Positions 1 through 64,000 of a stretch of 64,000 nt of DNA are shown piece by piece. A program made the translations under genes and the position numbers. The DNA is from Chitinophaga sp. 180180018-3 (GTDB taxonomy: Bacteria > Bacteroidota > Bacteroidia > Chitinophagales > Chitinophagaceae), in the NCBI RefSeq assembly GCF_037893185.1, contig NZ_CP140772.1, positions 7,494,001 to 7,558,000 on the forward strand. The letters are read 5' to 3'. The notes under the pieces were generated by a model that was given only the letters and a program-made list of their open reading frames with translations, had not been told where the DNA came from and searched no databases. Each line of letters begins with the position of its first letter. The stretch's first letter is position 1.

Positions 1-1305
1 GAAGTATGGTATACCAACAACCTTAAGCTGAAAGGAACTCCCAGTATCAGTATTGCTCCCGGGCTCGGACTGGTGCTGAAAATAGTACGTAACGGCAACA
101 GCGAAACTTTGGCGAAGAGCATTTCTTACCGGAAAATCACCCCGGCAGAACTGGCCTGGCCGGCAAATACCGGGACACTAACAGACGATGCTGCTTACAT
201 GCGTCAGGTGATCGATAGCCGTTATACCACCATCCCCATATTCGATCAGGAGCAGATCAGCTGGGGCAACAATACCCCCAATCCATCAGGAGAGCAGGAA
301 GGAATCACTTATCACTACGCGGGAGGCACTATCATCCTGAAAAAAGTTAAGCTGCCGGCACCGCGTAAAGGAGAGAACCTGTTCGCAGAGCTGACACAAT
401 ACTCTAACGGGGATGCCTATGACCGCACAGGCGCTGTATTTATGATTCCGACAGACAAGCAGTTATCGTTTCTGGATGGCCTGCAGAAAGGCGTAGGGGC
501 GTTACCGTTATTCACTGCCGCCAACGGGAAGAAGTATCAGGGAATGGTGGCAACAGACAATTACCTGCCAGCCCTGGAAATTCTGAGATTTTTTACTCCA
601 TTCGGTGTAAGACAGTTTAACAATCAGGTGAAAATTGCCGGTTATAACTGGGCGGATTCAGTGATCTATAAGCAGGATATCACGGAACTGCACAGCCGCT
701 TGCAGGGAGAAGTCTGGTTGGGCGTTTATATCGGCAACTATGATAAAGGCGGACATAAAGTAAGCCTGCGATTGAAATATTATCCCGGAGATCCGGAAGA
801 TGAAAATAGGCCTGGTGGCAACTGGGTTTACCCGATCTTTAATACCACCAATCTGATGGAAATGGCCGGACAGGAATATCCTACCCTGTTCGATAAGGAT
901 TCCCTGAAAGCAACGGTTGATATCCCGGCGGGTATCAGGCATCTGCAGTTACGATTCCTTACTACAGGCCATGGTGGCTGGGGAGGCGGAGACGAATTCA
1001 ATCCTAAGCAAAACGAGATTTTCGTGGATGGGAAAAGAGTGTATCACTTTATTCCCTGGCGCACCGATTGTGCTACCTACCGCTTATCGAACCCGGCATC
1101 CGGAAATTTCGGTAATGGTTTATCGTCGTCGGATCTGAGCCGTTCCAACTGGTGCCCGGGTACACTAACATCTCCGGTGATTATATCGCTCCCTGATATC
1201 GCCCCGGGCCGGCATACCATACAGGTAGCCATTCCGCAGGGAAAGCCGGAAGGAAGCAGCCAGAGTTTCTGGAATGTATCCGGAACACTGATAGGTGAGA
1301 AATAG
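1..1305 (+). CDS. PNGase F-type peptide-N-glycosidase, 5' end outside window
   Basis: This frame is open from base 1, so the GTG at 73 is not a trustworthy start and the N-terminus lies upstream. The protein resembles peptide-N4-(N-acetyl-beta-glucosaminyl)asparagine amidase F, which removes whole N-glycans from glycoproteins and is secreted. Numbered from codon 73, three catalytic residues of PNGase F have counterparts: Asp117 in AYDRTG (Asp60), Glu213 in GEVWLG (Glu118) and Glu308 in GGGDEF (Glu206). The C-terminal SNWCPG segment around residues 358-363 matches the GWCPG region of the family. The extra N-terminal part suggests the longer PNGase F-II-like form. Family assignment is by motif comparison from memory; the substrate is inferred. 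Confidence 0.8.
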   Translation, partial: EVWYTNNLKLKGTPSISIAPGLGLVLKIVRNGNSETLAKSISYRKITPAELAWPANTGTLTDDAAYMRQVIDSRYTTIPIFDQEQISWGNNTPNPSGEQEGITYHYAGGTIILKKVKLPAPRKGENLFAELTQYSNGDAYDRTGAVFMIPTDKQLSFLDGLQKGVGALPLFTAANGKKYQGMVATDNYLPALEILRFFTPFGVRQFNNQVKIAGYNWADSVIYKQDITELHSRLQGEVWLGVYIGNYDKGGHKVSLRLKYYPGDPEDENRPGGNWVYPIFNTTNLMEMAGQEYPTLFDKDSLKATVDIPAGIRHLQLRFLTTGHGGWGGGDEFNPKQNEIFVDGKRVYHFIPWRTDCATYRLSNPASGNFGNGLSSSDLSRSNWCPGTLTSPVIISLPDIAPGRHTIQVAIPQGKPEGSSQSFWNVSGTLIGEK

Positions 1306-1359
1306 CAAATTTTCCGGGATGCAGCTACTGTATCCCGGAAATCTTATCATATTCGCATT

Positions 1360-1983
1360 ATGAACGATTTATACCAGGGATTTCTACAGGGATTACATGA
1401 GATGACCGGATGGGAATTGGTGGCTGTTTTCTTCGCAGTATTGTCTGTTATTTTCCAGAAAAACAACAACATCCTGGTTTATCCAACCGGTATCATCAGC
1501 ACAGGGATTTACACCTATCTTTTATCGCGAGCGCACTTCAAGCTATACGCAGATGCCATCCTGAATGCCTATTACCTTGTAATGAGTGTATATGGCTGGA
1601 TTTATTGGGCCAAAAAGGGGGCGTCCACTCCTCATACACCGGTGACGCATGCCGGAAAACGGGAACTGGGTACGGCAATATTAATCGCTGTGGGCGGATG
1701 GGGGCTCTTTTATTTCCTGTTAAGCCGCTTTTCCGACTCCAATGTTCCGGTGATGGATGCCTTCGTTTCCGCCACCGCCTGTGCCGGAATGTGGCTGCTG
1801 GCAAAGAGAAAGGTAGAAAACTGGATATTCCTGAATATTTCCAATCTGGCAGCCATTCCGCTGCTGTCCTATAAGCATCTTTACCCAACGGCCGCATTGA
1901 CGGTCTTTTTGTTTATCATTGCTGTTTTCGGGTATTTCGACTGGCGAAGAATTGTACGGGAAAGAGAAACACTCCATTCATGA
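1360..1983 (+). CDS. pnuC: PnuC-family nicotinamide riboside transporter
   Basis: This 207-residue inner-membrane protein has about seven hydrophobic segments and the PnuC-type central region (QKNNN, VYPTG, then NAYYLVMSVYGWIYW at about residues 67-81). PnuC proteins are facilitators whose substrate is trapped by phosphorylation inside the cell. The next gene overlaps the stop by four bases (ATGA) and encodes a NadR-type ribosylnicotinamide kinase, which points to nicotinamide riboside rather than thiamine as the substrate. It is the first gene of a two-gene operon. The start ATG at 1360 lies 54 bases after the PNGase stop. Confidence 0.88.
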   Translation: MNDLYQGFLQGLHEMTGWELVAVFFAVLSVIFQKNNNILVYPTGIISTGIYTYLLSRAHFKLYADAILNAYYLVMSVYGWIYWAKKGASTPHTPVTHAGKRELGTAILIAVGGWGLFYFLLSRFSDSNVPVMDAFVSATACAGMWLLAKRKVENWIFLNISNLAAIPLLSYKHLYPTAALTVFLFIIAVFGYFDWRRIVRERETLHS

Positions 1984-2507
1984 AGAAAGTAGTTGTAATA
2001 GGGCCGGAATCCACCGGTAAAAGTACGCTGAGTGAACAGCTGGCAGCCCGTTTTAACACGGTGTGGACACCCGAATACGCGCGCGAATATATCGACAAGC
2101 TGAACAGGCCCTATGAACAGTCAGATCTGTTGGAGATTGCCAGGGGGCAGGTGGCCCGGGAACGGCAATTGATGCCGCAAGCCAACCAGGTATTGATCTG
2201 TGATACGGATCTATACGTAATAAAAGTGTGGAGCGAGCATAAATACGGCAATTGTGCCCCGGAGATCCTGGAAATGCTATCTGTACAGCATTGCGACCTG
2301 TACCTGCTTACTTATATTGATCTGCCCTGGGAAGAAGACCCGCAACGTGAGTATCCCGATCCGGAGATGAGGCACTACTTCTATGACCTATACAGAAACA
2401 TCGTTTCCTCGACTGGTATACCCTGGGTTGATATCAGAGGAAGTTATGAAGAACGTACGGCAAAGGCTGTGGCTGCGGTAGAACAATGCATTACTTCCGG
2501 CCGGTAA
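1980..2507 (+). CDS. NadR-like ribosylnicotinamide kinase (kinase domain only)
   Basis: This 175-residue cytoplasmic P-loop kinase has Walker A GPESTGKST at residues 8-16, then the TPEYAREY segment typical of the NadR ribosylnicotinamide kinase domain. It phosphorylates nicotinamide riboside to NMN with ATP. Classical NadR also carries a DNA-binding domain and an NMN adenylyltransferase domain; neither is present, so this is a pure salvage kinase. The ATGA overlap with pnuC means translational coupling. The last 17 bases overlap the 3' end of the convergent mtgA gene. Confidence 0.85.
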   Translation: MKKVVVIGPESTGKSTLSEQLAARFNTVWTPEYAREYIDKLNRPYEQSDLLEIARGQVARERQLMPQANQVLICDTDLYVIKVWSEHKYGNCAPEILEMLSVQHCDLYLLTYIDLPWEEDPQREYPDPEMRHYFYDLYRNIVSSTGIPWVDIRGSYEERTAKAVAAVEQCITSGR

Positions 2508-3207
2508 CTAATTCCATAATGTCGGGATCCGGTGCAAGGTTCCGCATCTGAATGAGGATCCGGTGCTGGCGCCAGACAGTGATACGCGCAGGAGGATTGA
2601 TCGTATATTTGACAGGGTTAGGCAGGCATGCGGCGATCATCGCAGATTCCTCGCGATTGAGGCTGGCTGCATTTTTATGGAAGTTTGCCTGGGCGCAGGC
2701 TTCCACCCCAAATATCCCCTCTCCCATCTCGGCAACATTCAGGTATACTTCAAGGATACGTTGTTTCCCCCAGATCTTTTCAATCATAAAGGTGAAATAT
2801 ACTTCCAGCCCTTTTCTGAACCAGCTGCGGCCCTGCCAGAGGAATACGTTCTTGGCAACCTGCTGGCTGATGGTACTCGCGCCTTTTATCTTTTTACTTT
2901 CCTGGTTATGTTTCATCGCCTTTTCGATAGACTTGAAATCAAAACCATTGTGATCGGTGAACAGTTGATCTTCACTGGCAATAACCGCCAGTTTCGCGTG
3001 TTGGGATATTTCGTTGTAGCCAACCCAGGTTTTCTGTAATTTCTTATCAGTGCCCCAAAGGCTGAACCAGCTGGAGATCTGAGTAATAGTGACAGGCGGG
3101 TTCACCCATTTTAGCAGGATGATATATAAAAACTGTGCAACAATTAGAAATAATAAAACTCTCTTCAGTCTCCTCCACGTTCTGGGAACAATGCCTTTTA
3201 AACTCAT
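2491..3207 (-). CDS. mtgA: Monofunctional biosynthetic peptidoglycan transglycosylase
   Basis: The protein has 238 residues: a short cytoplasmic N-terminus, one membrane anchor at about 17-35, then a periplasmic GT51 glycosyltransferase domain. It polymerises lipid II into glycan strands. The GT51 signatures are visible: ASEDQLFTDHNGFD with the likely catalytic Glu79, KGASTISQQVAKN at about 108-120 and a second Glu at about 135, then LEVYLNVAEMGEGIFGVEA. No transpeptidase domain follows and the length is normal for MtgA, so it is monofunctional and not a truncated class A PBP. It converges on the NadR-like gene with a 17-base overlap. Confidence 0.92.
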   Translation of the reverse strand: MSLKGIVPRTWRRLKRVLLFLIVAQFLYIILLKWVNPPVTITQISSWFSLWGTDKKLQKTWVGYNEISQHAKLAVIASEDQLFTDHNGFDFKSIEKAMKHNQESKKIKGASTISQQVAKNVFLWQGRSWFRKGLEVYFTFMIEKIWGKQRILEVYLNVAEMGEGIFGVEACAQANFHKNAASLNREESAMIAACLPNPVKYTINPPARITVWRQHRILIQMRNLAPDPDIMELVTGRK

Positions 3208-3309
3208 CGCGTAGGTTTAGAAAAAATCGGGCTGAAAGGTAGGCAAAAAGGCTGAAAGCGTAAAGCTGAATACAAAAAGCAATTGAGGCATATTTTGTAA
3301 CTTTAAAGT

Positions 3310-3927
3310 ATGTTATTGAACGTACACCCGGATAACCCTAATTCCAGGCATATTAAGACAATTATTGAATGTTTGAAGGAAGGAGGGATTATCATTTACC
3401 CGACGGATACGGTGTATGGCCTGGGTTGTGATATTACACAGCACAAAGCCATAGAGCGTATCGCAAGAATCAAGCATATAGATCCGAAGAAAGCGCAGTT
3501 TTCATTCATCTGCTACGATCTGAGCCACTTGTCTGACTACGCTAAAAGTGTGGACACGCCTGTATTCAGAATGCTGAAGAAAGCCCTGCCGGGGCCATAT
3601 ACATTTATTCTGCCGGCGAGCAGAATGGTTCCGAAGTTACTTAAGACGAAGAAAGATACAGTTGGTATCAGGGTACCGGATAACAATATCTGCCGCACCA
3701 TTGTAAAGGAACTGGGTAATCCGATTATGAGTACTACCCTTCCGATAGAAGATTATGTAGAAGAATATACTGATCCGGAGATTATTTATGAGAAGTTTGG
3801 CAGCCAGGTGGATATTGTGATAGACGGAGGTCCGGGCGGAATGGGATTTTCCACGGTTGTAGATTGTACCGGGCCGGAACCTGTATTAATCCGCGAAGGT
3901 ATGGGCAGTTTCGAAGAAATTTCCTGA
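3310..3927 (+). CDS. YciO/Sua5/TsaC-family protein
   Basis: This 205-residue cytoplasmic YrdC-fold protein has the GGIIIYPTDTVYGLGCD motif near residues 27-43 and the GPYTFILPAS segment. The order of motifs resembles E. coli YciO more than TsaC, including the HPDNP start. The family binds L-threonylcarbamoyl-AMP, and TsaC/Sua5 members make it for tRNA t6A37; YciO-like members are less clear. A box resembling TAnnTTTG (TAACTTTA, 3298-3305) sits only four bases before the ATG, so the mRNA may be leaderless. The next small gene starts nine bases after the stop. Confidence 0.82.
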   Translation: MLLNVHPDNPNSRHIKTIIECLKEGGIIIYPTDTVYGLGCDITQHKAIERIARIKHIDPKKAQFSFICYDLSHLSDYAKSVDTPVFRMLKKALPGPYTFILPASRMVPKLLKTKKDTVGIRVPDNNICRTIVKELGNPIMSTTLPIEDYVEEYTDPEIIYEKFGSQVDIVIDGGPGGMGFSTVVDCTGPEPVLIREGMGSFEEIS

Positions 3928-3936
3928 TGAAGAAAT

Positions 3937-4248
3937 ATGAGGTACATCGTGCTTATATCAGCTTTTATTTTAGTCTCCGCCGGTATTGTGGCGGGGCAGA
4001 CGCCGATGTGGAAGCCCCTGTTGCCTGTAAAACCATTTAAGCTCCTGCCACTCTCCATCAGCCCTGTGAAGCCAGTTGGCGCATTAACACCGGCTACACC
4101 CGCTCCTTATTCTGTATACCCGGTATTCCGCCCTACTCCGGATGCCTATTATAAGCAGTATTTCGGTTTTTTCTGCAAACAGGAATGGATACTGGAGAAA
4201 CACACGGGAATGCCGTTGAAGTTGCGGGTAGGGAGAATGACGAATTAG
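3937..4248 (+). CDS. Hypothetical small secreted protein, proline-rich
   Basis: I do not recognise this 103-residue protein. Residues 1-20 look like a cleavable signal peptide ending in AGQ. The mature part is rich in proline and hydrophobic residues (several KP, TP and SP pairs), followed by YYKQYFGFFCKQEW with one cysteine. It follows the YciO gene by nine bases and may be co-transcribed. The stop codon and the last codons lie inside the large palindromic repeat at 4242-4331, so the C-terminus (MTN-stop) seems to be supplied by that repeat. Confidence 0.5.
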   Translation: MRYIVLISAFILVSAGIVAGQTPMWKPLLPVKPFKLLPLSISPVKPVGALTPATPAPYSVYPVFRPTPDAYYKQYFGFFCKQEWILEKHTGMPLKLRVGRMTN

Positions 4249-4331
4249 GAATTACGAAATAACGGGGGAGATAGTAAACGCGAAAATTAACTTCGCTACT
4301 ATCTCCCCCGTTATTTCGTAATTCCTGATTC
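4242..4331. repeat. Large palindromic repeat, copy A, at a convergent junction
   Basis: Two 35-base arms (4242-4276 and 4297-4331) are complementary at 34 positions. Inside them GCGAA/TTCGC forms a further short stem. The element fills the space between a plus-strand gene ending at 4248 and a minus-strand gene ending at 4333, and would work as a bidirectional transcription terminator. The core (ATTACGAAATA, then CGGGG and GAGATAGTA) recurs at 59061-59182, so this is a dispersed repeat and not a one-off terminator. Confidence 0.85.
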
Positions 4332-4332
4332 T

Positions 4333-5478
4333 TTACTTAACGCCTAATTTCTTCGCAACATCGGCAGGTAGTGCTTTCTTGTTTACCATGAAGCAGGTGG
4401 TTTTGTATGCGAAGTAAGGGACAGACGCGTAGAAGTAGCCCTGGCCCGGATTTTCTGTTCCCCAGGAGTTCTTGACACGGAAGTATTTGTTTCCGTTCTG
4501 ATCTTTCACCAGGCCTACGATATGCATACCATGATCGTCCTGGGTTTCGTAATTATCGAATGCCAGCTGGCGAACTTCAGGGGTAATAGTTTTTTCCTTG
4601 CCAGGTTCGAGGAAGACATTTTTCCTTTCATCAGGCGACATATCAGTCCAGTCTTTTTCCGGAACGATCGCCAGTCCCTGTCTGAAGTTGAATCCTTTTT
4701 CGCTTACATCTGCAGCCCAGGCTATAGAGTAGCCATTCATAACGGCATTTTCTGCGACATTCGTGAATTCATCAAGAGGAACGTTATATACCCTTTCCCA
4801 ATTCCAGTTATCCGGTACTTCCAGTACAAACTGGGAATAATATGGATGGTGAGTAAAGGAAGAAATGATTACATAATCGTCAGCATTCAGGCCCAGTTCT
4901 TTGGCGAATGATTGCGGAGTATATGTTTTACCATCGTACTGGAATTTTTCAGGAGCATCTCCCATGTAAGCATTCAGCACGCCATCCAGCGCTTTGGACC
5001 ATTCAGGATTGATGGAGCCCTGGGCGTTACCGATTTTGGTAACCATGCCCTCGAGCAGGCCTTCCATTTCTGCGTGATTATATGTTTTGACTTTATTGCC
5101 ATCGTAAACGCTTTGTGGCACCATGCCGTATTTGCGAAGGCACAGCAGGTCATCCGGGAATCCGCCGCCTTCACCGAAGTTGGCTTTCCCGTGCATACGC
5201 ACGAAGTTGGCAGCTTTCAGGGGATACATCTTGCGGACAACATACATTTCACTAAGATTTAGCCCTTTGTACTTGCTGTTCCGCAGCAGTTCTGACTCAA
5301 AAAAAGACAGGCCGGAAAAAGACCAGCAGGTGCCGGTATTACCCTGGTTCTGTACATCGCCGGCTTCCAGATTTTTTAATACAGTAAACTGGTAGTGGCT
5401 TCCTTCAACGTTGGTGGTGTTTTGTGCAAATGCCCCAATGCTGCAAAGCATAGCAGCACTCATTATCCATTTCTTCAT
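4333..5478 (-). CDS. C1B-family cysteine peptidase (aminopeptidase C / bleomycin hydrolase-like), exported
   Basis: The protein has 381 residues and a signal peptide (about 1-18, ending GAFAQ). Papain-fold catalytic residues are visible: Cys51 in TGTCWSF with the preceding oxyanion Gln45, His316 in DDHGMH, and Asn337 in VKNSWG. The pattern GNTGTCWSFS and the late HGM segment fit the bleomycin hydrolase/PepC branch. Family members are self-compartmentalising aminopeptidases, usually cytoplasmic, so the signal peptide points to periplasmic peptide breakdown. It is a single gene with a palindromic terminator at its 3' end. Confidence 0.88.
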   Translation of the reverse strand: MKKWIMSAAMLCSIGAFAQNTTNVEGSHYQFTVLKNLEAGDVQNQGNTGTCWSFSGLSFFESELLRNSKYKGLNLSEMYVVRKMYPLKAANFVRMHGKANFGEGGGFPDDLLCLRKYGMVPQSVYDGNKVKTYNHAEMEGLLEGMVTKIGNAQGSINPEWSKALDGVLNAYMGDAPEKFQYDGKTYTPQSFAKELGLNADDYVIISSFTHHPYYSQFVLEVPDNWNWERVYNVPLDEFTNVAENAVMNGYSIAWAADVSEKGFNFRQGLAIVPEKDWTDMSPDERKNVFLEPGKEKTITPEVRQLAFDNYETQDDHGMHIVGLVKDQNGNKYFRVKNSWGTENPGQGYFYASVPYFAYKTTCFMVNKKALPADVAKKLGVK

Positions 5479-5581
5479 AAGTTATGACAGATTTAAACAG
5501 GCACCAAATGTAAAGGAAAGCAGGTATTTGACCGATTAAAAGATGGATGAGCGGGCTTTGCTACAGATAAACAGGACCAGG

Positions 5582-6106
5582 TTATTTAGATTCATATTGT
5601 TGCCGGGTGATCTCCCATTCCCAGAGATCTTCTCCTTCTTTATTTTTTATTGTTCCCACAAATCGCATTCCTGCTTTTTGTAATATTTTAACCGAGGCGT
5701 TGTATTCTTCTTCCGTGTGGGCAATGACTCGATGCACATAAGAATGGCCGAATGCAAAACGGATCAGGGCCCCGGCCATTTCTGTACCGAATCCTTTTTC
5801 CCTGTAATCGGCAGTGATTTCGTAGCCTATTTCCACGGTGCCATCGCCATTGGGCTTTCCTTTGAAGCCGCCCGCTCCTATCAGCCGTTCATCGGCACGG
5901 TGGATCACCAGGTAAAAGAACCAGCCCAGCATCGCCGGGTCGTTGCGCAATTTATCATATGCAACCAGGACCATTTCGGGATATTCTGTCCAGCCGTCAG
6001 GGATTGAAATTCCAAGCAGGTCGGCCAGATGGTCGTTGCCTTGTAACAACAATTCGAAATGCTCAAGGGAGCACGGCAACAATTGTAGTCGAGGTGTTTG
6101 GATCAT
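5582..6106 (-). CDS. GNAT-family N-acetyltransferase (RimJ/RimL type)
   Basis: This 174-residue cytoplasmic protein has the GNAT fold. The N-terminal TPRLQLLP beta strand is followed by VEIGYEITADYREKGFGTEM (about residues 92-111), where YREKGFG is the acetyl-CoA pyrophosphate loop, and by HRVIAHTEEEYNASVKILQKAGM. These are the hallmarks of the RimJ/RimL branch, which acetylates protein N-termini, amino acids or antibiotics. The acceptor cannot be told from sequence. It stands alone, downstream of polA on the same strand and separated from it by a hairpin. Confidence 0.8.
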   Translation of the reverse strand: MIQTPRLQLLPCSLEHFELLLQGNDHLADLLGISIPDGWTEYPEMVLVAYDKLRNDPAMLGWFFYLVIHRADERLIGAGGFKGKPNGDGTVEIGYEITADYREKGFGTEMAGALIRFAFGHSYVHRVIAHTEEEYNASVKILQKAGMRFVGTIKNKEGEDLWEWEITRQQYESK

Positions 6107-6146
6107 ATAAGAAAACTAGTAAACTGTTTTGGGAAAAGCAAGAAGT

Positions 6147-6174
6147 AGCTGCCCGCTCTTAGTAGCAGGCAGCT
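6147..6174 (-). terminator. Hairpin downstream of polA
   Basis: The arms AGCTGCC (6147-6153) and GGCAGCT (6168-6174) pair perfectly with a 14-base loop, 10 bases beyond the polA stop. On the minus strand a pyrimidine-rich stretch follows. It probably ends polA transcription before the acetyltransferase gene; the weak U-tract lowers confidence. Confidence 0.5.
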
Positions 6175-6183
6175 AATAGCTTT

Positions 6184-9009
6184 TTAATGTGCTTCCAGCC
6201 AGTTGTTACCAGTGCCCATTTCTGCTTCAACAGGAACGGACATTGGCAGGGCATTCCGCATAAGATCTAAAATAAGGGGTTTGATCACTTCCAGTTCAGA
6301 ACGGTGAGCATCAAAAACCAATTCGTCATGTACCTGCAACAGCATACGTGACTTGAAATTATGGGCTTTGAATGCTTTATGAATAGATATCATTGCCAGC
6401 TTGATCATATCGGCAGCAGTTCCCTGAATAGGCATATTGATGGCGTTTCTTTCAGCGAAGCCACGCACCACTGCATTGGAGGAGTTGATGTCTTTCAACC
6501 ATCTCTTTCTGCCAAGAATAGTTTGTACATATCCATGTTTCTGTGCAAACTTCACCTGGTCTTCCATGTATTGCTTAATAGATGGATACTGTGCAAAATA
6601 GTTATCGATCAGCGTTTTGGCTTCGCTTCTCGGAATACCAAGATTTTCAGAAAGCCCGAATGCGCTCACACCATAGATGATTCCGAAGTTTACGCTTTTG
6701 GCATTGCGACGCATTTCCGGTGTCACGGCATCGAGTGCTACATTGTATACTTTGGCGGCAGTAGCAGCGTGAATATCGATCCCTTGTGTAAATGCAGCAG
6801 TCATTTCCTTATCGCCGCTGATCGCCGCAATAATGCGCAGCTCTATCTGCGAATAGTCAGCAGAAAGCAACACGTACTCATCGTTGCGGGGAATAAACGC
6901 TTTGCGTATTTCCCGGCCTCTTTCCGTGCGTATCGGGATGTTCTGAAGATTCGGATTATTAGAGCTCAGACGACCGGTTACAGCTACCGCCTGATTGTAG
7001 GAGGTGTGTATCCTGTTGGTCCGTTTGTTCAGCAATAACGGTAACGTATCTACGTAGGTCGACTTCAGCTTACTCAATTCACGGAAAATGAGGATATCTT
7101 CTACGATTTTGTGTTTGCCGGAAAGCTTTTGCAGTACATCTTCCCCGGTAGCATACTGCCCTGTGCGGGTCTTTTTTGCTTTCGGATCCAGCTGGAGTTT
7201 TTCAAACAGCACCTCACCCAATTGCTTGGGGGAAGCGAGTTTAAAGCGGACGCCGGCCTGTTCGTATACACTTTCTTCTGCCCGTTTGATTTCTATCTCT
7301 AACTCTTTGGAGTAGTCGGCCAGTGCCATGATATCCAGTGCAATGCCTTCATACTCCATATCGGTGAGTACTTTTACCAGCGGGTTTTCTATCTCATAAA
7401 ACACTTTATCCACCGCCTTTTCCGGCAACATGGGAGAGAATTTATCTTTGAGCTGCAGGGTAACATCGGCATCTTCCGACGCATATTCCTTGATCTTTTC
7501 AATCTCCACATCCCGCATATTGCCCTGTCCTTTTCCTTTTTTGCCGATCAGCGTTTCGATGGAAACGGGTTCGTACTGGAGGTATTGCGCACTCAGCACA
7601 TCCATACCACGCCGGCCTTCCGGCTCAATCAGGTAGTGCGCGAGCATAGTATCGAATATAGTAGCGGTTACATCTACACCATACCATTTGAGGATCAGCA
7701 TATCGTATTTGATATTTTGTCCTATCAGTACAATGCTCTGATGATGGAACAGCGGGATGAATTCCTGTATAATGGCGCGGGCTGCGGCCTGATCAGCCGG
7801 CATGGGTATGTAATATGCTTCGCCTTTTTTGAAAGAGAAGCTCATGCCCACTATTTCCGCTTCGTTGGCATCTGTGCCGGTTGTTTCAGTATCAAATGCC
7901 ACCTCTTTTTGTTGTAATAACTGCTGCAGCAGGGATGCCCTTTTTTCGGGCGTATCAATTACATCGTATTGATGCGGCGTATTATGAATATTTTTATCAG
8001 CCAGCAGGATATTGGGAGCTTCTGTCGTTTCTTCTTCCGGAGTTTCCGCTACTTCTTCCGTTGCTACCGCTGTACCAAAGAGATCCGTTTGCACTACCTT
8101 GGCTTTGGTGGCAGCATTGGTAGTACTTCCTCCAAAACTATCGCCCAGTATCCTTTTGCCGAGGGTCTTAAATTCCAGTTCAGTGAAAATTTCGGTGAGC
8201 TTTTCTTTATCAGTTGCCTTTACGCAAAAATTTTCTTCATGGAAAGTGACGGGTACATTGGTGATGATAGTGGCCAGTTCTTTGGAAAGCAGGGCATTTT
8301 CACGGCCGGCATTGATCTTCTCTCCCATTTTTCCGCCAATAGTATCAGCATTATCCAGCACGTTTTCCAGGGAGTGATATTGGGCAAGAAGTTTCATGGC
8401 TGTTTTTTCTCCGATGCCGGCAATCCCGGGGATATTATCCACCGCATCGCCCATCAGCCCCAGAATGTCGATTACCTGTTTTACATCTTTGATCTGCCAT
8501 TTGTCGCAAACTTCCTTGGGCCCCATGATCTCTTCCTTGTTACCCATGTAAGGGGGTTTGTAGATAAATATGTTGTCCCTCACAAGTTGTCCGTAGTCTT
8601 TATCAGGAGTAACCATATAAACGGTGTAACCTGCATCAGCAGCCTGCCAGGCGAGTGTACCGATCAGGTCATCTGCCTCGTAACCATCCAGTTCTATCAC
8701 AGGAATGTTAAAGCCGTCGATGATGCGCTTGATATCGGGTAAAGCATCCAGCAGATCTTCCGGCGCATCTTCCCGGTTGGCTTTATAGTCGGTGTAAGTT
8801 GTATGACGCTCGGTAGGCGCGTGCGTATCAAATGCAACGGCCATATGGGTAGGCTTCTCTTTGTTGAGGAGGTCCAGTAAGGTGGTAGTAAAACCAAACT
8901 GTGCGTTGGTATTTCTGCCTGCACTGGTAATGCGCGGATTCCTGATCAGGGCGTAGTAAGCCCGGTAGATCAGCGCCATAGCATCCAGTAAGAATAATTT
9001 TTTCTCCAT
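6184..9009 (-). CDS. polA: DNA polymerase I
   Basis: This 941-residue protein has all three Pol I domains. The 5'-nuclease (about 1-295) has DGYEADDLIGTLA and the helix-hairpin-helix NIPGIAGIGEKTA. The 3'-5' exonuclease (about 350-540) keeps its acidic residues: Asp373 and Glu375 in FDTETTG, Asp436 in NIKYD, and Tyr509/Asp513 in YASED, so proofreading should be active. The polymerase (about 560-941) has motif A DYSQIELR (718-725), the O-helix RRNAKSVNFGIIYG (767-780) and motif C VHDELVFD (893-900). A linker of about 50 residues rich in Thr/Glu joins the first two domains. It acts in Okazaki fragment processing and repair. Confidence 0.97.
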   Translation of the reverse strand: MEKKLFLLDAMALIYRAYYALIRNPRITSAGRNTNAQFGFTTTLLDLLNKEKPTHMAVAFDTHAPTERHTTYTDYKANREDAPEDLLDALPDIKRIIDGFNIPVIELDGYEADDLIGTLAWQAADAGYTVYMVTPDKDYGQLVRDNIFIYKPPYMGNKEEIMGPKEVCDKWQIKDVKQVIDILGLMGDAVDNIPGIAGIGEKTAMKLLAQYHSLENVLDNADTIGGKMGEKINAGRENALLSKELATIITNVPVTFHEENFCVKATDKEKLTEIFTELEFKTLGKRILGDSFGGSTTNAATKAKVVQTDLFGTAVATEEVAETPEEETTEAPNILLADKNIHNTPHQYDVIDTPEKRASLLQQLLQQKEVAFDTETTGTDANEAEIVGMSFSFKKGEAYYIPMPADQAAARAIIQEFIPLFHHQSIVLIGQNIKYDMLILKWYGVDVTATIFDTMLAHYLIEPEGRRGMDVLSAQYLQYEPVSIETLIGKKGKGQGNMRDVEIEKIKEYASEDADVTLQLKDKFSPMLPEKAVDKVFYEIENPLVKVLTDMEYEGIALDIMALADYSKELEIEIKRAEESVYEQAGVRFKLASPKQLGEVLFEKLQLDPKAKKTRTGQYATGEDVLQKLSGKHKIVEDILIFRELSKLKSTYVDTLPLLLNKRTNRIHTSYNQAVAVTGRLSSNNPNLQNIPIRTERGREIRKAFIPRNDEYVLLSADYSQIELRIIAAISGDKEMTAAFTQGIDIHAATAAKVYNVALDAVTPEMRRNAKSVNFGIIYGVSAFGLSENLGIPRSEAKTLIDNYFAQYPSIKQYMEDQVKFAQKHGYVQTILGRKRWLKDINSSNAVVRGFAERNAINMPIQGTAADMIKLAMISIHKAFKAHNFKSRMLLQVHDELVFDAHRSELEVIKPLILDLMRNALPMSVPVEAEMGTGNNWLEAH

Positions 9010-9080
9010 TGTTAAACCTACAAGATTTAATTTGAATCTGCAAAACTAAGATAGAACTATCATATTATTGCGAGGGGGAG

Positions 9081-9088
9081 TAACTTTG
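9081..9088 (+). promoter_or_regulatory. TAnnTTTG-type -7 box upstream of ArsC-like gene
   Basis: TAACTTTG fits the Bacteroidota -7 consensus TAnnTTTG. It ends 15 bases before the chosen ATG at 9104. I see no good TTTG box 19-20 bases upstream, so it is a promoter candidate only. Confidence 0.45.
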
Positions 9089-9103
9089 AAAAAAAGAAAG
9101 GAA

Positions 9104-9433
9104 ATGAACAAAATTTATCATCTGTCTACGTGCAGCACTTGTAAAAAAATACTTGAAGAAACCAATGCTAAAGATCGTGGGTTCGTCTTACAGGACATCA
9201 AAAAAGAAAAAATAACCCCGGAGCAGCTGGATCAGATGAAGGCATTATCCGGCAGCTATGAATCATTGTTCAGCCGCAGGTCGCAGCTGTACCGGCCAAT
9301 GGGATTACATGAGAAAGAGCTGACGGAAAAAGATTACCGCAGTCTGATTCTCCAGGAATATTCTTTCCTGAAACGCCCGGTGGCGATTGTCGGAAAGAAA
9401 ATTTATATCGGGGCGGACGTTAAAGATATTTAG
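9104..9433 (+). CDS. ArsC/Spx-family thioredoxin-fold protein
   Basis: From the ATG at 9104 the product is 109 residues with the CSTC redox pair near residues 9-12 and the SRRSQLYR and FLKRPVAIVG segments of the ArsC/YffB/Spx family. In-frame upstream TTG codons give a longer reading, but they overlap the TAACTTTG promoter box, so the ATG is preferred. Arsenate reductases of this family usually have one catalytic Cys, while Spx regulators have CxxC; the CxxC here does not prove an Spx role. No arsenic genes are near. It converges on the glycosyltransferase gene, with a six-base gap. Confidence 0.8.
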   Translation: MNKIYHLSTCSTCKKILEETNAKDRGFVLQDIKKEKITPEQLDQMKALSGSYESLFSRRSQLYRPMGLHEKELTEKDYRSLILQEYSFLKRPVAIVGKKIYIGADVKDI

Positions 9434-9439
9434 CGCCGG

Positions 9440-10537
9440 TTACCCGAGGGTTCGCACAAACTCATGCACTACCTGCTTATAAAGACTCATGTCCTGTTCG
9501 TGATGGAAAGATTTAAACCCGAACCGGCCGGCTTCTTCCAGGGCGGTTTTCAGGTTGAATTTTTCCTGCGAAACGGAATAAAAGTATCCTTTTTCCATCA
9601 GGTATTCGCCCAGGTATTCCTGTTCCGACTGTCCGGGTGTGGGGATCAGGATGGCTTTTTTATTCAGTTTGGCAAGGTCCATCAGCGTTGTATAGCCGGA
9701 GCGACTCAGCACCATATCAGAAGCAAGCATGGCTTCATTTAACTCGCTGGCGTTCAGGTGATTCACCTGTACAACTCCTGGCGCAACCTGTTCGTGCCGG
9801 GGAGTATCTGGTTTGCCGCTAACGATAAGCGCGGTGATATGTAACGACTGGATCTGATCGATGACCATTTTTTCCAGGTTGGTCCGTTGTGGTTCCGGTC
9901 CTGAAATGAGTACCAGCAGATCATATTTTTTGCGTACATCCCTGCGCGACTCAAACCGGCTCAGGCAACCGATATAGGTGGTATGAACCGGAAGCTTGCC
10001 GGGATGTGCCAGTTCGCCGGAGAGATTGTTGGTACCGGCAAAATCCGGAATCCAGCAGGCGCTGTACTTATTAATAAAATTATAATTTATCTGCTGTAGT
10101 GCCCGCTCTATCCACCCTCCAAAAGGTGTTTTAATTAATAGCTGATGAGTGATGAATACTGAGGGTATTTTTTTATGATATAATCCGAAGCGATTATCTG
10201 AAATCACCGCATCGATCTGATATTCAGCTACTATGCGATTCAGCCAGCGCTGCTCATATTTTACAGTACGATAGATTTTCGGAATTTGCTGAATGATTTT
10301 CAGGCCGAAAAATTGTCCTTTTTGAGCGTACCGGATGCGATAGCCAGGTAACGGGAGTATCGTGAGTTGGGGGAATTCCTGCTGGAGTAGTGCGGCGTGC
10401 TTGCCTTCGGCTGCAATAAAAACCTGACATCCTGCGTTTAGCATTTCGCGGATCAGCGGAATATCCCGTGTGGCATGTCCAAGGCCCCAGTCAAGGGGAA
10501 CTATAAGAATTTTCCGGGACGTAAGAATTGTGGACAA
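9440..10537 (-). CDS. MurG/GT28-like glycosyltransferase
   Basis: This 365-residue protein starts with the Rossmann segment KILIVPLDWGLGHATRDIPL and ends with a nucleotide-sugar binding half containing LVLISGPEPQRTNLE, SRSGYTTLMDLAKLNKKAILIPTPGQSEQ (split here as SRSGYTTLMD and IPTPGQSEQ). The GxGHxxR and SGYTTxxD signatures fit UDP-sugar glycosyltransferases of the GT28 or related type. The start is a TTG; an in-frame stop lies seven codons upstream and no ATG or GTG intervenes. Its sugar and acceptor are unknown. It stands alone. Confidence 0.7.
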   Translation of the reverse strand: MSTILTSRKILIVPLDWGLGHATRDIPLIREMLNAGCQVFIAAEGKHAALLQQEFPQLTILPLPGYRIRYAQKGQFFGLKIIQQIPKIYRTVKYEQRWLNRIVAEYQIDAVISDNRFGLYHKKIPSVFITHQLLIKTPFGGWIERALQQINYNFINKYSACWIPDFAGTNNLSGELAHPGKLPVHTTYIGCLSRFESRRDVRKKYDLLVLISGPEPQRTNLEKMVIDQIQSLHITALIVSGKPDTPRHEQVAPGVVQVNHLNASELNEAMLASDMVLSRSGYTTLMDLAKLNKKAILIPTPGQSEQEYLGEYLMEKGYFYSVSQEKFNLKTALEEAGRFGFKSFHHEQDMSLYKQVVHEFVRTLG

Positions 10538-10649
10538 ATATTTTAATATTTTTTACGAATTTAGCTTAAATTACAAAAGGGCATTGTTAAGAAAAGGTAA
10601 ACACACGGGAAAGGTTTTAATATAACAGCTAAGTACATTAAACTGCAGT

Positions 10650-10772
10650 ATGAAAAGTATAAAATGGATCGTAGTCTTTTTTCTTTGCGGATGTTTAGTA
10701 ATGGAGGGATGTAAAGTTTTTAAGAAAAACGATTGCGGTTGTCCTACCATGAATAAAAAAAGAATGCACTGA
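10650..10772 (+). CDS. Tiny cysteine-rich lipoprotein
   Basis: This 40-codon reading frame starts at ATG 10650. Residues 1-14 form a hydrophobic signal (MKSIKWIVVFFLCG), and LVMEGC at about 16-21 is a plausible lipobox with Cys21. The mature peptide is only about 20 residues long, basic, and contains NDCGCPT with a CxC pair. I recall similar very short lipoproteins with DCGCP-type motifs in Bacteroidota but know no function. A minus-strand frame over the same bases is longer but shows no protein-like features. Confidence 0.5.
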   Translation: MKSIKWIVVFFLCGCLVMEGCKVFKKNDCGCPTMNKKRMH

Positions 10773-10894
10773 TAAGATCTATTTTTTGCGACTGACAACA
10801 AGCTGAACGACGAACAATTTTGCCTTATCTTTTTGAACTATCCTTTGATACCTTGGCCAAACAATATTTCGGGGAACAGTCAAATTTTTTATTC

Positions 10895-11143
10895 ATGAAA
10901 CCTGTAGATAGAGATTTATTAATCCTGCTACATGAAGATAGGTACACGGAACAGCAGATACAGTCTGCGGTAAGACAAATCAGCGAGATGCTTTCGCTGA
11001 TTGAAACGATGGATTATCTCTGTGCAGTTATGGAAGTGATGGATTGTAACAAGAGCCGTATTACCAGCAAACGATCGGTGCTGGAAAAAGCAATTTCGCG
11101 TAAGTCACATAAGCCATTCGAATTTATTATTCACAAGAACTAG
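10895..11143 (+). CDS. Hypothetical small protein
   Basis: From the ATG at 10895 the product is 82 residues: soluble, charged, predicted helical (HEDRYTEQQIQSAVRQISEM) with a basic C-terminus. The frame can be extended to a TTG at 10820, but the extra 25 residues have no clear support. I do not recognise the family. It lies between the tiny lipoprotein and the arginase-like gene on the same strand, with about 115 bases to the next start. Confidence 0.4.
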   Translation: MKPVDRDLLILLHEDRYTEQQIQSAVRQISEMLSLIETMDYLCAVMEVMDCNKSRITSKRSVLEKAISRKSHKPFEFIIHKN

Positions 11144-11259
11144 TAGCGTCACCTACAAAATTCCCGTTATAGTAGCTTTGACCCGCTTACCTTAACAGCT
11201 GTTTTTGCTTTTTTTTAAATTCTTGTTTACGTTTGCCATCAAACAAACCCAAATAAGTG

Positions 11260-12399
11260 ATGGCAGATTTTTCACATCTGCAGGATTTCCTGCAGCCTGT
11301 TTCCAGGGCATTTCTGAACGACGACCAGGAGTACGATCCATATCAGATAGGTGGTACCATTGATGTTTATGAAGTAGATCATCAGCCGGACATAGATGCG
11401 GCCGACGTCATTTTATTGGGTGTAGGTGAAGAAAGAGGCAGCATATCCGGCAAAACCAATACCAACGGACCGGATGCCATCCGAAAGGAATTTTATGGCC
11501 TGTATAACTGGCATCGCGATATCAGGCTCGCGGATGTTGGTAACCTGCTACCGGGCGCATTTCTGGCCGATGCTTATGCTGCCATGAAAACAGTACTCGC
11601 TGAATTACTGGCTGCCAATAAAACGGTGATCATCCTCGGGGGCTCACACGATCTCACCTATCCGCAATACAAGGCTTATGCTTCTCAGCAACTCATTATT
11701 GAAGCTACTGTAGCCGATGCACTGATTGACCTGAAAGAAGAATCAGGAGAGCGCAATGAACGCTTTCTGATGGAGATACTTACAGAACAACCCAATTATT
11801 TACGTCATTATAATCATATCGGCTTCCAGAGCTATTTCGTACATCCACGTATGTTAGAGACCCTGGATAAGCTGCGGTTCGACTGTTTCCGGCTTGGCCG
11901 CATCCGCGAGAATATGGAAGAAGCCGAACCGGTATTGCGCCATTCAGATATGTTCAGTCTGGATATCAATATCATCCGGCATACAGATGCTCCCGCCAAT
12001 AGCCTCTCCCTTAATGGATTCAGCGGCGAAGAAGCCTGCTCTCTTGCCCGCTATGCCGGCATGAGCAGCCGCCTTTCATCCTTCGGTATCTATGGTTACC
12101 GACCGGAAAAAGACAAGGAACAGCTTACTGCCCGCCAGATTGCTCAGATGATGTGGTACTTCCTGGATGGGCGCGCAGTAAAAAACAAGGAAGCTGTGCT
12201 CGACGACCGGGATGCTTTCTGGGAATTTCATATAGCCTTCTCCGATATAGAAACTGTTTTTCTGAAAAGCAAAAGAACCGGGCGCTGGTGGATGCAACTG
12301 CCGGACCGCGAATTCGTTCCCTGCGCGTACAACGACTACCTCATGGCAAGTAATAATGAAATGCCGGAAAGGTGGCTGAGGCACCAGGAGCGGCTTTAA
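11260..12399 (+). CDS. Arginase/formiminoglutamase-fold protein with altered metal ligands
   Basis: The protein has 379 residues from the ATG at 11260 (a GTG directly before it is the alternative). The ureohydrolase fold is recognisable by ILGGSHDLTYPQY, SLDINIIRHTDAPAN and NGFSGEEACSLARYAG. Numbered from the GTG, the first ligand His131 (GGSHD) and Asp154, Asp158 and Asp236 are kept. The DAHxD motif reads DALID, so its His is Leu156, and SxDxD reads SLDIN, so its second Asp is Asn238. A two-manganese site would be incomplete. Annotation tools may call it formimidoylglutamase, but no other histidine-degradation gene is nearby. Activity is uncertain. Confidence 0.75.
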   Translation: MADFSHLQDFLQPVSRAFLNDDQEYDPYQIGGTIDVYEVDHQPDIDAADVILLGVGEERGSISGKTNTNGPDAIRKEFYGLYNWHRDIRLADVGNLLPGAFLADAYAAMKTVLAELLAANKTVIILGGSHDLTYPQYKAYASQQLIIEATVADALIDLKEESGERNERFLMEILTEQPNYLRHYNHIGFQSYFVHPRMLETLDKLRFDCFRLGRIRENMEEAEPVLRHSDMFSLDINIIRHTDAPANSLSLNGFSGEEACSLARYAGMSSRLSSFGIYGYRPEKDKEQLTARQIAQMMWYFLDGRAVKNKEAVLDDRDAFWEFHIAFSDIETVFLKSKRTGRWWMQLPDREFVPCAYNDYLMASNNEMPERWLRHQERL

Positions 12400-12406
12400 A
12401 TAACTG

Positions 12407-12438
12407 CTGGCTGTTAGCTGTTAGTGGCTGGCAGCCAG
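12407..12438. terminator. Hairpin between convergent genes
   Basis: CTGGCTG (12407-12413) pairs with CAGCCAG (12432-12438). It spans the gap between the arginase-like gene ending at 12399 and the LprI-like gene ending at 12421. There is no clear U-tract in either direction, so a terminator role is only suggested by position. Confidence 0.3.
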
Positions 12439-12828
12439 TATATCTTCCAGCCGGGATCGGACAAATGCAGCTTTATTGTCGGTGGAGATCGTGTTGTCGT
12501 CCAGTCCGGCCAGGGTTTGCTTATGGAGCTTCTCTACTCTTTCATCTATCTTCCTGAAATATTCATATTTCTTTTCTTCCCAGGCACTCTGTTCCGCCTG
12601 CAATTGTTGCTGCCGGTGAGTATTAAGACTGGCATACAAATGTTGCAGGGTGCGGTTCAGCAGGCTGTCGAGCTGGCGATAATAAGTGACTGCACAGTCG
12701 TATATATTTTGACTGTTACCAAGACATTGCTGGTACCGGTTTTCAAGTGTGTCGAGTGCAGTTGGGTGTGATTGGGAATAGGCACTGGTACACAGGAAAA
12801 CCATGACTATAAGGATCAGGTTTCGCAT
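12421..12828 (-). CDS. LprI/DUF1311-like secreted protein, copy 1
   Basis: The ATG at 12828 gives 135 residues with a clear signal peptide ending near TSAYSQ; the longer frame adds seven residues before it. The mature part resembles the lysozyme-inhibitor LprI N-terminal (DUF1311) domain: a cysteine in NRYQQC, a second in YDCAVTYYRQLDSLLN, then a helical QAEQSAWEEKKYEYFRK segment in place of the usual AQRAWLKYRD. Family members are periplasmic or surface proteins, some of which bind lysozyme. The next gene upstream on the same strand is a second member. Confidence 0.6.
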   Translation of the reverse strand: MRNLILIVMVFLCTSAYSQSHPTALDTLENRYQQCLGNSQNIYDCAVTYYRQLDSLLNRTLQHLYASLNTHRQQQLQAEQSAWEEKKYEYFRKIDERVEKLHKQTLAGLDDNTISTDNKAAFVRSRLEDILAASH

Positions 12829-12916
12829 AGGACAGGGTGTGTACAACAAATATAATAATATTTAATATAAAAAATCAGGAATTACCCTATGCATAATTCC
12901 TGATCTTTCTTTAAGG

Positions 12917-13324
12917 TTATTGTTTATCCTGCTTATCTCCAACAGAACCGGTGCAAACATCCCCATCTTTTGGTTGCTGCGTCAGCCAGGCTCTTAGTGT
13001 TTCAATGCGCTGCTGTGTCAGCAGGGTGAGGTAATTGGCTTTACACACCGGGAAAACGCTACCGTAATTTTTGGCTGATTCCGGATACATCATTTTTAAT
13101 TGTGCATCCCGCAGCTCAATCCAGATGCGTTGCGCATCTTTCAGGTTGTGTACAAAGTTCTTGTTGCCGGCATATTCTTTTTGAATACGCTGGTAGATTT
13201 CATTCAATTTTTTATCAGCGTCTTTATACTCCTGATTGGCCTGTTTGTTCAATTCTGCCTGTGATTGAGAAAAAGCGGCTATGCTGCCGGTGATTAGTAA
13301 GAGAAAAACAAAAAGTGATTTCAT
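12917..13324 (-). CDS. LprI/DUF1311-like secreted protein, copy 2
   Basis: The ATG at 13324 gives 135 residues with signal peptide MKSLFVFLLLITGSIAAFSQ; the longer frame adds 20 implausible residues. The mature protein shows the DUF1311 pattern well: YKDADKKLNEIYQRI, then LKDAQRIWIELRDAQLKMMYP and a C-terminal segment ending with a cysteine (DVCTGS). The usual cysteine pairing is partly kept (VCKANYLTLLTQQRIETL). It is about 88 bases upstream of copy 1 and the two are probably a tandem duplication. The methyltransferase gene ends one base before this start. Confidence 0.75.
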   Translation of the reverse strand: MKSLFVFLLLITGSIAAFSQSQAELNKQANQEYKDADKKLNEIYQRIQKEYAGNKNFVHNLKDAQRIWIELRDAQLKMMYPESAKNYGSVFPVCKANYLTLLTQQRIETLRAWLTQQPKDGDVCTGSVGDKQDKQ

Positions 13325-13325
13325 G

Positions 13326-14132
13326 TTATAGCGGTTTGAAGAATTTGAATGCATATACCATTGGCAGTTTCTCTTCGAGTCCACGAATATAGAAGCGGCC
13401 GTCTTTCTCTGTCATATTACTGAAGCAGTTGTAGGGAGAATAATTATGCTCGCGGAACACCTGCAGCTGCAATCCTTGCGCAGTGAGCGCAGTTACAATT
13501 TCACTCAGCGGATGATTCCAGGAATATGCTTTATTACTGACGGGAGCGCTGCGATCGGTGTAACTGCCGCTGGTTTCTTCGATGATGGTTTCGGTATTGA
13601 AATAGTCGTACGTAATTTTGGTGAAATCATTGTCGAACATCCATAGCATCGGGTGAAAATCGGCCATGATGAAGCGGCCGCCGGGTTTCAGGAAGTGGCA
13701 GACTACAGCCGCCCATTTATCCAGGTCTGGCAGCCAGCCGATGGTACCATACGAAGTGAATACGGTATCAAACGTATCATTGAGATGGGCGGGCGCGCTA
13801 TACAAATCGCAGCAGATAAACCGTGTTTGATTTTCCAGTTGCAGTTGACGGGCAAGTTTTCCTGCTTCTGAGATAGCGGTATCAGACAGGTCAACTCCTG
13901 TAACGCGGGCGCCCATACGGGCCAGCGAAAGGCTGTCCTGCCCGAAGTGGCACTGGAGATGCAGAATCTCCTGCCGGTTTATATCTTCCAGTAATGCCAG
14001 CTCTATTTCTTTAAGGGAAGTATTTCCGGTAAGGAATCCGGGAATATCATAGAACTCAGAGCTAACGTGAACGGCCGTACGTTTATTCCAGAGTTCTTTA
14101 TTAACGGCAATATATTCCGGATTTATTTCCAT
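13326..14132 (-). CDS. Class I SAM-dependent methyltransferase
   Basis: This 268-residue soluble protein has the SAM-binding motif I LHLQCHFGQDSLSLARMGARVTG split over residues 58-80, motif II VTGVDLSD, and a later FDTVFTSYGTIGWLPDL segment, followed by FLKPGGRFIMADFHP. These are the standard class I (Rossmann) methyltransferase motifs. The substrate is not evident. Its stop is one base from the start of LprI-like copy 2, so the three genes could be one transcript. A strong terminator in the upstream gap (14201-14241) belongs to the M16 genes. Confidence 0.82.
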   Translation of the reverse strand: MEINPEYIAVNKELWNKRTAVHVSSEFYDIPGFLTGNTSLKEIELALLEDINRQEILHLQCHFGQDSLSLARMGARVTGVDLSDTAISEAGKLARQLQLENQTRFICCDLYSAPAHLNDTFDTVFTSYGTIGWLPDLDKWAAVVCHFLKPGGRFIMADFHPMLWMFDNDFTKITYDYFNTETIIEETSGSYTDRSAPVSNKAYSWNHPLSEIVTALTAQGLQLQVFREHNYSPYNCFSNMTEKDGRFYIRGLEEKLPMVYAFKFFKPL

Positions 14133-14200
14133 CGCAGATGTTTGAGGTAAAAGATAAAAAATTCCTGTGAGGGGTTGGGTAATTATCCGGTCAAAACAAT

Positions 14201-14241
14201 AAAAAAGGGTTTGTTATATGGTCAATACATACAACAAACCC
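14201..14241 (-). terminator. Intrinsic terminator of the M16 protease operon
   Basis: On the minus strand a 14-base stem (bases 14228-14241 with 14207-14220, one G-U pair) is followed by six T residues (14201-14206). It starts about 20 bases after the stop of the downstream M16 gene. This is a canonical rho-independent terminator. Confidence 0.85.
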
Positions 14242-14262
14242 TCTCCGGCCGGAGCAGCGGTG

Positions 14263-15546
14263 CTAGATTACCACTAGCTCATAGAAATCGGCCGGTGTGA
14301 AATATTGTTTTGCCAGCTGTTGTAATTCACCGGTAGTAATCGTTTTAATAGTACGAATATTATTGTAAAAATAATTTTCGTCTAAATCGTTTAGAATCAG
14401 ATTCTTCCATCGTTGTATTATCTGAAATGCGCCATCAAGGTCGCCCAGGATGGAACCTATCATATAGTTGCGGACGAGATCCAGTTCTTCCTGTGGAACG
14501 GGCTCGTCCTGCAGTCTTTTAAGCTCTTTATAGATTTCATCGATAGTGGCTTCACAAACGTCTCTGCCAGCCTCTGTTTGTATATTCAGCGCGCTGGTCT
14601 GGCGGAAGTTATAGAGCTGGGAGTAAATGCCATAGGTGTAGCCTTTTTCTTCCCGGATATTGCTCATCAGCCGGGAGCCAAAATAGCCTCCCAGAATGGT
14701 GTTCAGCACGAGCATCTTAGGGAAGTCGGGGTGATAGCGGTTCGGGAAATGGCGGGCAACCCTCACGGCACCCTGCACGCCGTTTTCATCGTTGAAGATC
14801 CTGAATTTCTTTTCTTCAGCGGGTTGTATCGGCAGGTCGAGCCTCAGCAGGTGGGAATCTCCGTTCCACTGGGTGTTACCGAAGTATTGATTCAACAGGG
14901 AGATCATATTGGCGGGTAAATTCCCGGCCACGAATATCCTGCAGTTATTATACGTATAGTGCTTTTTATAGAACGCCATCAGGGTTTCGGGCTGTAGCGC
15001 ATCATAGGCCATCATGGTGCTTACGCGGCCATATGGATGAAATTCTCCGAAGAGATATTTATCGATATGCCGGTTTGCCACGAAGTCGCATTTCAGCAGG
15101 TTTACGGCCAGTTTCTGCTTCTGGTTCTGTTTGTAGAGGTTTAGCTCTTCTTCCGGAAACGCAGGATCAAGAATAACTTCCTGCAGCACAGGCAGCAGAG
15201 ATTCCGCATGCTTGGTCAGGCAATGCAGCGTATAAGTGGCGTGTTCGTGATAGGCATTGCGGTTCAGGTAAGCGCCGTAGTAGTCAACGCTTTCGCTGAT
15301 CTCATGGGCGGTATGTTTGCTGGTACCATTCCTCATGAGAAAATTAGTAGCAGTAGCTTCGAGGCTTTCGCTCTCGTACCAGCTGCCGGCCGGAAATATC
15401 AGCTCCAGCTGCAACGTATCCTGCTCATCAGATTTCACCACATATACCGGGATGCCGTTGTCGAGGGTGAACTTTTCATACGGTTTCAATTGTATATCAA
15501 AGTCCACCGCATCTTTAATGGGAGGGGCAATAGTTCTGTTCATCAT
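14263..15546 (-). CDS. M16-family peptidase-like protein, inactive partner
   Basis: This 427-residue protein has the M16 (pitrilysin/MPP) fold, but the zinc motif HxxEH is absent: the corresponding stretch reads EATATNFLMRNGTSKH. It keeps the Arg/Tyr segment REEKGYTYGIYS (about residues 298-309) that non-catalytic M16 subunits contribute to the active site. It is therefore expected to be the non-catalytic subunit paired with the upstream M16 gene 23 bases away, like the alpha/beta arrangement of MPP or the Sphingomonas M16B pair. No signal peptide is seen; location is uncertain. Confidence 0.85.
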   Translation of the reverse strand: MMNRTIAPPIKDAVDFDIQLKPYEKFTLDNGIPVYVVKSDEQDTLQLELIFPAGSWYESESLEATATNFLMRNGTSKHTAHEISESVDYYGAYLNRNAYHEHATYTLHCLTKHAESLLPVLQEVILDPAFPEEELNLYKQNQKQKLAVNLLKCDFVANRHIDKYLFGEFHPYGRVSTMMAYDALQPETLMAFYKKHYTYNNCRIFVAGNLPANMISLLNQYFGNTQWNGDSHLLRLDLPIQPAEEKKFRIFNDENGVQGAVRVARHFPNRYHPDFPKMLVLNTILGGYFGSRLMSNIREEKGYTYGIYSQLYNFRQTSALNIQTEAGRDVCEATIDEIYKELKRLQDEPVPQEELDLVRNYMIGSILGDLDGAFQIIQRWKNLILNDLDENYFYNNIRTIKTITTGELQQLAKQYFTPADFYELVVI

Positions 15547-15569
15547 TTGTTGTTTTAACGTATCCGACG

Positions 15570-16808
15570 TTAGTTCGCTGCGTAATAGTAAATGGTATTT
15601 GAATTCTTTTCATCAAACAGGAGCTTTGCTTCCTGATGGATTTGTTCTGAGGTGACGTCCTCGTAGTTTTCAAATTCGCGGTTCATCAGTGCTGCATCAC
15701 CGAGTAATTCATAAAACGCGAGGTTGTTAGCGCGGTTCAACAAACTCATGTCCTCAAACGCGAGTAGGCTTTCCACGCGATTTTTTACTTTTTGAAGTTC
15801 CCGTTCCGGGATGATTTCTTTTTGAAGTTTTTCTAACTCCTGCTGTATGGCTTTTTCGGCGTCTTTCATTTTTACCCCTTTTACGAGTTTGCCTTCTATC
15901 GTCAGCAAACCGGCATCAAGGCTGCCGAAATGATAACACTCGATATTGCTGAATAGTTTTTTTTCTTTTACCAATACCTGGTGCAAGCGGGAAGAGCTGC
16001 CACCACCAAGTATATCGGAGATCAGATCTGCCACATAGTATCGCTTGTCTTTACGGGGATACATGTGATAGCATTTATAAAGCGCATCCAGCGGAACATT
16101 GGCTTTCACTTCCATTTTGCGGGCTGCAGCCTGTGGTGGTTCCAGGGGCAGCTTACGCTCGTATTTTTCCCCGGAAGGAATGCCGCCAAACCACTTTTCT
16201 GCCAGGGCTTTCACCTGCTCAACAGTGACATTGCCTCCCACAGAAAGGATGGCATTAACCGGGCGGTAGTGCCTGAAGAAAAAGGCTTTTACATCTTCCA
16301 GCTTTGCATTCTCAATATGAGAAAGCTCCTTGCCGATGGTCATCCAGCGATAAGGGTGGGTCGTGTAAGCCAGTTCACGCATTTTATGCCAGGTATCACC
16401 GTAAGGCTTATTGATATAGTGTTCTTTAAACTCCTCGGACACTACTTTGCGCTGTACGTCGAGGCTTTTTTCCCCGAAGGCGAGCGACAGCATACGGTCG
16501 CTTTCCAGCCAGAACCCTGTTTCTATGTTCTCGGCAGGCAGTTGTATGTAGTAGTTAGTGAGGTCGCTGGTGGTGTAGGCGTTGTTCTCCCCTCCTGCCA
16601 TTTGCAGAGGTTCATCGTAGACGGGAATATTAACGGAACCTCCAAACATCAGGTGTTCAAACAAATGGGCAAATCCGGTCTGGGCGGGGTCTTCATCTCT
16701 TGCACCTACGTCGTACAGTACGTTGATAACCGCCATGGGTGTAGTATGGTCTTCGTGAACAATCACTCTCAATCCGTTTGCCAGCGTAAATTTATTATAG
16801 TGAATCAT
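15570..16808 (-). CDS. M16-family zinc peptidase, catalytic partner
   Basis: This 412-residue protein has the inverted zinc motif HLFEH at residues 48-52 in GFAHLFEHLMFGG, with the downstream acidic stretch (RKVVSEEFKEHY) that supplies the third ligand. The AGGENNAYTTSDLTNYY segment is typical of M16B. With the following gene, which lacks the motif, it should form a heterodimer that degrades short peptides. No N-terminal signal is visible in either subunit. The two genes share one operon that ends at the terminator at 14201-14241. Confidence 0.92.
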   Translation of the reverse strand: MIHYNKFTLANGLRVIVHEDHTTPMAVINVLYDVGARDEDPAQTGFAHLFEHLMFGGSVNIPVYDEPLQMAGGENNAYTTSDLTNYYIQLPAENIETGFWLESDRMLSLAFGEKSLDVQRKVVSEEFKEHYINKPYGDTWHKMRELAYTTHPYRWMTIGKELSHIENAKLEDVKAFFFRHYRPVNAILSVGGNVTVEQVKALAEKWFGGIPSGEKYERKLPLEPPQAAARKMEVKANVPLDALYKCYHMYPRKDKRYYVADLISDILGGGSSSRLHQVLVKEKKLFSNIECYHFGSLDAGLLTIEGKLVKGVKMKDAEKAIQQELEKLQKEIIPERELQKVKNRVESLLAFEDMSLLNRANNLAFYELLGDAALMNREFENYEDVTSEQIHQEAKLLFDEKNSNTIYYYAAN

Positions 16809-16892
16809 ATCTTTTTGTTGGTCAATATGGTAAAAATAGGGAAAATACCGTAAAGCGTTTAGGTATTAGCGTTTAGACCCCGGGCGTTAAAG

Positions 16893-16926
16893 TAAAAAAA
16901 TAACCGCCGGACCCGGCTGCCGGGTC
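16893..16926 (-). terminator. Intrinsic terminator of the retropepsin-like operon
   Basis: GACCCGG (16910-16916) and its complement (16920-16926) form a GC-rich hairpin that overlaps the stop codon of the gene ending at 16925. On the minus strand a T-rich run (bases 16894-16901) follows eight bases later. Confidence 0.7.
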
Positions 16927-17848
16927 AAAAGCTTTCCAGGTATAGCTCCCGTTTATCGTAATTGATGGTGAGGTTATAATCTTTCCAGACATCATATCCA
17001 ATAGAGCCGGCCACTTCTGTAAATACGCCGAGGTCGTCGATGTCTTTGCTGTAGCTTACCGGTACATTTTTGATGGAGTAGCCACCCACTTCCAGGAGGG
17101 AAATGGAGCTGTTGATATAGTATAGCACTTTCAGCATATCCTGCACCCTGTCTGTGTTGATTGTGGGGAGCAGGGTATTAAGCTTGTTTTTATCTACATA
17201 AGGCCAGTTAAATAAAATTCCATAATCGCCACCGGAGGTGATATGGTAATGACCTGCCAGGCGGCTGCCATTGGGCAGCTGAATAACGGCATCGATGATG
17301 GGGGTGCTGAAGTTAAGCTGAAAATGAAGCAGGCGGCCGGTATTTCCTATGGGGGTATTGCCCGACTTGTACAGCACGAGCAGCCTTTGCTGATGATCGA
17401 TTTTAACGATATAATTTTTCAGCAGCGCTATCCCGATAATACCATCGATCTGCCCCAGGTTGTGCAGGTCTTCCAGATATACTTTCACATATGGCATGCG
17501 TAACTCTTTCAGATAAAGCGCATTAAGCGTGGCAACGCCCGTTTTGGCCATTGCATTGTTGGTGCCGGTCAGGTAAGATTCCCCTGAATTTTTGAGCTGC
17601 AGTTTTGAAGCAGTCGCCATATTCAGGATGGTTACCTCTGCTCCGCTGTCGAAAATAAAATGCAGGGTATCCGTGCTGCCGGATACGACCACGGGAATCA
17701 CCACGTGCTTGTCGACCAGTTGAAAAGGAATGACCGCTACAGGTTTATGCCTGCCTGTTTCCTCTGCCACCTGTTTTTTCTTCTGGGCAAAGGCAGGGAT
17801 GAGGGCAAAACAGGTGATCACGGTTACTGTCCATAAGAAACGCCACAT
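16925..17848 (-). CDS. Retropepsin-like aspartyl protease family protein, second Asp lost
   Basis: This 307-residue exported protein has a signal peptide (about 1-21). The first lobe has FIFDSGAEVTIL with Asp67 in DSG and a closing GIIGIALL flap-end motif. In the second lobe the expected DTG reads TSG (residues 204-206, HITSGGDYG), so the second catalytic Asp is Thr. Its neighbour, 13 bases upstream on the same strand, has both aspartates and a PDZ domain. The two are paralogues in one operon. This copy may act with a partner, bind peptides without cutting, or work as a homodimer through its first lobe. Confidence 0.75.
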   Translation of the reverse strand: MWRFLWTVTVITCFALIPAFAQKKKQVAEETGRHKPVAVIPFQLVDKHVVIPVVVSGSTDTLHFIFDSGAEVTILNMATASKLQLKNSGESYLTGTNNAMAKTGVATLNALYLKELRMPYVKVYLEDLHNLGQIDGIIGIALLKNYIVKIDHQQRLLVLYKSGNTPIGNTGRLLHFQLNFSTPIIDAVIQLPNGSRLAGHYHITSGGDYGILFNWPYVDKNKLNTLLPTINTDRVQDMLKVLYYINSSISLLEVGGYSIKNVPVSYSKDIDDLGVFTEVAGSIGYDVWKDYNLTINYDKRELYLESF

Positions 17849-17861
17849 GACACAAATAACG

Positions 17862-19091
17862 TCAAAGTATACTTTTTATTGGCAATCTTTTCAGTAACAA
17901 TTCGTTATCGCGACTGATCAGACAAACGGCCCTGGTGCCGATGTTTTTCAGGATTTCGCGGAAAAGCTGGAGATTAGGCCCCATGTTATTATTGATCGCC
18001 AGAATGATATCTCCTTTTTTGAAGCCTGCTTTTTCAGCGGGAGAGCCTTTGATAATATCTGTCACTTCTACCCTGCCGTTGATAAGATAAATAATAAGAC
18101 CGGTGTAGGAATAATCGAACATATCCCTGAAATGCGTATTGGGCAGCAGGTATATCTCTTTCCGGCCGTAGTTGAGCGTGATATTGAAGCGTCGCAACAG
18201 GTCGTTGCCGATCATCCCGCCCAGGAACGGATAGGCGGTCACGTTACTTTTATCATCGAAGATATAGGTAGGTACATTACGAAAATTATAGTTACCGACG
18301 CGGAAGTCGGGGATCGTTGTAAGCGACATACTCATTTTACCACCCAGGCCCTGGGCTTCGGTTTGTATTATTTTCCGGCCGCGCCTTTTTTTGCGTTCGA
18401 GCACGCTGCTGTCGTTGACAAACTGCTGGGAAAGGAGCAGGCACATACCGGCACCGGTATCAAAGTAGTAGCGGTTGGTGATGGTACGTACGGAATTTCT
18501 CAACGGGGCGGCAATCAGCGGGATCTGGGTGAGGGAGGGACGCAGCAGCATGCCGCCTCTCGGGTAATTGAAGTCTCCTTTTGAATAGATGAGGATCTCT
18601 TCGGCATCATAATCTATCGTTACAATATAGCGGCTCAGGAGGCTGAATCCGATAATACCATCTACCTGTATACCGTACACCTGGCTGATCAGTTCATAAT
18701 CGTTGATATGAAAATTGAGGCTGTCTACCGTTAAGCCGGGAAGTTTCAGGCTGTGATGGCGGGCGTATGATACCGGTTTTGAACTACCGAGTCCTTTGAT
18801 GATGATATCAGAGGGCTCCATGTGGATGCCGAGCCGCAGGCAGGTGGTGGTATCCAGTGAAATACCGGCGCTGCCGGTATCGAGAATAAACTGGAGAGTA
18901 TCCGGATAGTTGCTGACGAGCGCCTGCACCACCACTACCCCGCCATAGTATTGCTTGAAATGAAAACGGGTAAGCAACACAGATGCTCGTGTGGTGTCTT
19001 TTTCAAACGTGGCATTTCCGGCCAGTGCTCTTGCGGATATGCCTGTAACTGCCAGCAGCAGTATGAAGTGTAACAGAATGGCTTTAAGCAT
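17862..19091 (-). CDS. Retropepsin-like aspartyl protease with C-terminal PDZ domain
   Basis: This 409-residue exported protein has a signal peptide (about 1-24), two aspartyl-protease lobes and a PDZ domain. Both catalytic motifs are present: Asp71 in FILDTGSAG and Asp211 in YYFDTGAGM. Each lobe ends with a DGIIGFSLL- or GGMIGNDLL-type segment. The PDZ part (about 325-395) has SPAEKAGFKKGDIILAINN, typical of HtrA/Ctp-like peptide binding. It is probably a periplasmic protease, with the PDZ domain selecting substrate C-termini. The substrate is unknown. Confidence 0.82.
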   Translation of the reverse strand: MLKAILLHFILLLAVTGISARALAGNATFEKDTTRASVLLTRFHFKQYYGGVVVVQALVSNYPDTLQFILDTGSAGISLDTTTCLRLGIHMEPSDIIIKGLGSSKPVSYARHHSLKLPGLTVDSLNFHINDYELISQVYGIQVDGIIGFSLLSRYIVTIDYDAEEILIYSKGDFNYPRGGMLLRPSLTQIPLIAAPLRNSVRTITNRYYFDTGAGMCLLLSQQFVNDSSVLERKKRRGRKIIQTEAQGLGGKMSMSLTTIPDFRVGNYNFRNVPTYIFDDKSNVTAYPFLGGMIGNDLLRRFNITLNYGRKEIYLLPNTHFRDMFDYSYTGLIIYLINGRVEVTDIIKGSPAEKAGFKKGDIILAINNNMGPNLQLFREILKNIGTRAVCLISRDNELLLKRLPIKSIL

Positions 19092-19182
19092 ACCGGGACG
19101 CAGGAATGTATTGCTATAAATTTAACATTAAAAAGTGTTCGTATAAAATATTTTTATTACAGGGGGTTAACTACCTAAATGC

Positions 19183-19190
19183 TACCTTTG
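19183..19190 (+). promoter_or_regulatory. TAnnTTTG-type -7 box of mqnC
   Basis: TACCTTTG matches the Bacteroidota -7 consensus and points toward mqnC, with a leader of about 58 bases to the ATG at 19256. No convincing -33 TTTG is seen 19 bases upstream. Confidence 0.45.
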
Positions 19191-19201
19191 CGGGAGTTTT
19201 T

Positions 19202-19230
19202 CAGCTTTTAGCCTTTAGCTTTTAGCTTTT
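19202..19230. repeat. Short tandem repeat of AGCTTTT units
   Basis: Four near-identical units (AGCTTTT, with one AGCCTTT) stand in tandem in the mqnC leader, between the promoter box and the start codon. Slippage between units could change leader length. No function is known. Confidence 0.6.
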
Positions 19231-19255
19231 AATAAAGTTATCAGAAACAAAGCAT

Positions 19256-20380
19256 ATGAAACTTCAGGATCTATACAAAAAGGCGCAGGATTTCGGGTTT
19301 CTGACAGCAGAAGAGGGTGTTTATATGTTTGAACACGCCCCGCTGACGGAGCTGATGGAAATAGCGAATGAATTAAGGAAGCAGCAGGTGCCACATGGTA
19401 AGGTTACCTGGCAGATAGACAGGAATGTGAACACCACCAATGTGTGCATTGCCAACTGTAAGTTCTGTAACTTCTACCGCATTCCTGGTCATAAAGAAGC
19501 CTATATTACGCCGATTGAGGAGTATAGGAAGAAAATCGATGAAACGCTCAGGTATGGCGGCGACCAGTTGCTGCTGCAGGGAGGCCATCACCCGGACCTG
19601 GGGCTCAGTTTTTATGTAGATCTTTTTAAACAGCTGAAGCAGTTATATCCTGAATTGAGGCTGCATACCTTAGGGCCGCCGGAAGTAGCCCATATTACCA
19701 AACTGGAGAAAAGTACGCATATAGAAGTGCTGAAAGCACTGAAAGAAGCCGGGATGGACAGCTTGCCAGGTGCGGGCGCGGAAATCCTGAACGACCGGGT
19801 GCGCCGGTTGATCTCAAAAGGAAAATGCGGAGCACAGGAATGGCTGGATATCATGCGTGCGGCACATAAGCTCAATATTGCTTCTTCTGCCACGATGATG
19901 TTCGGACATGTGGAAACGGTGCTGGAACGTTTTGAACACCTGGTCGACATCAGGCAGGTACAAAGTGAGAAGCCGGAAGGACATTATGGATTTACGGCAT
20001 TCATCCCCTGGACATTCCAGGACGTAGATACGCTTTTGGCAAGGATCCGCGGAGTGCACAACATGACCTCTGCAGAAGAATATATCCGTATGATTGCAAT
20101 GAGCCGTATCATGCTGCCTAATGTCAAAAACATACAGGCGTCCTGGTTAACTGTAGGTAAACAGGTGGCACAACTTTGTTTACACGCCGGAGCCAATGAT
20201 TTCGGATCTATCATGATCGAGGAAAATGTGGTAAGCGCCGCAGGTGCGCCTCACCGCTTTACATACCGGTCTATGCAGGAAGCCATTCGTGAAGCCGGAT
20301 TTGAGCCACAGCTGCGCAATCAGCTGTATACTTTCCGGGAACTTCCTGAAGCGATCGAAGAACAGGTAATAAATTATTAG
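19256..20380 (+). CDS. mqnC: Cyclic dehypoxanthinyl futalosine synthase, radical SAM
   Basis: This 374-residue cytoplasmic protein has the radical-SAM cysteines Cys64, Cys68 and Cys71 in CIANCKFC, followed by NFYR. The segments LLQGGHHPDL, DSLPGAGAEIL, ATMMFGHVET and FIPWTF, plus NDFGSIMIEENVV near the C-terminus, fit MqnC rather than MqnE. MqnC cyclises dehypoxanthinyl futalosine in the futalosine route to menaquinone, the quinone that would feed the cbb3 oxidase branch via cytochrome c. No other mqn genes are in the window. An extended terminator follows at 20400. Confidence 0.92.
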   Translation: MKLQDLYKKAQDFGFLTAEEGVYMFEHAPLTELMEIANELRKQQVPHGKVTWQIDRNVNTTNVCIANCKFCNFYRIPGHKEAYITPIEEYRKKIDETLRYGGDQLLLQGGHHPDLGLSFYVDLFKQLKQLYPELRLHTLGPPEVAHITKLEKSTHIEVLKALKEAGMDSLPGAGAEILNDRVRRLISKGKCGAQEWLDIMRAAHKLNIASSATMMFGHVETVLERFEHLVDIRQVQSEKPEGHYGFTAFIPWTFQDVDTLLARIRGVHNMTSAEEYIRMIAMSRIMLPNVKNIQASWLTVGKQVAQLCLHAGANDFGSIMIEENVVSAAGAPHRFTYRSMQEAIREAGFEPQLRNQLYTFRELPEAIEEQVINY

Positions 20381-20399
20381 AATCTTACAATATTAAGAC

Positions 20400-20471
20400 A
20401 GCCCTTAGCTGCCGGCTTCGGGTATTGGTCACCACCAATGCCTGAAAGTCAGCCGCTAAGGGCTTTTTTTT
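20400..20471 (+). terminator. Long rod-like intrinsic terminator after mqnC
   Basis: The outer stem GCCCTTAGC (20401-20409) with GCTAAGGGC (20455-20463) is followed by eight T residues (20464-20471). Between the arms lies a second stem of about 14 base pairs (with G-U pairs and one bulge) closed by a CACC loop around 20430-20433. The whole element is a 64-base rod, much longer than a normal terminator, starting about 20 bases after the mqnC stop. Confidence 0.85.
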
Positions 20472-20514
20472 CGTCAAACAAATGTTAAAACTGGCAGGAA
20501 GATGTTACAAAAAG

Positions 20515-20559
20515 CTCCTTTATCCGTCTAACAGATACTAACTAATCAAACTAAAGGAG
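20515..20559 (+). promoter_or_regulatory. Strong Shine-Dalgarno with perfect upstream anti-SD
   Basis: AAAGGAGG (20553-20560) stands four bases before the ATG at 20565, an unusually strong ribosome binding site for Bacteroidota. CTCCTTTA at 20515-20522 is an exact eight-base complement of TAAAGGAG (20552-20559), with a 29-base loop. Pairing would hide the ribosome binding site. This is what a translational switch or RNA thermometer looks like, but no regulation has been shown. Confidence 0.5.
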
Positions 20560-20564
20560 GGAAT

Positions 20565-21188
20565 ATGAAAAAGCTGGGTTTAATCATGGCTGGATTGGCA
20601 TTCATGGCCATGGCAGCATGTACGAGCACCAAAGTAACGTCTTCCTGGCGTTCGAATAATGCTCCGCAGCTGCAGAGGGATAACAAGATCATGGTAATGG
20701 CGCTGGTGCCTCAGAAAGACCGTACCCTGCGTAGCCAGATGGAAAATTATACCGTATCAGAACTGAGGAGAAAGGGATATAATGCTGTTTCTGCCCTGCA
20801 GACATACGGTCCTGCAGAATTCGGAAAACTGAATGAAAAGCAGGTAGTACAACAGTTGCAGGGAAGCGATGTTAACCAGGTGATGACTATTGTTATGCTC
20901 GACAGAGGACGGGAAAGAACATTTGTTCCGAACTATAGTCCTTACGGATATTATGGTTTCTGGCCTTACTACTCCATGTGGTACAACCGGATGTATGCGC
21001 CGGGGTATTACACCTACAACACAAAATATCAGTGGGAAGGTAATCTGTATGATCTGAAGAGTGGTCAGTTGTTATACTCTGTTCAGTCAAGATCCTTTGA
21101 TCCGCCAACAACGGAAAGGATGGCTGTATTGTATGCGCAACAGGTGGTGAAAGATATGGCCAGACAACAATTACTGGCTAAGCAATAA
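20565..21188 (+). CDS. Hypothetical lipoprotein (DUF4136-like)
   Basis: This 207-residue protein has a lipoprotein signal MKKLGLIMAGLAFMAMAAC with Cys19. The mature part starts with STKVTSSWRS, then a globular domain with IMVMALVPQKDRTLRSQMEN, and an aromatic stretch rich in Tyr, Trp and Pro at about 124-150 (YSPYGYYGFWPYY). It ends with TERMAVLYAQQVVKDMARQQLL. The arrangement resembles DUF4136-type lipoproteins, but I am not sure of the family. Its mRNA leader carries the SD/anti-SD pair at 20515-20559, and a terminator follows, so it is monocistronic. Confidence 0.65.
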   Translation: MKKLGLIMAGLAFMAMAACTSTKVTSSWRSNNAPQLQRDNKIMVMALVPQKDRTLRSQMENYTVSELRRKGYNAVSALQTYGPAEFGKLNEKQVVQQLQGSDVNQVMTIVMLDRGRERTFVPNYSPYGYYGFWPYYSMWYNRMYAPGYYTYNTKYQWEGNLYDLKSGQLLYSVQSRSFDPPTTERMAVLYAQQVVKDMARQQLLAKQ

Positions 21189-21211
21189 GCCATCAGAAGA
21201 TATTGGAAGAG

Positions 21212-21261
21212 CAGCTGTCAGTACCGGCATCGTAGTAAAGCCGGGGCTGACAGCTGTTTTT
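21212..21261 (+). terminator. Intrinsic terminator
   Basis: CAGCTGTCAG (21212-21221) pairs perfectly with CTGACAGCTG (21247-21256), with an inner CCGGC/GCCGG stem, and five T residues follow. It ends the lipoprotein transcript. Confidence 0.88.
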
Positions 21262-21323
21262 AATTTCAGAACGTTGTTTTTTCCGCTAATAAAATGTATG
21301 TTTAACCCCCTTTCAATCCCGCT

Positions 21324-21866
21324 ATGTTCGAAATCTTCGTTAATGAAAACATATACCTGCGGCAACTACAGGTGCAGGATGCCCCTCTGGTATATAAGCA
21401 ACTGGATGTATCCCGAAAGAGTCTGCGTAAATTCTTACCCTGGGTAGATTATAACACAAATGAAGAGCATTCGCTCCGTTTTATAGAACTGATGCTCCGT
21501 AAAGCAGAAGAGCAGGATGCTATTGCGCTGGGCATATGGTATCAGCAGCAGTTCTGCGGAGTGATAGATCTGCACGGCTGGGACCATCAGTTACAAAAGG
21601 CAGAAATAGGTTACTGGATAGGAGAATCCTTCCAGGGGAAAGGCATTGTTACCAGCGCCTGCAAAAGCTTAATATCCTTTGTATTCAGAAAGCTTCACCT
21701 GAACAAGATCGAGATACGGTTCGTTTTACAGAATGAGCGGAGTGGCCAGATACCCATCAAGCTGGGATTTGCGAAAGAAGGTATCCTTCGCCACAGTGCC
21801 AAGCTGCATGGGCAGTATGTAGACATGGTGGTGATGGGTATCCTGCGGCAGGACTGGAAATATTAA
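21324..21866 (+). CDS. GNAT-family acetyltransferase (RimL type)
   Basis: This 180-residue cytoplasmic protein has the RimL-branch motifs: an N-terminal beta strand with NIYLRQLQVQDAPLVYKQL, the acetyl-CoA loop in GYWIGESFQGKGIVTSAC (about residues 95-112), and KIEIRFVLQNERSGQIPIKLGF. RimL-like enzymes acetylate ribosomal L7/L12 or other amino groups; the acceptor is unknown here. Its stop overlaps the convergent permease gene by four bases. It is unrelated in position to the other acetyltransferase at 5582-6106. Confidence 0.82.
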   Translation: MFEIFVNENIYLRQLQVQDAPLVYKQLDVSRKSLRKFLPWVDYNTNEEHSLRFIELMLRKAEEQDAIALGIWYQQQFCGVIDLHGWDHQLQKAEIGYWIGESFQGKGIVTSACKSLISFVFRKLHLNKIEIRFVLQNERSGQIPIKLGFAKEGILRHSAKLHGQYVDMVVMGILRQDWKY

Positions 21867-23335
21867 GCCGCCTTCTTCTCTTCAGCCGCCTGCGACAGGC
21901 GTACCTTACTGTTTTTCCGGCCGTAAGTGTAGTAGACAATCATGCCCAGCGCCATCCAGATGATGAGCCGTAGCCAGGTATCCCAGGGCAGGAACACCAT
22001 CATGACTACGCAGGAAAGAATGCCCATAATGGGAACGAAAGGAACCCAGGGCGTTTTAAAGGCGCGGGGCGCATCAGGCATGGTATGACGCATGATCCAC
22101 ACGCCGGCGCAAACAATTACAAACGCCAGCAATGTTCCGATACTGGTCATTTCCCCTACCACCCTTATTGGTACAAGGGCCGCAAAAAGGCTCACGAAAA
22201 TGCAGAAAAGGATATTTGATTTCCAGGGAGTGCGGTAACGGGGATGCACATCTGAAAATATTTTAGGGAGCAATCCATCTTTAGACATCGAATAAAACAC
22301 CCTCGATTGTCCCCACAAATCTACAAGGATAACGGATGTATAACCTACTACAATGGCCAGTACGATCATTTGTCCTAACCATTTGTAAGGAGTGTGGGAG
22401 ATGGCAATGGCCACGGGAGCCGCGCTTTGTTTGAACTCCTGGTAGGGAGCCAGTCCTGTCATTACATAGGAGAATAGCATGAAGAGGATGGTGCAAACCG
22501 CCAGGGATCCGAGTATACCAATGGGCATATTACGTCTGGGATTGCGGGTTTCCTGGGCAGCTGTACTCACGATATCGAATCCGAGATAAACGAAGAAAAT
22601 AACCCCTGCGCCCCTAAGTATTCCGGAAATGCCAAATTCGCCGAATTTGCCGGTGTTTTGAGGGATATAAGGGGTTAGGTTGGCCGGCTGTATATACTTC
22701 CAGCCCAGGGCTATAAAAACGAGAACAACGCCTACTTTCAGAGACACCACTACCGCATTCCACAAAGCCGATCCTTTGCTGCCCCGCATAAGGATAGCCG
22801 ACATCAGAATGATGATCAGGGCTGCCGGCAGGTTGAAGTAACCCTGGCCTGTGGCGCCATTTGCCAGCACGAAGGTTTCGAAAGGGGAATGAGTATACTG
22901 AGGCGGAATATTAATGTTATAGGCAGACAGAAAAGTAACCAGGTAGTTCGACCAACTGATAGCCACTGTGGCAGCTCCCACGGAAAATTCCAGTACCAGA
23001 TCCCAGCCAATGATCCAGGCCAGCTGTTCTCCCATGGTAGTATATGCGTAGGTATAGGCACTACCGGCCACGGGGATCATAGAAGCAAATTCAGCATAGC
23101 AAAGTCCGGCAAATGCACAGCCTATACCGGCTATTATAAAGGAAAGCGTTACTGCCGGGCCGGCGTTATTGGCGGCAGCCGGCCCCGTAAGGGAGAATAA
23201 CCCGGCCCCGATAATAACCCCCAGACCCAGCATCAACAGCTGAAAACCATTCAGCGAACGCTTTAATGTATTCTTGTTTTCACTGGCTGATTCATTGAGC
23301 AGCCATGACAGTGGTTTTTTGTAGTATTGCGCCAT
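21863..23335 (-). CDS. APC-superfamily amino acid permease
   Basis: This 490-residue inner-membrane protein has about 12 transmembrane helices. The start of helix 1 carries LGLGVIIGAGLFSLTG, the unwound substrate-binding glycine motif of the APC fold, and FVYLGFDIVSTAAQETRNPRRNMPIGI is the conserved helix-6 and loop region. The length and motifs match the cationic amino acid transporter branch (YfnA/CAT-like). The C-terminus is short and basic (RKNSKVRLSQ). It is a single gene converging on the acetyltransferase gene. Confidence 0.85.
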   Translation of the reverse strand: MAQYYKKPLSWLLNESASENKNTLKRSLNGFQLLMLGLGVIIGAGLFSLTGPAAANNAGPAVTLSFIIAGIGCAFAGLCYAEFASMIPVAGSAYTYAYTTMGEQLAWIIGWDLVLEFSVGAATVAISWSNYLVTFLSAYNINIPPQYTHSPFETFVLANGATGQGYFNLPAALIIILMSAILMRGSKGSALWNAVVVSLKVGVVLVFIALGWKYIQPANLTPYIPQNTGKFGEFGISGILRGAGVIFFVYLGFDIVSTAAQETRNPRRNMPIGILGSLAVCTILFMLFSYVMTGLAPYQEFKQSAAPVAIAISHTPYKWLGQMIVLAIVVGYTSVILVDLWGQSRVFYSMSKDGLLPKIFSDVHPRYRTPWKSNILFCIFVSLFAALVPIRVVGEMTSIGTLLAFVIVCAGVWIMRHTMPDAPRAFKTPWVPFVPIMGILSCVVMMVFLPWDTWLRLIIWMALGMIVYYTYGRKNSKVRLSQAAEEKKAA

Positions 23336-23391
23336 CTTATATCCTACTGTTTTAGTGGACTAGTCCGCGAAAGTAGAACATATTTATGAAT

Positions 23392-24285
23392 TTAAGCAAC
23401 GTCGCAGATATTTATAGCCTGTCTGAGTGAGGCTATCTGGTCTTTGTGAGCAGGTATAAACTCCTGAGCCACATGACCTTTAAAGCCTGTTTCATATATC
23501 GCTTTCATGATAGCGGGATAGTACAGCTCCTGGGTTTCATCGATTTCATGCCGGCCGGGAACTCCTCCTGTGTGATAATGGGCGATATAATCGTGATGGT
23601 CACGGATATTGCGGATTACATCTCCTTCCATTATCTGCATATGGTAAATATCATACAGCAACTTAAAATTTGGAGAGCCTACTGATTTACAGAGTTCTAC
23701 CCCCCAGGCGGTATGGTCGCACTGATAGTCGTGGTGATCAACTTTGCTGTTCAGCAGTTCCATTACCAGGGTTATTTTTTTCTTTTCTGCATAGCCCATA
23801 AGGCGTTTCAGTCCTTTGGTACAGTTTTCCAGGCCTTCCTGATCGCTCATGCCATTGCGGTTGCCGGAAAAGCAGATGAGATTGGTGAAACCGGCTTTCG
23901 CAGTTTCATCGATATAGTGTTTGAAATATTCTTCCAGTTGATCGTGGTGGGCAATGGTATTAAATCCTTTGGTAATCCCCCATTCCGGGCCATTACTAGC
24001 CACCATGGCGGTGATCATGTCATGCTTTTTCAGAATGCTGAAATCCCTGGGATCTACCAGGTCGATGGACCCGATACCGATCTGTTTCGCAGCGGTACAA
24101 AGGTCATCCAGTGGAATATTGTAACACCAGGCACAAACAGAGTGGTTGATCTTACCCTTTAGTTTTTCGTCGACCGCCTTGTCGTGGGCAGCAACCCTCG
24201 AAGTGAGAGAAGCTAACGAGGTGGATGCGAAGGCCATAGCGGCTACTTTTTTTATCATATCGCGGCGTGAGTTTTCCGGGTGCAT
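23392..24285 (-). CDS. Exported TIM-barrel protein, hydroxypyruvate isomerase-like
   Basis: This 297-residue protein begins with a twin-arginine-type signal (SRRDMIKKVAAMAFAST; the RR pair at residues 7-8). The mature part is an AP-endonuclease-2/xylose isomerase-like barrel with GIGSIDLVDPRDF, NLICFSGNR, LVMELLNSKVDHHDYQCDH and NFKLLYDIYHMQIMEGD, where the acidic and His residues line a metal site. It resembles hydroxypyruvate isomerase-like proteins exported by Bacteroidota, for which the substrate is usually unknown. It stands alone between the permease and a divergent small membrane gene. Confidence 0.78.
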   Translation of the reverse strand: MHPENSRRDMIKKVAAMAFASTSLASLTSRVAAHDKAVDEKLKGKINHSVCAWCYNIPLDDLCTAAKQIGIGSIDLVDPRDFSILKKHDMITAMVASNGPEWGITKGFNTIAHHDQLEEYFKHYIDETAKAGFTNLICFSGNRNGMSDQEGLENCTKGLKRLMGYAEKKKITLVMELLNSKVDHHDYQCDHTAWGVELCKSVGSPNFKLLYDIYHMQIMEGDVIRNIRDHHDYIAHYHTGGVPGRHEIDETQELYYPAIMKAIYETGFKGHVAQEFIPAHKDQIASLRQAINICDVA

Positions 24286-24485
24286 AAATTTAGATTGCTT
24301 TAATAAGCATCAATGTACTCGAAATTATCGTCAAATACAAGCTATAGCGGTGTTTTCAGGGAGAAAAAAGCGATTTTACATTTCGGGCAGAATAACTGTC
24401 ATTTTGCTACGTTAATATGATAAATTTGCATTAGCCGTGTTTTGGTAAGTATTTTGTTAAAACTTAGAAAAAAGCGGAGGTTGAC

Positions 24486-24767
24486 ATGGAAAAAAAGAAT
24501 ACCCCCAGTTTGTGGATCTGCATCCTGATGGATCTGATTGGATGTGCCAGCTACGCTGTGCCGGGCCTTGGTGAGCTTAGTGATGTCATTTGGGCTCCCA
24601 TTTCTGCCCTGATCCTCTATCGCATGTTCGGCGGCGCGCTTGGTGCTTATGGTGGCGTATTCAACTTTGTTGAAGAGTTATTCCCCGGAACCGATTTCAT
24701 TCCCACGTTTACGATTTCATGGATCCTGAAACGGATTGCAGAGGGGCGGCGAACAGCAACGGCATAA
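24486..24767 (+). CDS. Conserved small membrane protein
   Basis: This 93-residue protein has two or three hydrophobic segments with a glycine-rich middle (LYRMFGGALGAYGGVFNFVEELFPGTDFIP split over residues 44-74). It starts with MEKKNTPSLWICILMDLIGCASYAVPG. I have seen proteins of this kind in Bacteroidota but know no function. GGAGG stands five bases before the ATG, a stronger ribosome binding site than usual here. TAAATTTG at 24421-24428 could be its -7 promoter box. A palindromic repeat follows. Confidence 0.65.
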   Translation: MEKKNTPSLWICILMDLIGCASYAVPGLGELSDVIWAPISALILYRMFGGALGAYGGVFNFVEELFPGTDFIPTFTISWILKRIAEGRRTATA

Positions 24768-24789
24768 TTAAGAATATGGAATAAAGAAT

Positions 24790-24857
24790 TAAGAAATAAC
24801 CCGAAGACTTTAGCAGATAAATATTACACATCGCTAAGGTCTTCGGGTTATTTCTTA
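24790..24857. repeat. Palindromic repeat, variant copy B, at a convergent junction
   Basis: Arms of 25 bases (24790-24814 and 24833-24857) pair with one G-U and an 18-base loop. The outer part AAGAAATAAC resembles the ACGAAATAAC of the repeat at 4242-4331, while the inner part is different. It lies between convergent genes ending at 24767 and 24888 and would terminate both. Membership in the same family is likely but not certain. Confidence 0.65.
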
Positions 24858-24887
24858 GTGTCGGATTTTCTTACAGGTGGATGTTAC

Positions 24888-27749
24888 TTAAAAATTTCTC
24901 TGTCTGAATCCTCCGCCAGGGAATCCTCCGGGCATACCCATTCTCATACCTTTATTAGGCTGGTTGGAACCTCCGAACTTGTTCAGGAAATAGGTGAAGC
25001 TGATCATGAAATATTGCTGCAATACATTGCTCTGCACGTCCTGGATATAGTTGTCGGCCACTGCCCGGGATACGCTGATATGCTGCCTCAGCAGATCAAA
25101 TCCCTGTATTTTGATCAGCCCCTGTTTCTTGGGGAATACATACTTGGCAACATTGGCATTCCACATGGTGGAAGTCAGATTGTAGCCCGCCTGCCTGCCG
25201 CGACTCATGGTACAGGTAACATCGCTGCCTATCATGAATCCGAGTGGCAGATTGAAGTTTACGTCTGCGTTGACATTATAATCGAAATACCTGGTATTGC
25301 CGGCAGCAGTGGCTGCCGAGTGCGAATAGTTGGTGGCGTTGAAATTAACGCTGCCGCCAACCATTGCGTCGAACAGCTCCTTGTACATGTAATTCACATT
25401 GACAGATTGTGAGATGGTCAGCGTTGTGGAGCTGCCAGAAACGCCATTGTTCTCTATCATACTATTGCTATAATTGACAGAAGTACCTGTGTTCAGGTTC
25501 TGGCCTGGTGTTCTGGAGAGCGGGATGGAATTATGTATCATACCGGAAAGGTTGAAGTTACCATTTACATTCACCGGTTTTACGGTTTGTTTACCGGTGC
25601 TGGTATCCAGTGTAGTGGCATTGATGATCTGGTTTACTACAAATGAACCATTCAGTCTTGCGAACATACCACGGAAAGTAACGTTGTTGAATGTGTTATA
25701 CATCACATTCAGGTTATTGGTGAAAGACGGCTTCAGGTCCGGGTTACCAAGTTGAATATACAGCGGATTACTGTTGTCCGGAACAGGAGCCAGCTGCTGT
25801 ACGGTGGGCTGACTAGTGCTGCCATTATAGTTAATGCGCAGCCTTTTGCTTTTGGCAAACATGTAGTTGAACGATGCCTGTGGCGAGAAGTTAACCGTAT
25901 GTTGCCGGATAAGGCTGTCTTTCCCGGTTAAAAAGGAATGGGTGGTATTATCAAGATTGTTGAACAACACGTTTAATCCAATGGAGTAGTCATATTTCAG
26001 CTTGTTCGTTCTTATTGCAAATCCTGCCTGTTGATTCACGGTGCTGTTAGTAAAATGGTTACTCAGCGAATCATTCATGATGCTGTACGTTCCCTTGACA
26101 TTGTCGTAATCGAAAGTGTATTTGGTGCTGTTACTATTGTATTTGGTGATGCCGTAATTGGCTTCCAGGTAACGATCCCTTCCGATTGGCTCAGTGTAAG
26201 TGAGATTCATGCCTGCATTGCGGCTGTCGGTGTTTACCTGGTTGCTCTGGTTAAAGGTCACGAGGCTGTCGGCCGCAAAGTATTTGATACTGGATTGTAT
26301 GTAGTTCTGCTGCTGGTTATTGCTGTTGTTGTAGCTGAAATTGGCGCTGAGTGTACGCCCTGCTTTTTTGAACCGTTTCCGGAAAAGCAGGGTGCCGCCA
26401 ACGTTCTGATTGATGCCCTGTCCGTCGTTATACGTAGTGCCTTTGTTGACGGTATCTTTTGCTGTGTTGAGTGTTTGGCTGTTAGATACCGTATAGCTGT
26501 TACCGTTAGTCAGTGAAACGGTAGGTGAAAATATCAGTGAATGCAGCGTATCGATAGTATACTCCACCCGTCCGGCAAAGCGGTTGTTCGCATTATCCGA
26601 CTGGGAAGAAGAATTGCTGTTATCGTAGGTGGTACTCGGCGTGCCTTTGATCACAGAGAATGTTTGGCGGGCTGTTTTCTGCTCGATATCTGTTTTGGTA
26701 TCATTAAACAAATAGCTGCCATTGACGATAAGTTTTTTATTGAAATCCTGATTGAAATTGAGCCCGGTGTTCCAGTTGCGTGTGATACCCGGGTTATTGG
26801 AGCCACTGCCGCCTCCGCCCATCATCCGCATCCCGCCACGGCCTCCTCCTCCCCTGCCACCTCCGGCGGAGTTGAACGACATCTGATCCTGAAGCGTATA
26901 GCCCAGGTTATTCACGTTGTTGCCTCCGCCCAACAGCGACAGTTGTTGATTTTCACGGAAACGGTTCAGGCTCATGCTTAATCCGAAACGGTCGTCAGTG
27001 CCGTATCCGGCAGTTGCGCGTCCGAACATGCCTTTCTTTTTATCTTTCTTTATGGTGATATTAATCGTTTTCTCCGTCTGCCCGTCGTCGATCTGCGTGA
27101 ACTGTGCCTGATCTGATTTGCGGTCTATCACCTGTACTTTATCGATGATATTGGCAGGGAGGTTTTTGGTGGCCATCTTTGGATCGCTGCCGAAAAACGG
27201 TTTGCCATCAACAAATACTTTGGTGACAGTTTCGCCCTGTGCCGTGATGGCACCATCTTTATCAACGGTAACGCCGGGTATTTTCTTCAGGAGGTCTTCC
27301 ACCACTGCGTTTTCCCGTGTTTTGAATGCATCGGCGTTGAACTCCAGTGTATCTTTCTTGACAACAATAGGTGGTTTTTCATCCAGTATTTCCACCGTGC
27401 CCAGGGTTACTCCTTTCTGTGCCATGGCAATATTGCCCATTGAAACCTGGTTGTGATCCGGGGAGATTTGCAGTCGTTTATTGATGGCTTTATAGCCGAG
27501 AAAGGTTACGTACAGACGGTATCCGCCATCGGATATGTTATTCAGTTCAAAGTTCCCTTTGTTATCTGTGAGCGTGGTGGTTATAACACTGGAATCTTTA
27601 GCATACAGTAATACTACCGTTGCTGCCGGTAGCGGTTCTTTGGTAGTGGAGTCGGTCAGCTGGCCTTTGATTTTTCCCTGCTGAGCCTGGGCTTGTGCGT
27701 GCAATAGTCCCAAACCCAGTATCAGCAGGACTTGTAAAAGTTTCTTCAT
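24888..27749 (-). CDS. TonB-dependent-receptor-like outer membrane beta-barrel protein
   Basis: This 953-residue protein has a signal peptide (about 1-22), a carboxypeptidase-regulatory-like beta-sandwich (about 24-105, with GQLTDSTTKEPLPAATVVL), a plug domain (about 125-230, with VEDLLKKIPGVTVDKDG and VFVDGKPFFGSDPKM) and a long barrel. A Gly/Met-rich low-complexity stretch sits at about 295-318 and the C-terminus is GMPGGFPGGGFRQRNF. It matches the OMP_b-brl/TonB-receptor type found beside GLPGLI proteins in Bacteroidota. The ligand is unknown. The GLPGLI gene is 35 bases upstream, in the same operon. Confidence 0.85.
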   Translation of the reverse strand: MKKLLQVLLILGLGLLHAQAQAQQGKIKGQLTDSTTKEPLPAATVVLLYAKDSSVITTTLTDNKGNFELNNISDGGYRLYVTFLGYKAINKRLQISPDHNQVSMGNIAMAQKGVTLGTVEILDEKPPIVVKKDTLEFNADAFKTRENAVVEDLLKKIPGVTVDKDGAITAQGETVTKVFVDGKPFFGSDPKMATKNLPANIIDKVQVIDRKSDQAQFTQIDDGQTEKTINITIKKDKKKGMFGRATAGYGTDDRFGLSMSLNRFRENQQLSLLGGGNNVNNLGYTLQDQMSFNSAGGGRGGGGRGGMRMMGGGGSGSNNPGITRNWNTGLNFNQDFNKKLIVNGSYLFNDTKTDIEQKTARQTFSVIKGTPSTTYDNSNSSSQSDNANNRFAGRVEYTIDTLHSLIFSPTVSLTNGNSYTVSNSQTLNTAKDTVNKGTTYNDGQGINQNVGGTLLFRKRFKKAGRTLSANFSYNNSNNQQQNYIQSSIKYFAADSLVTFNQSNQVNTDSRNAGMNLTYTEPIGRDRYLEANYGITKYNSNSTKYTFDYDNVKGTYSIMNDSLSNHFTNSTVNQQAGFAIRTNKLKYDYSIGLNVLFNNLDNTTHSFLTGKDSLIRQHTVNFSPQASFNYMFAKSKRLRINYNGSTSQPTVQQLAPVPDNSNPLYIQLGNPDLKPSFTNNLNVMYNTFNNVTFRGMFARLNGSFVVNQIINATTLDTSTGKQTVKPVNVNGNFNLSGMIHNSIPLSRTPGQNLNTGTSVNYSNSMIENNGVSGSSTTLTISQSVNVNYMYKELFDAMVGGSVNFNATNYSHSAATAAGNTRYFDYNVNADVNFNLPLGFMIGSDVTCTMSRGRQAGYNLTSTMWNANVAKYVFPKKQGLIKIQGFDLLRQHISVSRAVADNYIQDVQSNVLQQYFMISFTYFLNKFGGSNQPNKGMRMGMPGGFPGGGFRQRNF

Positions 27750-27784
27750 GGTAGAAATTAACGGAACGAAAGTTAGGATGAAAT

Positions 27785-28561
27785 TTACATTTGTGGTTGC
27801 CGCTTACGTAATTTCTCCATTTCTTCCCTCCGGATATCTCTCATTTTTTCGGGCGTTACTTTTTCGGCGCCGGCAGGCAATGCCAGCTCGGCATCTGTAA
27901 CTGGTTTAAGGCTTATACTGGTGGCATTGAATGCGCGACGGCCACCTTCAGCTGCCAGCACTACTGCATTATTTTCAGGCAGCAGCCCGTTTATGGGAGA
28001 AAAACTGAAGGGTAATTCGGTGGTGTACCAAACAGTGTATGTATCGTCCTTTAACTGTATAGTGGCCTTTTTACAGATATAGCCGGCGATTTTTTTTGTC
28101 TTGTCAGAAGATTTGCTGTTCGCTGTAACGATATAATCTTCCTCGGTGTAATAAGTTTTCTTATCGTCGCCGAACGTAGTGAAAACCTGTTCGTATTTTT
28201 TATTGGCGAGGTCCACATACTGTGCGTTGTTGCCTCTCATGCCGAAACCGTTCCTGCGGGGGCCGCGGCTGGTGTCGCCATCGGGGCGTTGCCTTCTGCC
28301 GCCCTGGCCGCCGAAATCAGGACGTTCGGTAGTAATCTTGCCAAGGTTGTTGTTGAAAGTAAAGATTTGTTTGAAAGTAATCACATCGGGGATCTGGCGG
28401 GAATCATCGCCCTCGCCCCCACCGCGTTGAAAACCACGCATACGTTCAGGGTCGGTTTGGGCAGTCACTTCGTATTCAATAACGCCGGATTGCTGAGCGA
28501 ATAAAGATCCGGAAGAGAGCAGGGCTGCTGCTGCAAATAGTAAACGGATAGTTCGGTTCAT
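27785..28561 (-). CDS. GLPGLI family protein
   Basis: This 258-residue exported protein has a signal peptide (about 1-22). It matches the GLPGLI family by the SGVIEYEVTAQT start, the AGYICKKATIQLKDDTYTVWYTTELP segment and the SFSPINGLLPENNAVVL stretch, which holds the region that names the family (here NGLLPE). GLPGLI proteins are secreted, of unknown function, and commonly paired with TonB-dependent-type receptors, as here. It is probably the first gene of a two-gene operon that is divergent from a histidine kinase gene, with operator-like repeats between them. Confidence 0.82.
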   Translation of the reverse strand: MNRTIRLLFAAAALLSSGSLFAQQSGVIEYEVTAQTDPERMRGFQRGGGEGDDSRQIPDVITFKQIFTFNNNLGKITTERPDFGGQGGRRQRPDGDTSRGPRRNGFGMRGNNAQYVDLANKKYEQVFTTFGDDKKTYYTEEDYIVTANSKSSDKTKKIAGYICKKATIQLKDDTYTVWYTTELPFSFSPINGLLPENNAVVLAAEGGRRAFNATSISLKPVTDAELALPAGAEKVTPEKMRDIRREEMEKLRKRQPQM

Positions 28562-28620
28562 GCCTGATAAATTTTATTTCACAAAAGTGGCAGATCAGGG
28601 CTGTTTTTTCGGTTAAAAAC

Positions 28621-28699
28621 CTTTATTTACTGTTATTTATTGTTAAGGGCAATCTGTAAGCGTTAATCTTCCTTATTTACTGTTAAATACTGTTAAGGA
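28621..28699. promoter_or_regulatory. Two 29-base direct repeats, OmpR-type operator candidate
   Basis: Copies at 28621-28649 and 28671-28699 share TTATTTACTGTTA and TGTTAAGG and differ at only five of 29 positions. Each contains two ACTGTTA-like half-sites 10 bases apart, at 28629, 28639, 28679 and 28689; the copies are offset by exactly 50 bases. Tandem half-sites one helical turn apart are what OmpR/PhoB-family regulators bind. They lie between the divergent GLPGLI and histidine kinase genes, so the regulator at 30235 is the obvious candidate. Confidence 0.6.
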
Positions 28700-28726
28700 A
28701 TCGGCTGCTATTAAGCCTGTAATAGA

Positions 28727-28734
28727 TAGTTTTG
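28727..28734 (+). promoter_or_regulatory. TAnnTTTG-type -7 box of the HK/RR operon
   Basis: TAGTTTTG matches the -7 consensus 20 bases before the kinase ATG at 28755. No -33 TTTG is present at the right distance; the second operator copy ends 27 bases upstream, as expected for an activator-dependent promoter. Confidence 0.5.
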
Positions 28735-28754
28735 TAAGGATCTTAAAAAAGTTC

Positions 28755-30215
28755 ATGCGACAACGAATCCGAAATATTCTTATCCTCATGTCTGTCTGTA
28801 TCCTGGGTATATTTTTATTCCAGGGCTACTGGCTGTACAATTCCTATAAACTCCGGGAAGAACAATTCAACAAAGAGATCAATGAATCGTTGCGGACAGC
28901 GGTTTTCAACAAACAGTTTTCCGATGTACGCCGTTATATCCGGTATTTTGGTAAAGACAAAGATTCTCTGAAATCCCCTACGATGAAAGGGCTGGCAGAC
29001 CAGCTGGAAGAGATCGGGGTACCCAAGGGTAAGCGGTTCCGGCCAAGAAAGCCCGACTGGGACGATCATTTCCCCGGTCCGGGGCATCCTCCGGAAGGTT
29101 TTCCGGGTGATTCACATGCCCGGAACTATGCCGATACCCTGGCCCGCCAGATCTCGGAATTCCTCATAACCAGTAATTTAAGTAACGATAGTACCAACCT
29201 GAAGAAGCTGGATTCGGTATTCCGGGTAGAGCTGACCAACCGGCAGATCAACACCCCTTACCGGCTCGATACTTTTCATATCAGCTATAGTGGTTTTGCC
29301 CGGGAAACTTTCCGCGACAGCCTCCGCAGGCGGGAGCCGCGGCGAACGTCAAAAATTCCGTTCAATCCGGCCAGCAGCCTTTTTGTACAGGCCAGTTTCG
29401 ATTCTCCCCTGCAGTTTATTCTGCAGAAGATGATCTGGACATTACTGGCTTCCGTGGTGCTGCTGGTACTGACTACCGTAAGCTTCCTGTATATGCTGCG
29501 GACTATTCTCAAACAGAAGAAGCTGTCGGAGGTAAAGAACGACTTTATCAACAACATGACGCATGAGCTGAAAACTCCCATTGCTACAGTATCTGCAGCA
29601 GTAGAAGCGTTGCAGAATTTCAATGCACTGAACGATCAGCGCAAGACGCAGACATACCTGGATATCTCGAAAAATGAACTGCAGCGGCTGTCGGATCTTG
29701 TAGAAAAAGTATTACATATTGCAGCAGAAGAGAAGGAAGATATAGAGTTATACCGGGAAGAAACAGACCTTAATGAGATCATCGATAATATACTTTCCAA
29801 TCATCAGCTGAAAGCAACAAAGCAATTACAGATCAGGTACGATAACAAGATCGGTGACAGGACGGTATACGTTGACAAAACACATCTCGCTAACGCTATT
29901 AACAACCTGGTTGACAATGCTATCAAGTATTCAGGTGACCTGGTACAATTATACATACAAACCAGCCTGGAGAATGGTACACTGAAGATCCGGGTAAAGG
30001 ATAACGGGATTGGTATTCCCAAAGTTTATCAGAACAGTATCTTTGATAAGTTTTTCCGGGTGCCCACCGGCAACCTGCATAACGTAAAAGGCTTCGGACT
30101 GGGGCTGAGTTATGTACAGAAGATTGTAGAAATGCATGGAGGAACCATTCAGGTTACCAGCGAGCCCGACAAGGGCAGTGAGTTTATTATTACCATCCCG
30201 TCATCTGCTTTATAA
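28755..30215 (+). CDS. Sensor histidine kinase (HisKA type)
   Basis: This 486-residue protein has an N-terminal membrane helix (about 7-29), a periplasmic region of nearly 200 residues, and a second helix (about 224-248). The kinase part follows: phosphoacceptor His270 in NNMTHELKTPIA, the N box around INNLVDNAIKYS (about 382-393), DNGIGIP and GFGLGLSYV ATP-lid motifs. There is no HAMP domain. It phosphorylates the response regulator 19 bases downstream. The divergent outer-membrane protein/GLPGLI operon and the operator repeats suggest an envelope signal. Confidence 0.92.
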   Translation: MRQRIRNILILMSVCILGIFLFQGYWLYNSYKLREEQFNKEINESLRTAVFNKQFSDVRRYIRYFGKDKDSLKSPTMKGLADQLEEIGVPKGKRFRPRKPDWDDHFPGPGHPPEGFPGDSHARNYADTLARQISEFLITSNLSNDSTNLKKLDSVFRVELTNRQINTPYRLDTFHISYSGFARETFRDSLRRREPRRTSKIPFNPASSLFVQASFDSPLQFILQKMIWTLLASVVLLVLTTVSFLYMLRTILKQKKLSEVKNDFINNMTHELKTPIATVSAAVEALQNFNALNDQRKTQTYLDISKNELQRLSDLVEKVLHIAAEEKEDIELYREETDLNEIIDNILSNHQLKATKQLQIRYDNKIGDRTVYVDKTHLANAINNLVDNAIKYSGDLVQLYIQTSLENGTLKIRVKDNGIGIPKVYQNSIFDKFFRVPTGNLHNVKGFGLGLSYVQKIVEMHGGTIQVTSEPDKGSEFIITIPSSAL

Positions 30216-30234
30216 CAACTAATTTAACCGGTTT

Positions 30235-30921
30235 ATGGCAAAAGTATTACTGATAGAAGATGAAGTTCAGCTCGGACAAATAGTGAAAGACAGTCTGGAG
30301 ATGAGAGGCTTTGAAATGTTATATGCGGCCGATGGCCGGGAAGGGCTGCGCATTTTCCAGCAGGAGCATCCCGACGTAGTGGTGTTGGATATTATGATGC
30401 CGAACATGGACGGATTTTCCGTTACTGCGGAAATCCGCCGGCAGGATAAATTTACGCCGATCATTTTCCTGACAGCCAAGTCGCAGACAGCAGATGTGGT
30501 AAAAGGATTTGAACTGGGAGGTAATGATTACCTGAAGAAGCCCTTCAGCATGGATGAGCTGATCGTTAGGATCACGGCGCTGCTGAAGCGTTTCGGCGAT
30601 AACCCCGGAACAAGGGAAATAGAGGAAGGAGCTGTATCTATCGGACAATATGTTTTTAACTATACGAAGCAGACCCTTTCCCGTAATAATACCACGGAGT
30701 TTCTTTCCCACAGGGAGGCAGCTATTCTGAAACGCTTATATGATAACCGGAACGAAGTAATGGAGCGTAAAGCAGTATTACTGGATCTTTGGGGAGATGA
30801 TAATTTTTTCAACGCCCGCAGTATGGATGTATTCATCACGAAGCTGCGCCGGTACCTCAAGGATGATTCCCGGGTACAGATCGTCAATATCCGTGGCGTA
30901 GGATATAAGCTGATCTTTTAA
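30235..30921 (+). CDS. OmpR-family response regulator
   Basis: This 228-residue regulator has a receiver domain (about 1-120) with acidic pocket IEDE at 7-10, phosphoacceptor Asp52 in VLDIMMPNMDGF and Lys in YLKKPF. A C-terminal winged-helix domain (about 130-228) follows, ending with MDVFITKLRRYLKDD and IVNIRGVGYKLIF. It is the partner of the upstream kinase and the likely binder of the direct repeats at 28621-28699. Its last four bases overlap the convergent LytS-like gene. Confidence 0.92.
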   Translation: MAKVLLIEDEVQLGQIVKDSLEMRGFEMLYAADGREGLRIFQQEHPDVVVLDIMMPNMDGFSVTAEIRRQDKFTPIIFLTAKSQTADVVKGFELGGNDYLKKPFSMDELIVRITALLKRFGDNPGTREIEEGAVSIGQYVFNYTKQTLSRNNTTEFLSHREAAILKRLYDNRNEVMERKAVLLDLWGDDNFFNARSMDVFITKLRRYLKDDSRVQIVNIRGVGYKLIF

Positions 30922-31757
30922 TGGCTCATGGCAGCGGGGTCTACTTCAAACGTAATATAAACCCTGGTGCCTTCCACATCATTTTCCTTTCCTGGCAGGT
31001 CGGTTACCTCGATGTTAAACTGGGTATGGTACATAGACCGATACAGTGAAGCCCTTTCCATGCATATTTCCATCCCCCGGGAATGATGATTGTTTTTTTT
31101 GAGACCATCGTGATGATACTGCAGCGCCCTAAGACGGCCAATGCCGTTGTCTCTCACCTCACAGGCATAAATATTGGAATGTAACCTGGTCCACTGAATA
31201 TGCAGCTGCCGGTCGGTAGTCTTGTGCATTAAGCCATGCCAGATAGCATTTTCCACGAATGGTTGTACCAGCATACAGGGTACAGGCAGGGCTGAAGGCG
31301 AGATAGACGGATCAGTAGTGAGTGTGTATTCAAACCCGTGATTGGTGCGTAATTGCTCCAGTTTGAGATAAAGTTCCAGCATGTCGGCTTCTTCCTGTAA
31401 TGGAATGAAATCTTTGTCGGCCAGCGTCAGTACCTTTCTGAGCAGCAGGGCGAATCCGGAAATGTATTCTTTGGCCAGATTTACCTCACCGGTCATCAGG
31501 GCGGTGTAGATGCCGTTGAGACAATTGAACTGAAAATGCGGATTGACCTGGGATTTCAGGCTGAGCAGTTTGAGCTCCGAAAGTTGTTTGCTTAGTAGCA
31601 GGATTTCTTTTTCCTGACTGGTACTATGATAAGCCATAGCTGACTCATTGCCTTTGACAGCAAGGTACCGGGAACGAAAATGGAGGAACAGTATAAAGAA
31701 AACCATAGCGCCCGCTGTTGCTAACAACAGCGCAACAGTGTGTATAGTGACAGGCAT
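30918..31757 (-). CDS. LytS/YehU-type sensor histidine kinase
   Basis: This 279-residue protein has one membrane helix (about 6-27), a short coiled segment and the His_kinase (PF06580) domain: His74 in SQVNPHFQFNCLNGIY, where the more usual motif is NPHFLFN, then PCMLVQPFVENAIWHGL (intact N box) and RDNGIGR. Such kinases normally work with a LytTR response regulator, often the next gene. None is adjacent; the nearest LytTR gene is at 53987 with its own kinase. It may signal to a distant regulator. It converges on the OmpR-type regulator. Confidence 0.85.
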   Translation of the reverse strand: MPVTIHTVALLLATAGAMVFFILFLHFRSRYLAVKGNESAMAYHSTSQEKEILLLSKQLSELKLLSLKSQVNPHFQFNCLNGIYTALMTGEVNLAKEYISGFALLLRKVLTLADKDFIPLQEEADMLELYLKLEQLRTNHGFEYTLTTDPSISPSALPVPCMLVQPFVENAIWHGLMHKTTDRQLHIQWTRLHSNIYACEVRDNGIGRLRALQYHHDGLKKNNHHSRGMEICMERASLYRSMYHTQFNIEVTDLPGKENDVEGTRVYITFEVDPAAMSH

Positions 31758-31834
31758 ACCCCCTTACATTTGCTCATGAAAATATACGGCTTTTCCGGCA
31801 AAATATGCGCAATAGCAGTTTCCCCTTAAAGACT

Positions 31835-31842
31835 TATCTTTG
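31835..31842 (+). promoter_or_regulatory. TAnnTTTG-type -7 box of pheS
   Basis: TATCTTTG ends six bases before the ATG at 31849. A start site about seven bases after the box would coincide with the ATG, giving a leaderless mRNA. It also argues against the TTG start at 31840. Confidence 0.5.
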
Positions 31843-31848
31843 TCGTTT

Positions 31849-32877
31849 ATGGAACAATTAGTACAGCAAATAGCAGCCTATAAGGAAGAAATAGCGGCTT
31901 TTACGCCCACAGGAGCAGCGGAACTGGAACAATACCGCATTAAATTTCTGGGTACAAAAGGCATTGTAAAAGCCCTTTTCGGGGAGATGAAGCAGGTGCC
32001 TAATGACCGTAAGAAAGAGTTTGGACAGATTTTAAACGAATTTAAACAGATCGCAGAAGCACGTTATGAGCAATTCAGTGATCTGAAAGACAATGCCGGT
32101 GCCGCTGCTGCGGATATCGACTATACCCTGCCTGCAGCGCCTCATCGCCTGGGTACCCGGCATCCTATCAGCCTGGTGCGGAATAAGATCATCCGAATAT
32201 TTGAACGCCTTGGATTTACGATCGCAGAAGGTCCGGAAATAGAGGACGACTGGCATAATTTCACGGCATTAAACCTGCCGGAGAACCACCCTGCCCGCGA
32301 TATGCAGGATACCTTTTTCATCAGCAGGAATCCCGACTGGCTGTTGCGTACACAAACTTCTTCTGCCCAGGTAAGGGTGATGGAAGAAGGCAAGCTGCCT
32401 ATCCGCATCATCAGCCCGGGAAGAGTTTACCGGAATGAAACCATTTCAGCGCGTGCGCATTGCTTTTTCCATCAGGTAGAAGGGTTGTATATAGATGAAA
32501 ATGTATCGTTTGCCGACCTGAAACAAACCCTGTATCACTTTGTACAGGAAATGTTTGGTGAGAATACCGGCATTCGTTTCCGTCCCTCTTATTTTCCGTT
32601 TACAGAGCCCAGTGCAGAGATGGACATTGTATGTTTCATCTGTGGTGGTACTGGCTGCCCGGTATGTAAGCAAACCGGCTGGGTAGAAATACTTGGTTGC
32701 GGTATGGTACATCCTAAAGTGTTGGCGAATTGTGGTATAGATCCTGAAAAATACACCGGATTTGCTTTTGGTATGGGGATAGAACGCATCACCATGCTCA
32801 AGTACCAGATCAAGGATCTTCGTTTGTTCTCTGAAAATGATACCCGTTTCCTCGAACAGTTCGAGGGGGCGGTTTAG
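31849..32877 (+). CDS. pheS: Phenylalanyl-tRNA synthetase alpha subunit
   Basis: The ATG at 31849 gives 342 residues. The N-terminal coiled coil (about 1-85) binds tRNA; the class II catalytic core follows, with GTRHPISLVRNKIIRIF, the motif 2 region SPGRVYRNETISARAHCFFHQVEGLY (split by position near 191-216), FRPSYFPFTEPSAEMD, and motif 3 GFAFGMGIERITML. A GGTGCPVCKQTGWVEILGCGM stretch holds extra cysteines typical of the bacterial alpha subunit. It charges tRNA-Phe as an alpha2beta2 enzyme; pheT is not in the window. Confidence 0.97.
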   Translation: MEQLVQQIAAYKEEIAAFTPTGAAELEQYRIKFLGTKGIVKALFGEMKQVPNDRKKEFGQILNEFKQIAEARYEQFSDLKDNAGAAAADIDYTLPAAPHRLGTRHPISLVRNKIIRIFERLGFTIAEGPEIEDDWHNFTALNLPENHPARDMQDTFFISRNPDWLLRTQTSSAQVRVMEEGKLPIRIISPGRVYRNETISARAHCFFHQVEGLYIDENVSFADLKQTLYHFVQEMFGENTGIRFRPSYFPFTEPSAEMDIVCFICGGTGCPVCKQTGWVEILGCGMVHPKVLANCGIDPEKYTGFAFGMGIERITMLKYQIKDLRLFSENDTRFLEQFEGAV

Positions 32878-32902
32878 ATATTGATACTGCCTGCATCATT
32901 GA

Positions 32903-32934
32903 ACGGATGCAGTAGTCCAGGCTGCTGCATCCGT
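32903..32934 (+). terminator. Hairpin after pheS
   Basis: ACGGATGCAG (32903-32912) pairs perfectly with CTGCATCCGT (32925-32934) over a 12-base loop. It lies between pheS and the dehydrogenase gene. No U-tract follows, so it may instead pause transcription or stabilise an mRNA end. Confidence 0.45.
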
Positions 32935-32962
32935 CCGGATAAATAACAAAAATCACCCTATA

Positions 32963-33814
32963 GTGATACAATCCATTGCCATATGCGGCGCCGGTACCAT
33001 GGGCGCCGGAATAGCACAGATAGCAGCTTACAGCGGATTCAGCACCATCTTGTTCGACATTCGGGAGGATGGTTTGGACAAAGCAAGGGCCCAGATCGAA
33101 AAGAGCCTCAGCACGGCGGTAGAAAAGGGTAAGCTCTCTTCTGAAAAAGCAGCAGATACACTCCGGCAGATACGTTTTACCACCGTTATAGATGACTGTA
33201 TCGCCAATGTAGTGATAGAAGCCATTGTAGAGAAATTAACCGCCAAAACAGCGCTCTTTAACCAACTGGGCGCCATTAATTCCCCCGACACAATTTTTGC
33301 GACGAATACCTCTTCCCTCTCTGTTTCCGAGATTGCAGCGGCGGTGGAGAAGAACCCTTCCCGGGTAGTGGGAATGCATTTTTTCAACCCGGCGCATCTG
33401 ATGAAACTGGTGGAAGTGGTGAGTGGAAAACAAACAGACCCGGAGGTGGCGGATGTGGTGTATGAACTGGCGCTTGTGATGGGAAAGGTTCCGGTCAGGG
33501 TAAAAGATTCGCCTGGATTTATCGTGAACAGGGTGGCAAGGCACTATTACCTGGAAGCGATGCATATCGCTGAGCAGGGGCTTGCAGACTTCAGCACAAT
33601 TGATCATTTGCTGGAAAGTGCAGGCTTCAGAATGGGGCCGTTTGCGCTGATGGACCTGATCGGTAATGATGTAAACCTTGCAGTAACACAATCCCTGTAT
33701 GATGCCTTTCACCATGCACCGCGTTTCAAGCCTAACATGTTACAGGAACAACGCGTGAAGGACGGTAAACTGGGGCGCAAAACAGGAATCGGCTTTTACC
33801 GGTACGAACAATAG
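32963..33814 (+). CDS. 3-hydroxyacyl-CoA (3-hydroxybutyryl-CoA) dehydrogenase
   Basis: This 283-residue cytoplasmic enzyme has an N-terminal NAD-binding Rossmann fold with GAGTMGAGIAQIA (residues 8-20), then FATNTSSLSVSEIA, the catalytic His in VGMHFFNPAHLMKLVEVV, and a C-terminal helical domain with DSPGFIVNRVARHYY and GPFALMDLIGNDV. Length and motifs match the single-domain PaaH/Hbd type, which oxidises 3-hydroxybutyryl-CoA or the reverse. The start is a GTG; no in-frame ATG lies close upstream. It follows pheS, and the SDR gene comes 47 bases later. Confidence 0.9.
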   Translation: MIQSIAICGAGTMGAGIAQIAAYSGFSTILFDIREDGLDKARAQIEKSLSTAVEKGKLSSEKAADTLRQIRFTTVIDDCIANVVIEAIVEKLTAKTALFNQLGAINSPDTIFATNTSSLSVSEIAAAVEKNPSRVVGMHFFNPAHLMKLVEVVSGKQTDPEVADVVYELALVMGKVPVRVKDSPGFIVNRVARHYYLEAMHIAEQGLADFSTIDHLLESAGFRMGPFALMDLIGNDVNLAVTQSLYDAFHHAPRFKPNMLQEQRVKDGKLGRKTGIGFYRYEQ

Positions 33815-33861
33815 CAGGTTTTAGTTATTTTTGAGCCGCTTTTAGAAACAACATTCACTTC

Positions 33862-34848
33862 ATGATCTTAGTAACCGGCGGAACAGGATTTTTAGGTAGT
33901 TATTTAATTCGGGCGTTAGTGGCTGCAGGCAAACCTGTCAGGGCGCTCTACCGTCAGCAACCATCTCCACGGTTAGAAGATATCTCCGACAAAATAGAAT
34001 GGATACAGGGCGACATACTGGATGTATGTTCGCTGGAAGATGCCATGGCCGGAGTTACCCAGGTTTATCACTGTGCCGCAGTGGTATCGTTTCAGGCAGA
34101 TGCCCGGGAACGGTTGATGAAAATAAATGTCGAAGGAACAGCTAATGTAGTAAATATGGCCCTTGATGCCGGAGTCAGGAAACTGCTATATGTAAGTTCC
34201 GTGGCTGCTATAGGCAGGGCTAAAGAAGGTGCAGAGATAAACGAAGACTGTGAATGGGAAGATAATAAGAACAATTCCCGCTACGCCATCAGCAAGTTCC
34301 AGGGAGAGATGGAGGTCTGGAGAGGAATAGCAGAAGGACTCGATGCCGTGATTGTAAACCCCTCCATTATTCTGGGAGCAGGTTTCTGGGATGATGGCTC
34401 CGGTACACTGCTTAAAAATGCCTGGAAAGAGTTTCCCTACTATACCACCGGCGTGAATGGATTTGTGGATGTGGAGGATGTGGTAAAAGCAATGATACTG
34501 CTGATGGACAGCGACATTCAGGCCGAGCGTTTTATCCTTTCTGCAGATAACTGGGACTATCGTCAGCTGTTCACAACGATGGCTCATTCATTTGGGAAAA
34601 AGCCGCCTCATATAGCAGCAAAACCCTGGATGGCCGAAGTAGTATGGAGGGTGGAAAAAGTAAAAGGAATGCTTACCGGTAAGCGCTCCGTGGTAACAAA
34701 AGAAACAGCCCGGACAGCCCAGTTGAAAGTGTACTATAGCAACCGCAAATTACTGGATGCGTTACCGGAGTTCCGGTTCCGGCCACTGGAAGATACCATA
34801 CAGCATATCGCAGCGGCCTTCCTGCAGGAAAGAACCAGCGGGCAGTAA
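33862..34848 (+). CDS. NAD(P)-dependent epimerase/dehydratase family protein (extended SDR)
   Basis: This 328-residue cytoplasmic protein has the Rossmann glycine motif TGGTGFLGSYL (residues 5-15), the VYHCAAVVSF segment, and catalytic YAISK. These mark an extended SDR of the sugar epimerase, dihydroflavonol reductase or 3-beta-HSD type. VNPSIILGAGFWDDGSG follows, as in DFR-like members. The substrate cannot be told. A TATTTTTG box (33826-33833) lies 28 bases before the ATG and could be its own promoter. It converges on a lipoprotein gene. Confidence 0.82.
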   Translation: MILVTGGTGFLGSYLIRALVAAGKPVRALYRQQPSPRLEDISDKIEWIQGDILDVCSLEDAMAGVTQVYHCAAVVSFQADARERLMKINVEGTANVVNMALDAGVRKLLYVSSVAAIGRAKEGAEINEDCEWEDNKNNSRYAISKFQGEMEVWRGIAEGLDAVIVNPSIILGAGFWDDGSGTLLKNAWKEFPYYTTGVNGFVDVEDVVKAMILLMDSDIQAERFILSADNWDYRQLFTTMAHSFGKKPPHIAAKPWMAEVVWRVEKVKGMLTGKRSVVTKETARTAQLKVYYSNRKLLDALPEFRFRPLEDTIQHIAAAFLQERTSGQ

Positions 34849-34863
34849 GATGCCAGCCTGTTA

Positions 34864-35550
34864 TCAGAAGATAAAAGCAGCTATTGCTGCAGATAAGGTT
34901 TTAGACAATTCCGGAGCAACTTCCCTGCTCATCCATATCCGGGGTTTTTCGCCAGGCATTACTGCCGCTACGGATTGCCCGCGATACTGGAACTCGTAAC
35001 AGATATTTTCATAAGAGTTCATTTTGCCATAACGGTTATTCGCTGTAACGCGGATATCCGTATCAGCAGATCTTAGTATGCCCACCGGTTTGTTTTCATT
35101 CAGCTCCAGGTAATGAGGCGATTTAACGATCATTTCCCAGCGTTTCAACGGCTCGTTCTTTGTGCCGTTGATCAGGGTATAACGAAGCTCTGCTCCTGCG
35201 GGCAAACTGTTTAACCAGGATGGCAGGTTACGGTTGGAAAAAGCAACCGCAGTGGTGCCCATTGTTTGTATCAGCAGGTGCTCATCGTTACCATTCAGAT
35301 AGAAATTAAAGGCGTTTTTAGGGTCTTTGATGAAGGTGGCTTCCGCTACCCCGTTTTTACGGGAAGTCGTGGAATAAAGGCCAAAAGAAATGGTTTTAGC
35401 GGTAAGCCAGCCGTCTTTCACCTTAACGGCCCATTCCTGGTCGCTGGTATAGAGTGTATTGGTGGTCGTTTTTTTGCCGGTTCCGGCAGGTTTGGAGGTG
35501 CTGCAGCTCCACAGCAGCAATGGGATAAAAGCGGCTAACAGATATTTCAT
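34864..35550 (-). CDS. Hypothetical lipoprotein
   Basis: The ATG at 35550 gives 228 residues with a lipoprotein signal MKYLLAAFIPLLLWSC (Cys16); a frame extension of 15 residues upstream does not fit a signal peptide. The mature part starts with a Thr/Lys-rich linker followed by a mostly beta domain (YTSDQEWAVKVKDGWLTAKTISFGLY) and ends with an amphipathic helix (RIWMSREVAPELSKTLSAAIAAF). I do not recognise the family. It may form an operon with the LpxD-like gene, which ends 57 bases upstream on the same strand. Confidence 0.65.
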   Translation of the reverse strand: MKYLLAAFIPLLLWSCSTSKPAGTGKKTTTNTLYTSDQEWAVKVKDGWLTAKTISFGLYSTTSRKNGVAEATFIKDPKNAFNFYLNGNDEHLLIQTMGTTAVAFSNRNLPSWLNSLPAGAELRYTLINGTKNEPLKRWEMIVKSPHYLELNENKPVGILRSADTDIRVTANNRYGKMNSYENICYEFQYRGQSVAAVMPGEKPRIWMSREVAPELSKTLSAAIAAFIF

Positions 35551-35607
35551 GAAACAGGTGGTTTGAATATGGGGTATGATCCGTTTCCGGATCATACCCG
35601 GGTTGTT

Positions 35608-36555
35608 TTATCTTGTTTCTTTCAGTTTTTCCCACATTTCAGGGATACGTTTGATCCAGGCAATTTCTTTTCTCTTGGCCCTGGCATCTTCTGCAGGGTA
35701 CCCGAAATATACTTTGCCACCTTCAAGTGAAGAAGGTACACCACTTTGCGCAAGCACTACAGCGCCCTTACCTATGGTCAGGTCTTTATTAACACCTACC
35801 TGTCCCCAGAGGATTACGTTGTCTTCTATCCTCGCCTTACCGGCAATACCTACCTGTGCAGCAATGAGACAGTTTCTGCCCACAATGGTACCGTGACCGA
35901 TGTGGATCATATTGTCCAGCTTCGTACCGCGACCAATGATCGTATCACCGCTAACTCCCTTATCGACGGTACATCCTGCACCGATCTCCACATCATCTTC
36001 AATCACTACCCTTCCGCAGCTTTCCAGCTTGTCGTATATCACCTCGCGTTCTGCTCTTTTTTTGAAGTAGAAAGCATCGGCACCAAGCACTGTTCCTGCA
36101 TGAATGATTACATTATCACCGATCACACAGTGGTCATAAATGGTAACGTTGGGGTGAATGAGACAGTTCTTACCAATACGCACGTGATTACCGATGAAAA
36201 CGTTGGGCTGCACAATTGTGCCTTCTCCAATTACTGCACTGTCGCTGATGGATTTGGTAGCAGGTTCAAACGGGCGAAACCTCTTTACAAGTTTCACATA
36301 AGCGCTGAAAGGATCCTCTAATACCAATAATGCCTTGCCTTCGGGGCAGGTAACTTTTTTGTTAATGATGATGATGCTGGCTGCCGACTGTAAACTGGCA
36401 TTGTAGTATTTTTCAAAGTCAACGAAGGAGATATCGCCGGGTGTGACCTTGTGTATTTCGTTGATTCCGCCGGCCATCAGTTGAGCATTGCCAACCAGCT
36501 CTGCGCCTATATATGCTGCTATTTCAGTTACTGCAACAGGTGCTTCGAACTTCAT
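35608..36555 (-). CDS. LpxD-like UDP-3-O-acylglucosamine N-acyltransferase
   Basis: This 315-residue protein has an N-terminal uridine-binding LpxD domain (about 1-100, with PGDISFVDFEKYYNASLQSA) and a left-handed beta-helix of hexapeptide repeats (about 105-280), including IHIGHGTIVGRNCLIAAQVG, where a catalytic His is expected. A short helical tail follows. LpxD adds the second 3-hydroxyacyl chain in lipid A synthesis. It is shorter than typical LpxD (about 340 residues), and Bacteroidota often carry two LpxD-like genes, so it could be a paralogue. The promoter box TACCTTTG lies 35 bases upstream. Confidence 0.82.
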   Translation of the reverse strand: MKFEAPVAVTEIAAYIGAELVGNAQLMAGGINEIHKVTPGDISFVDFEKYYNASLQSAASIIIINKKVTCPEGKALLVLEDPFSAYVKLVKRFRPFEPATKSISDSAVIGEGTIVQPNVFIGNHVRIGKNCLIHPNVTIYDHCVIGDNVIIHAGTVLGADAFYFKKRAEREVIYDKLESCGRVVIEDDVEIGAGCTVDKGVSGDTIIGRGTKLDNMIHIGHGTIVGRNCLIAAQVGIAGKARIEDNVILWGQVGVNKDLTIGKGAVVLAQSGVPSSLEGGKVYFGYPAEDARAKRKEIAWIKRIPEMWEKLKETR

Positions 36556-36589
36556 ATAATCTGAATTATTGAATAATGTTAAAGTGCAA

Positions 36590-36597
36590 CAAAGGTA
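36590..36597 (-). promoter_or_regulatory. TAnnTTTG-type -7 box of the LpxD-like gene
   Basis: On the minus strand the bases read TACCTTTG, a match to the -7 consensus. TTTG occurs 22 bases further upstream (36620-36623), slightly too far for the usual 19-20 base spacing. The box lies 34 bases before the start codon. Confidence 0.45.
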
Positions 36598-36667
36598 GTA
36601 AATCAGAGATTGTAATGATCAAATTCAGGAGGTAGACAAAAGGAGATGTTGAAGTTTTTAACTGCTG

Positions 36668-36676
36668 TTATCCACA
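36668..36676 (+). other. Single consensus DnaA box
   Basis: TTATCCACA is an exact match to the E. coli-type DnaA box. It is alone: I see no second perfect box in the gap, and neither dnaA nor dnaN is in the window. It could be a chance match or a DnaA-titration or regulatory site. Confidence 0.3.
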
Positions 36677-36725
36677 ATTATTTTAGTGGTGTGAATAAAT
36701 TTTTTTGCAAATTTTTTCTTTTGTG

Positions 36726-36829
36726 ATGAAATTCTTTTTAATATTGTGTAGGGAATTTTGTTTCCCTGTACTTACTAACCCATTCACATAACAAGAAAGT
36801 CTGATTGTTTAAACGGTCAGACTTTTTTT
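36726..36829 (+). ncRNA. Candidate small RNA or micro-ORF with intrinsic terminator
   Basis: AGTCTGA (36798-36804) and TCAGACT (36817-36823) form a stem followed by a run of seven T residues on the plus strand, a clear intrinsic terminator with no known gene upstream on that strand. Directly before it, an ATG at 36726 opens a 21-codon frame (MKFFLILCREFC..., stop 36789-36791) that ends six bases before the stem. A GGGAA/TTCCC hairpin lies within the frame. The transcript could be a small RNA, a leader or a micro-protein mRNA; the next plus-strand gene is 12 kb away. The promoter is not clear. Confidence 0.35.
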
Positions 36830-36950
36830 ATTGCCTCTGAAACCTGCATGAACAGAAGGTTACAGCCGATCATCATTTTACGGAGTAAAAATTTGCCACA
36901 CTTTTTACAATAATATTTTACCTGTTTTATCATCCCGAGATTGGAACAGC

Positions 36951-37019
36951 TCCTGCCGGTTTTTTACCTTTTGGATGAACAGAACGACCCCCGAAGGAGA
37001 AAAAACTTTACCGGCAGGA
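36951..37019. repeat. Inverted repeat with inner UUCG-type hairpin
   Basis: TCCTGCCGG (36951-36959) and CCGGCAGGA (37011-37019) are perfect inverted arms 51 bases apart. Between them, on the minus strand, CTCC-TTCG-GGGG (around 36988-36999) forms a stable tetraloop hairpin. On that strand it lies about 100 bases after the hemN stop, so it may be a structured 3' end of the cco-hemN transcript. Confidence 0.45.
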
Positions 37020-37117
37020 TGAAAAGAAGGGATAAAAAGGATGTTGGAGGTGATATTCTTTACCAACTATGTTAACAGGTGTCTCTTACTGCTCAGCTGA
37101 AACCCTGCAACCCGTTG

Positions 37118-38476
37118 TTAGATAGCGTTGCTAAATAGTTGTGAATGTGGTACTTGTCGCCATAGCCGGGCGTCAAATGCCATACAAATATTCCGGATAA
37201 AAGGTTTGCCTTTCTCAGTTACTTCCACCTTTTGAGGAAGCACCCGAACCAGTTCATCCTTCTCCAGTTCCTGCAGTCGTTGTAACCCGTCGATGATGGC
37301 GTCGCATTGTGTGTCTGCTTTTTTCCAGGTGGTTTCAAAGTTGCACATCAGCTGGTGTATATGCTTTCTCAGCAGCAGATCTTCTTCGGTAAGAATATGC
37401 CCTCTGACGATAGGAAACTGACCTTTATTCACCAGTTCCTGGTAAGCGTTCACTTGTTTTTCATTCTGTACATATGCATACCAGTTGTCGCCGATAGAAG
37501 ATGCTCCAAGTCCGATTAACAGGGAGGTGTGTGAAACTGTATAGCCCATGAAATTGCGGTGTAATCTGCCCTCCCGGAATGCTTTATACAAAGCTTCGCC
37601 GGGCAGTGCAAAATGATCCATTCCTATCTCTGTATAACCATTACTATCAAACAACAGTTTACCGAGTTCATACAGTTGCCTCTTTTCTTCATCCCGGGGA
37701 AGGTCTGCTTCCGTATAACGACGCTGGCCGGTACCCTTGATCCAGGGAACGTGTGCATAACTGTAAAAGGAGATCCTGTCGGGCAACAACCGGATAACTT
37801 TATCGATGGTATGCTGCATACTTTCCGTTGTCTGTAATGGCAGCCCGTATATCAGGTCGAAGTTGATGGAGGTATAGCCGATCTTTCTCGCATTCTCTAC
37901 TACGGAGGCTACCATTTGGAACGGCTGGAGACGATTGATGATTTCCTGCACTTTTTTATCGAAATCCTGTATGCCTAAACTGATCCGTCGGAAACCGAGA
38001 TCGTATAACGTTTGCAGATGTTCCGGAGTAGTATTGCCCGGATGTCCTTCAAAGCTCAGAGATGCGTCAGGCAGTAGTGTTGCGTGCTCGTATATGCCAC
38101 TCAGCAGGCGGTTCAGATTTGTGGCACTGAAGAAAGTAGGCGTGCCTCCTCCGAGGTGAATTTCCCGTATACGGGGCCGCTCGCCAAAGGCTTGAAGATA
38201 CAGTTGCCATTCTTTCAGTAAGGCTTCTATATAAGGTTCCTCTACCCCATGGTTAACGGTTATGTACTTGTTACAACCGCAGTAGGTACACATGCTTTCG
38301 CAGAAGGGAAGATGTATATAGATGCTGATGCCATCCCTGCCATTTGATTCCTGAAAAGACTTTTTCAGCAATGCTTCCCAATGGCCGGCATCAAAGGAAT
38401 TTTCATCCCAGTAGGGAACAGTTGGGTAACTGGTATATCGGGGGGCGGCAACGTTATATTTACTGATGAGGCTCAT
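37118..38476 (-). CDS. hemN: Oxygen-independent coproporphyrinogen III oxidase
   Basis: This 452-residue cytoplasmic radical-SAM enzyme has the cluster cysteines Cys59, Cys63 and Cys66 in CESMCTYCGC, preceded by SIYIHLPF. HLGGGTPTFF and GHPGNTTPEHL are further radical-SAM/HemN motifs, and the C-terminal HemN domain has the FALPGEALYKA stretch. It converts coproporphyrinogen III to protoporphyrinogen IX without oxygen, so it would supply haem for the cbb3 oxidase when oxygen is low. It is the last gene of the cco operon, six bases after the SafE-like gene. Confidence 0.93.
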   Translation of the reverse strand: MSLISKYNVAAPRYTSYPTVPYWDENSFDAGHWEALLKKSFQESNGRDGISIYIHLPFCESMCTYCGCNKYITVNHGVEEPYIEALLKEWQLYLQAFGERPRIREIHLGGGTPTFFSATNLNRLLSGIYEHATLLPDASLSFEGHPGNTTPEHLQTLYDLGFRRISLGIQDFDKKVQEIINRLQPFQMVASVVENARKIGYTSINFDLIYGLPLQTTESMQHTIDKVIRLLPDRISFYSYAHVPWIKGTGQRRYTEADLPRDEEKRQLYELGKLLFDSNGYTEIGMDHFALPGEALYKAFREGRLHRNFMGYTVSHTSLLIGLGASSIGDNWYAYVQNEKQVNAYQELVNKGQFPIVRGHILTEEDLLLRKHIHQLMCNFETTWKKADTQCDAIIDGLQRLQELEKDELVRVLPQKVEVTEKGKPFIRNICMAFDARLWRQVPHSQLFSNAI

Positions 38477-38482
38477 GATGTG

Positions 38483-39190
38483 TTAGGATTTATGACAACA
38501 ATTATGGATAACCTGTTCGCTGTGGGGAGTCATGGCAGGACTGATATAAGGAATACCCAGATTCATGCCCCGCAATATGAGTAATACCCCCATTACACTT
38601 ACAACAACAGGGATTAAGCTGCGCATCCTGTTTCTGATAGAAAGCGAAATAAGATGACTGAACCAGGTAACTCCGGCCATAGCAGGCAAAGTTCCTGCAC
38701 CAAATGCAGCCATGAACAACATGCCCTGCAGGATATCTCCGGTAGCAAGCGCACCGGCAATACCAAGATAAACCAGTCCGCATGGCAGGAACCCGTTCAG
38801 AAATCCGATGGCATACAACGTGCTGAAACGTTGTTGTTGCAATAAGCGTCCCAGCATCGATTTTATCTGCCTGGTAAAGGCATTGGGAACAGGTTGGTTT
38901 TTGAAGATGCGTATGCCGGCATACCTGATGAAAATGACCATTAACAGGAGGCTGCCGGTGATAATGGATAACCATTGCTGCAATCCTCCCAGATAGAACT
39001 GCCGTCCAAGCCACCCGAAAATAAGTCCGAGTATTGCATAAGCGCTGATACGCCCGGTGTTATATAACAGAATGCCTGCCGCTTTGCGGCCTCCTGAAAG
39101 ATGTTGCAGGGGAAGTGTCAGCGCAATGGGGCCACACATGCCAATGCAGTGAAAACTGCCTATAAACCCCAGCATAAATGGTGCAATCAT
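38483..39190 (-). CDS. Sulfite exporter TauE/SafE-type membrane protein in cco operon
   Basis: This 235-residue inner-membrane protein has about six helices and starts with MIAPFMLGFIGSFHCIGMCG, where HCxGMCGP is typical of the DsbD-like SafE/heavy-metal transport group found next to ccoGHIS. The later LNGFLPCGLVYLGIAGALATG repeats the C-containing half. In cbb3 gene clusters such proteins are thought to help copper delivery or assembly of the oxidase; that role is inferred from context. It sits between CcoH and HemN. Confidence 0.82.
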   Translation of the reverse strand: MIAPFMLGFIGSFHCIGMCGPIALTLPLQHLSGGRKAAGILLYNTGRISAYAILGLIFGWLGRQFYLGGLQQWLSIITGSLLLMVIFIRYAGIRIFKNQPVPNAFTRQIKSMLGRLLQQQRFSTLYAIGFLNGFLPCGLVYLGIAGALATGDILQGMLFMAAFGAGTLPAMAGVTWFSHLISLSIRNRMRSLIPVVVSVMGVLLILRGMNLGIPYISPAMTPHSEQVIHNCCHKS

Positions 39191-39224
39191 AATCGAAGTT
39201 TTTTGCTGGCTGAATAGCCTGCTG

Positions 39225-39662
39225 TCAGTAAATATTCAATGACTGTTCCTGGTAAAAAGGCCGGTTGTTCATGGTCCACTGTAACTTTACCTTGTACAGT
39301 CCTTTGATGAATAACTGTTTGTTTATCAATTGCTGCCCCTCGGAATCAGGTTGTAGCGGGAGACGTATATCCTTGTTGGAATCGGATGGCCGGTAAAAGG
39401 TGAGCTGCCCCTTCACTGCTTTATCTTTCATTTCCGCCGGAAAGATCAGTTTCACCCCTTCAGCAGGTTGTTCAATGATGACCGGCGTTGAGAGCAGGGC
39501 TGCATTTTGTCTGCCATCTACCACCTGTTGGTATTTTAGTTCTTCGCCATAGTAGTCAGGTGTTACCATGTCAATCCGGGTACGCATGCTATGCGTAACC
39601 AGTGTGAGGATTCCTGCCGCAAATACCACAAAAACAAGTATGATCTTATGTCCCCAGTTCAT
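39225..39662 (-). CDS. ccoH: FixH/CcoH-family assembly protein
   Basis: This 145-residue protein has one N-terminal membrane helix (about 6-25) and a periplasmic beta domain (residues 30-145). TPDYYGEELKYQQVVDGRQNA is the FixH-type segment. FixH/CcoH proteins are needed for maturation or stability of cbb3 oxidase. It follows CcoG by 35 bases and precedes the SafE-like gene. Confidence 0.85.
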   Translation of the reverse strand: MNWGHKIILVFVVFAAGILTLVTHSMRTRIDMVTPDYYGEELKYQQVVDGRQNAALLSTPVIIEQPAEGVKLIFPAEMKDKAVKGQLTFYRPSDSNKDIRLPLQPDSEGQQLINKQLFIKGLYKVKLQWTMNNRPFYQEQSLNIY

Positions 39663-39697
39663 GATGATCGGTTTTAAGCGATGATATAAAGTTCCGT

Positions 39698-41083
39698 CTA
39701 CTGTATTGGCCCGAGAAAGGTGGTACGTAAACGGGTTATTTTCCTGTTGTGTTCATACAAACCTATGTACAGGGTTGATTTACGTTGATGTAATGCTGTT
39801 TTCGGCAATACAACGAAGAAGGTGCCCTCCCCCTGTCCTTCTGCCCTGACATGTATAACCGGTTGCCCCACCATGGTGATGTTACCGGCTTCATCTTCCA
39901 GTTTTAGCTCAAGAGGGATATCCGCATTGGTTTTGTTGATCAGTTTGATGCGATACAGGTTGCTGACGCTGTCTGTTCCACGCTCCTGGTAGAGCATACC
40001 GGCTGTACGCATGATGGTACCGCTTACCGGCTTCCGGCTTGTGAGCATAAAGGTAATAGCAGCCAGCAGCAGCGCCAGTACAGACGCATATACTTTCATG
40101 CGGGCGGAGAACCGGATTTTTTTCCCTTCGGCAATGCCGTTTTCGGAGGCATAGCGGATCAGTCCTTTCGGCCGGCCGGTTTGCTCCATCATAAAATCGC
40201 ATGCGTCGATACATGCGGTACAGTTGACACATTCCAGCTGCGTGCCATTCCGGATGTCGATCCCGGTTGGACAAACTTTCACGCATTGGGCACAATCGAT
40301 ACAATCGCCCAACTCCGGCGCCGCATTTTTCCGGAATTTTCCGCGAGGCTCACCTCTTTTGTAGTCATAAGCTACCAGCAGAGAGTTACGGTCCAGCAAC
40401 ACGCCCTGTAGTCTTCCGTATGGGCAAACCGTGGTGCAGATTTGTTCACGCATAAACGCAAATACGCCATAGAACACACCGGAAAAAATCAGGATAGCAC
40501 TGAAGCCGCCGGCATGTTCGGAAAGAGGTTCCGTAATGATCCTGCCTAATGCTTTGGCTCCGATGATATAAGACAGGAATATGTTTGCGATGAGAAAAGA
40601 AAGAGCAAAGAACGCCAGATGTTTGCCTGTTTTCCGGATGATTTTATTGGTATTCCAGGGCGACTGCTGCAGGACTTTTTGAGCGGCAGCATCTCCTTCT
40701 ATCCAATATTCCAGGCGCCGGAAAAGCATCTCCATAAAAATTGTCTGTGGGCACATCCACCCACAAAACAGTCGTCCGAAGGCCATTGTAAACAGCACTA
40801 CAAAAAGGATAAAGGCCACCATTGCAAGGCCGAAAACAAAGAAATCCTGGGGCCAGAAAATGGCGCCAAACAGGATGAATTTGCCTTCCACGACATTCAG
40901 CATAAATAAAGGCCTGCCATTTATGGAAATAAACGGCAGGCTAAAAAAAACACTAAAATAGAGCAGGCTTACCGCAGTACGTATATTATACCATTGGCCT
41001 TTCGGCTGTTTGGCGTATATCCACTTACGTTTACCCTGCGCGTCAACTGTGGCTAATGTATCTCTGAATGTGTTACTGGTCAT
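39698..41083 (-). CDS. ccoG: CcoG/FixG-type ferredoxin-like membrane protein
   Basis: This 461-residue inner-membrane protein has about five helices and two 4Fe-4S binding sites: CIDCAQCVKVCPTGID and CVNCTACIDACD, both near residues 256-295. An RLFCGWMCPQTIFMEM segment lies at about 107-122, and the C-terminal domain is a periplasmic beta sandwich. CcoG/RdxA is a cupric reductase that supports copper insertion into cbb3 oxidase. It follows CcoP by three bases. Confidence 0.92.
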   Translation of the reverse strand: MTSNTFRDTLATVDAQGKRKWIYAKQPKGQWYNIRTAVSLLYFSVFFSLPFISINGRPLFMLNVVEGKFILFGAIFWPQDFFVFGLAMVAFILFVVLFTMAFGRLFCGWMCPQTIFMEMLFRRLEYWIEGDAAAQKVLQQSPWNTNKIIRKTGKHLAFFALSFLIANIFLSYIIGAKALGRIITEPLSEHAGGFSAILIFSGVFYGVFAFMREQICTTVCPYGRLQGVLLDRNSLLVAYDYKRGEPRGKFRKNAAPELGDCIDCAQCVKVCPTGIDIRNGTQLECVNCTACIDACDFMMEQTGRPKGLIRYASENGIAEGKKIRFSARMKVYASVLALLLAAITFMLTSRKPVSGTIMRTAGMLYQERGTDSVSNLYRIKLINKTNADIPLELKLEDEAGNITMVGQPVIHVRAEGQGEGTFFVVLPKTALHQRKSTLYIGLYEHNRKITRLRTTFLGPIQ

Positions 41084-41086
41084 TGT

Positions 41087-42148
41087 TTATTCTTTTTGAC
41101 CCTGCGGGTCTTTCGGATTCGGAGGATTGCTGCCATGGATCGACTTGATGAAGCTGGCCAGCTGAGCAAGCTGTTTAGGAGAAAAATCATCCTGCCACGA
41201 TTTCATCCCTTTATCCGCGACGCCATACTTGATGGTTTTGAAAACGTCATTCACCTTGCCACCATGCAGCCAGTAATCGTCTGTGAGGTTTGGTCCTACC
41301 ACGCCCTGGCCCTGCGGCCCGTGGCAGGGAGCGCAATTGGAAACGAACATTTTTTGTCCGGCTGTGATATCAGCGGGATCGGTGAGCAGCTTTACGTTAT
41401 TCTCATCGATATTGTTGGCTGCTTTCTTCAGATATTCCTCTTTGGCAACAGCTGCTTTTTTCTCTGCTGCCGCCAGTTCTTCGATCTGGTTAGGCGCGGA
41501 ATGAGTTATTTCTGTTCGCCAGAAGTATACCACTCCGAAGCAGATGGTAAACGCGAAGCCCCATTTCCACCAGGGAGGAGTTGGATTATTCAATTCCCGG
41601 ATGCCGTCGAAGTCGTGGCCCATGTCTTCTTCCGCTTCTGCCGCAGCATCCAGTGTTTTGGTGTTGTTTAGTTTTTCCAGCCAGGAAACGCTGGGTTTCC
41701 CGGGTACTACTGCTTTCGCAGGCCTGTGTTTACGTTTGATACCAACCAGGTACCGCAACAGGAACAGGAGGCAGATGACCACCAGGAGCTCCAGCAGGAT
41801 AACGGATATCAATACGTAGAAAGACGTCTGTGAAAGATTGGTGAAATAAGGGCTGGCTGCCGGGGCAGTTGTTTCAGCGAAGGCGCTGCTGCTGAATAGC
41901 GACAACGCTATGATTCCGATTGCGATCAGTGTTTTGCCGGCATCATTTTTCATCTTTTCCCTGAAAATATCCATGGCGCCCAGTACGGCATTTCCCAGGA
42001 TAGTAATGGCCAGTAATAATCCTATTGCCACTACCAGCAGCAGGAGAGCTACAGGATCTGACAGCTCAGAGGGGGCATTACCAGCAGCAAATACCGGGGC
42101 GCTGCAGAGGATGCCAGCGGTGAGCAATTGTATAAAGTGTTTATTCAT
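41087..42148 (-). CDS. ccoP: cbb3 oxidase subunit CcoP with a single haem site
   Basis: This 353-residue protein has an N-terminal part with several hydrophobic segments (about 3-22, 32-55, 72-90, 108-132, 195-212) and a C-terminal cytochrome c domain with one haem c site, Cys272-Cys275-His276 in NCAPCHG, and GVVGPNLTDDYW. Proteobacterial CcoP has two haems; only one CxxCH is visible here. It passes electrons to the CcoNO core. It lies between the small CcoQ gene and CcoG. Confidence 0.9.
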   Translation of the reverse strand: MNKHFIQLLTAGILCSAPVFAAGNAPSELSDPVALLLLVVAIGLLLAITILGNAVLGAMDIFREKMKNDAGKTLIAIGIIALSLFSSSAFAETTAPAASPYFTNLSQTSFYVLISVILLELLVVICLLFLLRYLVGIKRKHRPAKAVVPGKPSVSWLEKLNNTKTLDAAAEAEEDMGHDFDGIRELNNPTPPWWKWGFAFTICFGVVYFWRTEITHSAPNQIEELAAAEKKAAVAKEEYLKKAANNIDENNVKLLTDPADITAGQKMFVSNCAPCHGPQGQGVVGPNLTDDYWLHGGKVNDVFKTIKYGVADKGMKSWQDDFSPKQLAQLASFIKSIHGSNPPNPKDPQGQKE

Positions 42149-42158
42149 CGTTGTGCTT

Positions 42159-42338
42159 TTAAAGGGGATTAGCGTCGTCGTTATCTAAGGGAATACGGCT
42201 GATCTGATCCACCATTCGTTTATCCGCCTTGAATGCCCATATGGCTGCGCCAACAAAAAAGGTAGTGAACAGCAGCAGGGATGCCATCGGGTAGATGCTG
42301 ATGCCTGCTATAGATTCCAGGTAATTAATGAACTTCAT
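42159..42338 (-). CDS. CcoQ-like small subunit
   Basis: This 59-residue frame has one membrane helix at about 13-35 (YPMASLLLFTTFFVGAAIWA) and a short soluble tail ending in DNDDANPL. The ATG at 42338 is 10 bases after the CcoNO stop and the stop is 10 bases before the CcoP start. Position and topology match CcoQ/FixQ, which stabilises the oxidase. Sequence conservation in this subunit is low, so the call rests on context. Confidence 0.7.
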   Translation of the reverse strand: MKFINYLESIAGISIYPMASLLLFTTFFVGAAIWAFKADKRMVDQISRIPLDNDDANPL

Positions 42339-42348
42339 GACATACGAT

Positions 42349-44493
42349 TTATAAGTCCTCTTTATCTGCTACCTGTGCCGGTTTGGGGGCTGATTTAATG
42401 TCTTTCCCCATCCTTTGCAGGTAAGCTATTAATGCTATGATTTCGCGGTCGGCTTTGATCGGAAGTTTGTCTTTCTGCAGATTGGCTGCAATTTCCTGAG
42501 CCTGTTTATCAAGGTCGGCGTTGGCCTGCAATTCATAGCCTGTTGCATAGGGCACACCCAGCTTTCTCATGACATTGATCATCGCCGGTGTTTTGCTTTT
42601 ATCTACCCGTTCTTCAAATAGCCAGGGATAGGAAGGCATGATAGATCCGGGCGACATGGAGGTTGGATCCAGCATGTGGTTAAAGTGCCAGGAATCAGGG
42701 TATTTGCCTCCTATACGTGCCAGATCGGGACCGGTACGTTTAGAACCCCACTGGAACGGATGATCATATACAAATTCACCGGCTTTGGAATATTCTCCGT
42801 AACGGGCAACTTCATCGCGGAACGGACGGATCATCTGGGAGTGACAGTTATAACAGCCTTCTCTCAGGTATATATCACGGCCGTGCAATTCCAGCGGCGT
42901 GTATGGTTTTACACTGCTGATAGTAGGGATATTACTCCGGATAAGGAATGTAGGCATCATTTCGAGAAGCCCTCCGATGGCCACTACTATCAGGCTGAAT
43001 ACAACCAGTGGTATGGGGCGGCGTTCTATCCAGTTATGCCAGTGGGCTTTACCATGAGTAGTGATCACTTTCGGCAATGGAGCTGCTTCGGCTGCTTCGT
43101 TGGCAACAAAAGAGCCACGGCGTATGGTTTTGGTAAGATTCACTACCATCAGTATAAGTCCGCTGATGTATAACATACCTCCTACTGCACGCAGGGCGTA
43201 CATCGGTACAATGGTGGTAACTGTTTCCAGGAACTGGTATTTTAACTGTCCTTCTTCAGTAAACTGTTTCCACATCATACTTTGGGTAAAGGCGGCCCAG
43301 TAAAGCGGGATCACATAGAAGATGATACCCAGAGTGCCGATCCAGAAGTGTGTGTTGGCCCATTTGCGGGAATACAGCTGTGTGCTGAAGATCCGGGGAA
43401 TGAGCCAGTAAAGGATACCGAATGTAAGGAACCCGTTCCAGCCGAGCGCGCCCACATGAACGTGTGCAATGGTCCAGTCGGTGTAGTGGCTGATAGCATT
43501 CACATTCTTCAATGACAACATCGGTCCTTCGAAAGTTGCCATACCATAACAGGTCAGTGCTACCACAAAGAACTTGAGGATAGCGTCTTCCCTTACCCGG
43601 TCCCAGGCTCCGCGGAGTGTCAGCAAACCATTGAGCATACCACCCCAGGAGGGTGCAATCAGCATTACACTAAAGGCGGTACCGAGTGTTTGAGCCCATT
43701 CGGGGAGCGCGGTATACAGCAGGTGATGCGGGCCGGCCCAGATATATATAAAGATCAGCGACCAGAAGTGGATGATAGACCACCGGTAGGAATAAACAGG
43801 TCTGTTTGCCGCCTTGGGCACGAAGAAATACATCAGCCCCAGGTAAGGTGTAGTCAGGAAAAATGCTACTGCATTGTGTCCGTACCACCACTGAACCAGG
43901 GCATCCTGTACACCCGCATACCAGCTGTAACTTTTGAACAGGGATAAAGGAAATTCGAAAGAGTTAACGATATGAAGCATGGCAATAGCCACCCAGGTAC
44001 CGATGTAGAACCAGATGGCCACATACAGGTGCGATTCACGCCGGCGAAGAATGGTACCCAGCATGTTGGCGCCGAAGACGAGCCATATGAGGGTGATCGC
44101 AATATCAAAAGGCCACTCCAGCTCGGCATATTCTTTTCCGGTAGTGTAACCGAGGAATAAAGTCAATGCGCCACCGGCAATGATAGCCTGCCAGCCCCAG
44201 AAATGGATTTTACTCAACAGATCACTGAACATGCGGGCTTTACACAGGCGCTGCAGGGAATAATAGACACCCATGAATATACCATTACCCACAAAGGCAA
44301 AAATAACAGCGTTGGTGTGCACGGGCCTGAGCCTGCCGAATGTAATGGGGGCAAAACCCATGTTAAGGCCTGGGATCACCAGTTCAAGCGCTGCCCATAA
44401 ACCGGCCAGCATGCCTATGAATCCCCAGAACATACAAGCGTAGGCAAACCATTTTACCGTACGGTTGTCGTAATAAAATTTTTCGAGTGACAT
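42349..44493 (-). CDS. ccoNO: cbb3 cytochrome c oxidase CcoN-CcoO fusion
   Basis: This 714-residue protein fuses the catalytic CcoN subunit (about 1-470, 12 helices, with HWWYGHNAVAF-type and VHVGALGWNG His-containing helices binding haem b, haem b3 and CuB) to the CcoO cytochrome (about 500-714). CcoO has one haem c site, Cys547-Cys550-His551 in EGCYNCHSQMIRPF. The fusion is common in Bacteroidota. The enzyme reduces oxygen at high affinity and pumps protons. It is preceded by ccoS and a cupin gene. Confidence 0.95.
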   Translation of the reverse strand: MSLEKFYYDNRTVKWFAYACMFWGFIGMLAGLWAALELVIPGLNMGFAPITFGRLRPVHTNAVIFAFVGNGIFMGVYYSLQRLCKARMFSDLLSKIHFWGWQAIIAGGALTLFLGYTTGKEYAELEWPFDIAITLIWLVFGANMLGTILRRRESHLYVAIWFYIGTWVAIAMLHIVNSFEFPLSLFKSYSWYAGVQDALVQWWYGHNAVAFFLTTPYLGLMYFFVPKAANRPVYSYRWSIIHFWSLIFIYIWAGPHHLLYTALPEWAQTLGTAFSVMLIAPSWGGMLNGLLTLRGAWDRVREDAILKFFVVALTCYGMATFEGPMLSLKNVNAISHYTDWTIAHVHVGALGWNGFLTFGILYWLIPRIFSTQLYSRKWANTHFWIGTLGIIFYVIPLYWAAFTQSMMWKQFTEEGQLKYQFLETVTTIVPMYALRAVGGMLYISGLILMVVNLTKTIRRGSFVANEAAEAAPLPKVITTHGKAHWHNWIERRPIPLVVFSLIVVAIGGLLEMMPTFLIRSNIPTISSVKPYTPLELHGRDIYLREGCYNCHSQMIRPFRDEVARYGEYSKAGEFVYDHPFQWGSKRTGPDLARIGGKYPDSWHFNHMLDPTSMSPGSIMPSYPWLFEERVDKSKTPAMINVMRKLGVPYATGYELQANADLDKQAQEIAANLQKDKLPIKADREIIALIAYLQRMGKDIKSAPKPAQVADKEDL

Positions 44494-44523
44494 AGTGGTA
44501 TTTAAAGGTGTTGAAGAATACGT

Positions 44524-44682
44524 TTATTCATTACCGTTAGTGAGATCATCGTCGAACAGGATCCGGTGTGCCGGAGAGAAATCATCATCAAATTGTCCGT
44601 TCTTTACTGACCAGATGAAAGCGGCGAGGAATCCCACTGCTACCAGCAGGCTGATTCCGAGTAAAATGACGATAACACTCAT
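44524..44682 (-). CDS. ccoS: CcoS-like oxidase maturation protein
   Basis: This 52-residue frame has one membrane helix (about 3-25) with the CcoS-type sequence SLLVAVGFLAAFIWSVKNGQFDDDF. CcoS is needed for cofactor insertion into CcoN. It lies 30 bases before ccoNO on the same strand and starts six bases after the cupin stop. Confidence 0.9.
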   Translation of the reverse strand: MSVIVILLGISLLVAVGFLAAFIWSVKNGQFDDDFSPAHRILFDDDLTNGNE

Positions 44683-44688
44683 GGCTTT

Positions 44689-44979
44689 TTATTTAATGAG
44701 AATAAAACGTGCTGTTTCCAATGCCTGCAATGCGTGTATTTCATTGGCTGCGAAAGAAAAAATATCTCCTGTTTCCAGTATGGTGATCTCTTCATTCAGC
44801 ATAAAGGCAATTTTCCCTTCCAATACCAGTATCATAGCATTTGCCGGAGAGGTATGAGGCGGGATTTGATGTCCCTGTTGCATGATCAGCAACGTAGCGT
44901 CAAATTTTTTTGTTTTCAGAATAGCACAGCTCTTCACTTTCTCATTTGCTGCTACCTGCATTACGTTCATTACTTTCAT
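44689..44979 (-). CDS. Cupin-domain protein, first gene of the cco operon
   Basis: The ATG at 44979 gives 96 residues, a single cupin barrel. Conserved cupin motif 1 reads QGHQIPPHTSPANAMILVLEGKIAF (seen in short pieces, PPHTSPANAM and VLEGKIAF), and motif 2 is DIFSFAANEIHAL. The metal ligands are reduced: one His in PPHTS and one in NEIHAL. It is the first gene after the FNR-type promoter, followed by ccoS. A regulatory or redox-sensing role is conceivable but not shown. Confidence 0.75.
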   Translation of the reverse strand: MKVMNVMQVAANEKVKSCAILKTKKFDATLLIMQQGHQIPPHTSPANAMILVLEGKIAFMLNEEITILETGDIFSFAANEIHALQALETARFILIK

Positions 44980-45037
44980 GGGTAGTTGTTGTGGTATAAT
45001 ACGATGCTGCACTCCCGGCATGCCTCACCCGCTGCGT

Positions 45038-45067
45038 GTAAGCAGCCTCTTTTCAGAGACTGCTTAC
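45038..45067 (-). other. Hairpin in the leader of the cco transcript
   Basis: GTAAGCAG (45038-45045) pairs perfectly with CTGCTTAC (45060-45067), with an inner CTCT/AGAG stem. It lies in the leader of about 150 bases between the FNR-type promoter and the cupin ATG. It could influence mRNA stability or attenuate transcription; there is no U-tract. Confidence 0.45.
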
Positions 45068-45132
45068 ATGCCCATTTCGTACGGGTTTAATTGAGGTTGC
45101 TTAGATTATACTGTGTATGTTCGTGTTATAGC

Positions 45133-45176
45133 AAAGTTAAAAACAGGTATACCCGGCAGCAATGATATTGCTCAAT
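45133..45176 (-). promoter_or_regulatory. FNR-type promoter of the cupin-cco operon
   Basis: On the minus strand TTGC (45163-45160), 19 bases, then TAACTTTG (45140-45133) match the Bacteroidota promoter pattern. Immediately upstream is TTGAG-CAAT-ATCAT (45176-45163), eight of ten matches to the FNR box TTGATnnnnATCAA. Its centre is 29.5 bases from the -7 box edge, about -43 from the start site, the position of a class II activator. It overlaps the ccoI stop codon. Confidence 0.7.
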
Positions 45177-47610
45177 CAGGAATATGATTTTTATCAGTCA
45201 TTTCCTGAATTCCCTTACTGTTAAGCTTTTTGCCGTACCATTCGCTGCACGCCCAGGTAATAATAATAATGCTGATAGAACTGGCAGGCATTAACACCGC
45301 CGCTACCAGGGGAGATAAAATACCCTGTACGGCGAAGTATAGCCCGGTGATATTGTACAGGACAGATAGTGTGAAGCTGAGCAGGATAATGCGTTTGCCG
45401 GCTTTGCATAAGCTGATGAAACGAGGTAGCATCGGCAGCTTCTCTGCAGCCAGGATGCCATCGCTGGCCGGTGTGAAGTTGTTACTGTCGTCTGTCAGGG
45501 AAATACCAATATCGCTTTGTTTTAACGCACCTGCGTCGTTCAGCCCGTCTCCTATCATCATCACTTTTTTCCCCTGTTGCTGAAGCGACAGGATATAGGC
45601 GAGTTTATCCGCCGGTTGCTGTTCGAATAATAAGGCAGTATCATTGCCCATCAGCTGCCGGAGCTGTAAGATCGTGTGGTTGTTATCGCCCGACAACACG
45701 GAGAGTGGGTAAGAGGCATTCAGTTCTTTCATCAGCGGCCGCAATCCGCTGCGGTAGCTGTTGCGGATGGTAAAGAGCCCCGCCAGCTTTTCATTGATGG
45801 AAACATATACCACACTTCCTGCCTGATCCTCTTTACGATGAGCGCCTGCAAATTCAGCATTGCCGAGCCTGATGAAAGACCCATCTACCCAACCACATAC
45901 TCCTTTTCCGGAAAAATCGCGGAAGTCATTCACCGGCAAACGTACATGCATGCCGCAATATTGTATGATGGCCTGGCTCAGCGGATGTGTCGACTGTGCC
46001 GCAAGGGATGCGATTTGTATCTCCTGCGCCACGGTGAGTTTGTTGCCATAGTAAACAACAGAACTACCGGTTTTATTGGTGAGCGTACCGGTTTTATCAA
46101 ATACGATGTGGGTGGCATTCGCCATACTTTCAATGGCGTCGGCATTCCGCAGATATAACTGATGCCGGCTGAGTATCCGGAGTATATGTCCGTTTGTAAA
46201 TGAAGAGGCAAGCAGCAGTGCGCAGGGACAGGCAATAATAAGAATAGCTGTTACGGCCGGCCAGATACGCACAGGATCATGGGTACTCCACCAAACGGAG
46301 GTTACTGTTGCGATGAATAACACAATCCAGGTAAAGTAGCGGCTCAGCAGGTGTATAAATGACTGCGTTTTGGGTGCCGTGTTCTTTAATTCTTCCCTGT
46401 TCCATAAACTCGTCAGGTAACTTTGCGCTACTTCTTTAATGGTGAGGATCTCAAGGTTGCCATCCAGCTGGCGTCCGCCCGCATAAACAATTTCTCCTAC
46501 CGCTTTTTGCACGGGTATTGATTCGCCGGTAACGAAACTATAATCGATCAGTGCATGCCCGCGTACAATGATGCCATCTGCCGGTACCAGTTCGTTGTTA
46601 TGAACCCGGATGGTGTCGCCGGTTTTAATTTCCGGCAGCGCGGTCGGAACTTCTGCATGGTCCCTGATAACGCTTACGGCTATAGGAAAATATGCGGTAT
46701 AGTCCCTGTCAAATGAAAGCCCCTGGTAGGTTTTGTCTTGCAAAATTCTTCCAACAAGCATAAAGAAAACGATCCCGGTCATAGAGTCGAAGTACCCTGC
46801 GTTACCCTGCAGTACTTCAGTAAGGCTGCGTATAAATGTCACGAATATCGCCAGTACAATCGGTACATCAATATTGAGGAATCCGTGTTTAAGCCCGCCC
46901 CAGGCAGATTTGTAAAATGCCTGTGCACTGAATAGCAATACCGGTAACGCCAGTACGAGATTCATATAGCGGAATAGCCGGTTGAAGTTTTCATCCAGTC
47001 CGGCCGCACCGGCGAAGTAATCCGGGAAGCTGAGCAACATGATGTTGCCGAAACAAAACCCTGCTACGCCCAGCTGGTAGATCAGCTTCCGGTTTGTTGC
47101 CGGCTTTTTATGCTGCAGATCCTGCAGGCTGATATGCGGTTCGTAACCTATGGCGGTGAGTGCTTCTGCTACTTTTCTCAGCGAGGTTTGCTGATTAGAA
47201 AAGATGATCAGGGCTTCTTTACGGCTAAAGTTAACGGTAACCCTGGTAACCCCGTTTTCCAGCTTATGGAGATTTTCCAGTAGCCACAAACAGGAGCTGC
47301 AATGGATTTGAGGGATATAGAAATTTACATGCGTTTGCGTGTCGTCCCGAAACGAGCAAAGTTGTTGCGCGATTTTATCGTCGTCCAGGAAAGCAAATTT
47401 ATCTTTCCGTACTACTACCCGCTGATTCAATCCAGGCTGGCGGTTCAGGTCATAGTATTCACACAGGTGATGCTGATTCAGTATCTCATATACCATTTTA
47501 CATCCCTGGCAACAGAATACTTTGTCCTGCAATGCAATGTCGTTATCCGTACAGTTCTCCCCGCAATGATAGCAGGTAAGATGTGTACTGGTATGTGAAG
47601 AAACGGCCAT
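45172..47610 (-). CDS. ccoI: CcoI/FixI-type copper-translocating P1B-ATPase
   Basis: This 812-residue protein has an N-terminal cysteine region (CCQGC at about 33-37, the extra domain of CcoI proteins), a heavy-metal-associated domain with CSSC (Cys104, Cys107), eight helices with the IACPCALL copper motif, phosphorylation motif FDKTGTLT, and GDGLNDAGAL in the ATP site. CcoI moves Cu(I) toward the CuB site of CcoN. It starts at the last base of the preceding hemerythrin-like gene (TGATG overlap), so the two are translated together. Confidence 0.94.
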   Translation of the reverse strand: MAVSSHTSTHLTCYHCGENCTDNDIALQDKVFCCQGCKMVYEILNQHHLCEYYDLNRQPGLNQRVVVRKDKFAFLDDDKIAQQLCSFRDDTQTHVNFYIPQIHCSSCLWLLENLHKLENGVTRVTVNFSRKEALIIFSNQQTSLRKVAEALTAIGYEPHISLQDLQHKKPATNRKLIYQLGVAGFCFGNIMLLSFPDYFAGAAGLDENFNRLFRYMNLVLALPVLLFSAQAFYKSAWGGLKHGFLNIDVPIVLAIFVTFIRSLTEVLQGNAGYFDSMTGIVFFMLVGRILQDKTYQGLSFDRDYTAYFPIAVSVIRDHAEVPTALPEIKTGDTIRVHNNELVPADGIIVRGHALIDYSFVTGESIPVQKAVGEIVYAGGRQLDGNLEILTIKEVAQSYLTSLWNREELKNTAPKTQSFIHLLSRYFTWIVLFIATVTSVWWSTHDPVRIWPAVTAILIIACPCALLLASSFTNGHILRILSRHQLYLRNADAIESMANATHIVFDKTGTLTNKTGSSVVYYGNKLTVAQEIQIASLAAQSTHPLSQAIIQYCGMHVRLPVNDFRDFSGKGVCGWVDGSFIRLGNAEFAGAHRKEDQAGSVVYVSINEKLAGLFTIRNSYRSGLRPLMKELNASYPLSVLSGDNNHTILQLRQLMGNDTALLFEQQPADKLAYILSLQQQGKKVMMIGDGLNDAGALKQSDIGISLTDDSNNFTPASDGILAAEKLPMLPRFISLCKAGKRIILLSFTLSVLYNITGLYFAVQGILSPLVAAVLMPASSISIIIITWACSEWYGKKLNSKGIQEMTDKNHIPD

Positions 47611-48158
47611 CAGTCTATAATTTGGTTATCAGTATCTTGTTGGGGAGCAACTGGTTGATGTCCCGGAACAGCCGTAGAATAAAGGATATTCTGCTCTACG
47701 TAGATCCATTGATGCAGCAATTGCTCTGTCAGAAATATATCGTTTATGCATAAACGATATGTGGCACTCCATTCCGGATGTAACTGGTAGTTCCCGGAAA
47801 CCTGGCGCAGTCGCTGAAGCAACAATGTTATTTTCTGAAAAGATTGTTGAATGCTTTCGTACACTACAGGCTGGATATTTTCACGCATTTTAAGTGCGGA
47901 TTGGTTGCGGATAACAGGAAACAACAACGTGCTTTCTTTACGGATAAGCTGGTTGATTTCGGCGTGCATCCTGGAAAACAATAGTTGCTGCAGGTCTGCT
48001 ACAGGGGGCGTGGTACCGTCGTCCTGCCGGTCGAGGTTAAAATATGCCATTACCTGCTCCGCCTGATGCTGGATCGGCCAATGAAATTTATTGGCGATAA
48101 CAAGACATAAATGTCCGGGCGTTAATTCGTGGAAATTAATAATCGAATAAGTGAGCAT
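47610..48158 (-). CDS. Hemerythrin-like protein (RIC/YtfE-related), coupled to ccoI
   Basis: This 182-residue soluble protein has a four-helix pattern with candidate metal residues: HWPIQHQ near residues 26-32, MHAEINQLIRKESTLLFPVI near 64-83, and HQWIYVEQNILY near the C-terminus. The FPxI and late HxxxE-type stretches are those of the RIC (ScdA/YtfE/DnrN) branch, which repairs or supplies iron after nitric oxide stress. Some usual His ligands are not obvious. It stands directly upstream of ccoI and shares its promoter with an FNR box, so it may act in oxidase maturation or NO protection. Confidence 0.6.
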   Translation of the reverse strand: MLTYSIINFHELTPGHLCLVIANKFHWPIQHQAEQVMAYFNLDRQDDGTTPPVADLQQLLFSRMHAEINQLIRKESTLLFPVIRNQSALKMRENIQPVVYESIQQSFQKITLLLQRLRQVSGNYQLHPEWSATYRLCINDIFLTEQLLHQWIYVEQNILYSTAVPGHQPVAPQQDTDNQIID

Positions 48159-48180
48159 GTAATGGAACTTTATGACGCTA

Positions 48181-48224
48181 CAAAAGTAGAGGCGGCGTCA
48201 GGGAGGCCCAATGACATGTATCAA
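48181..48224 (-). promoter_or_regulatory. FNR-type promoter of the hemerythrin-ccoI operon
   Basis: On the minus strand TTGG (48211-48208), 19 bases, then TACTTTTG (48188-48181) form a good promoter. The FNR-like box TTGAT-ACAT-GTCAT (48224-48211) matches the consensus at eight of ten bases. Its centre lies 29.5 bases from the -7 box edge, the same as at the cco promoter (45133-45176). Confidence 0.7.
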
Positions 48225-48254
48225 GGCATAATATGATATTTGTCAGGATTTGTA

Positions 48255-48965
48255 CTAGTCCTGCAGATTAGCAGTGCGGATAATTTCGGGCATGTCGAGC
48301 AGGCGTATTTTTTTGCCTTCCAGCTCAATCATACCATCTTTTTTGAATTCGGAAAGGAGGCGGATAGCGGATTCGGTAGCGGTACCGACAAGGTTGGCGA
48401 TTTCTTCCCGCGAGAGGCGAACACTGAGTGTTTGACCATCGGGCTCAACGCCATAAGTTTCCTTAATAAAGAGAAGGGTTTCGGCAAGGCGTTCCCGTAC
48501 CGGCTTTTGCGCAAGATGTGTGATCTTCAGCTCAGCTTTACGGAGTTCGCTTGATAAAATGCGCATCATCTCGAAAGAAAGGGATGCGTCTTTTTGCAAG
48601 ATATTGAGGAACAGGTCTTTAGGAATAAAACAAACGGAAGAATCTTCCAGTGCAATGGCCGTAGCCGTATACCTTTCATTGCTCAGGAGGGCTTTATATC
48701 CCATGATATCGCCGGCTTTGATGAGGCGTATAATCTGTTCACGTCCATCATCGCCACTATGTGCCAGCTTTATTTTACCATTATTCACACAATACACACC
48801 GAATGGATAGGCTCCTTCATGGAAAATCACCTGACCTTTCTTGTACACCGAGCATACTTTAGCATCTGCGATCTCTTCGAGATTGCATTGCTCAGCTTTG
48901 CAGAATATCGACATAAAGCGATCCTTGCAATGGACACAGGATGGATTGTTTAAAGGTATAGCCAT
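48255..48965 (-). CDS. Crp/Fnr-family transcriptional regulator with N-terminal cysteines
   Basis: The ATG at 48965 gives 236 residues: an N-terminal cysteine cluster Cys10, Cys13, Cys22 and Cys27, a cyclic-nucleotide-type sensor domain (about 35-150), and a winged helix (about 155-225). The recognition helix TESAIRLL keeps the Glu and Arg that read TTGA in FNR (ETISRLL), with Ile in place of Ser. The longer frame starts four codons earlier but overlaps the promoter box. The four cysteines could hold an oxygen-sensitive iron-sulfur cluster; this is inferred. It is next to the genes carrying FNR-like boxes. Confidence 0.85.
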   Translation of the reverse strand: MAIPLNNPSCVHCKDRFMSIFCKAEQCNLEEIADAKVCSVYKKGQVIFHEGAYPFGVYCVNNGKIKLAHSGDDGREQIIRLIKAGDIMGYKALLSNERYTATAIALEDSSVCFIPKDLFLNILQKDASLSFEMMRILSSELRKAELKITHLAQKPVRERLAETLLFIKETYGVEPDGQTLSVRLSREEIANLVGTATESAIRLLSEFKKDGMIELEGKKIRLLDMPEIIRTANLQD

Positions 48966-48974
48966 ATCAATTTG

Positions 48975-49006
48975 CAAAAGTACTAATTTACGGCTCCTTA
49001 ACCAAA
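48975..49006 (-). promoter_or_regulatory. Promoter of the Fnr-type regulator gene
   Basis: On the minus strand TTTG (49006-49003), 20 bases, then TACTTTTG (48982-48975) match TTTG-N19/20-TAnnTTTG closely. The box ends 9 bases before the ATG at 48965. No FNR-like box is seen upstream, so autoregulation by an FNR-type site is not indicated. Confidence 0.65.
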
Positions 49007-49018
49007 GTAAAACCTTTC

Positions 49019-49624
49019 GTGATATTTTATTATTATATTATTTATAAGCCATATGAAGTGTTGACCCGTTTTACACCGGAAGGGAATAAAGCCTGCCTGG
49101 CAGATTACTTTAAGGTGCCTTCTGATGTTTATCCTGTGGGGCGTCTGGATTATGATAGCGAAGGGTTACTGGTGCTTACCAACGACAAATACCTGAACCA
49201 GCAGTTGTTGCTGCCCAGGCATGCCCATGAGCGGGAGTATTGGGTACAGGTAGATGGGGCGGTGACACCGGAGGCCATACAGCAATTGCAGGCAGGAGTA
49301 GACATAAAAGTAGACGGGCAGCTTTACCGGACCCGCCGCTGTAAAGCGGAGATACTATCTGCCGAACCGGGGCTGCCACCTCGTAACCCACCTATCCGTT
49401 TCCGGAAGCATATTCCTGCACCGTGGATAAAAATGATATTGGAAGAAGGGAAAAACAGGCAGGTTCGGAGAATGACCGCTGCCGTAGGTTTTCCTACGTT
49501 GAGGCTTGTCCGTTACCGGATTGAAGCACTGACAGTAGCCAGCATGCAATCCGGTGAAATGCGGCAATTGAGCAGGGAGGAGATATACCGTCAGCTGAAG
49601 ATAAGCGGGAAACGCCAGGCCTGA
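49019..49624 (+). CDS. RluE/RluF-type 23S rRNA pseudouridine synthase
   Basis: This 201-residue cytoplasmic enzyme has the RsuA/RluB/E/F family motifs: YIIYKPYEVLTRFTPEG, catalytic Asp in YPVGRLDYDSEGLLVLTND (the Asp in RLDYDS, near residue 44), and EGKNRQVRRMTAAVGFPTLRLVR. The N-terminal S4 domain of RsuA is absent, as in RluE. The start is a GTG at 49019 (no upstream ATG fits). It modifies a uridine in rRNA, the exact position not being predictable. It is divergent from the Fnr-type regulator. Confidence 0.88.
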   Translation: MIFYYYIIYKPYEVLTRFTPEGNKACLADYFKVPSDVYPVGRLDYDSEGLLVLTNDKYLNQQLLLPRHAHEREYWVQVDGAVTPEAIQQLQAGVDIKVDGQLYRTRRCKAEILSAEPGLPPRNPPIRFRKHIPAPWIKMILEEGKNRQVRRMTAAVGFPTLRLVRYRIEALTVASMQSGEMRQLSREEIYRQLKISGKRQA

Positions 49625-49726
49625 TACCAGGAAAAAGAAACAGATACCCTGTTTTAACCGTCTGGCAGGTTTGGGCTTTATGCTTTCAGCTTTTTTAACT
49701 AGGTTTGTCACCAACAAATTTCTATT

Positions 49727-50602
49727 ATGCTGAAATCAATGACAGGCTTCGGAAGGGCAGAAAGCACAAGAGGCGAGACAAGTATCGTAGTGGAGATCAA
49801 ATCGCTGAATGGGAAGCAGTTTGAGGTGAATCTGAAGTTTTCTCCTTTGTTAAAACCCTATGAATTCGATATCCGGGCACTTATGCAACAGATGTTGGTG
49901 CGCGGTACATTGGATGCCACCATTAACATCCGCCAGAACGGGGCTACCCGTCCGGTGGTGATCAACACTGAGCTGGCGAAATACTATTACCAATCCATTA
50001 CGATGATGGCCAATCAGCTGGAAATTCCACAGGGCGATATGCTGAACGTGCTGATGAAATTACCGGAAGTGGTGACCCCTGCTACAGAGCAGATCACAGC
50101 GGAAGAATGGAAAGATGTGGAAGAAACCGTCAGAGAGGCCCTGATAGACCTGGATAATCATCGTATCGATGAAGGACAGATGCTGGAAGCCGATTTGCAG
50201 CAGCGTATAGATAATATCGACAATTATATGCAGAAGGTCCGGGAACTGGATCCGCTGCGCAAAGACCGTATCCGCCAGCGTCTGGAAGGCTTGCTGGCAG
50301 AACATGTAGGGAAAGATAATGTAGACGGTAACCGTCTGGAACAGGAGCTGATCTTTTATCTGGAGAAACTGGATATTTCTGAAGAGTTATCGCGACTGGA
50401 AAACCACCTGCGTTATTTCAAAGAGATCTTAAAAGAAGGAGAAGCTGCGAAGGGAAAGAAGCTGGGCTTCGTGTTACAGGAAATAGGCCGCGAAATCAAT
50501 ACTACCGGCTCCAAAGCCAACGACGCCGGTATCCAGCAATGGGTGGTGCTGATGAAAGATGAACTGGAAAAAGCCAAAGAACAAGTTTTAAATGTTTTAT
50601 AG
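49727..50602 (+). CDS. yicC: YicC family protein (endoribonuclease-like)
   Basis: This 291-residue cytoplasmic protein starts with MLKSMTGFGRAE, the YicC signature, has EIKSLNGKQFEVNLKF and ends with KKLGFVLQEIGREINTTGSKANDAGIQQWVVLMKDELEKAKEQVLNVL (seen in pieces), the DUF1732 domain. YicC proteins are RNases reported to help degrade small RNAs in E. coli. It is followed by gldH after 15 bases. Confidence 0.93.
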   Translation: MLKSMTGFGRAESTRGETSIVVEIKSLNGKQFEVNLKFSPLLKPYEFDIRALMQQMLVRGTLDATINIRQNGATRPVVINTELAKYYYQSITMMANQLEIPQGDMLNVLMKLPEVVTPATEQITAEEWKDVEETVREALIDLDNHRIDEGQMLEADLQQRIDNIDNYMQKVRELDPLRKDRIRQRLEGLLAEHVGKDNVDGNRLEQELIFYLEKLDISEELSRLENHLRYFKEILKEGEAAKGKKLGFVLQEIGREINTTGSKANDAGIQQWVVLMKDELEKAKEQVLNVL

Positions 50603-50617
50603 TAAGGCGCAAACCAT

Positions 50618-51106
50618 ATGAATAAACTTTTCCTGGCCACAGCGGGATGCTTATTTTTGGCTGCGGCCTGTAAGCCGCCTAAAATGGACACTTATGAGAA
50701 AAACCTGGAAATACCGGGGCATGAGTGGGCCTATGACTACAAGCCGTCTTTCGAAATAAAAATACAACCTGAAGATACCGCCTACCTGTACAATATCTGT
50801 GTCAACATACGTCATACGGATGCTTATCCCTACAGTAACATCTGGTTACTGATAGGTACCCAGTATCCGGGCGATAGTATTCCGAAACAACAACGGGTGG
50901 AACTGCCACTGGCAGATGTTACCGGCAAGTGGTCGGGAACAGGGCTGGATGATATTTACGAACATCGTATCTTTATTCAGGAACGGGCAATCTTCAATAA
51001 ACCGGGGACCTATAAGTTTTCTTTCGAACAGAATATGCGGCAAAACCCGCTACCCAATGTAATGAATGTTGGTCTACGGATAGAGAAAGCCGGTACCAGG
51101 CAATGA
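50618..51106 (+). CDS. gldH: Gliding motility lipoprotein GldH
   Basis: This 162-residue lipoprotein has a lipobox LFLAAAC (Cys18) and the GldH body: EIPGHEWAYDYKPSFEIKI and HTDAYPYSNIWLLIG, then FNKPGTYKFSFEQNMRQNPLPNVMNVGLRIEK in pieces. GldH is one of the lipoproteins of the gliding/T9SS machinery in Bacteroidota; it occurs widely outside motile strains too. It lies between yicC and a sensor kinase, whose ATG overlaps its stop by four bases. Confidence 0.88.
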   Translation: MNKLFLATAGCLFLAAACKPPKMDTYEKNLEIPGHEWAYDYKPSFEIKIQPEDTAYLYNICVNIRHTDAYPYSNIWLLIGTQYPGDSIPKQQRVELPLADVTGKWSGTGLDDIYEHRIFIQERAIFNKPGTYKFSFEQNMRQNPLPNVMNVGLRIEKAGTRQ

Positions 51107-52122
51107 TGAGAAAGCTTTTCAATAAAATGCAGGAAGGAAAATCCGTTTCCCTCATTTACTTCCTGGTAATGGCCTACACAATAGCTGCCCTCATATGGTG
51201 GGGGATCCTCTTGTTCAGGCAAAGTAAACAGATCAGTACATTTGAGCGACAGAACCTCTATCTGCGGGTCGATAGCCTCTCCCGGCCGGTGGAACATCAG
51301 CTGGAGTTGCAACGGATCAATAAAGACGAGCATATGCGCTCCTTCAAATACCTGGGAGAAGGCATTATATTCCTGGGAATTATCTTGCTGGGCGCGGTTT
51401 TCGTGTACAGGGCCGTGTGGAAATACATGAAACTAAGCCGGCAACAGCAAAATTTTATGATGGCAGTGACACATGAATTGAAATCACCCATCGCTGCGGC
51501 AAAACTGAACCTCGAAACCATCCGGAAACACCGGCTGGATGAAGAAAAGCAGCTAAAGCTGCTCAACAACACCATTCGCGAAACCAACCGGCTCGATCAG
51601 CTTTGTAATAATATCCTGTTGGCTGCCCAGCTGGAAACACATAAATACCGTTTGTTCAAAGAAGCACTCGATTTCTCTGCGCTGGTGGAGAACAGCATCA
51701 AAGAGCTGGACGGCCGCATAGGCACCCACCAGATCGATGCCGAAATACAGCCGCATATGTGGATGGATGGCGACAAGCTTACGTTGCAGATAGTATTGAG
51801 CAACCTGGTGGAGAATGCAGCGAAATATGCCCCGAAGAATACCAGGATCCTGGTGAAGCTCTTCGAAGACCAGCAGCTGCTGAAATTACAGGTGATAGAT
51901 GAAGGGCCGGGTGTGCCGGAGGAGGAGAAGAAACGCATCTTCCTGAAATTCTACAGGGTAGGCAACGAAAACACCCGTAAAGCCAAAGGCTCCGGCCTGG
52001 GCCTGTTCCTGACAGCTAAAATAGTGGAGCAGCATGGCGGCAGTATTGAAGTGAAGGATAATACGCCCACCGGTAGCTGCTTTGAAATAACATGGCCTGA
52101 ATATTCCGTACAAACAGCGTAA
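51103..52122 (+). CDS. Sensor histidine kinase (HisKA type)
   Basis: This 339-residue protein has two membrane helices (about 17-38 and 88-104) with a short periplasmic loop, then the kinase: phosphoacceptor His124 in MAVTHELKSPIA, N box VLSNLVENAAKYA, DEGPGVPEEEKK and GSGLGLFLTAKIV. It overlaps gldH by four bases and is followed by an OmpR-type response regulator 47 bases later. The partner regulator is the pair at 52170. The stimulus is unknown. Confidence 0.92.
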   Translation: MMRKLFNKMQEGKSVSLIYFLVMAYTIAALIWWGILLFRQSKQISTFERQNLYLRVDSLSRPVEHQLELQRINKDEHMRSFKYLGEGIIFLGIILLGAVFVYRAVWKYMKLSRQQQNFMMAVTHELKSPIAAAKLNLETIRKHRLDEEKQLKLLNNTIRETNRLDQLCNNILLAAQLETHKYRLFKEALDFSALVENSIKELDGRIGTHQIDAEIQPHMWMDGDKLTLQIVLSNLVENAAKYAPKNTRILVKLFEDQQLLKLQVIDEGPGVPEEEKKRIFLKFYRVGNENTRKAKGSGLGLFLTAKIVEQHGGSIEVKDNTPTGSCFEITWPEYSVQTA

Positions 52123-52169
52123 ATTAGAGAATGGATTAACTGATCCGTTGTAAAATCAAACAATAACAC

Positions 52170-52880
52170 ATGAAGGAAGCGACAAAGGCATCAATACTGT
52201 TGGTGGAGGATGAAGAGAACCTTCAGGAAGCATTAAAGCTGAACCTGGAGCTGGAAGGATATGAGGTTACTGCAGTAGATAACGGTACTGCTGCGCTGAA
52301 AGCAGTAAAGAACGAATATTTTGATCTTATCATACTGGATATCATGTTACCTGAAATGGATGGCATCGCCGTTTGTGAAAACATCCGTATTCAGAATAAC
52401 GAAATACCCATCCTTTTCCTGAGCGCTAAAAATAGCAGTGCCGACAGGGTGCTGGGCCTCAAGAAAGGCGGCGATGACTATATGACCAAACCCTTTAACC
52501 TGGAGGAGCTCCTGCTGAGAGTCGAAAAACTGATCGTTAAGAACAAGAAGATCCAGGATAAAGACAGCGTGCCTAATGTATACCGCTTCGGTGATAATGT
52601 GATCGATTTTGCCGCCCAGGAATGTGTTGGTAAAGATGGTAAACATTATGAGTTAAGTAAGAAAGAAGCGATGTTGCTGAAGTTGCTTATCGAAAACAAA
52701 GGTGAAGTGGTAACCCGCGAGAAAATATTGCAGGTAGTATGGGGTTATAACGTATATCCTACTACCCGAACCATCGACAATTTTATACTCAACTTCCGTA
52801 AGTATTTTGAGGAAGATAGCCGGAACTCCAGGTATTTCCACTCTGTCAGAGGTGTGGGATACAAGTTCACGGAAGCGTAA
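52170..52880 (+). CDS. OmpR-family response regulator
   Basis: This 236-residue regulator has a receiver domain (about 1-125) with VEDEEN, phosphoacceptor Asp57 in LILDIMLPEMDG, and Lys in MTKPFNLEEL. A C-terminal winged-helix domain (about 135-236) follows, ending in FHSVRGVGYKFTEA. It works with the kinase directly upstream. The genes it controls are not visible in the window. Confidence 0.92.
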   Translation: MKEATKASILLVEDEENLQEALKLNLELEGYEVTAVDNGTAALKAVKNEYFDLIILDIMLPEMDGIAVCENIRIQNNEIPILFLSAKNSSADRVLGLKKGGDDYMTKPFNLEELLLRVEKLIVKNKKIQDKDSVPNVYRFGDNVIDFAAQECVGKDGKHYELSKKEAMLLKLLIENKGEVVTREKILQVVWGYNVYPTTRTIDNFILNFRKYFEEDSRNSRYFHSVRGVGYKFTEA

Positions 52881-52902
52881 AGTTCTCTTGTGTCATTGCG
52901 AG

Positions 52903-52945
52903 GCAGCAGCATCGCCAGCAACGGAATACTGCTGCTTTGTTTCTT
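52903..52945 (+). terminator. Hairpin with T-rich tail after the response regulator
   Basis: GCAGCAG (52903-52909) pairs with CTGCTGC (52929-52935) and is followed by a T-rich stretch. The left side includes TCATTGCGAGG, a sequence I associate with dispersed palindromic repeats in some bacteria. It may be a terminator derived from such a repeat. Confidence 0.4.
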
Positions 52946-53103
52946 CATTGCGGGGTTGTGCCATGCCAGATTTCACCCCATATTCCCCGTTTTCCTTAAA
53001 AATCCGACCTCGTACTAAATCCCCCTTTCCATTGGTGATTAATTAGCCGATATTTATTAAGCTTATATAACTAAGGAGAATCAACTACCTAGAAACCTGA
53101 TTT

Positions 53104-53913
53104 GTGGCATATTATTATGTTAATATGATCTTTACTGCGGAGTGGCCGTTCTGGCTGTTTTTTTTGTTAAGTCTCATAACCCTAACATTATTTTTTGCCC
53201 TGCGGGAAAGAAAAATCAGGAGAGCCTCAGCGAAAGAAATAACCAAACACCATACGCAGGTACACCTGGAGCTTCATGCTTTCCAGGCGCAGATGGACCC
53301 GCATTTTATTTTCAACAGCCTCAATGCCATTCATCACTATATACTCACCACCAGCACCGACATGGCATCCCTCTATCTTACCCGGTTTTCGCGCCTGATG
53401 CGCCTGATGATCGGTAATTTCAATAAGGAGTGGATCTCCCTGCAGGATGAGCTGGATGCCCTGGAACTATACATTCAGCTCGAACAGCTCCGGTTTGAAG
53501 AACAGTTTAATTATCAACTCCAGGTATTGCCGGGGGTGAATAAGCAATTCACCCAGATCCCTCCTCTCATCATACAACCCTATGTACAATATGCTATCTG
53601 GCACCGGATACTACTACGGCCCCAGAAAACAGGCGGTTGCCTCAAGATCGTCATCTGCAGGGAAAAAGACCGGTTACTGATCCAGCTGGAAGATAATGGG
53701 ATAGCAGTTACAGATATCCCCGTTAACAACGGAGAACATCAAACAAACGGAATCGATATTGCCGCCGAACGGCTTTATATGATGAGTGAAAAATATCATA
53801 TGAAAGCCAGCATAAAAGCCTTGCAGTTGTTCGATGAAAAGCGCCTGCCCGCCGGAAACCGGCTTATTATTAGTATGCAGCATGTGGCCACCAGACAATC
53901 GCTGGCCGGTTAA
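53104..53913 (+). CDS. LytS-type sensor histidine kinase with altered N box
   Basis: This 269-residue protein has one membrane helix (about 13-33) and a PF06580-type kinase domain with His67 in QMDPHFIFNSL. In the ATP site the N box reads PYVQYAIWHRI, so the usual VENAIxHG has Gln and Tyr for Glu and Asn (Tyr163). The G1 motif LEDNGIAV is kept. The GTG at 53104 is used; ATG 53125 is an alternative start and is equally possible. The LytTR regulator follows 73 bases later, so the two form a system even if kinase activity is weak. Confidence 0.75.
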   Translation: MAYYYVNMIFTAEWPFWLFFLLSLITLTLFFALRERKIRRASAKEITKHHTQVHLELHAFQAQMDPHFIFNSLNAIHHYILTTSTDMASLYLTRFSRLMRLMIGNFNKEWISLQDELDALELYIQLEQLRFEEQFNYQLQVLPGVNKQFTQIPPLIIQPYVQYAIWHRILLRPQKTGGCLKIVICREKDRLLIQLEDNGIAVTDIPVNNGEHQTNGIDIAAERLYMMSEKYHMKASIKALQLFDEKRLPAGNRLIISMQHVATRQSLAG

Positions 53914-53986
53914 TTGGTAAAGTGCCCGTAATTGCTTAATTTCTACCTGATTTTCAGAGCGAAAGAGCACCTTACAACCATATCAG

Positions 53987-54730
53987 ATGCGTACCATTAT
54001 CGTGGACGACGAAAAGCACAGCCGGGACGTGCTGCAAATGATGCTTGAAAAGTATTGCCCACATGTAGTTATATTGGCTCAATGCTGTAATGGAAATGAA
54101 GCCCTCAAAGCTATCCGTGAGCTCCGGCCCGAACTGATATTCCTGGATGTGGAAATGCCCGGCATGGATGGTTTCCAGATACTGGAAGCCTGCGAAGTAC
54201 ATGCGTTTTCTGTGATCTTCATTACTGCTTATGATCAGTATGCCCTGAAGGCAATACGTCATAGCGCGCTGGACTATTTGCTGAAACCTGTAGATCTGAC
54301 GGAGCTGAAAGAAGCGGTGAAAAAAGCCGGCTCTCAGTCCGGCGACTCTTCCGGGAAGGTAATGAACCTGCTCCGGTTTCTTCGTGAACAAGCCGGTTGT
54401 GAGGAGAGGCGCGCCTTTCCTACTGCCAATGGATTAAGGATGGTGGCAGCCCGGGATATCATCTATTGCCGTTCCACGGGAGCACAAACCTGGTTACATT
54501 TACAGGCGCCGGAACAACCGTTGCCAGTACAACGCACATTGCCGGAAATGGAGGAGTGGCTGACGAATAAAGGATTTTTCAGGGTTCATAATAGTTTTCT
54601 GATTAACCTTTCCTTCATGGAAAAATACATCAAGGGAGATGGTGGGGAAATTATTATGTGCAACGGTTTCAGCATTCCGCTGGCACGCGAAAAAAAGCAT
54701 GATTTTCTGCTCCGGATAGAGCGGTTATAA
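53987..54730 (+). CDS. LytTR-family response regulator
   Basis: This 247-residue regulator has a receiver domain (about 1-120; acidic DDE at 7-9, Asp54 in IFLDVEMPGMDG, Lys in LLKPVDLTEL) and a C-terminal LytTR DNA-binding domain (about 145-247; ANGLRMVAARDIIYCRSTG, FFRVHNSFLINLSFMEKYI). It pairs with the LytS-type kinase directly upstream. LytTR proteins bind direct repeats of about 9 bases. Its stop overlaps the 3' end of the convergent BatE-like gene. Confidence 0.9.
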   Translation: MRTIIVDDEKHSRDVLQMMLEKYCPHVVILAQCCNGNEALKAIRELRPELIFLDVEMPGMDGFQILEACEVHAFSVIFITAYDQYALKAIRHSALDYLLKPVDLTELKEAVKKAGSQSGDSSGKVMNLLRFLREQAGCEERRAFPTANGLRMVAARDIIYCRSTGAQTWLHLQAPEQPLPVQRTLPEMEEWLTNKGFFRVHNSFLINLSFMEKYIKGDGGEIIMCNGFSIPLAREKKHDFLLRIERL

Positions 54731-55495
54731 ACGTTTGATATTGGAACAGCTGATCCAGCCATTTTTGCCATCGGCAAGCTCTATTTTGCAGAAATCCTGG
54801 GTAGAGTCAGTAATATGTACCTTCGTGCCCTCTCCTACTTCAAAAGCATCTTTGCTGTTTTCGTCGGGAGCCGTCTTCGCCCTGATGTTATTGTTCATCA
54901 CAATACCCTGCTGGTGATTATTTGAAATGCGGTAAGTATCTATTGCCATCATCAGATACAGGGCAAATAAAACGCCCAAAGCGTAGGCACCCCATCGCAG
55001 GAACTTGTTCTTCCATCCGGGAAGCCATGTATTTACTACCACAGCTGCCACCAGGAGCCATAAGAAAATGATCGCTCCTGTTGCCCACCCATTGGGCTTA
55101 TGAAGATGTTGTAATTGCAGCCACCATTGCTGGAAAAATACCAGTGGCAACTCCCCTATATACCCATTTACTTTCTGGTTGGCAAGCCCAAGATTATGCT
55201 GAACAGCAGCATCACCAGGTGCCAGCTGCAATGCTTTTTCGTAGGCATAAACGGCCATTCCGGTCTTCCCTGCTTTATACCAGGCATTGCCGGCATTGAA
55301 CCAGACGGCCTTCTGCTGATGGCCCTCGTTCAGTAGCTGCTGGTAAATCCCGGCAGCTTCGGTGAACTTGCTCTGGTTAAAGAGTTTGTTGGCGTCATCG
55401 AATCTTTGCTGCGGACTTTGGGCATTGCCCGTTGTAACGCCCAGCAGCAAAGTGATCGCCAGTATGATCAATTGAATATTTTTATACTTCAGCAT
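54725..55495 (-). CDS. BatE-like tetratricopeptide protein
   Basis: This 256-residue protein has a signal peptide (about 1-25), TPR repeats (about 26-115; FNQSKFTEAAGIYQQLLNEG, WFNAGNAWYKAGKTGMAVYAYEKALQLAPGD), two membrane helices (about 138-158 and 165-185), and a C-terminal SH3-like domain (KDAFEVGEGTKVHITDS and GKNGWISCSNIKRL). That is the BatE layout of the Bacteroides aerotolerance operon. It follows BatD on the same strand. BatA, BatB and BatC are not present here. Confidence 0.82.
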   Translation of the reverse strand: MLKYKNIQLIILAITLLLGVTTGNAQSPQQRFDDANKLFNQSKFTEAAGIYQQLLNEGHQQKAVWFNAGNAWYKAGKTGMAVYAYEKALQLAPGDAAVQHNLGLANQKVNGYIGELPLVFFQQWWLQLQHLHKPNGWATGAIIFLWLLVAAVVVNTWLPGWKNKFLRWGAYALGVLFALYLMMAIDTYRISNNHQQGIVMNNNIRAKTAPDENSKDAFEVGEGTKVHITDSTQDFCKIELADGKNGWISCSNIKRL

Positions 55496-55509
55496 TCGCC
55501 TTTCGTTAA

Positions 55510-57462
55510 TTAGTTCTTCAATACATCTTCGAGGTTACTGATAATGCTGACCGCTTTCTCATAAGTACCCTGCATTTTGTGATTATCCTGCCCCGGAGCA
55601 TATAAAGCTACTTCACAATTGTCTATCAGCGCGAACAGGTCGTGTGTATTGCTTCCATTGATTTTGCGGGCACTTAACTTGTCCTGCACCAGCTGTTTAC
55701 TGAGGTCGGCCATTGGGATTTTCAGCTTGGAGCTGAGATAGCCCCATACTGCTCTCGATGTTTCTTCGTAGAAAGCTTTGTCCTTGCCTTCCCGCAGGTA
55801 GCGGGCAGCAAGTTCCAGCCTTTTCAGCGCCACCTTATTGGCGTAGCGGTGCTTCAATACAGCTGCATTAACGGTTTTATAATCCATTCGGCGCTTATAG
55901 AGCACAGCGGCAACAGCAAGCAACAACGGGAGTATCAGCAGTATATAGAACCAGGGGCTCAATATAAACCAGCTATGGTGCCTGCTCCAGTTGAGGATGC
56001 GTGTGTCATTGCCTATCAGCTCATTCTTGCCCGTACTGAAATCCTGTTTATCCTGTTTGATGTGTTTGCCCTGATTGATATGGATGGGGAAGGACGCAGA
56101 ACGCAGCGTTTTGTAACTGTTCGCTGCGGGGTCAAAATACGTGAATTCTACCGCCGGAATGGTAACATCGCCGGCTTCACGGGGCATCAGCACATATTCG
56201 AATGTACGGCTGCCGGAAAGCGGGTTGCTGTTTTTCTCTATATCGTCGGTTACTTTAGGATCAAATTTTTCAAAGCCTGCGGGTGCATCTATCTTAGGGG
56301 AGTTCAGCAGATTTACGTTACCCTTTCCGCTGATGGAGACCTTCAGCGTAAGCGCATCGTCGGTAGTAAGCTTGTTCTTGTCTACCACGGCAGTCATGTT
56401 AAACTGGCCTACAGCCCCATTGTAGCTGGCCGGGCGGCCATCTACCGGCACCGGTTTTACATTGATAGTGATGGGTGTGCTCTGTATCTTGTAAGGCACA
56501 TCCTGGTATTCCACTTCCGGACGGTTGAAGAAGTCGTCGAAGAAAGGATCCTTGAATGCAGGATCATTGAAGAAGTCGTCGAAAGGATCTTTGCCTTTGT
56601 TTCCCTTTTTACCACTGACCAGTTTCACCAGTCGCACCTGATTGTCTACCTCCACCGGATCCAGCTCCAGCTGCCCTGACTGCAATGGAAACAGCAGGGT
56701 TTTACGAATGGTGAAAACCTTATAGGGCAAACCGTTGATCCGTTCTTCTGTAGCCTGAGGCGGATTGGGCAGTTCAATGTCTTTAGCTGAAAATCCTTTG
56801 AATGCCGGCACTTTGGTGACACTGGAGTTCGTCGGAAGCCGGGTGTAAAGTTTATAAGTGGCAGTCAGTTGCTCTCCTTCGTACAGATTGGTTTTATCAA
56901 CGTCCACTTTCAGGAAGATATTCTTCTTCAGTTTCTCATTGAGATCCTCTCCTTTTTTCAGGATGCCTTCCATATCATCACTACTGCCCTGAGCTCCCCG
57001 GTGAGCGGGCGGAAAACCGCCGGATGGCTGAGTATTCTGCTGTTGTTGCTGGGCACTGGCATTGCCTTTTCTTACCTCTATCAGTACAGGATTAGATTTA
57101 ACGACGTTGCCATTTACCCTGGCCTGCGCGCCGGCGATGGTAAAGCTACCAACATGTTTAGGCTGAAGCAGATAGCTGAGTGCCACATATTCAGAGCGTT
57201 TGCCGTTGAAAATTGTCTGGCCCTGCATCTGTGACGGACCCTGTAATACATCAAAATCTTTAAAATTGGGAGGAGTAAAACTGGTCACATTTGTTCCGTT
57301 TTCCAGCATAAACTGAATCTGGAACGGTTCATCCAACGTCACAGTGTTATTGCTCACAGTGGTTGTAAAGCGGAACTCCTGTGCAGATGCACAGGCAACC
57401 AGTCCTAAACAAAACAAAATGGAGTAAAAACACTTCCTTATGCAAAAACTGTAGCTCATCAT
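55510..57462 (-). CDS. BatD-family protein
   Basis: The ATG at 57462 gives 650 residues; the frame extends seven codons to a TTG, but TAAATTTG at 57471-57478 is a promoter box that would leave little leader, so the ATG (or the next one) is preferred. It has a signal peptide, several BatD-type beta domains (FRFTTTVSNNTVTLDEPFQIQF, GQTIFNGKRSEYVALSYLL, KVPAFKGFSAKDIELP), a late membrane helix (about 510-530) and a cytoplasmic helical tail. BatD is a membrane protein linked to oxidative stress tolerance. BatE follows. Confidence 0.82.
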   Translation of the reverse strand: MMSYSFCIRKCFYSILFCLGLVACASAQEFRFTTTVSNNTVTLDEPFQIQFMLENGTNVTSFTPPNFKDFDVLQGPSQMQGQTIFNGKRSEYVALSYLLQPKHVGSFTIAGAQARVNGNVVKSNPVLIEVRKGNASAQQQQQNTQPSGGFPPAHRGAQGSSDDMEGILKKGEDLNEKLKKNIFLKVDVDKTNLYEGEQLTATYKLYTRLPTNSSVTKVPAFKGFSAKDIELPNPPQATEERINGLPYKVFTIRKTLLFPLQSGQLELDPVEVDNQVRLVKLVSGKKGNKGKDPFDDFFNDPAFKDPFFDDFFNRPEVEYQDVPYKIQSTPITINVKPVPVDGRPASYNGAVGQFNMTAVVDKNKLTTDDALTLKVSISGKGNVNLLNSPKIDAPAGFEKFDPKVTDDIEKNSNPLSGSRTFEYVLMPREAGDVTIPAVEFTYFDPAANSYKTLRSASFPIHINQGKHIKQDKQDFSTGKNELIGNDTRILNWSRHHSWFILSPWFYILLILPLLLAVAAVLYKRRMDYKTVNAAVLKHRYANKVALKRLELAARYLREGKDKAFYEETSRAVWGYLSSKLKIPMADLSKQLVQDKLSARKINGSNTHDLFALIDNCEVALYAPGQDNHKMQGTYEKAVSIISNLEDVLKN

Positions 57463-57470
57463 TATGTCAA

Positions 57471-57478
57471 CAAATTTA
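57471..57478 (-). promoter_or_regulatory. TAnnTTTG-type -7 box of batD
   Basis: On the minus strand the bases read TAAATTTG, ending 8 bases before the ATG at 57462. No -33 element is seen at the expected position. It suggests a very short leader. Confidence 0.45.
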
Positions 57479-57569
57479 ACCAAAGCCGCGCCGGATGCGC
57501 GCTAAGCGCCGTTAAAAGTTAGTTAAAACATTTTAATATGTTGTTTTTTTTTATTTGGAAACAGGGGGC

Positions 57570-58271
57570 TTAAATGTCTCCCAACATAGGTCTGAGTATG
57601 ATTTCCTCTACAACGGTTTGCTTTGCCATATTCCAGGCGCCCCAGATGGCATTGGCGATATCTTCGGGGGGCATCATTCTGTCGGGTGGCGCTTCGAACC
57701 CATCCCACGACGCCGTCAGTGTCGGCCCGGGGCTTACGGCGGTTACTCTGATATTATGCGGCAGCAATTCTTTACGGAGATTTTTGGTGAATCCCAGCAA
57801 CGCGTATTTGGTGATGCTATAGGAGCCACCGTTAGGATAGGCATGGTAGCTGGCGGTAGAGCAGATATTGAATATATGGCCACTTCGTTGCGCTATCATA
57901 TCCGGCAGCAGCGTCCGGGTAAGATGATAAGCACTATATACGTTTACGGCCATCAACTTTTCGAGCGTGCCGTCTGCTTCCTGATGGAGGGCACCTGGAA
58001 TATAGATCCCGGCGTTGTTTACCAATATGTCTACCTGGTGGAATGTGGCCCTGACTTTATCAGCGAAGGCCATTACCTGCGCTTTGTCTCCCATATCCAC
58101 TGCTTCAGCCAATACGGAAACCGCCGGATTTTTCCGCTGAATACCTGCTTTGGCCGCCTCCAGTGTGTCGGTATGTCTTGCACAGATCGCTACATTAAAT
58201 CCTTCCTGAGCCAGCTTTTCCGCAATGGCCTTCCCTATTCCCTTGCTGGCGCCTGTTATAACTGCATTCAT
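57570..58271 (-). CDS. Short-chain dehydrogenase/reductase
   Basis: This 233-residue cytoplasmic protein has the classical SDR motifs: TGASKGIGKAIAE (residues 7-19), VNNAGIYIPG, catalytic SYSITKYAL with Tyr and Lys, and the preceding Ser in NICSTASYHAYP. The length and motifs match 3-oxoacyl-ACP-reductase-like or general SDRs; the substrate is unknown. It stands alone on the minus strand, divergent from the YjjG-like gene. Confidence 0.85.
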   Translation of the reverse strand: MNAVITGASKGIGKAIAEKLAQEGFNVAICARHTDTLEAAKAGIQRKNPAVSVLAEAVDMGDKAQVMAFADKVRATFHQVDILVNNAGIYIPGALHQEADGTLEKLMAVNVYSAYHLTRTLLPDMIAQRSGHIFNICSTASYHAYPNGGSYSITKYALLGFTKNLRKELLPHNIRVTAVSPGPTLTASWDGFEAPPDRMMPPEDIANAIWGAWNMAKQTVVEEIILRPMLGDI

Positions 58272-58348
58272 AATTCTCTGATTAGTGTGGTAAAATAATG
58301 AATTTACACGTAAGACAATGGCATTCCTGACCCATCCCGGGGATTTCG

Positions 58349-58356
58349 TACCTTTG
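58349..58356 (+). promoter_or_regulatory. TAnnTTTG-type -7 box of the YjjG-like gene
   Basis: TACCTTTG ends seven bases before the ATG at 58364, so the start site would fall at or next to the A of ATG, giving a leaderless mRNA. There is no clear -33 TTTG. Confidence 0.5.
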
Positions 58357-58363
58357 CGCCGAC

Positions 58364-59059
58364 ATGAAATACAAACATCTCTTTTTTGACCTGGACCATA
58401 CGCTGTGGGACTTTGAAAAAAACGAACAGGAAACCTTGCAGGAGCTGTTTAGCAGCCATAACTTAGCCGCCAGGGGCATATCTTCCTTCGAGGCATTTCA
58501 CGTCTCTTATGTAGCGCATAATGAACGGTTGTGGGACCGCTTCAGAAAAGGCTTTATTACACGTAAAGACCTGCGCGACAAACGCTTCCGTCTTACCCTG
58601 ATCGATTTCCGGATTGGTGATGAGCAACTGACGCAGCAACTGGCTGATGGATTCCTGGAAATATTGCCTACGAAAAAGGCGCTTTTTCCGGAAACGAAGG
58701 AAACGCTGGACTACCTGGCAGCGAAGAACTACCCGATGCACATGATCACTAACGGTTTCGAAGAAACGCAGTTACAGAAGATGAAAAATTCGGGAATTGA
58801 TCATTACTTCACGCATATTATCACTTCTGAATTAGCCGGCAGCCTGAAACCTTATCGTGAAATTTTCGATTTCGCCATCAGCAAAGCAGGTACCTCTGCA
58901 GCAGAGAGCATTATGGTCGGCGACGCAATGGAACTGGATATCAAGGGTGCACATGGAGTAGGAATGGATCAGGTCTATTTCAATCCTGCCAACCCCCCGG
59001 TGGATTTCCAGCCGACTTATGTGATTGGGAGCCTGGCTGAATTGAAAGATATATTGTAG
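58364..59059 (+). CDS. YjjG-family HAD pyrimidine nucleotidase
   Basis: This 231-residue cytoplasmic HAD phosphatase has motif I FFDLDHTLWDF with nucleophile Asp9, motif II Thr/Ser in MHMITNGFEETQ, motif III Lys in SELAGSLKPYREIF, and motif IV VGDAMELDIKGAHGVGMDQVYF. The order and the LDHTLWDF start fit YjjG-like noncanonical pyrimidine nucleotidases. It would dephosphorylate unusual dUMP/dTMP-like nucleotides in house-cleaning. A large palindrome follows. Confidence 0.87.
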   Translation: MKYKHLFFDLDHTLWDFEKNEQETLQELFSSHNLAARGISSFEAFHVSYVAHNERLWDRFRKGFITRKDLRDKRFRLTLIDFRIGDEQLTQQLADGFLEILPTKKALFPETKETLDYLAAKNYPMHMITNGFEETQLQKMKNSGIDHYFTHIITSELAGSLKPYREIFDFAISKAGTSAAESIMVGDAMELDIKGAHGVGMDQVYFNPANPPVDFQPTYVIGSLAELKDIL

Positions 59060-59060
59060 A

Positions 59061-59182
59061 AAAGAATTACGAATTAGGAATTACGAATTACGAAATAGCG
59101 GGGAGATAGTAGCGAAGTGGATCTTCGCGTTTACTATCTCCCCGCTATTTCGTAATTCGTAATTCCTAATTCGTAATTCTTT
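59061..59182. repeat. Large palindromic repeat, copy C, at a convergent junction
   Basis: The left arm (59061-59110) and right arm (59133-59182) are complementary over about 50 bases almost without mismatch, with a 22-base centre including TTCGC and GCGAA. The core carries ACGAAATAGCGGGGAGATAG, which is nearly the same as copy A at 4242-4331 but in the opposite orientation. Tandem AATTACG units extend each arm. It lies between the YjjG-like stop and the small secreted gene, and supplies that gene's last codons. Confidence 0.88.
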
Positions 59183-59372
59183 TGTTAGCCCTCATCGCCA
59201 TTGTCCTTGTTGGTTGTTTACAGCAGCTTTTACCTTTGTCGGCCGTTTTGCAGGTTGCCTGCGTACAGGTTTTAGGCGCAGGTTTCCCGGCTTCACCGGT
59301 TTTTTGTTGAGCAGATGCTGCAACAGTTACCAGAAGCATGACAGTGGCGGCAGTAAAAGCTTTTTTAAACAT
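59166..59372 (-). CDS. Small secreted cysteine-rich hypothetical protein
   Basis: The ATG at 59372 gives 68 residues with a signal peptide (MFKKAFTAATVMLLVTVAASAQ). The mature part is Lys/Thr-rich and has four cysteines: KTCTQATCK and GKSCCKQ. I do not recognise it; small periplasmic cysteine-rich proteins of this kind may bind metals. Its last residues (KRITN and the stop) are read from the palindromic repeat, so the native C-terminus may be shorter. It follows psd on the same strand. Confidence 0.5.
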   Translation of the reverse strand: MFKKAFTAATVMLLVTVAASAQQKTGEAGKPAPKTCTQATCKTADKGKSCCKQPTRTMAMRANKRITN

Positions 59373-59408
59373 AGCTGACAATATTGGGAATGTTTGCTTT
59401 TAAAGATA

Positions 59409-60062
59409 CTAGATTTTAGCGACAACAGTAATACCGCCCTGTACTACCTGCTGTAATTGTACAGCTACTTCGGTGCCAATAGGCAGGTACAGGTCTACCC
59501 GGGAACCGAATTTGATGAAGCCCATCTCATCGTTCTGCGCCACTTCCATACCTGGTTTCAGGTAATTCACAATCCTGCGGGCCAGGGCTCCGGCAATCTG
59601 ACGTACAAGTATGTCGCCCTTATTGTTCCCGATCACAACAGAGTGCCTTTCGTTTTCTGTGGATGATTTAGGGTGCCAGGCCACCAGGTATTTACCGGCA
59701 TGGTATTGCGATAACTTCACGGTACCGCTGATAGGGTTGCGGTTTACGTGTACATTGGCAGGGCTCATAAATATAGATACCTGTAAACGTTTATCTTTAA
59801 AGTATTCAGGTTCATATACCTCCTCAATTACTACCACTTTACCATCGCAGGGAGAAATAACCAGGGAATCGCCTGTTGTATATTGCCGGGAAGGAATGCG
59901 GAAAAAGGATACGATGAACAGGAAGAAAGCCAGGGATATGACAGATACAGTCCAGCACACTGCAGGCGAACTTCCGAACCAATAAAATACTGCTCCGTTG
60001 ATTAACGCCAGTACCAGGAATACAAGGGAAATGGTAGCAAATCCTTCACGATGGATCTTCAT
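59409..60062 (-). CDS. psd: Phosphatidylserine decarboxylase
   Basis: This 217-residue protein has two N-terminal membrane helices (about 10-30 and 34-54) and the PSD domain: SPCDGKVVVIEEVYEPEYF, His105 in FMSPANVHVNRNPISG, and the self-cleavage site Gly186-Ser187 in FIKFGSRVDLYLP. The precursor is cut there to form the pyruvoyl group. It makes phosphatidylethanolamine from phosphatidylserine. The short form lacks the longer C-terminal part of E. coli Psd, as is usual for this branch. It follows cdsA. Confidence 0.9.
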   Translation of the reverse strand: MKIHREGFATISLVFLVLALINGAVFYWFGSSPAVCWTVSVISLAFFLFIVSFFRIPSRQYTTGDSLVISPCDGKVVVIEEVYEPEYFKDKRLQVSIFMSPANVHVNRNPISGTVKLSQYHAGKYLVAWHPKSSTENERHSVVIGNNKGDILVRQIAGALARRIVNYLKPGMEVAQNDEMGFIKFGSRVDLYLPIGTEVAVQLQQVVQGGITVVAKI

Positions 60063-60147
60063 TGTTTTCTTATTAGATTATTGATTTATGTGTTTAATCG
60101 TAGTGCGAAGTTAGTTTAATTCGATTTTTCGGAACAGGAAAGTTCTG

Positions 60148-61032
60148 TTAAGCCATCATAAAGAACTGTACATAGATCCAGGCGAAGGGAGCCGCCAGGA
60201 GCAGAGAATCGAACCGGTCGAGGAAACCGCCATGACCGGGCATGATCCGGCCTGAGTCTTTCACCCCGGCCATTCGTTTCAGCTTCGATTCTATCAGGTC
60301 GCCAATGGTGCCAAAAACGGCGGCAATCAGGGCCAGTACAATCCAATGTTGCAGGGCGAGATACTGTTTGCCCCAGAAATAGCCATATACAGCGGCGGCA
60401 GCCACAGCCAGTATCATTCCTCCCACCGTACCTTCGATGGTTTTCTTGGGCGAAATAGCCGGAGCAAAGGGCGTACGGCCAATCAGCGAGCCCACGATAT
60501 AGGCCATGGTATCGTTGATCCAGATGAAAATGATCAGCAGCAGCGGAATCAGCCAGCCCGGAGCCGTGCCTACATCCAGTACCGTATAATGTATATTGAT
60601 AGCATTCAGACGGATATGAATCAGCAGTCCGAATGGTACAGTTACATACAGCAGCCCGATGGCAGAATAGCCAAGATTCTTTAAAGAAAAGTCTTTACTC
60701 ATTAATACTTCTCCCAATGGCATTACCAGCAAAAAGATAACGGCCACCCACCAGCCAATGAAGCCTGTAGGCAGATGTGCTATTTGAAAGTTCTTACCGG
60801 TAAAAGTCAGCAGGATGGCTGCACCCGCAATGGTGGCTCCCCATTGGTGCCAGACAGGGATGTTGTTATAATCGGGATCGATATGACGCAACAGCCTAAA
60901 GTACTCCTGGAGGGCAAAACAGCCTATCAGGAAAAAAAGCAGGAAAAAACTAACATCCGTCCATAAGATACCGCCCAGCATCACTGCCACAAACACAAGC
61001 GCCGAAGCAGTGCGGGTGAAAAAAGTTTTCAT
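60148..61032 (-). CDS. cdsA: Phosphatidate cytidylyltransferase
   Basis: This 294-residue inner-membrane protein has about eight helices and the CdsA signature near its C-terminus: AISPKKTIEGTVGG and GTIGDLIESKLKRMAGVKD followed by PGHGGFLDRFDSLL. It makes CDP-diacylglycerol, the precursor of phosphatidylserine and then phosphatidylethanolamine. psd follows 85 bases downstream, so this is a phospholipid synthesis block; pssA is not in the window. The DUF2007 gene precedes it. Confidence 0.94.
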   Translation of the reverse strand: MKTFFTRTASALVFVAVMLGGILWTDVSFFLLFFLIGCFALQEYFRLLRHIDPDYNNIPVWHQWGATIAGAAILLTFTGKNFQIAHLPTGFIGWWVAVIFLLVMPLGEVLMSKDFSLKNLGYSAIGLLYVTVPFGLLIHIRLNAINIHYTVLDVGTAPGWLIPLLLIIFIWINDTMAYIVGSLIGRTPFAPAISPKKTIEGTVGGMILAVAAAAVYGYFWGKQYLALQHWIVLALIAAVFGTIGDLIESKLKRMAGVKDSGRIMPGHGGFLDRFDSLLLAAPFAWIYVQFFMMA

Positions 61033-61101
61033 TCTGTATTGATCTGTTAATGAATGCTACCCGCAAAAGTGGATAAAATAACCATGCGGAACAAGTGCTG
61101 T

Positions 61102-61347
61102 TTATTCCACATCCCCCGTCACATCGCCGGTTGGGTGGTTGTTATGATTGTGTATCAGGTCTTTGGCAGTTTGCTCATTCGACTGATGTACGTATAGTTC
61201 CGCCTGCCCCGGGAGGCCAATATTGTAGGAAGATGACTGCCTGTTCAACAGTACTGCTGTTACTCCGTTCTCCAGCAGCATGCCTTTCACTACTTCTGCC
61301 TCAAAGGGACTATTACTTGCAAAAACTTTAACCCAGTCTTTTTCCAT
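61102..61347 (-). CDS. DUF2007-like small signal-transducing protein
   Basis: The ATG at 61347 gives 81 residues; the frame extends eight codons to an earlier ATG, but the shorter start fits the family. The body EKDWVKVFASNSPFEAEVVKGMLLENGVTAVLLNRQ (in pieces) and LPGQAELYVHQSNEQTAKDLI match the DUF2007 domain, described as a putative signal-transducing fold. A His/Asp-rich tail follows. The role is unknown. It lies between the CPBP protein and cdsA on one strand. Confidence 0.8.
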   Translation of the reverse strand: MEKDWVKVFASNSPFEAEVVKGMLLENGVTAVLLNRQSSSYNIGLPGQAELYVHQSNEQTAKDLIHNHNNHPTGDVTGDVE

Positions 61348-61367
61348 ACCTATTAGCTTTAGAAGGA

Positions 61368-62315
61368 TCAAATCTCGTCATTATTCCCAATTTCGTCTAC
61401 TTTATCTGTTGCTGCTTCTACCGGGTCGATCATGGGCATTGGATCGGATTTCTTCCGTAACGCCCAAAACACACCAATAGTAACAGGGATCGCCAGGGCT
61501 ACGTAATACCATTCAACGGTTCCGTCTTTCGCCGGGTCTTCTTTCAGCATCCCATGTTGGAACAGGTATAACATCAATACCTGCATCCCGTTAACGAGGA
61601 TATGCGCATATATGGCCAGCCAGAGGTTTCCGCTGAAAACATAGATGGCGCCCAGCCCTATGCCCAGCAGCAGCCTGGGCATAAAGCCCAATATATCCCC
61701 ATGGATGGCGCTGAATATTACTGAAGCAATGAATACACCGATCCACACATTCCGGGTGGCCTTGATTAACAGGCGCTGTAATACGCCCCTGAAAAAGAAT
61801 TCTTCCGCAATGGCAGGAACAATGGCGATCAGCACCAGGTTAATGAGGAGGTCGGTGATGGTGGGCATCTTCAGAAAAACTTCCAGTAATTTCTCTGCCA
61901 GGGCGGCCGCATCTTTCACTGCATCCGGAACCGGCCAGGTTTTATTCCACTCCCCCAGAGGGCTGGCTATTATCAGGCATCCATATATTGCCACCAGCGC
62001 CAGCACTACCTGAATGCCTTTGGGGGCAGGTTTCAGCCCCAGGTAAGTCATGGGATAAGGTTGCCACAGGTAGGCAAAAAGCGCCGCTGGTACAAAGAAT
62101 GCTACAATAGAGTAAAAGAATTGTGTTATTTTCAGATAGCCGATGAAGTTAGGATTTACCAGTGCTCCATTTTGGAGGGCTTCCAGGCTTTGACCGGTGA
62201 TACCCGGGGTGATCAGCCCCAACGCGAACAGGTATATGGCAAAGAACCCAAAGAAGAAACCGAGGAAGGTAACGAACTGCATTAAAACGGGAGACTGTTT
62301 CAGATAACCGGTCAT
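61368..62315 (-). CDS. CPBP-family intramembrane metalloprotease-like protein
   Basis: This 315-residue inner-membrane protein has about eight helices and the CPBP motifs: motif 1 AIAEEFFFRGVLQRLL (EExxxR), motif 2 FSAIHGDILGFMPRL with the His, and motif 3 YAHILVNGMQ with His and Asn. CPBP proteins (CAAX-type) are proteases or processing enzymes; the substrate is not known. It is the first gene of the CPBP-DUF2007-cdsA-psd run on the minus strand. Confidence 0.87.
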   Translation of the reverse strand: MTGYLKQSPVLMQFVTFLGFFFGFFAIYLFALGLITPGITGQSLEALQNGALVNPNFIGYLKITQFFYSIVAFFVPAALFAYLWQPYPMTYLGLKPAPKGIQVVLALVAIYGCLIIASPLGEWNKTWPVPDAVKDAAALAEKLLEVFLKMPTITDLLINLVLIAIVPAIAEEFFFRGVLQRLLIKATRNVWIGVFIASVIFSAIHGDILGFMPRLLLGIGLGAIYVFSGNLWLAIYAHILVNGMQVLMLYLFQHGMLKEDPAKDGTVEWYYVALAIPVTIGVFWALRKKSDPMPMIDPVEAATDKVDEIGNNDEI

Positions 62316-62500
62316 AAGAAATTACTGTATTAAATTTGCGTAAATTTACACCGCGAAATTCAGTTTTTGCAGTTACTGACGGACCATCCGGACCGCTTGT
62401 AAATTTGACTGTCACTGCAAGGAAACCTGCTTGTAATAGAAATAGTATATAAAATATAAAAATAATAACTATAGCGAAAACCGCTGTGGCTATGTAAATT

Positions 62501-63568
62501 ATGGTGAAGATAGGAAATATTGAACTAGGAGAATTCCCTTTATTGCTGGCGCCCATGGAAGATGTGAGCGATCCGCCATTCCGTGCGGTATGTAAAGATA
62601 ATGGGGCTGACCTCATGTATACCGAGTTCATATCTTCGGAGGGGCTGATACGTGATGCCATAAAAAGCCGGAAGAAGCTGGATATTTTTGATTACGAACG
62701 GCCTGTTGGTATACAGATCTTTGGCGGGGATGAAGAGTCGCTTTCACTGGCCGCCCAGATTGTGGAAGCTACCAACCCGGATCTGCTGGATATTAATTTT
62801 GGCTGTCCGGTGAAGAAAGTGGCCTGTAAGGGAGCCGGTGCCGGTATATTGAAGGATATTCCCAAGATGGTAAAGCTTACGGCAGCTGTAGTAAAAGCCA
62901 CCAAACTGCCGGTGACCATTAAAACCCGCCTGGGTTGGGATGAGGAAACCAAGAATATCGAAGACGTGGCGGAAAGGCTGCAGGATGTGGGAATCAAAGC
63001 CCTCACCATTCACGGCCGTACCCGTACCCAAATGTATAAAGGAAGCGCCGACTGGACGCTGATCGGAAAAGTAAAGAATAATCCACGCATACAAATCCCT
63101 ATCTTTGGTAACGGTGACATATGTACGCCGGAGCAGGCAATAGCCGCCAGACAGAAATACGGGGTAGATGGCATTATGATCGGCCGCGCAGCTATCGGAT
63201 ATCCCTGGGTTTTCAGGGAAATAAAGCATTTTATGAAGACGGGCGAACATTTGCCTTTACCAACTGTTTTAGAAAGAGTGGAAGTTTGTAAAAAGCATCT
63301 TCACCAATCAGTTGCCTGGAAAGGGGAAGTAGTTGGTATACTGGAAATGCGCCGGCATTATACAAATTATCTCAAAGGTTTGCCGCATATAAAGGAATTC
63401 CGACAACAATTAGTAACTTTAAATACATTAGCAGAAATAGAGGACGTATTAGATGCGGTAGTACTGCAATACAAGGATCATATTTTCGAAAGAGCTGCTC
63501 CCCAGTTAGCCGCACAGGATTTTCTGCCGGCAGATAATGAAATGGCCGGCTGTAACGTTTACGGATAA
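62501..63568 (+). CDS. dusB: tRNA-dihydrouridine synthase B
   Basis: This 355-residue flavoenzyme has an N-terminal TIM barrel (FMN bound) with LLLAPMEDVSDPPFRAVCKD, the NFGCPVKKVACKGAGAGIL segment with catalytic Cys102, TIHGRTRTQMYKGSADW, and FGNGDICTPEQA. Then MIGRAAIGYPWVF and the C-terminal helical tRNA-binding part (HYTNYLKGLPHIKEFR). The layout fits DusB, which reduces U17 in tRNA in E. coli. It is divergent from the CPBP gene. Confidence 0.93.
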   Translation: MVKIGNIELGEFPLLLAPMEDVSDPPFRAVCKDNGADLMYTEFISSEGLIRDAIKSRKKLDIFDYERPVGIQIFGGDEESLSLAAQIVEATNPDLLDINFGCPVKKVACKGAGAGILKDIPKMVKLTAAVVKATKLPVTIKTRLGWDEETKNIEDVAERLQDVGIKALTIHGRTRTQMYKGSADWTLIGKVKNNPRIQIPIFGNGDICTPEQAIAARQKYGVDGIMIGRAAIGYPWVFREIKHFMKTGEHLPLPTVLERVEVCKKHLHQSVAWKGEVVGILEMRRHYTNYLKGLPHIKEFRQQLVTLNTLAEIEDVLDAVVLQYKDHIFERAAPQLAAQDFLPADNEMAGCNVYG

Positions 63569-63612
63569 ACGGATACACCCCAGGACGTAAAAAAAACAAA
63601 AATTACTTTCAC

Positions 63613-64000
63613 ATGACCACATTTAAAAATCTGAAAAATGAAGTCTGGAAAGACTTACAGATTAAAAACAAATCTGCCCTGCGTAAAAAATACGCTGTTT
63701 CTAACATGGGGAGAGTGATCAGTTATCATGAAAGTACAGAAGACGGCAAGTTACTCACGGGTTCTACCGTAGAAGGGTATACGGTATTGAACGTAAAACC
63801 GGCAGATACTTACCAATCACTCTACCTGCACAGGGAAGTGGCTAAACTCTTTAGTAAAAGGTCAGGGCGGTCGCATAAATATGTGATCCACCTCGACTAC
63901 GATAAAAAGAACAATAAAGCATCCAACCTTCAATGGGCAACGAAGGAGGAAATGGAAGAGCACCAGCAGAAAAGCCCGGCCAAGCTGGCCTATAAAGAAA
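63613..64000 (+). CDS. NUMOD4/HNH-like DNA-binding protein, 3' end outside window
   Basis: The ATG at 63613 opens a frame that runs to the last base (129 codons in the window). It has a NUMOD4-like start (NEVWKDLQIK, KYAVSNMGRVIS), then LHREVAKLF and IHLDYDKKNNKASNLQWATKEEMEEHQQ in pieces. The last stretch resembles the HNH segment of phage and intron endonucleases (NHIDGNKTNN, NLEW), with His, Asn and a late His kept, but the first usual NH is IH. It may be a domesticated DNA-binding protein or an endonuclease. No intron or phage genes are nearby. Confidence 0.65.
   Translation, partial: MTTFKNLKNEVWKDLQIKNKSALRKKYAVSNMGRVISYHESTEDGKLLTGSTVEGYTVLNVKPADTYQSLYLHREVAKLFSKRSGRSHKYVIHLDYDKKNNKASNLQWATKEEMEEHQQKSPAKLAYKE

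Follow-up and report, generated by a model that had tools for sequence, protein, structure and literature searches.

Among the closest known systems are the class II FNR promoters of Escherichia coli, with which the promoters reported here share respiratory targets and a palindrome of the Crp/Fnr type whose centre is predicted at -41.5 by the register used. Unlike those promoters, they use a TGA half-site without the outer T, a Bacteroidota -7 element and a second box at a fixed 22 bp, and they have no -33 element. The tandem-FNR promoters of E. coli (yfiD and the constructs of Barnard et al. 2003) also have two sites, one at the class II position; however, their natural upstream site lies at -93.5 (here -63.5), its effect is position-dependent and can be repressive, and the accessible part of the source does not describe the tandem sites as one rigid recurring module (PMC11264516). 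In rhizobia, the FixL/FixK kinase pathway and FnrN both act on fixNOQP (PMC7888657, accessible part), and here too a kinase pathway and an Fnr-type protein may both act on a cbb3 operon, but the receiver and the Crp-type DNA-binding part are fused and the promoter is a fixed box pair. According to the accessible portion of PMC9723704, cbb3 oxidase is induced by oxygen limitation in F. psychrophilum. Some Crp/Fnr homologues of Bacteroidota and Ignavibacteria have been treated as MalR, and the words 'tandem' and 'spacing' are absent from the main text of that source as far as it was accessible (PMC8510549). No published description of the composite module was found in a literature search that had most subscription papers outside its coverage.

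The window, the whole stretch of 64,000 nucleotides that was analysed, corresponds to positions 7494001-7558000 of a single-contig Chitinophaga genome of 8.13 Mb. On its minus strand the genes follow in the order fnr, a 182-aa RIC-like gene, ccoI, cupin, a CcoS-like ORF, ccoNO, ccoP, ccoG, ccoH, a DsbD_2 protein gene and hemN, and the nearest CcoNO relatives are those of a Flavihumibacter MAG, Paraflavitalea and Chitinophaga costaii.

48255..48977, minus strand: gene for an Fnr-type regulator, listed as 240 aa, with ATG 48965 as its likely start (Pfam cNMP_binding, HTH_Crp_2)
47610..48158, minus strand: RIC-like protein of 182 aa (iron-sulfur cluster repair family), encoded by the first gene of operon B (TIGR03652 52.7 bits, below the cut-off of 204.7)
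45172..47610, minus strand: ccoI/fixI-type metal-transporting P-type ATPase
45038..45067, minus strand: strong leader hairpin GTAAGCAGTCTCT-GAAA-AGAGGCTGCTTAC between promoter A and the first gene (leader z -3.65)
44689..44979, minus strand: cupin gene, whose ORF could begin at 45021
44524..44682, minus strand: 52-aa ccoS-like ORF, named by reading the sequence, without a profile
42349..44493, minus strand: ccoN-ccoO fusion, cbb3 oxidase (Pfam COX1, FixO)
41087..42148, minus strand: ccoP-type cytochrome c subunit (FixP_N, Cytochrome_CBB3)
39698..41083, minus strand: ccoG/fixG (FixG_C, Fer4_18)
39225..39662, minus strand: ccoH/fixH
37118..38476, minus strand: hemN, oxygen-independent coproporphyrinogen III oxidase (TIGR00538 444 bits, cut-off 325)

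An earlier note on this DNA had described one FNR-like box at class II spacing before each of two operons. The boxes and -7 elements of both operons have the sequences and positions that it gave, and the box centre lies 29.5 nt from the -7 edge in each. However, a better conserved partner box 22 bp upstream had been missed in each promoter, so that the observation is correct but covers half of the structure.

45162..45175, minus strand: promoter A proximal box, TTGAGCAATATCAT; predicted centre -41.5, predicted start 45127
45184..45197, minus strand: promoter A distal box, CTGATAAAAATCAT; predicted centre -63.5, within the 3' end of ccoI
45132..45139, minus strand: promoter A -7 element, TAACTTTG, exact TAnnTTTG
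48211..48224, minus strand: promoter B proximal box, TTGATACATGTCAT; predicted centre -41.5, predicted start 48176
48233..48246, minus strand: promoter B distal box, CTGACAAATATCAT; predicted centre -63.5
48181..48188, minus strand: promoter B -7 element, TACTTTTG, exact TAnnTTTG

In both promoters, 22 nt separate the proximal box from the -7 element, which matches the Bacteroidota sigma-A form TAnnTTTG exactly. Each composite pairs two TGA-N6-TCA cores at a spacing of 22 bp, and its -7 element follows 23 nt after the lower core. The box centres and start sites are predictions from the published Flavobacterium register, in which TAnnTTTG of F. psychrophilum sigma-A promoters occupies -12 to -5 (PMC9723704, accessible text). 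Because of the cupin gene upstream of the ccoS-like ORF, the -7 element of promoter A lies 639 nt from ccoN, a distance that for most of the other listed loci falls at about 20-35 or 180-300 nt. Since both the hairpin and the cupin gene precede ccoS-ccoNO, the role that promoter A has elsewhere in driving the oxidase genes may be absent here. The hairpin was rejected as a repeated element, since it occurs once in the genome even with up to 3 mismatches allowed; no T-run follows its stem, and it might act in attenuation or mark where the ccoI transcript ends.

The earlier note had judged the arrangement improbable by chance and proposed a genome scan for the box-to-promoter geometry. When the whole genome was scanned with TTGAN6TCA-N{8,38}-TAnnTTTG (31 gap lengths), 17 matches were found against 13 for the reversed-pattern control, and 4 of the 17 had the gap seen in the window, two of them being promoters A and B; taken alone, then, the pairing of one box with a -7 element is no more than moderately unusual. 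Among the additional matches at this gap, the one at 856105 belongs to a one-mismatch tandem, and that at 2418183 stands outside the tandem list and is probably a chance match. For the composite the argument from chance stands: with both gaps left free, the genome contains 2 exact copies, both in the window, and none of the reversed pattern.

The geometry is also rigid in relatives. In 80 cbb3 loci of the genome collection, picked by CcoNO similarity alone, the positions of boxes relative to TAnnTTTG peaked sharply at two gaps, 22 and 44 nt, and many promoters had both. A search of 60 genomes, as drawn from the family, allowed 21 x 21 = 441 gap pairs and gave 122 matches in 42 genomes, compared with 5 for the reversed-pattern control. 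The pair (23,10) accounted for 77 of the 122, in 35 genomes, followed by (24,10) with 10, (23,11) with 5 and (22,10) with 4; all others had at most 2, and no second peak at other helical phases appeared among the 441 pairs. For the cbb3 loci, the 80 of the collection were joined by 40 from the family, where a FixO match was present in 45 genomes; these 40 were fetched besides the window, while contig edges (G019, G059) and weak matches (G018, G030) removed four. With at least 250 nt upstream required, 118 of the 120 loci were counted (L029 and L080 excluded). The exact geometry, with at least 15 of 18 core bases, was found before ccoN in 88 of the 118, compared with a mean of 1.0 for 36 wrong geometries; these comprise 49 of 78 loci from the collection and 39 of 40 from the family sample, and 5 more loci reach 15 once one gap is moved by one base. 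A composite was found upstream of ccoI in 62 of 91 loci, and both there and before ccoN in 56 of 91, with 2 for three wrong geometries pooled. These counts in the genome itself, the family and the cbb3 loci rule out a chance match for the composite. The part of the earlier claim that concerned a class II-spaced Crp/Fnr-family box before the cbb3 genes is borne out, as the box is the same in both operons, beyond chance and kept in relatives.

The module has limits in its distribution. In 25 of the 118 loci, including those of Tenacibaculum and Carboxylicivirga, no composite was found before ccoN even with one gap shifted by one base. Two of these 25 (L035, L036) have an Fnr gene nearby, and in L036 a site scoring 15/18 lies upstream of ccoI. 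Scores before ccoN were 11-12 in the seven loci with an Ignavibacteria-group or Neomarinimicrobiota label. Across the phylum, a mismatch-free composite was present in 16 of 148 genomes, namely 14 of 37 in the same class and 2 of 111 outside it (control 0). In L042, a MAG contig with the label Calditrichota, the composite scores 17/18 upstream of ccoI and 11 before ccoN; this could reflect a wrong label, transfer, or a wider spread of the module.

The two boxes of the composite differ in how well their cores are conserved. Their half-site core is TGA-N6-TCA with a consensus of about nTGAYN4RTCAn, in which the outer base is free, and not the FNR consensus TTGATN4ATCAA that the earlier note had applied and that the proximal boxes of the window fit at 8 of 10 positions. 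Among the 88 promoters scoring at least 15, the distal core was perfect (6/6) in 87 and the proximal core in 50; the promoters were selected by a score to which these core bases themselves contribute, which inflates the absolute percentages but does not favour the contrast between distal and proximal boxes. When spacers of 15-23 were examined, TTG at spacer 19 above the -7 element was found in 0 of the 88, with about 2.0 expected. The composite promoters have no conserved TTTG-like -33 element about 19 nt above the -7 element; in the window, promoter A has TTGC at that place and promoter B matches differently. The TTGC that had been taken as a -33 element is indeed adjacent to the box of promoter A, with a 1-base overlap, as T 45162 is both the last base of the box and the first of TTGC; as a promoter element it finds no counterpart in these 88 promoters. 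It is conceivable that a single FNR box stands by an ordinary -33/-7 promoter with the upstream box there by chance, and the 8/10 fit of the proximal boxes agrees with this. We consider it highly improbable, since the distal box keeps the same offset and its near-perfect core in the 88 loci, TTG is missing at spacer 19, and the gap-pair counts of the family also contradict it.

Another explanation is that the distal box acts as a brake, as at yfiD of E. coli, its dimer turning the promoter down under full anaerobiosis so that the oxidase peaks at low rather than zero oxygen. The upstream FNR site of yfiD (-93.5) does down-regulate (PMC11264516, accessible part), and low oxygen is the condition in which a cbb3 oxidase is of most use. 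The brake is unlikely, because conservation is higher for the distal box, which also occurs at a variety of targets, and because upstream FNR dimers are reported to repress in E. coli from positions -85 to -95 (the same part of PMC11264516), away from the -63.5 predicted here.

The targets extend beyond the oxidase. With the geometry fixed and up to 3 mismatches allowed, the Chitinophaga genome gave 37 matches compared with 2 for the control, 18 of them with at most 2 mismatches. These targets include the cbb3 operons, a P-type ATPase, and Usp genes and small uncharacterised proteins around a receiver-Crp/PAS-kinase pair at 571-584 kb. At 3 mismatches they also take in an sdhC-like gene, named by reading its sequence, and the gene for cytochrome bd subunit I. 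In relatives, the 75 of the 77 exact family composites that lie outside this genome were fetched, and 63 yielded a downstream ORF by rule (12 gave none): 18 ccoNO, 2 ccoI, 7 Cytochrom_C, 4 Rrf2, 3 Pyridox_ox_2, 2 Usp and 2 tRNA_m1G_MT, with others occurring singly. One box pair can also face two divergent genes, as opposite-strand matches offset by 31 nt were found in G012, G019 and G021 in the family search, in G120 in the phylum search and, with mismatches allowed, at four places in the Chitinophaga genome. Related proteins of 124-133 aa (MKIYISEEA...) are encoded at L163:8260-8658, L166:5765-6166 and L168:6176-6550; the first two lie about 20 nt below a composite promoter, and the first has no Pfam or NCBIfam match. 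All of these properties, from sequences, rigid geometry and conservation to the many target genes, and likewise the regulator association and helix similarity given below, are seen directly in the sequence data.

The Fnr-type neighbour has the Crp/Fnr fold (PF00027 and PF13545 above cut-off) and scores 101 bits against the NCBIfam Fnr model NF008365, below its cut-off of 228. E. coli FNR has the cysteine set C20, C23, C29 and C122. In the neighbour, C17, C26 and C116 align to C20, C29 and C122, and R20 stands at the place of C23, so that the E. coli-type set is incomplete. Among 22 Fnr sequences of the cbb3 loci, the window included, C14, C17 and C116 were present in 22, C63 in 21 and C26 in 9; a different four-cysteine set is possible in this protein. 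The fnr gene has its own -7 element, TACTTTTG at 48982-48975, about 10 nt before ATG 48965, with TTTG 20 nt above, and its promoter looks ordinary, with a message predicted to be nearly leaderless. Control of fnr by the same composite module was excluded, as no box pair occurs in 48900-49100, where there is a single 5/6 core at 49062-49073.

Receiver-Crp fusions were counted together with Fnr in the 60 family genomes. Presence was assigned by hand from per-genome tables, for Fnr at a best E up to 1e-70 and for receiver-Crp by a full-length match with a best E up to 1e-90, at most 34 receiver-Crp candidates being scored per genome. By these measures, a close Fnr was present in 13 genomes and a full-length receiver-Crp in 47. 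The neighbour, which the earlier note had regarded as the reader, is the first candidate here but is unlikely to be the sole reader across the family, as 47 of the 60 genomes have no close orthologue; 39 of these have receiver-Crp, and composites that are exact or nearly so occur in 29 of the 39. With gaps of 22-24 and 9-11, all 8 genomes with both regulators had mismatch-free composites. So did 29 of the 39 in which receiver-Crp was the only one of the two, 2 of the 5 in which Fnr was, and 1 of the 8 without either. Genomes with at least one regulator thus had them in 39 of 52 cases, against 1 of 8 for the rest (Fisher p 0.0013). The lone composite-bearing genome with neither regulator, G012, is a 72%-complete assembly. 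By the tolerant score, all five Fnr-only genomes have 16-18/18 before ccoN, and the composite is present in 39 of the 40 family cbb3 loci that were fetched; L240 (score 12), the one without it, comes from G032, in which neither Fnr nor receiver-Crp was found.

The two regulators have similar recognition helices. Glu 202 and Arg 206 (numbered as in the Fnr-type protein of the window) were present in 22 and 21 of 22 Fnr sequences, and both in 35 of 35 receiver-Crp sequences; for this count, 37 were reduced to 35 by dropping L024 and L213 (235 aa), which are receiver matches only. The string GTATExxIR occurred in 15 of 22 and 21 of 35, respectively, and some receiver-Crp sequences diverge in the helix, for example GTASETVSR in Pedobacter. 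C14 and C17 were found in 0 of 37 receiver-Crp sequences. In the Chitinophaga genome, L163:4698-7336 and L169:1738-4332 are receiver-Crp genes (receiver, cNMP-binding, HTH_Crp_2), each adjoining a PAS histidine kinase gene, and one of the two sits in the Usp cluster rich in composite promoters. Two Crp-type genes without a receiver (L164:5356-6138 and L164:9642-10391, at 855-860 kb) each adjoin a one-mismatch composite and are a possible third kind of reader. Receiver-Crp driven by PAS histidine kinases might even be the main reader here, with Fnr secondary or serving other genes. The composite-bearing genomes with receiver-Crp and no close Fnr, as well as the clustering of composites around the pair at 571-584 kb, speak for this arrangement. 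We hold it to be the less likely one, because the five Fnr genomes without a full-length receiver-Crp match keep the composite before ccoN and the Fnr gene adjoins both promoters here.

Taken together, it is likely that the cbb3 operons are served by a composite promoter with a strong distal box and a weaker class II box, activated by a Crp/Fnr-family protein at low oxygen. A dimer would fill the distal box (about -63.5) first and help a second dimer onto the weak proximal box (about -41.5), which would contact RNA polymerase where sigma would otherwise read the -33 element, and transcription would rise at low oxygen. Binding, its order, activation rather than repression, the oxygen signal and the start sites we infer from the sequence features described. 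Lambda CI at OR1 and OR2 works in a comparable manner, the strong upstream operator helping to fill the weaker promoter-adjacent one; the protein and spacing are unrelated, and this is an analogy only. In the Chitinophaga genome the adjacent cysteine-bearing Fnr would be the first candidate reader, and receiver-Crp, whose helix is similar, may also recognise these boxes here and is probably their reader in genomes without Fnr. More tentatively, we propose one rigid, divergent-capable Bacteroidia module that is read by sensors of two types, Fnr with its cysteines and receiver-Crp driven by a kinase, and in which the box pair could serve as a cooperative low-oxygen switch.

The fixed composite would make the low-oxygen regulon of many Bacteroidota readable from sequence, most of which an E. 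coli-type TTGAT matrix would miss. In addition, cooperative class II activation at Bacteroidota promoters becomes directly testable. The sensors beside the oxidase genes vary between genomes and the promoter code stays constant, which provides a natural experiment. If the two-sensor reading is true, regulators may be exchanged or combined in evolution while the promoters remain unchanged.
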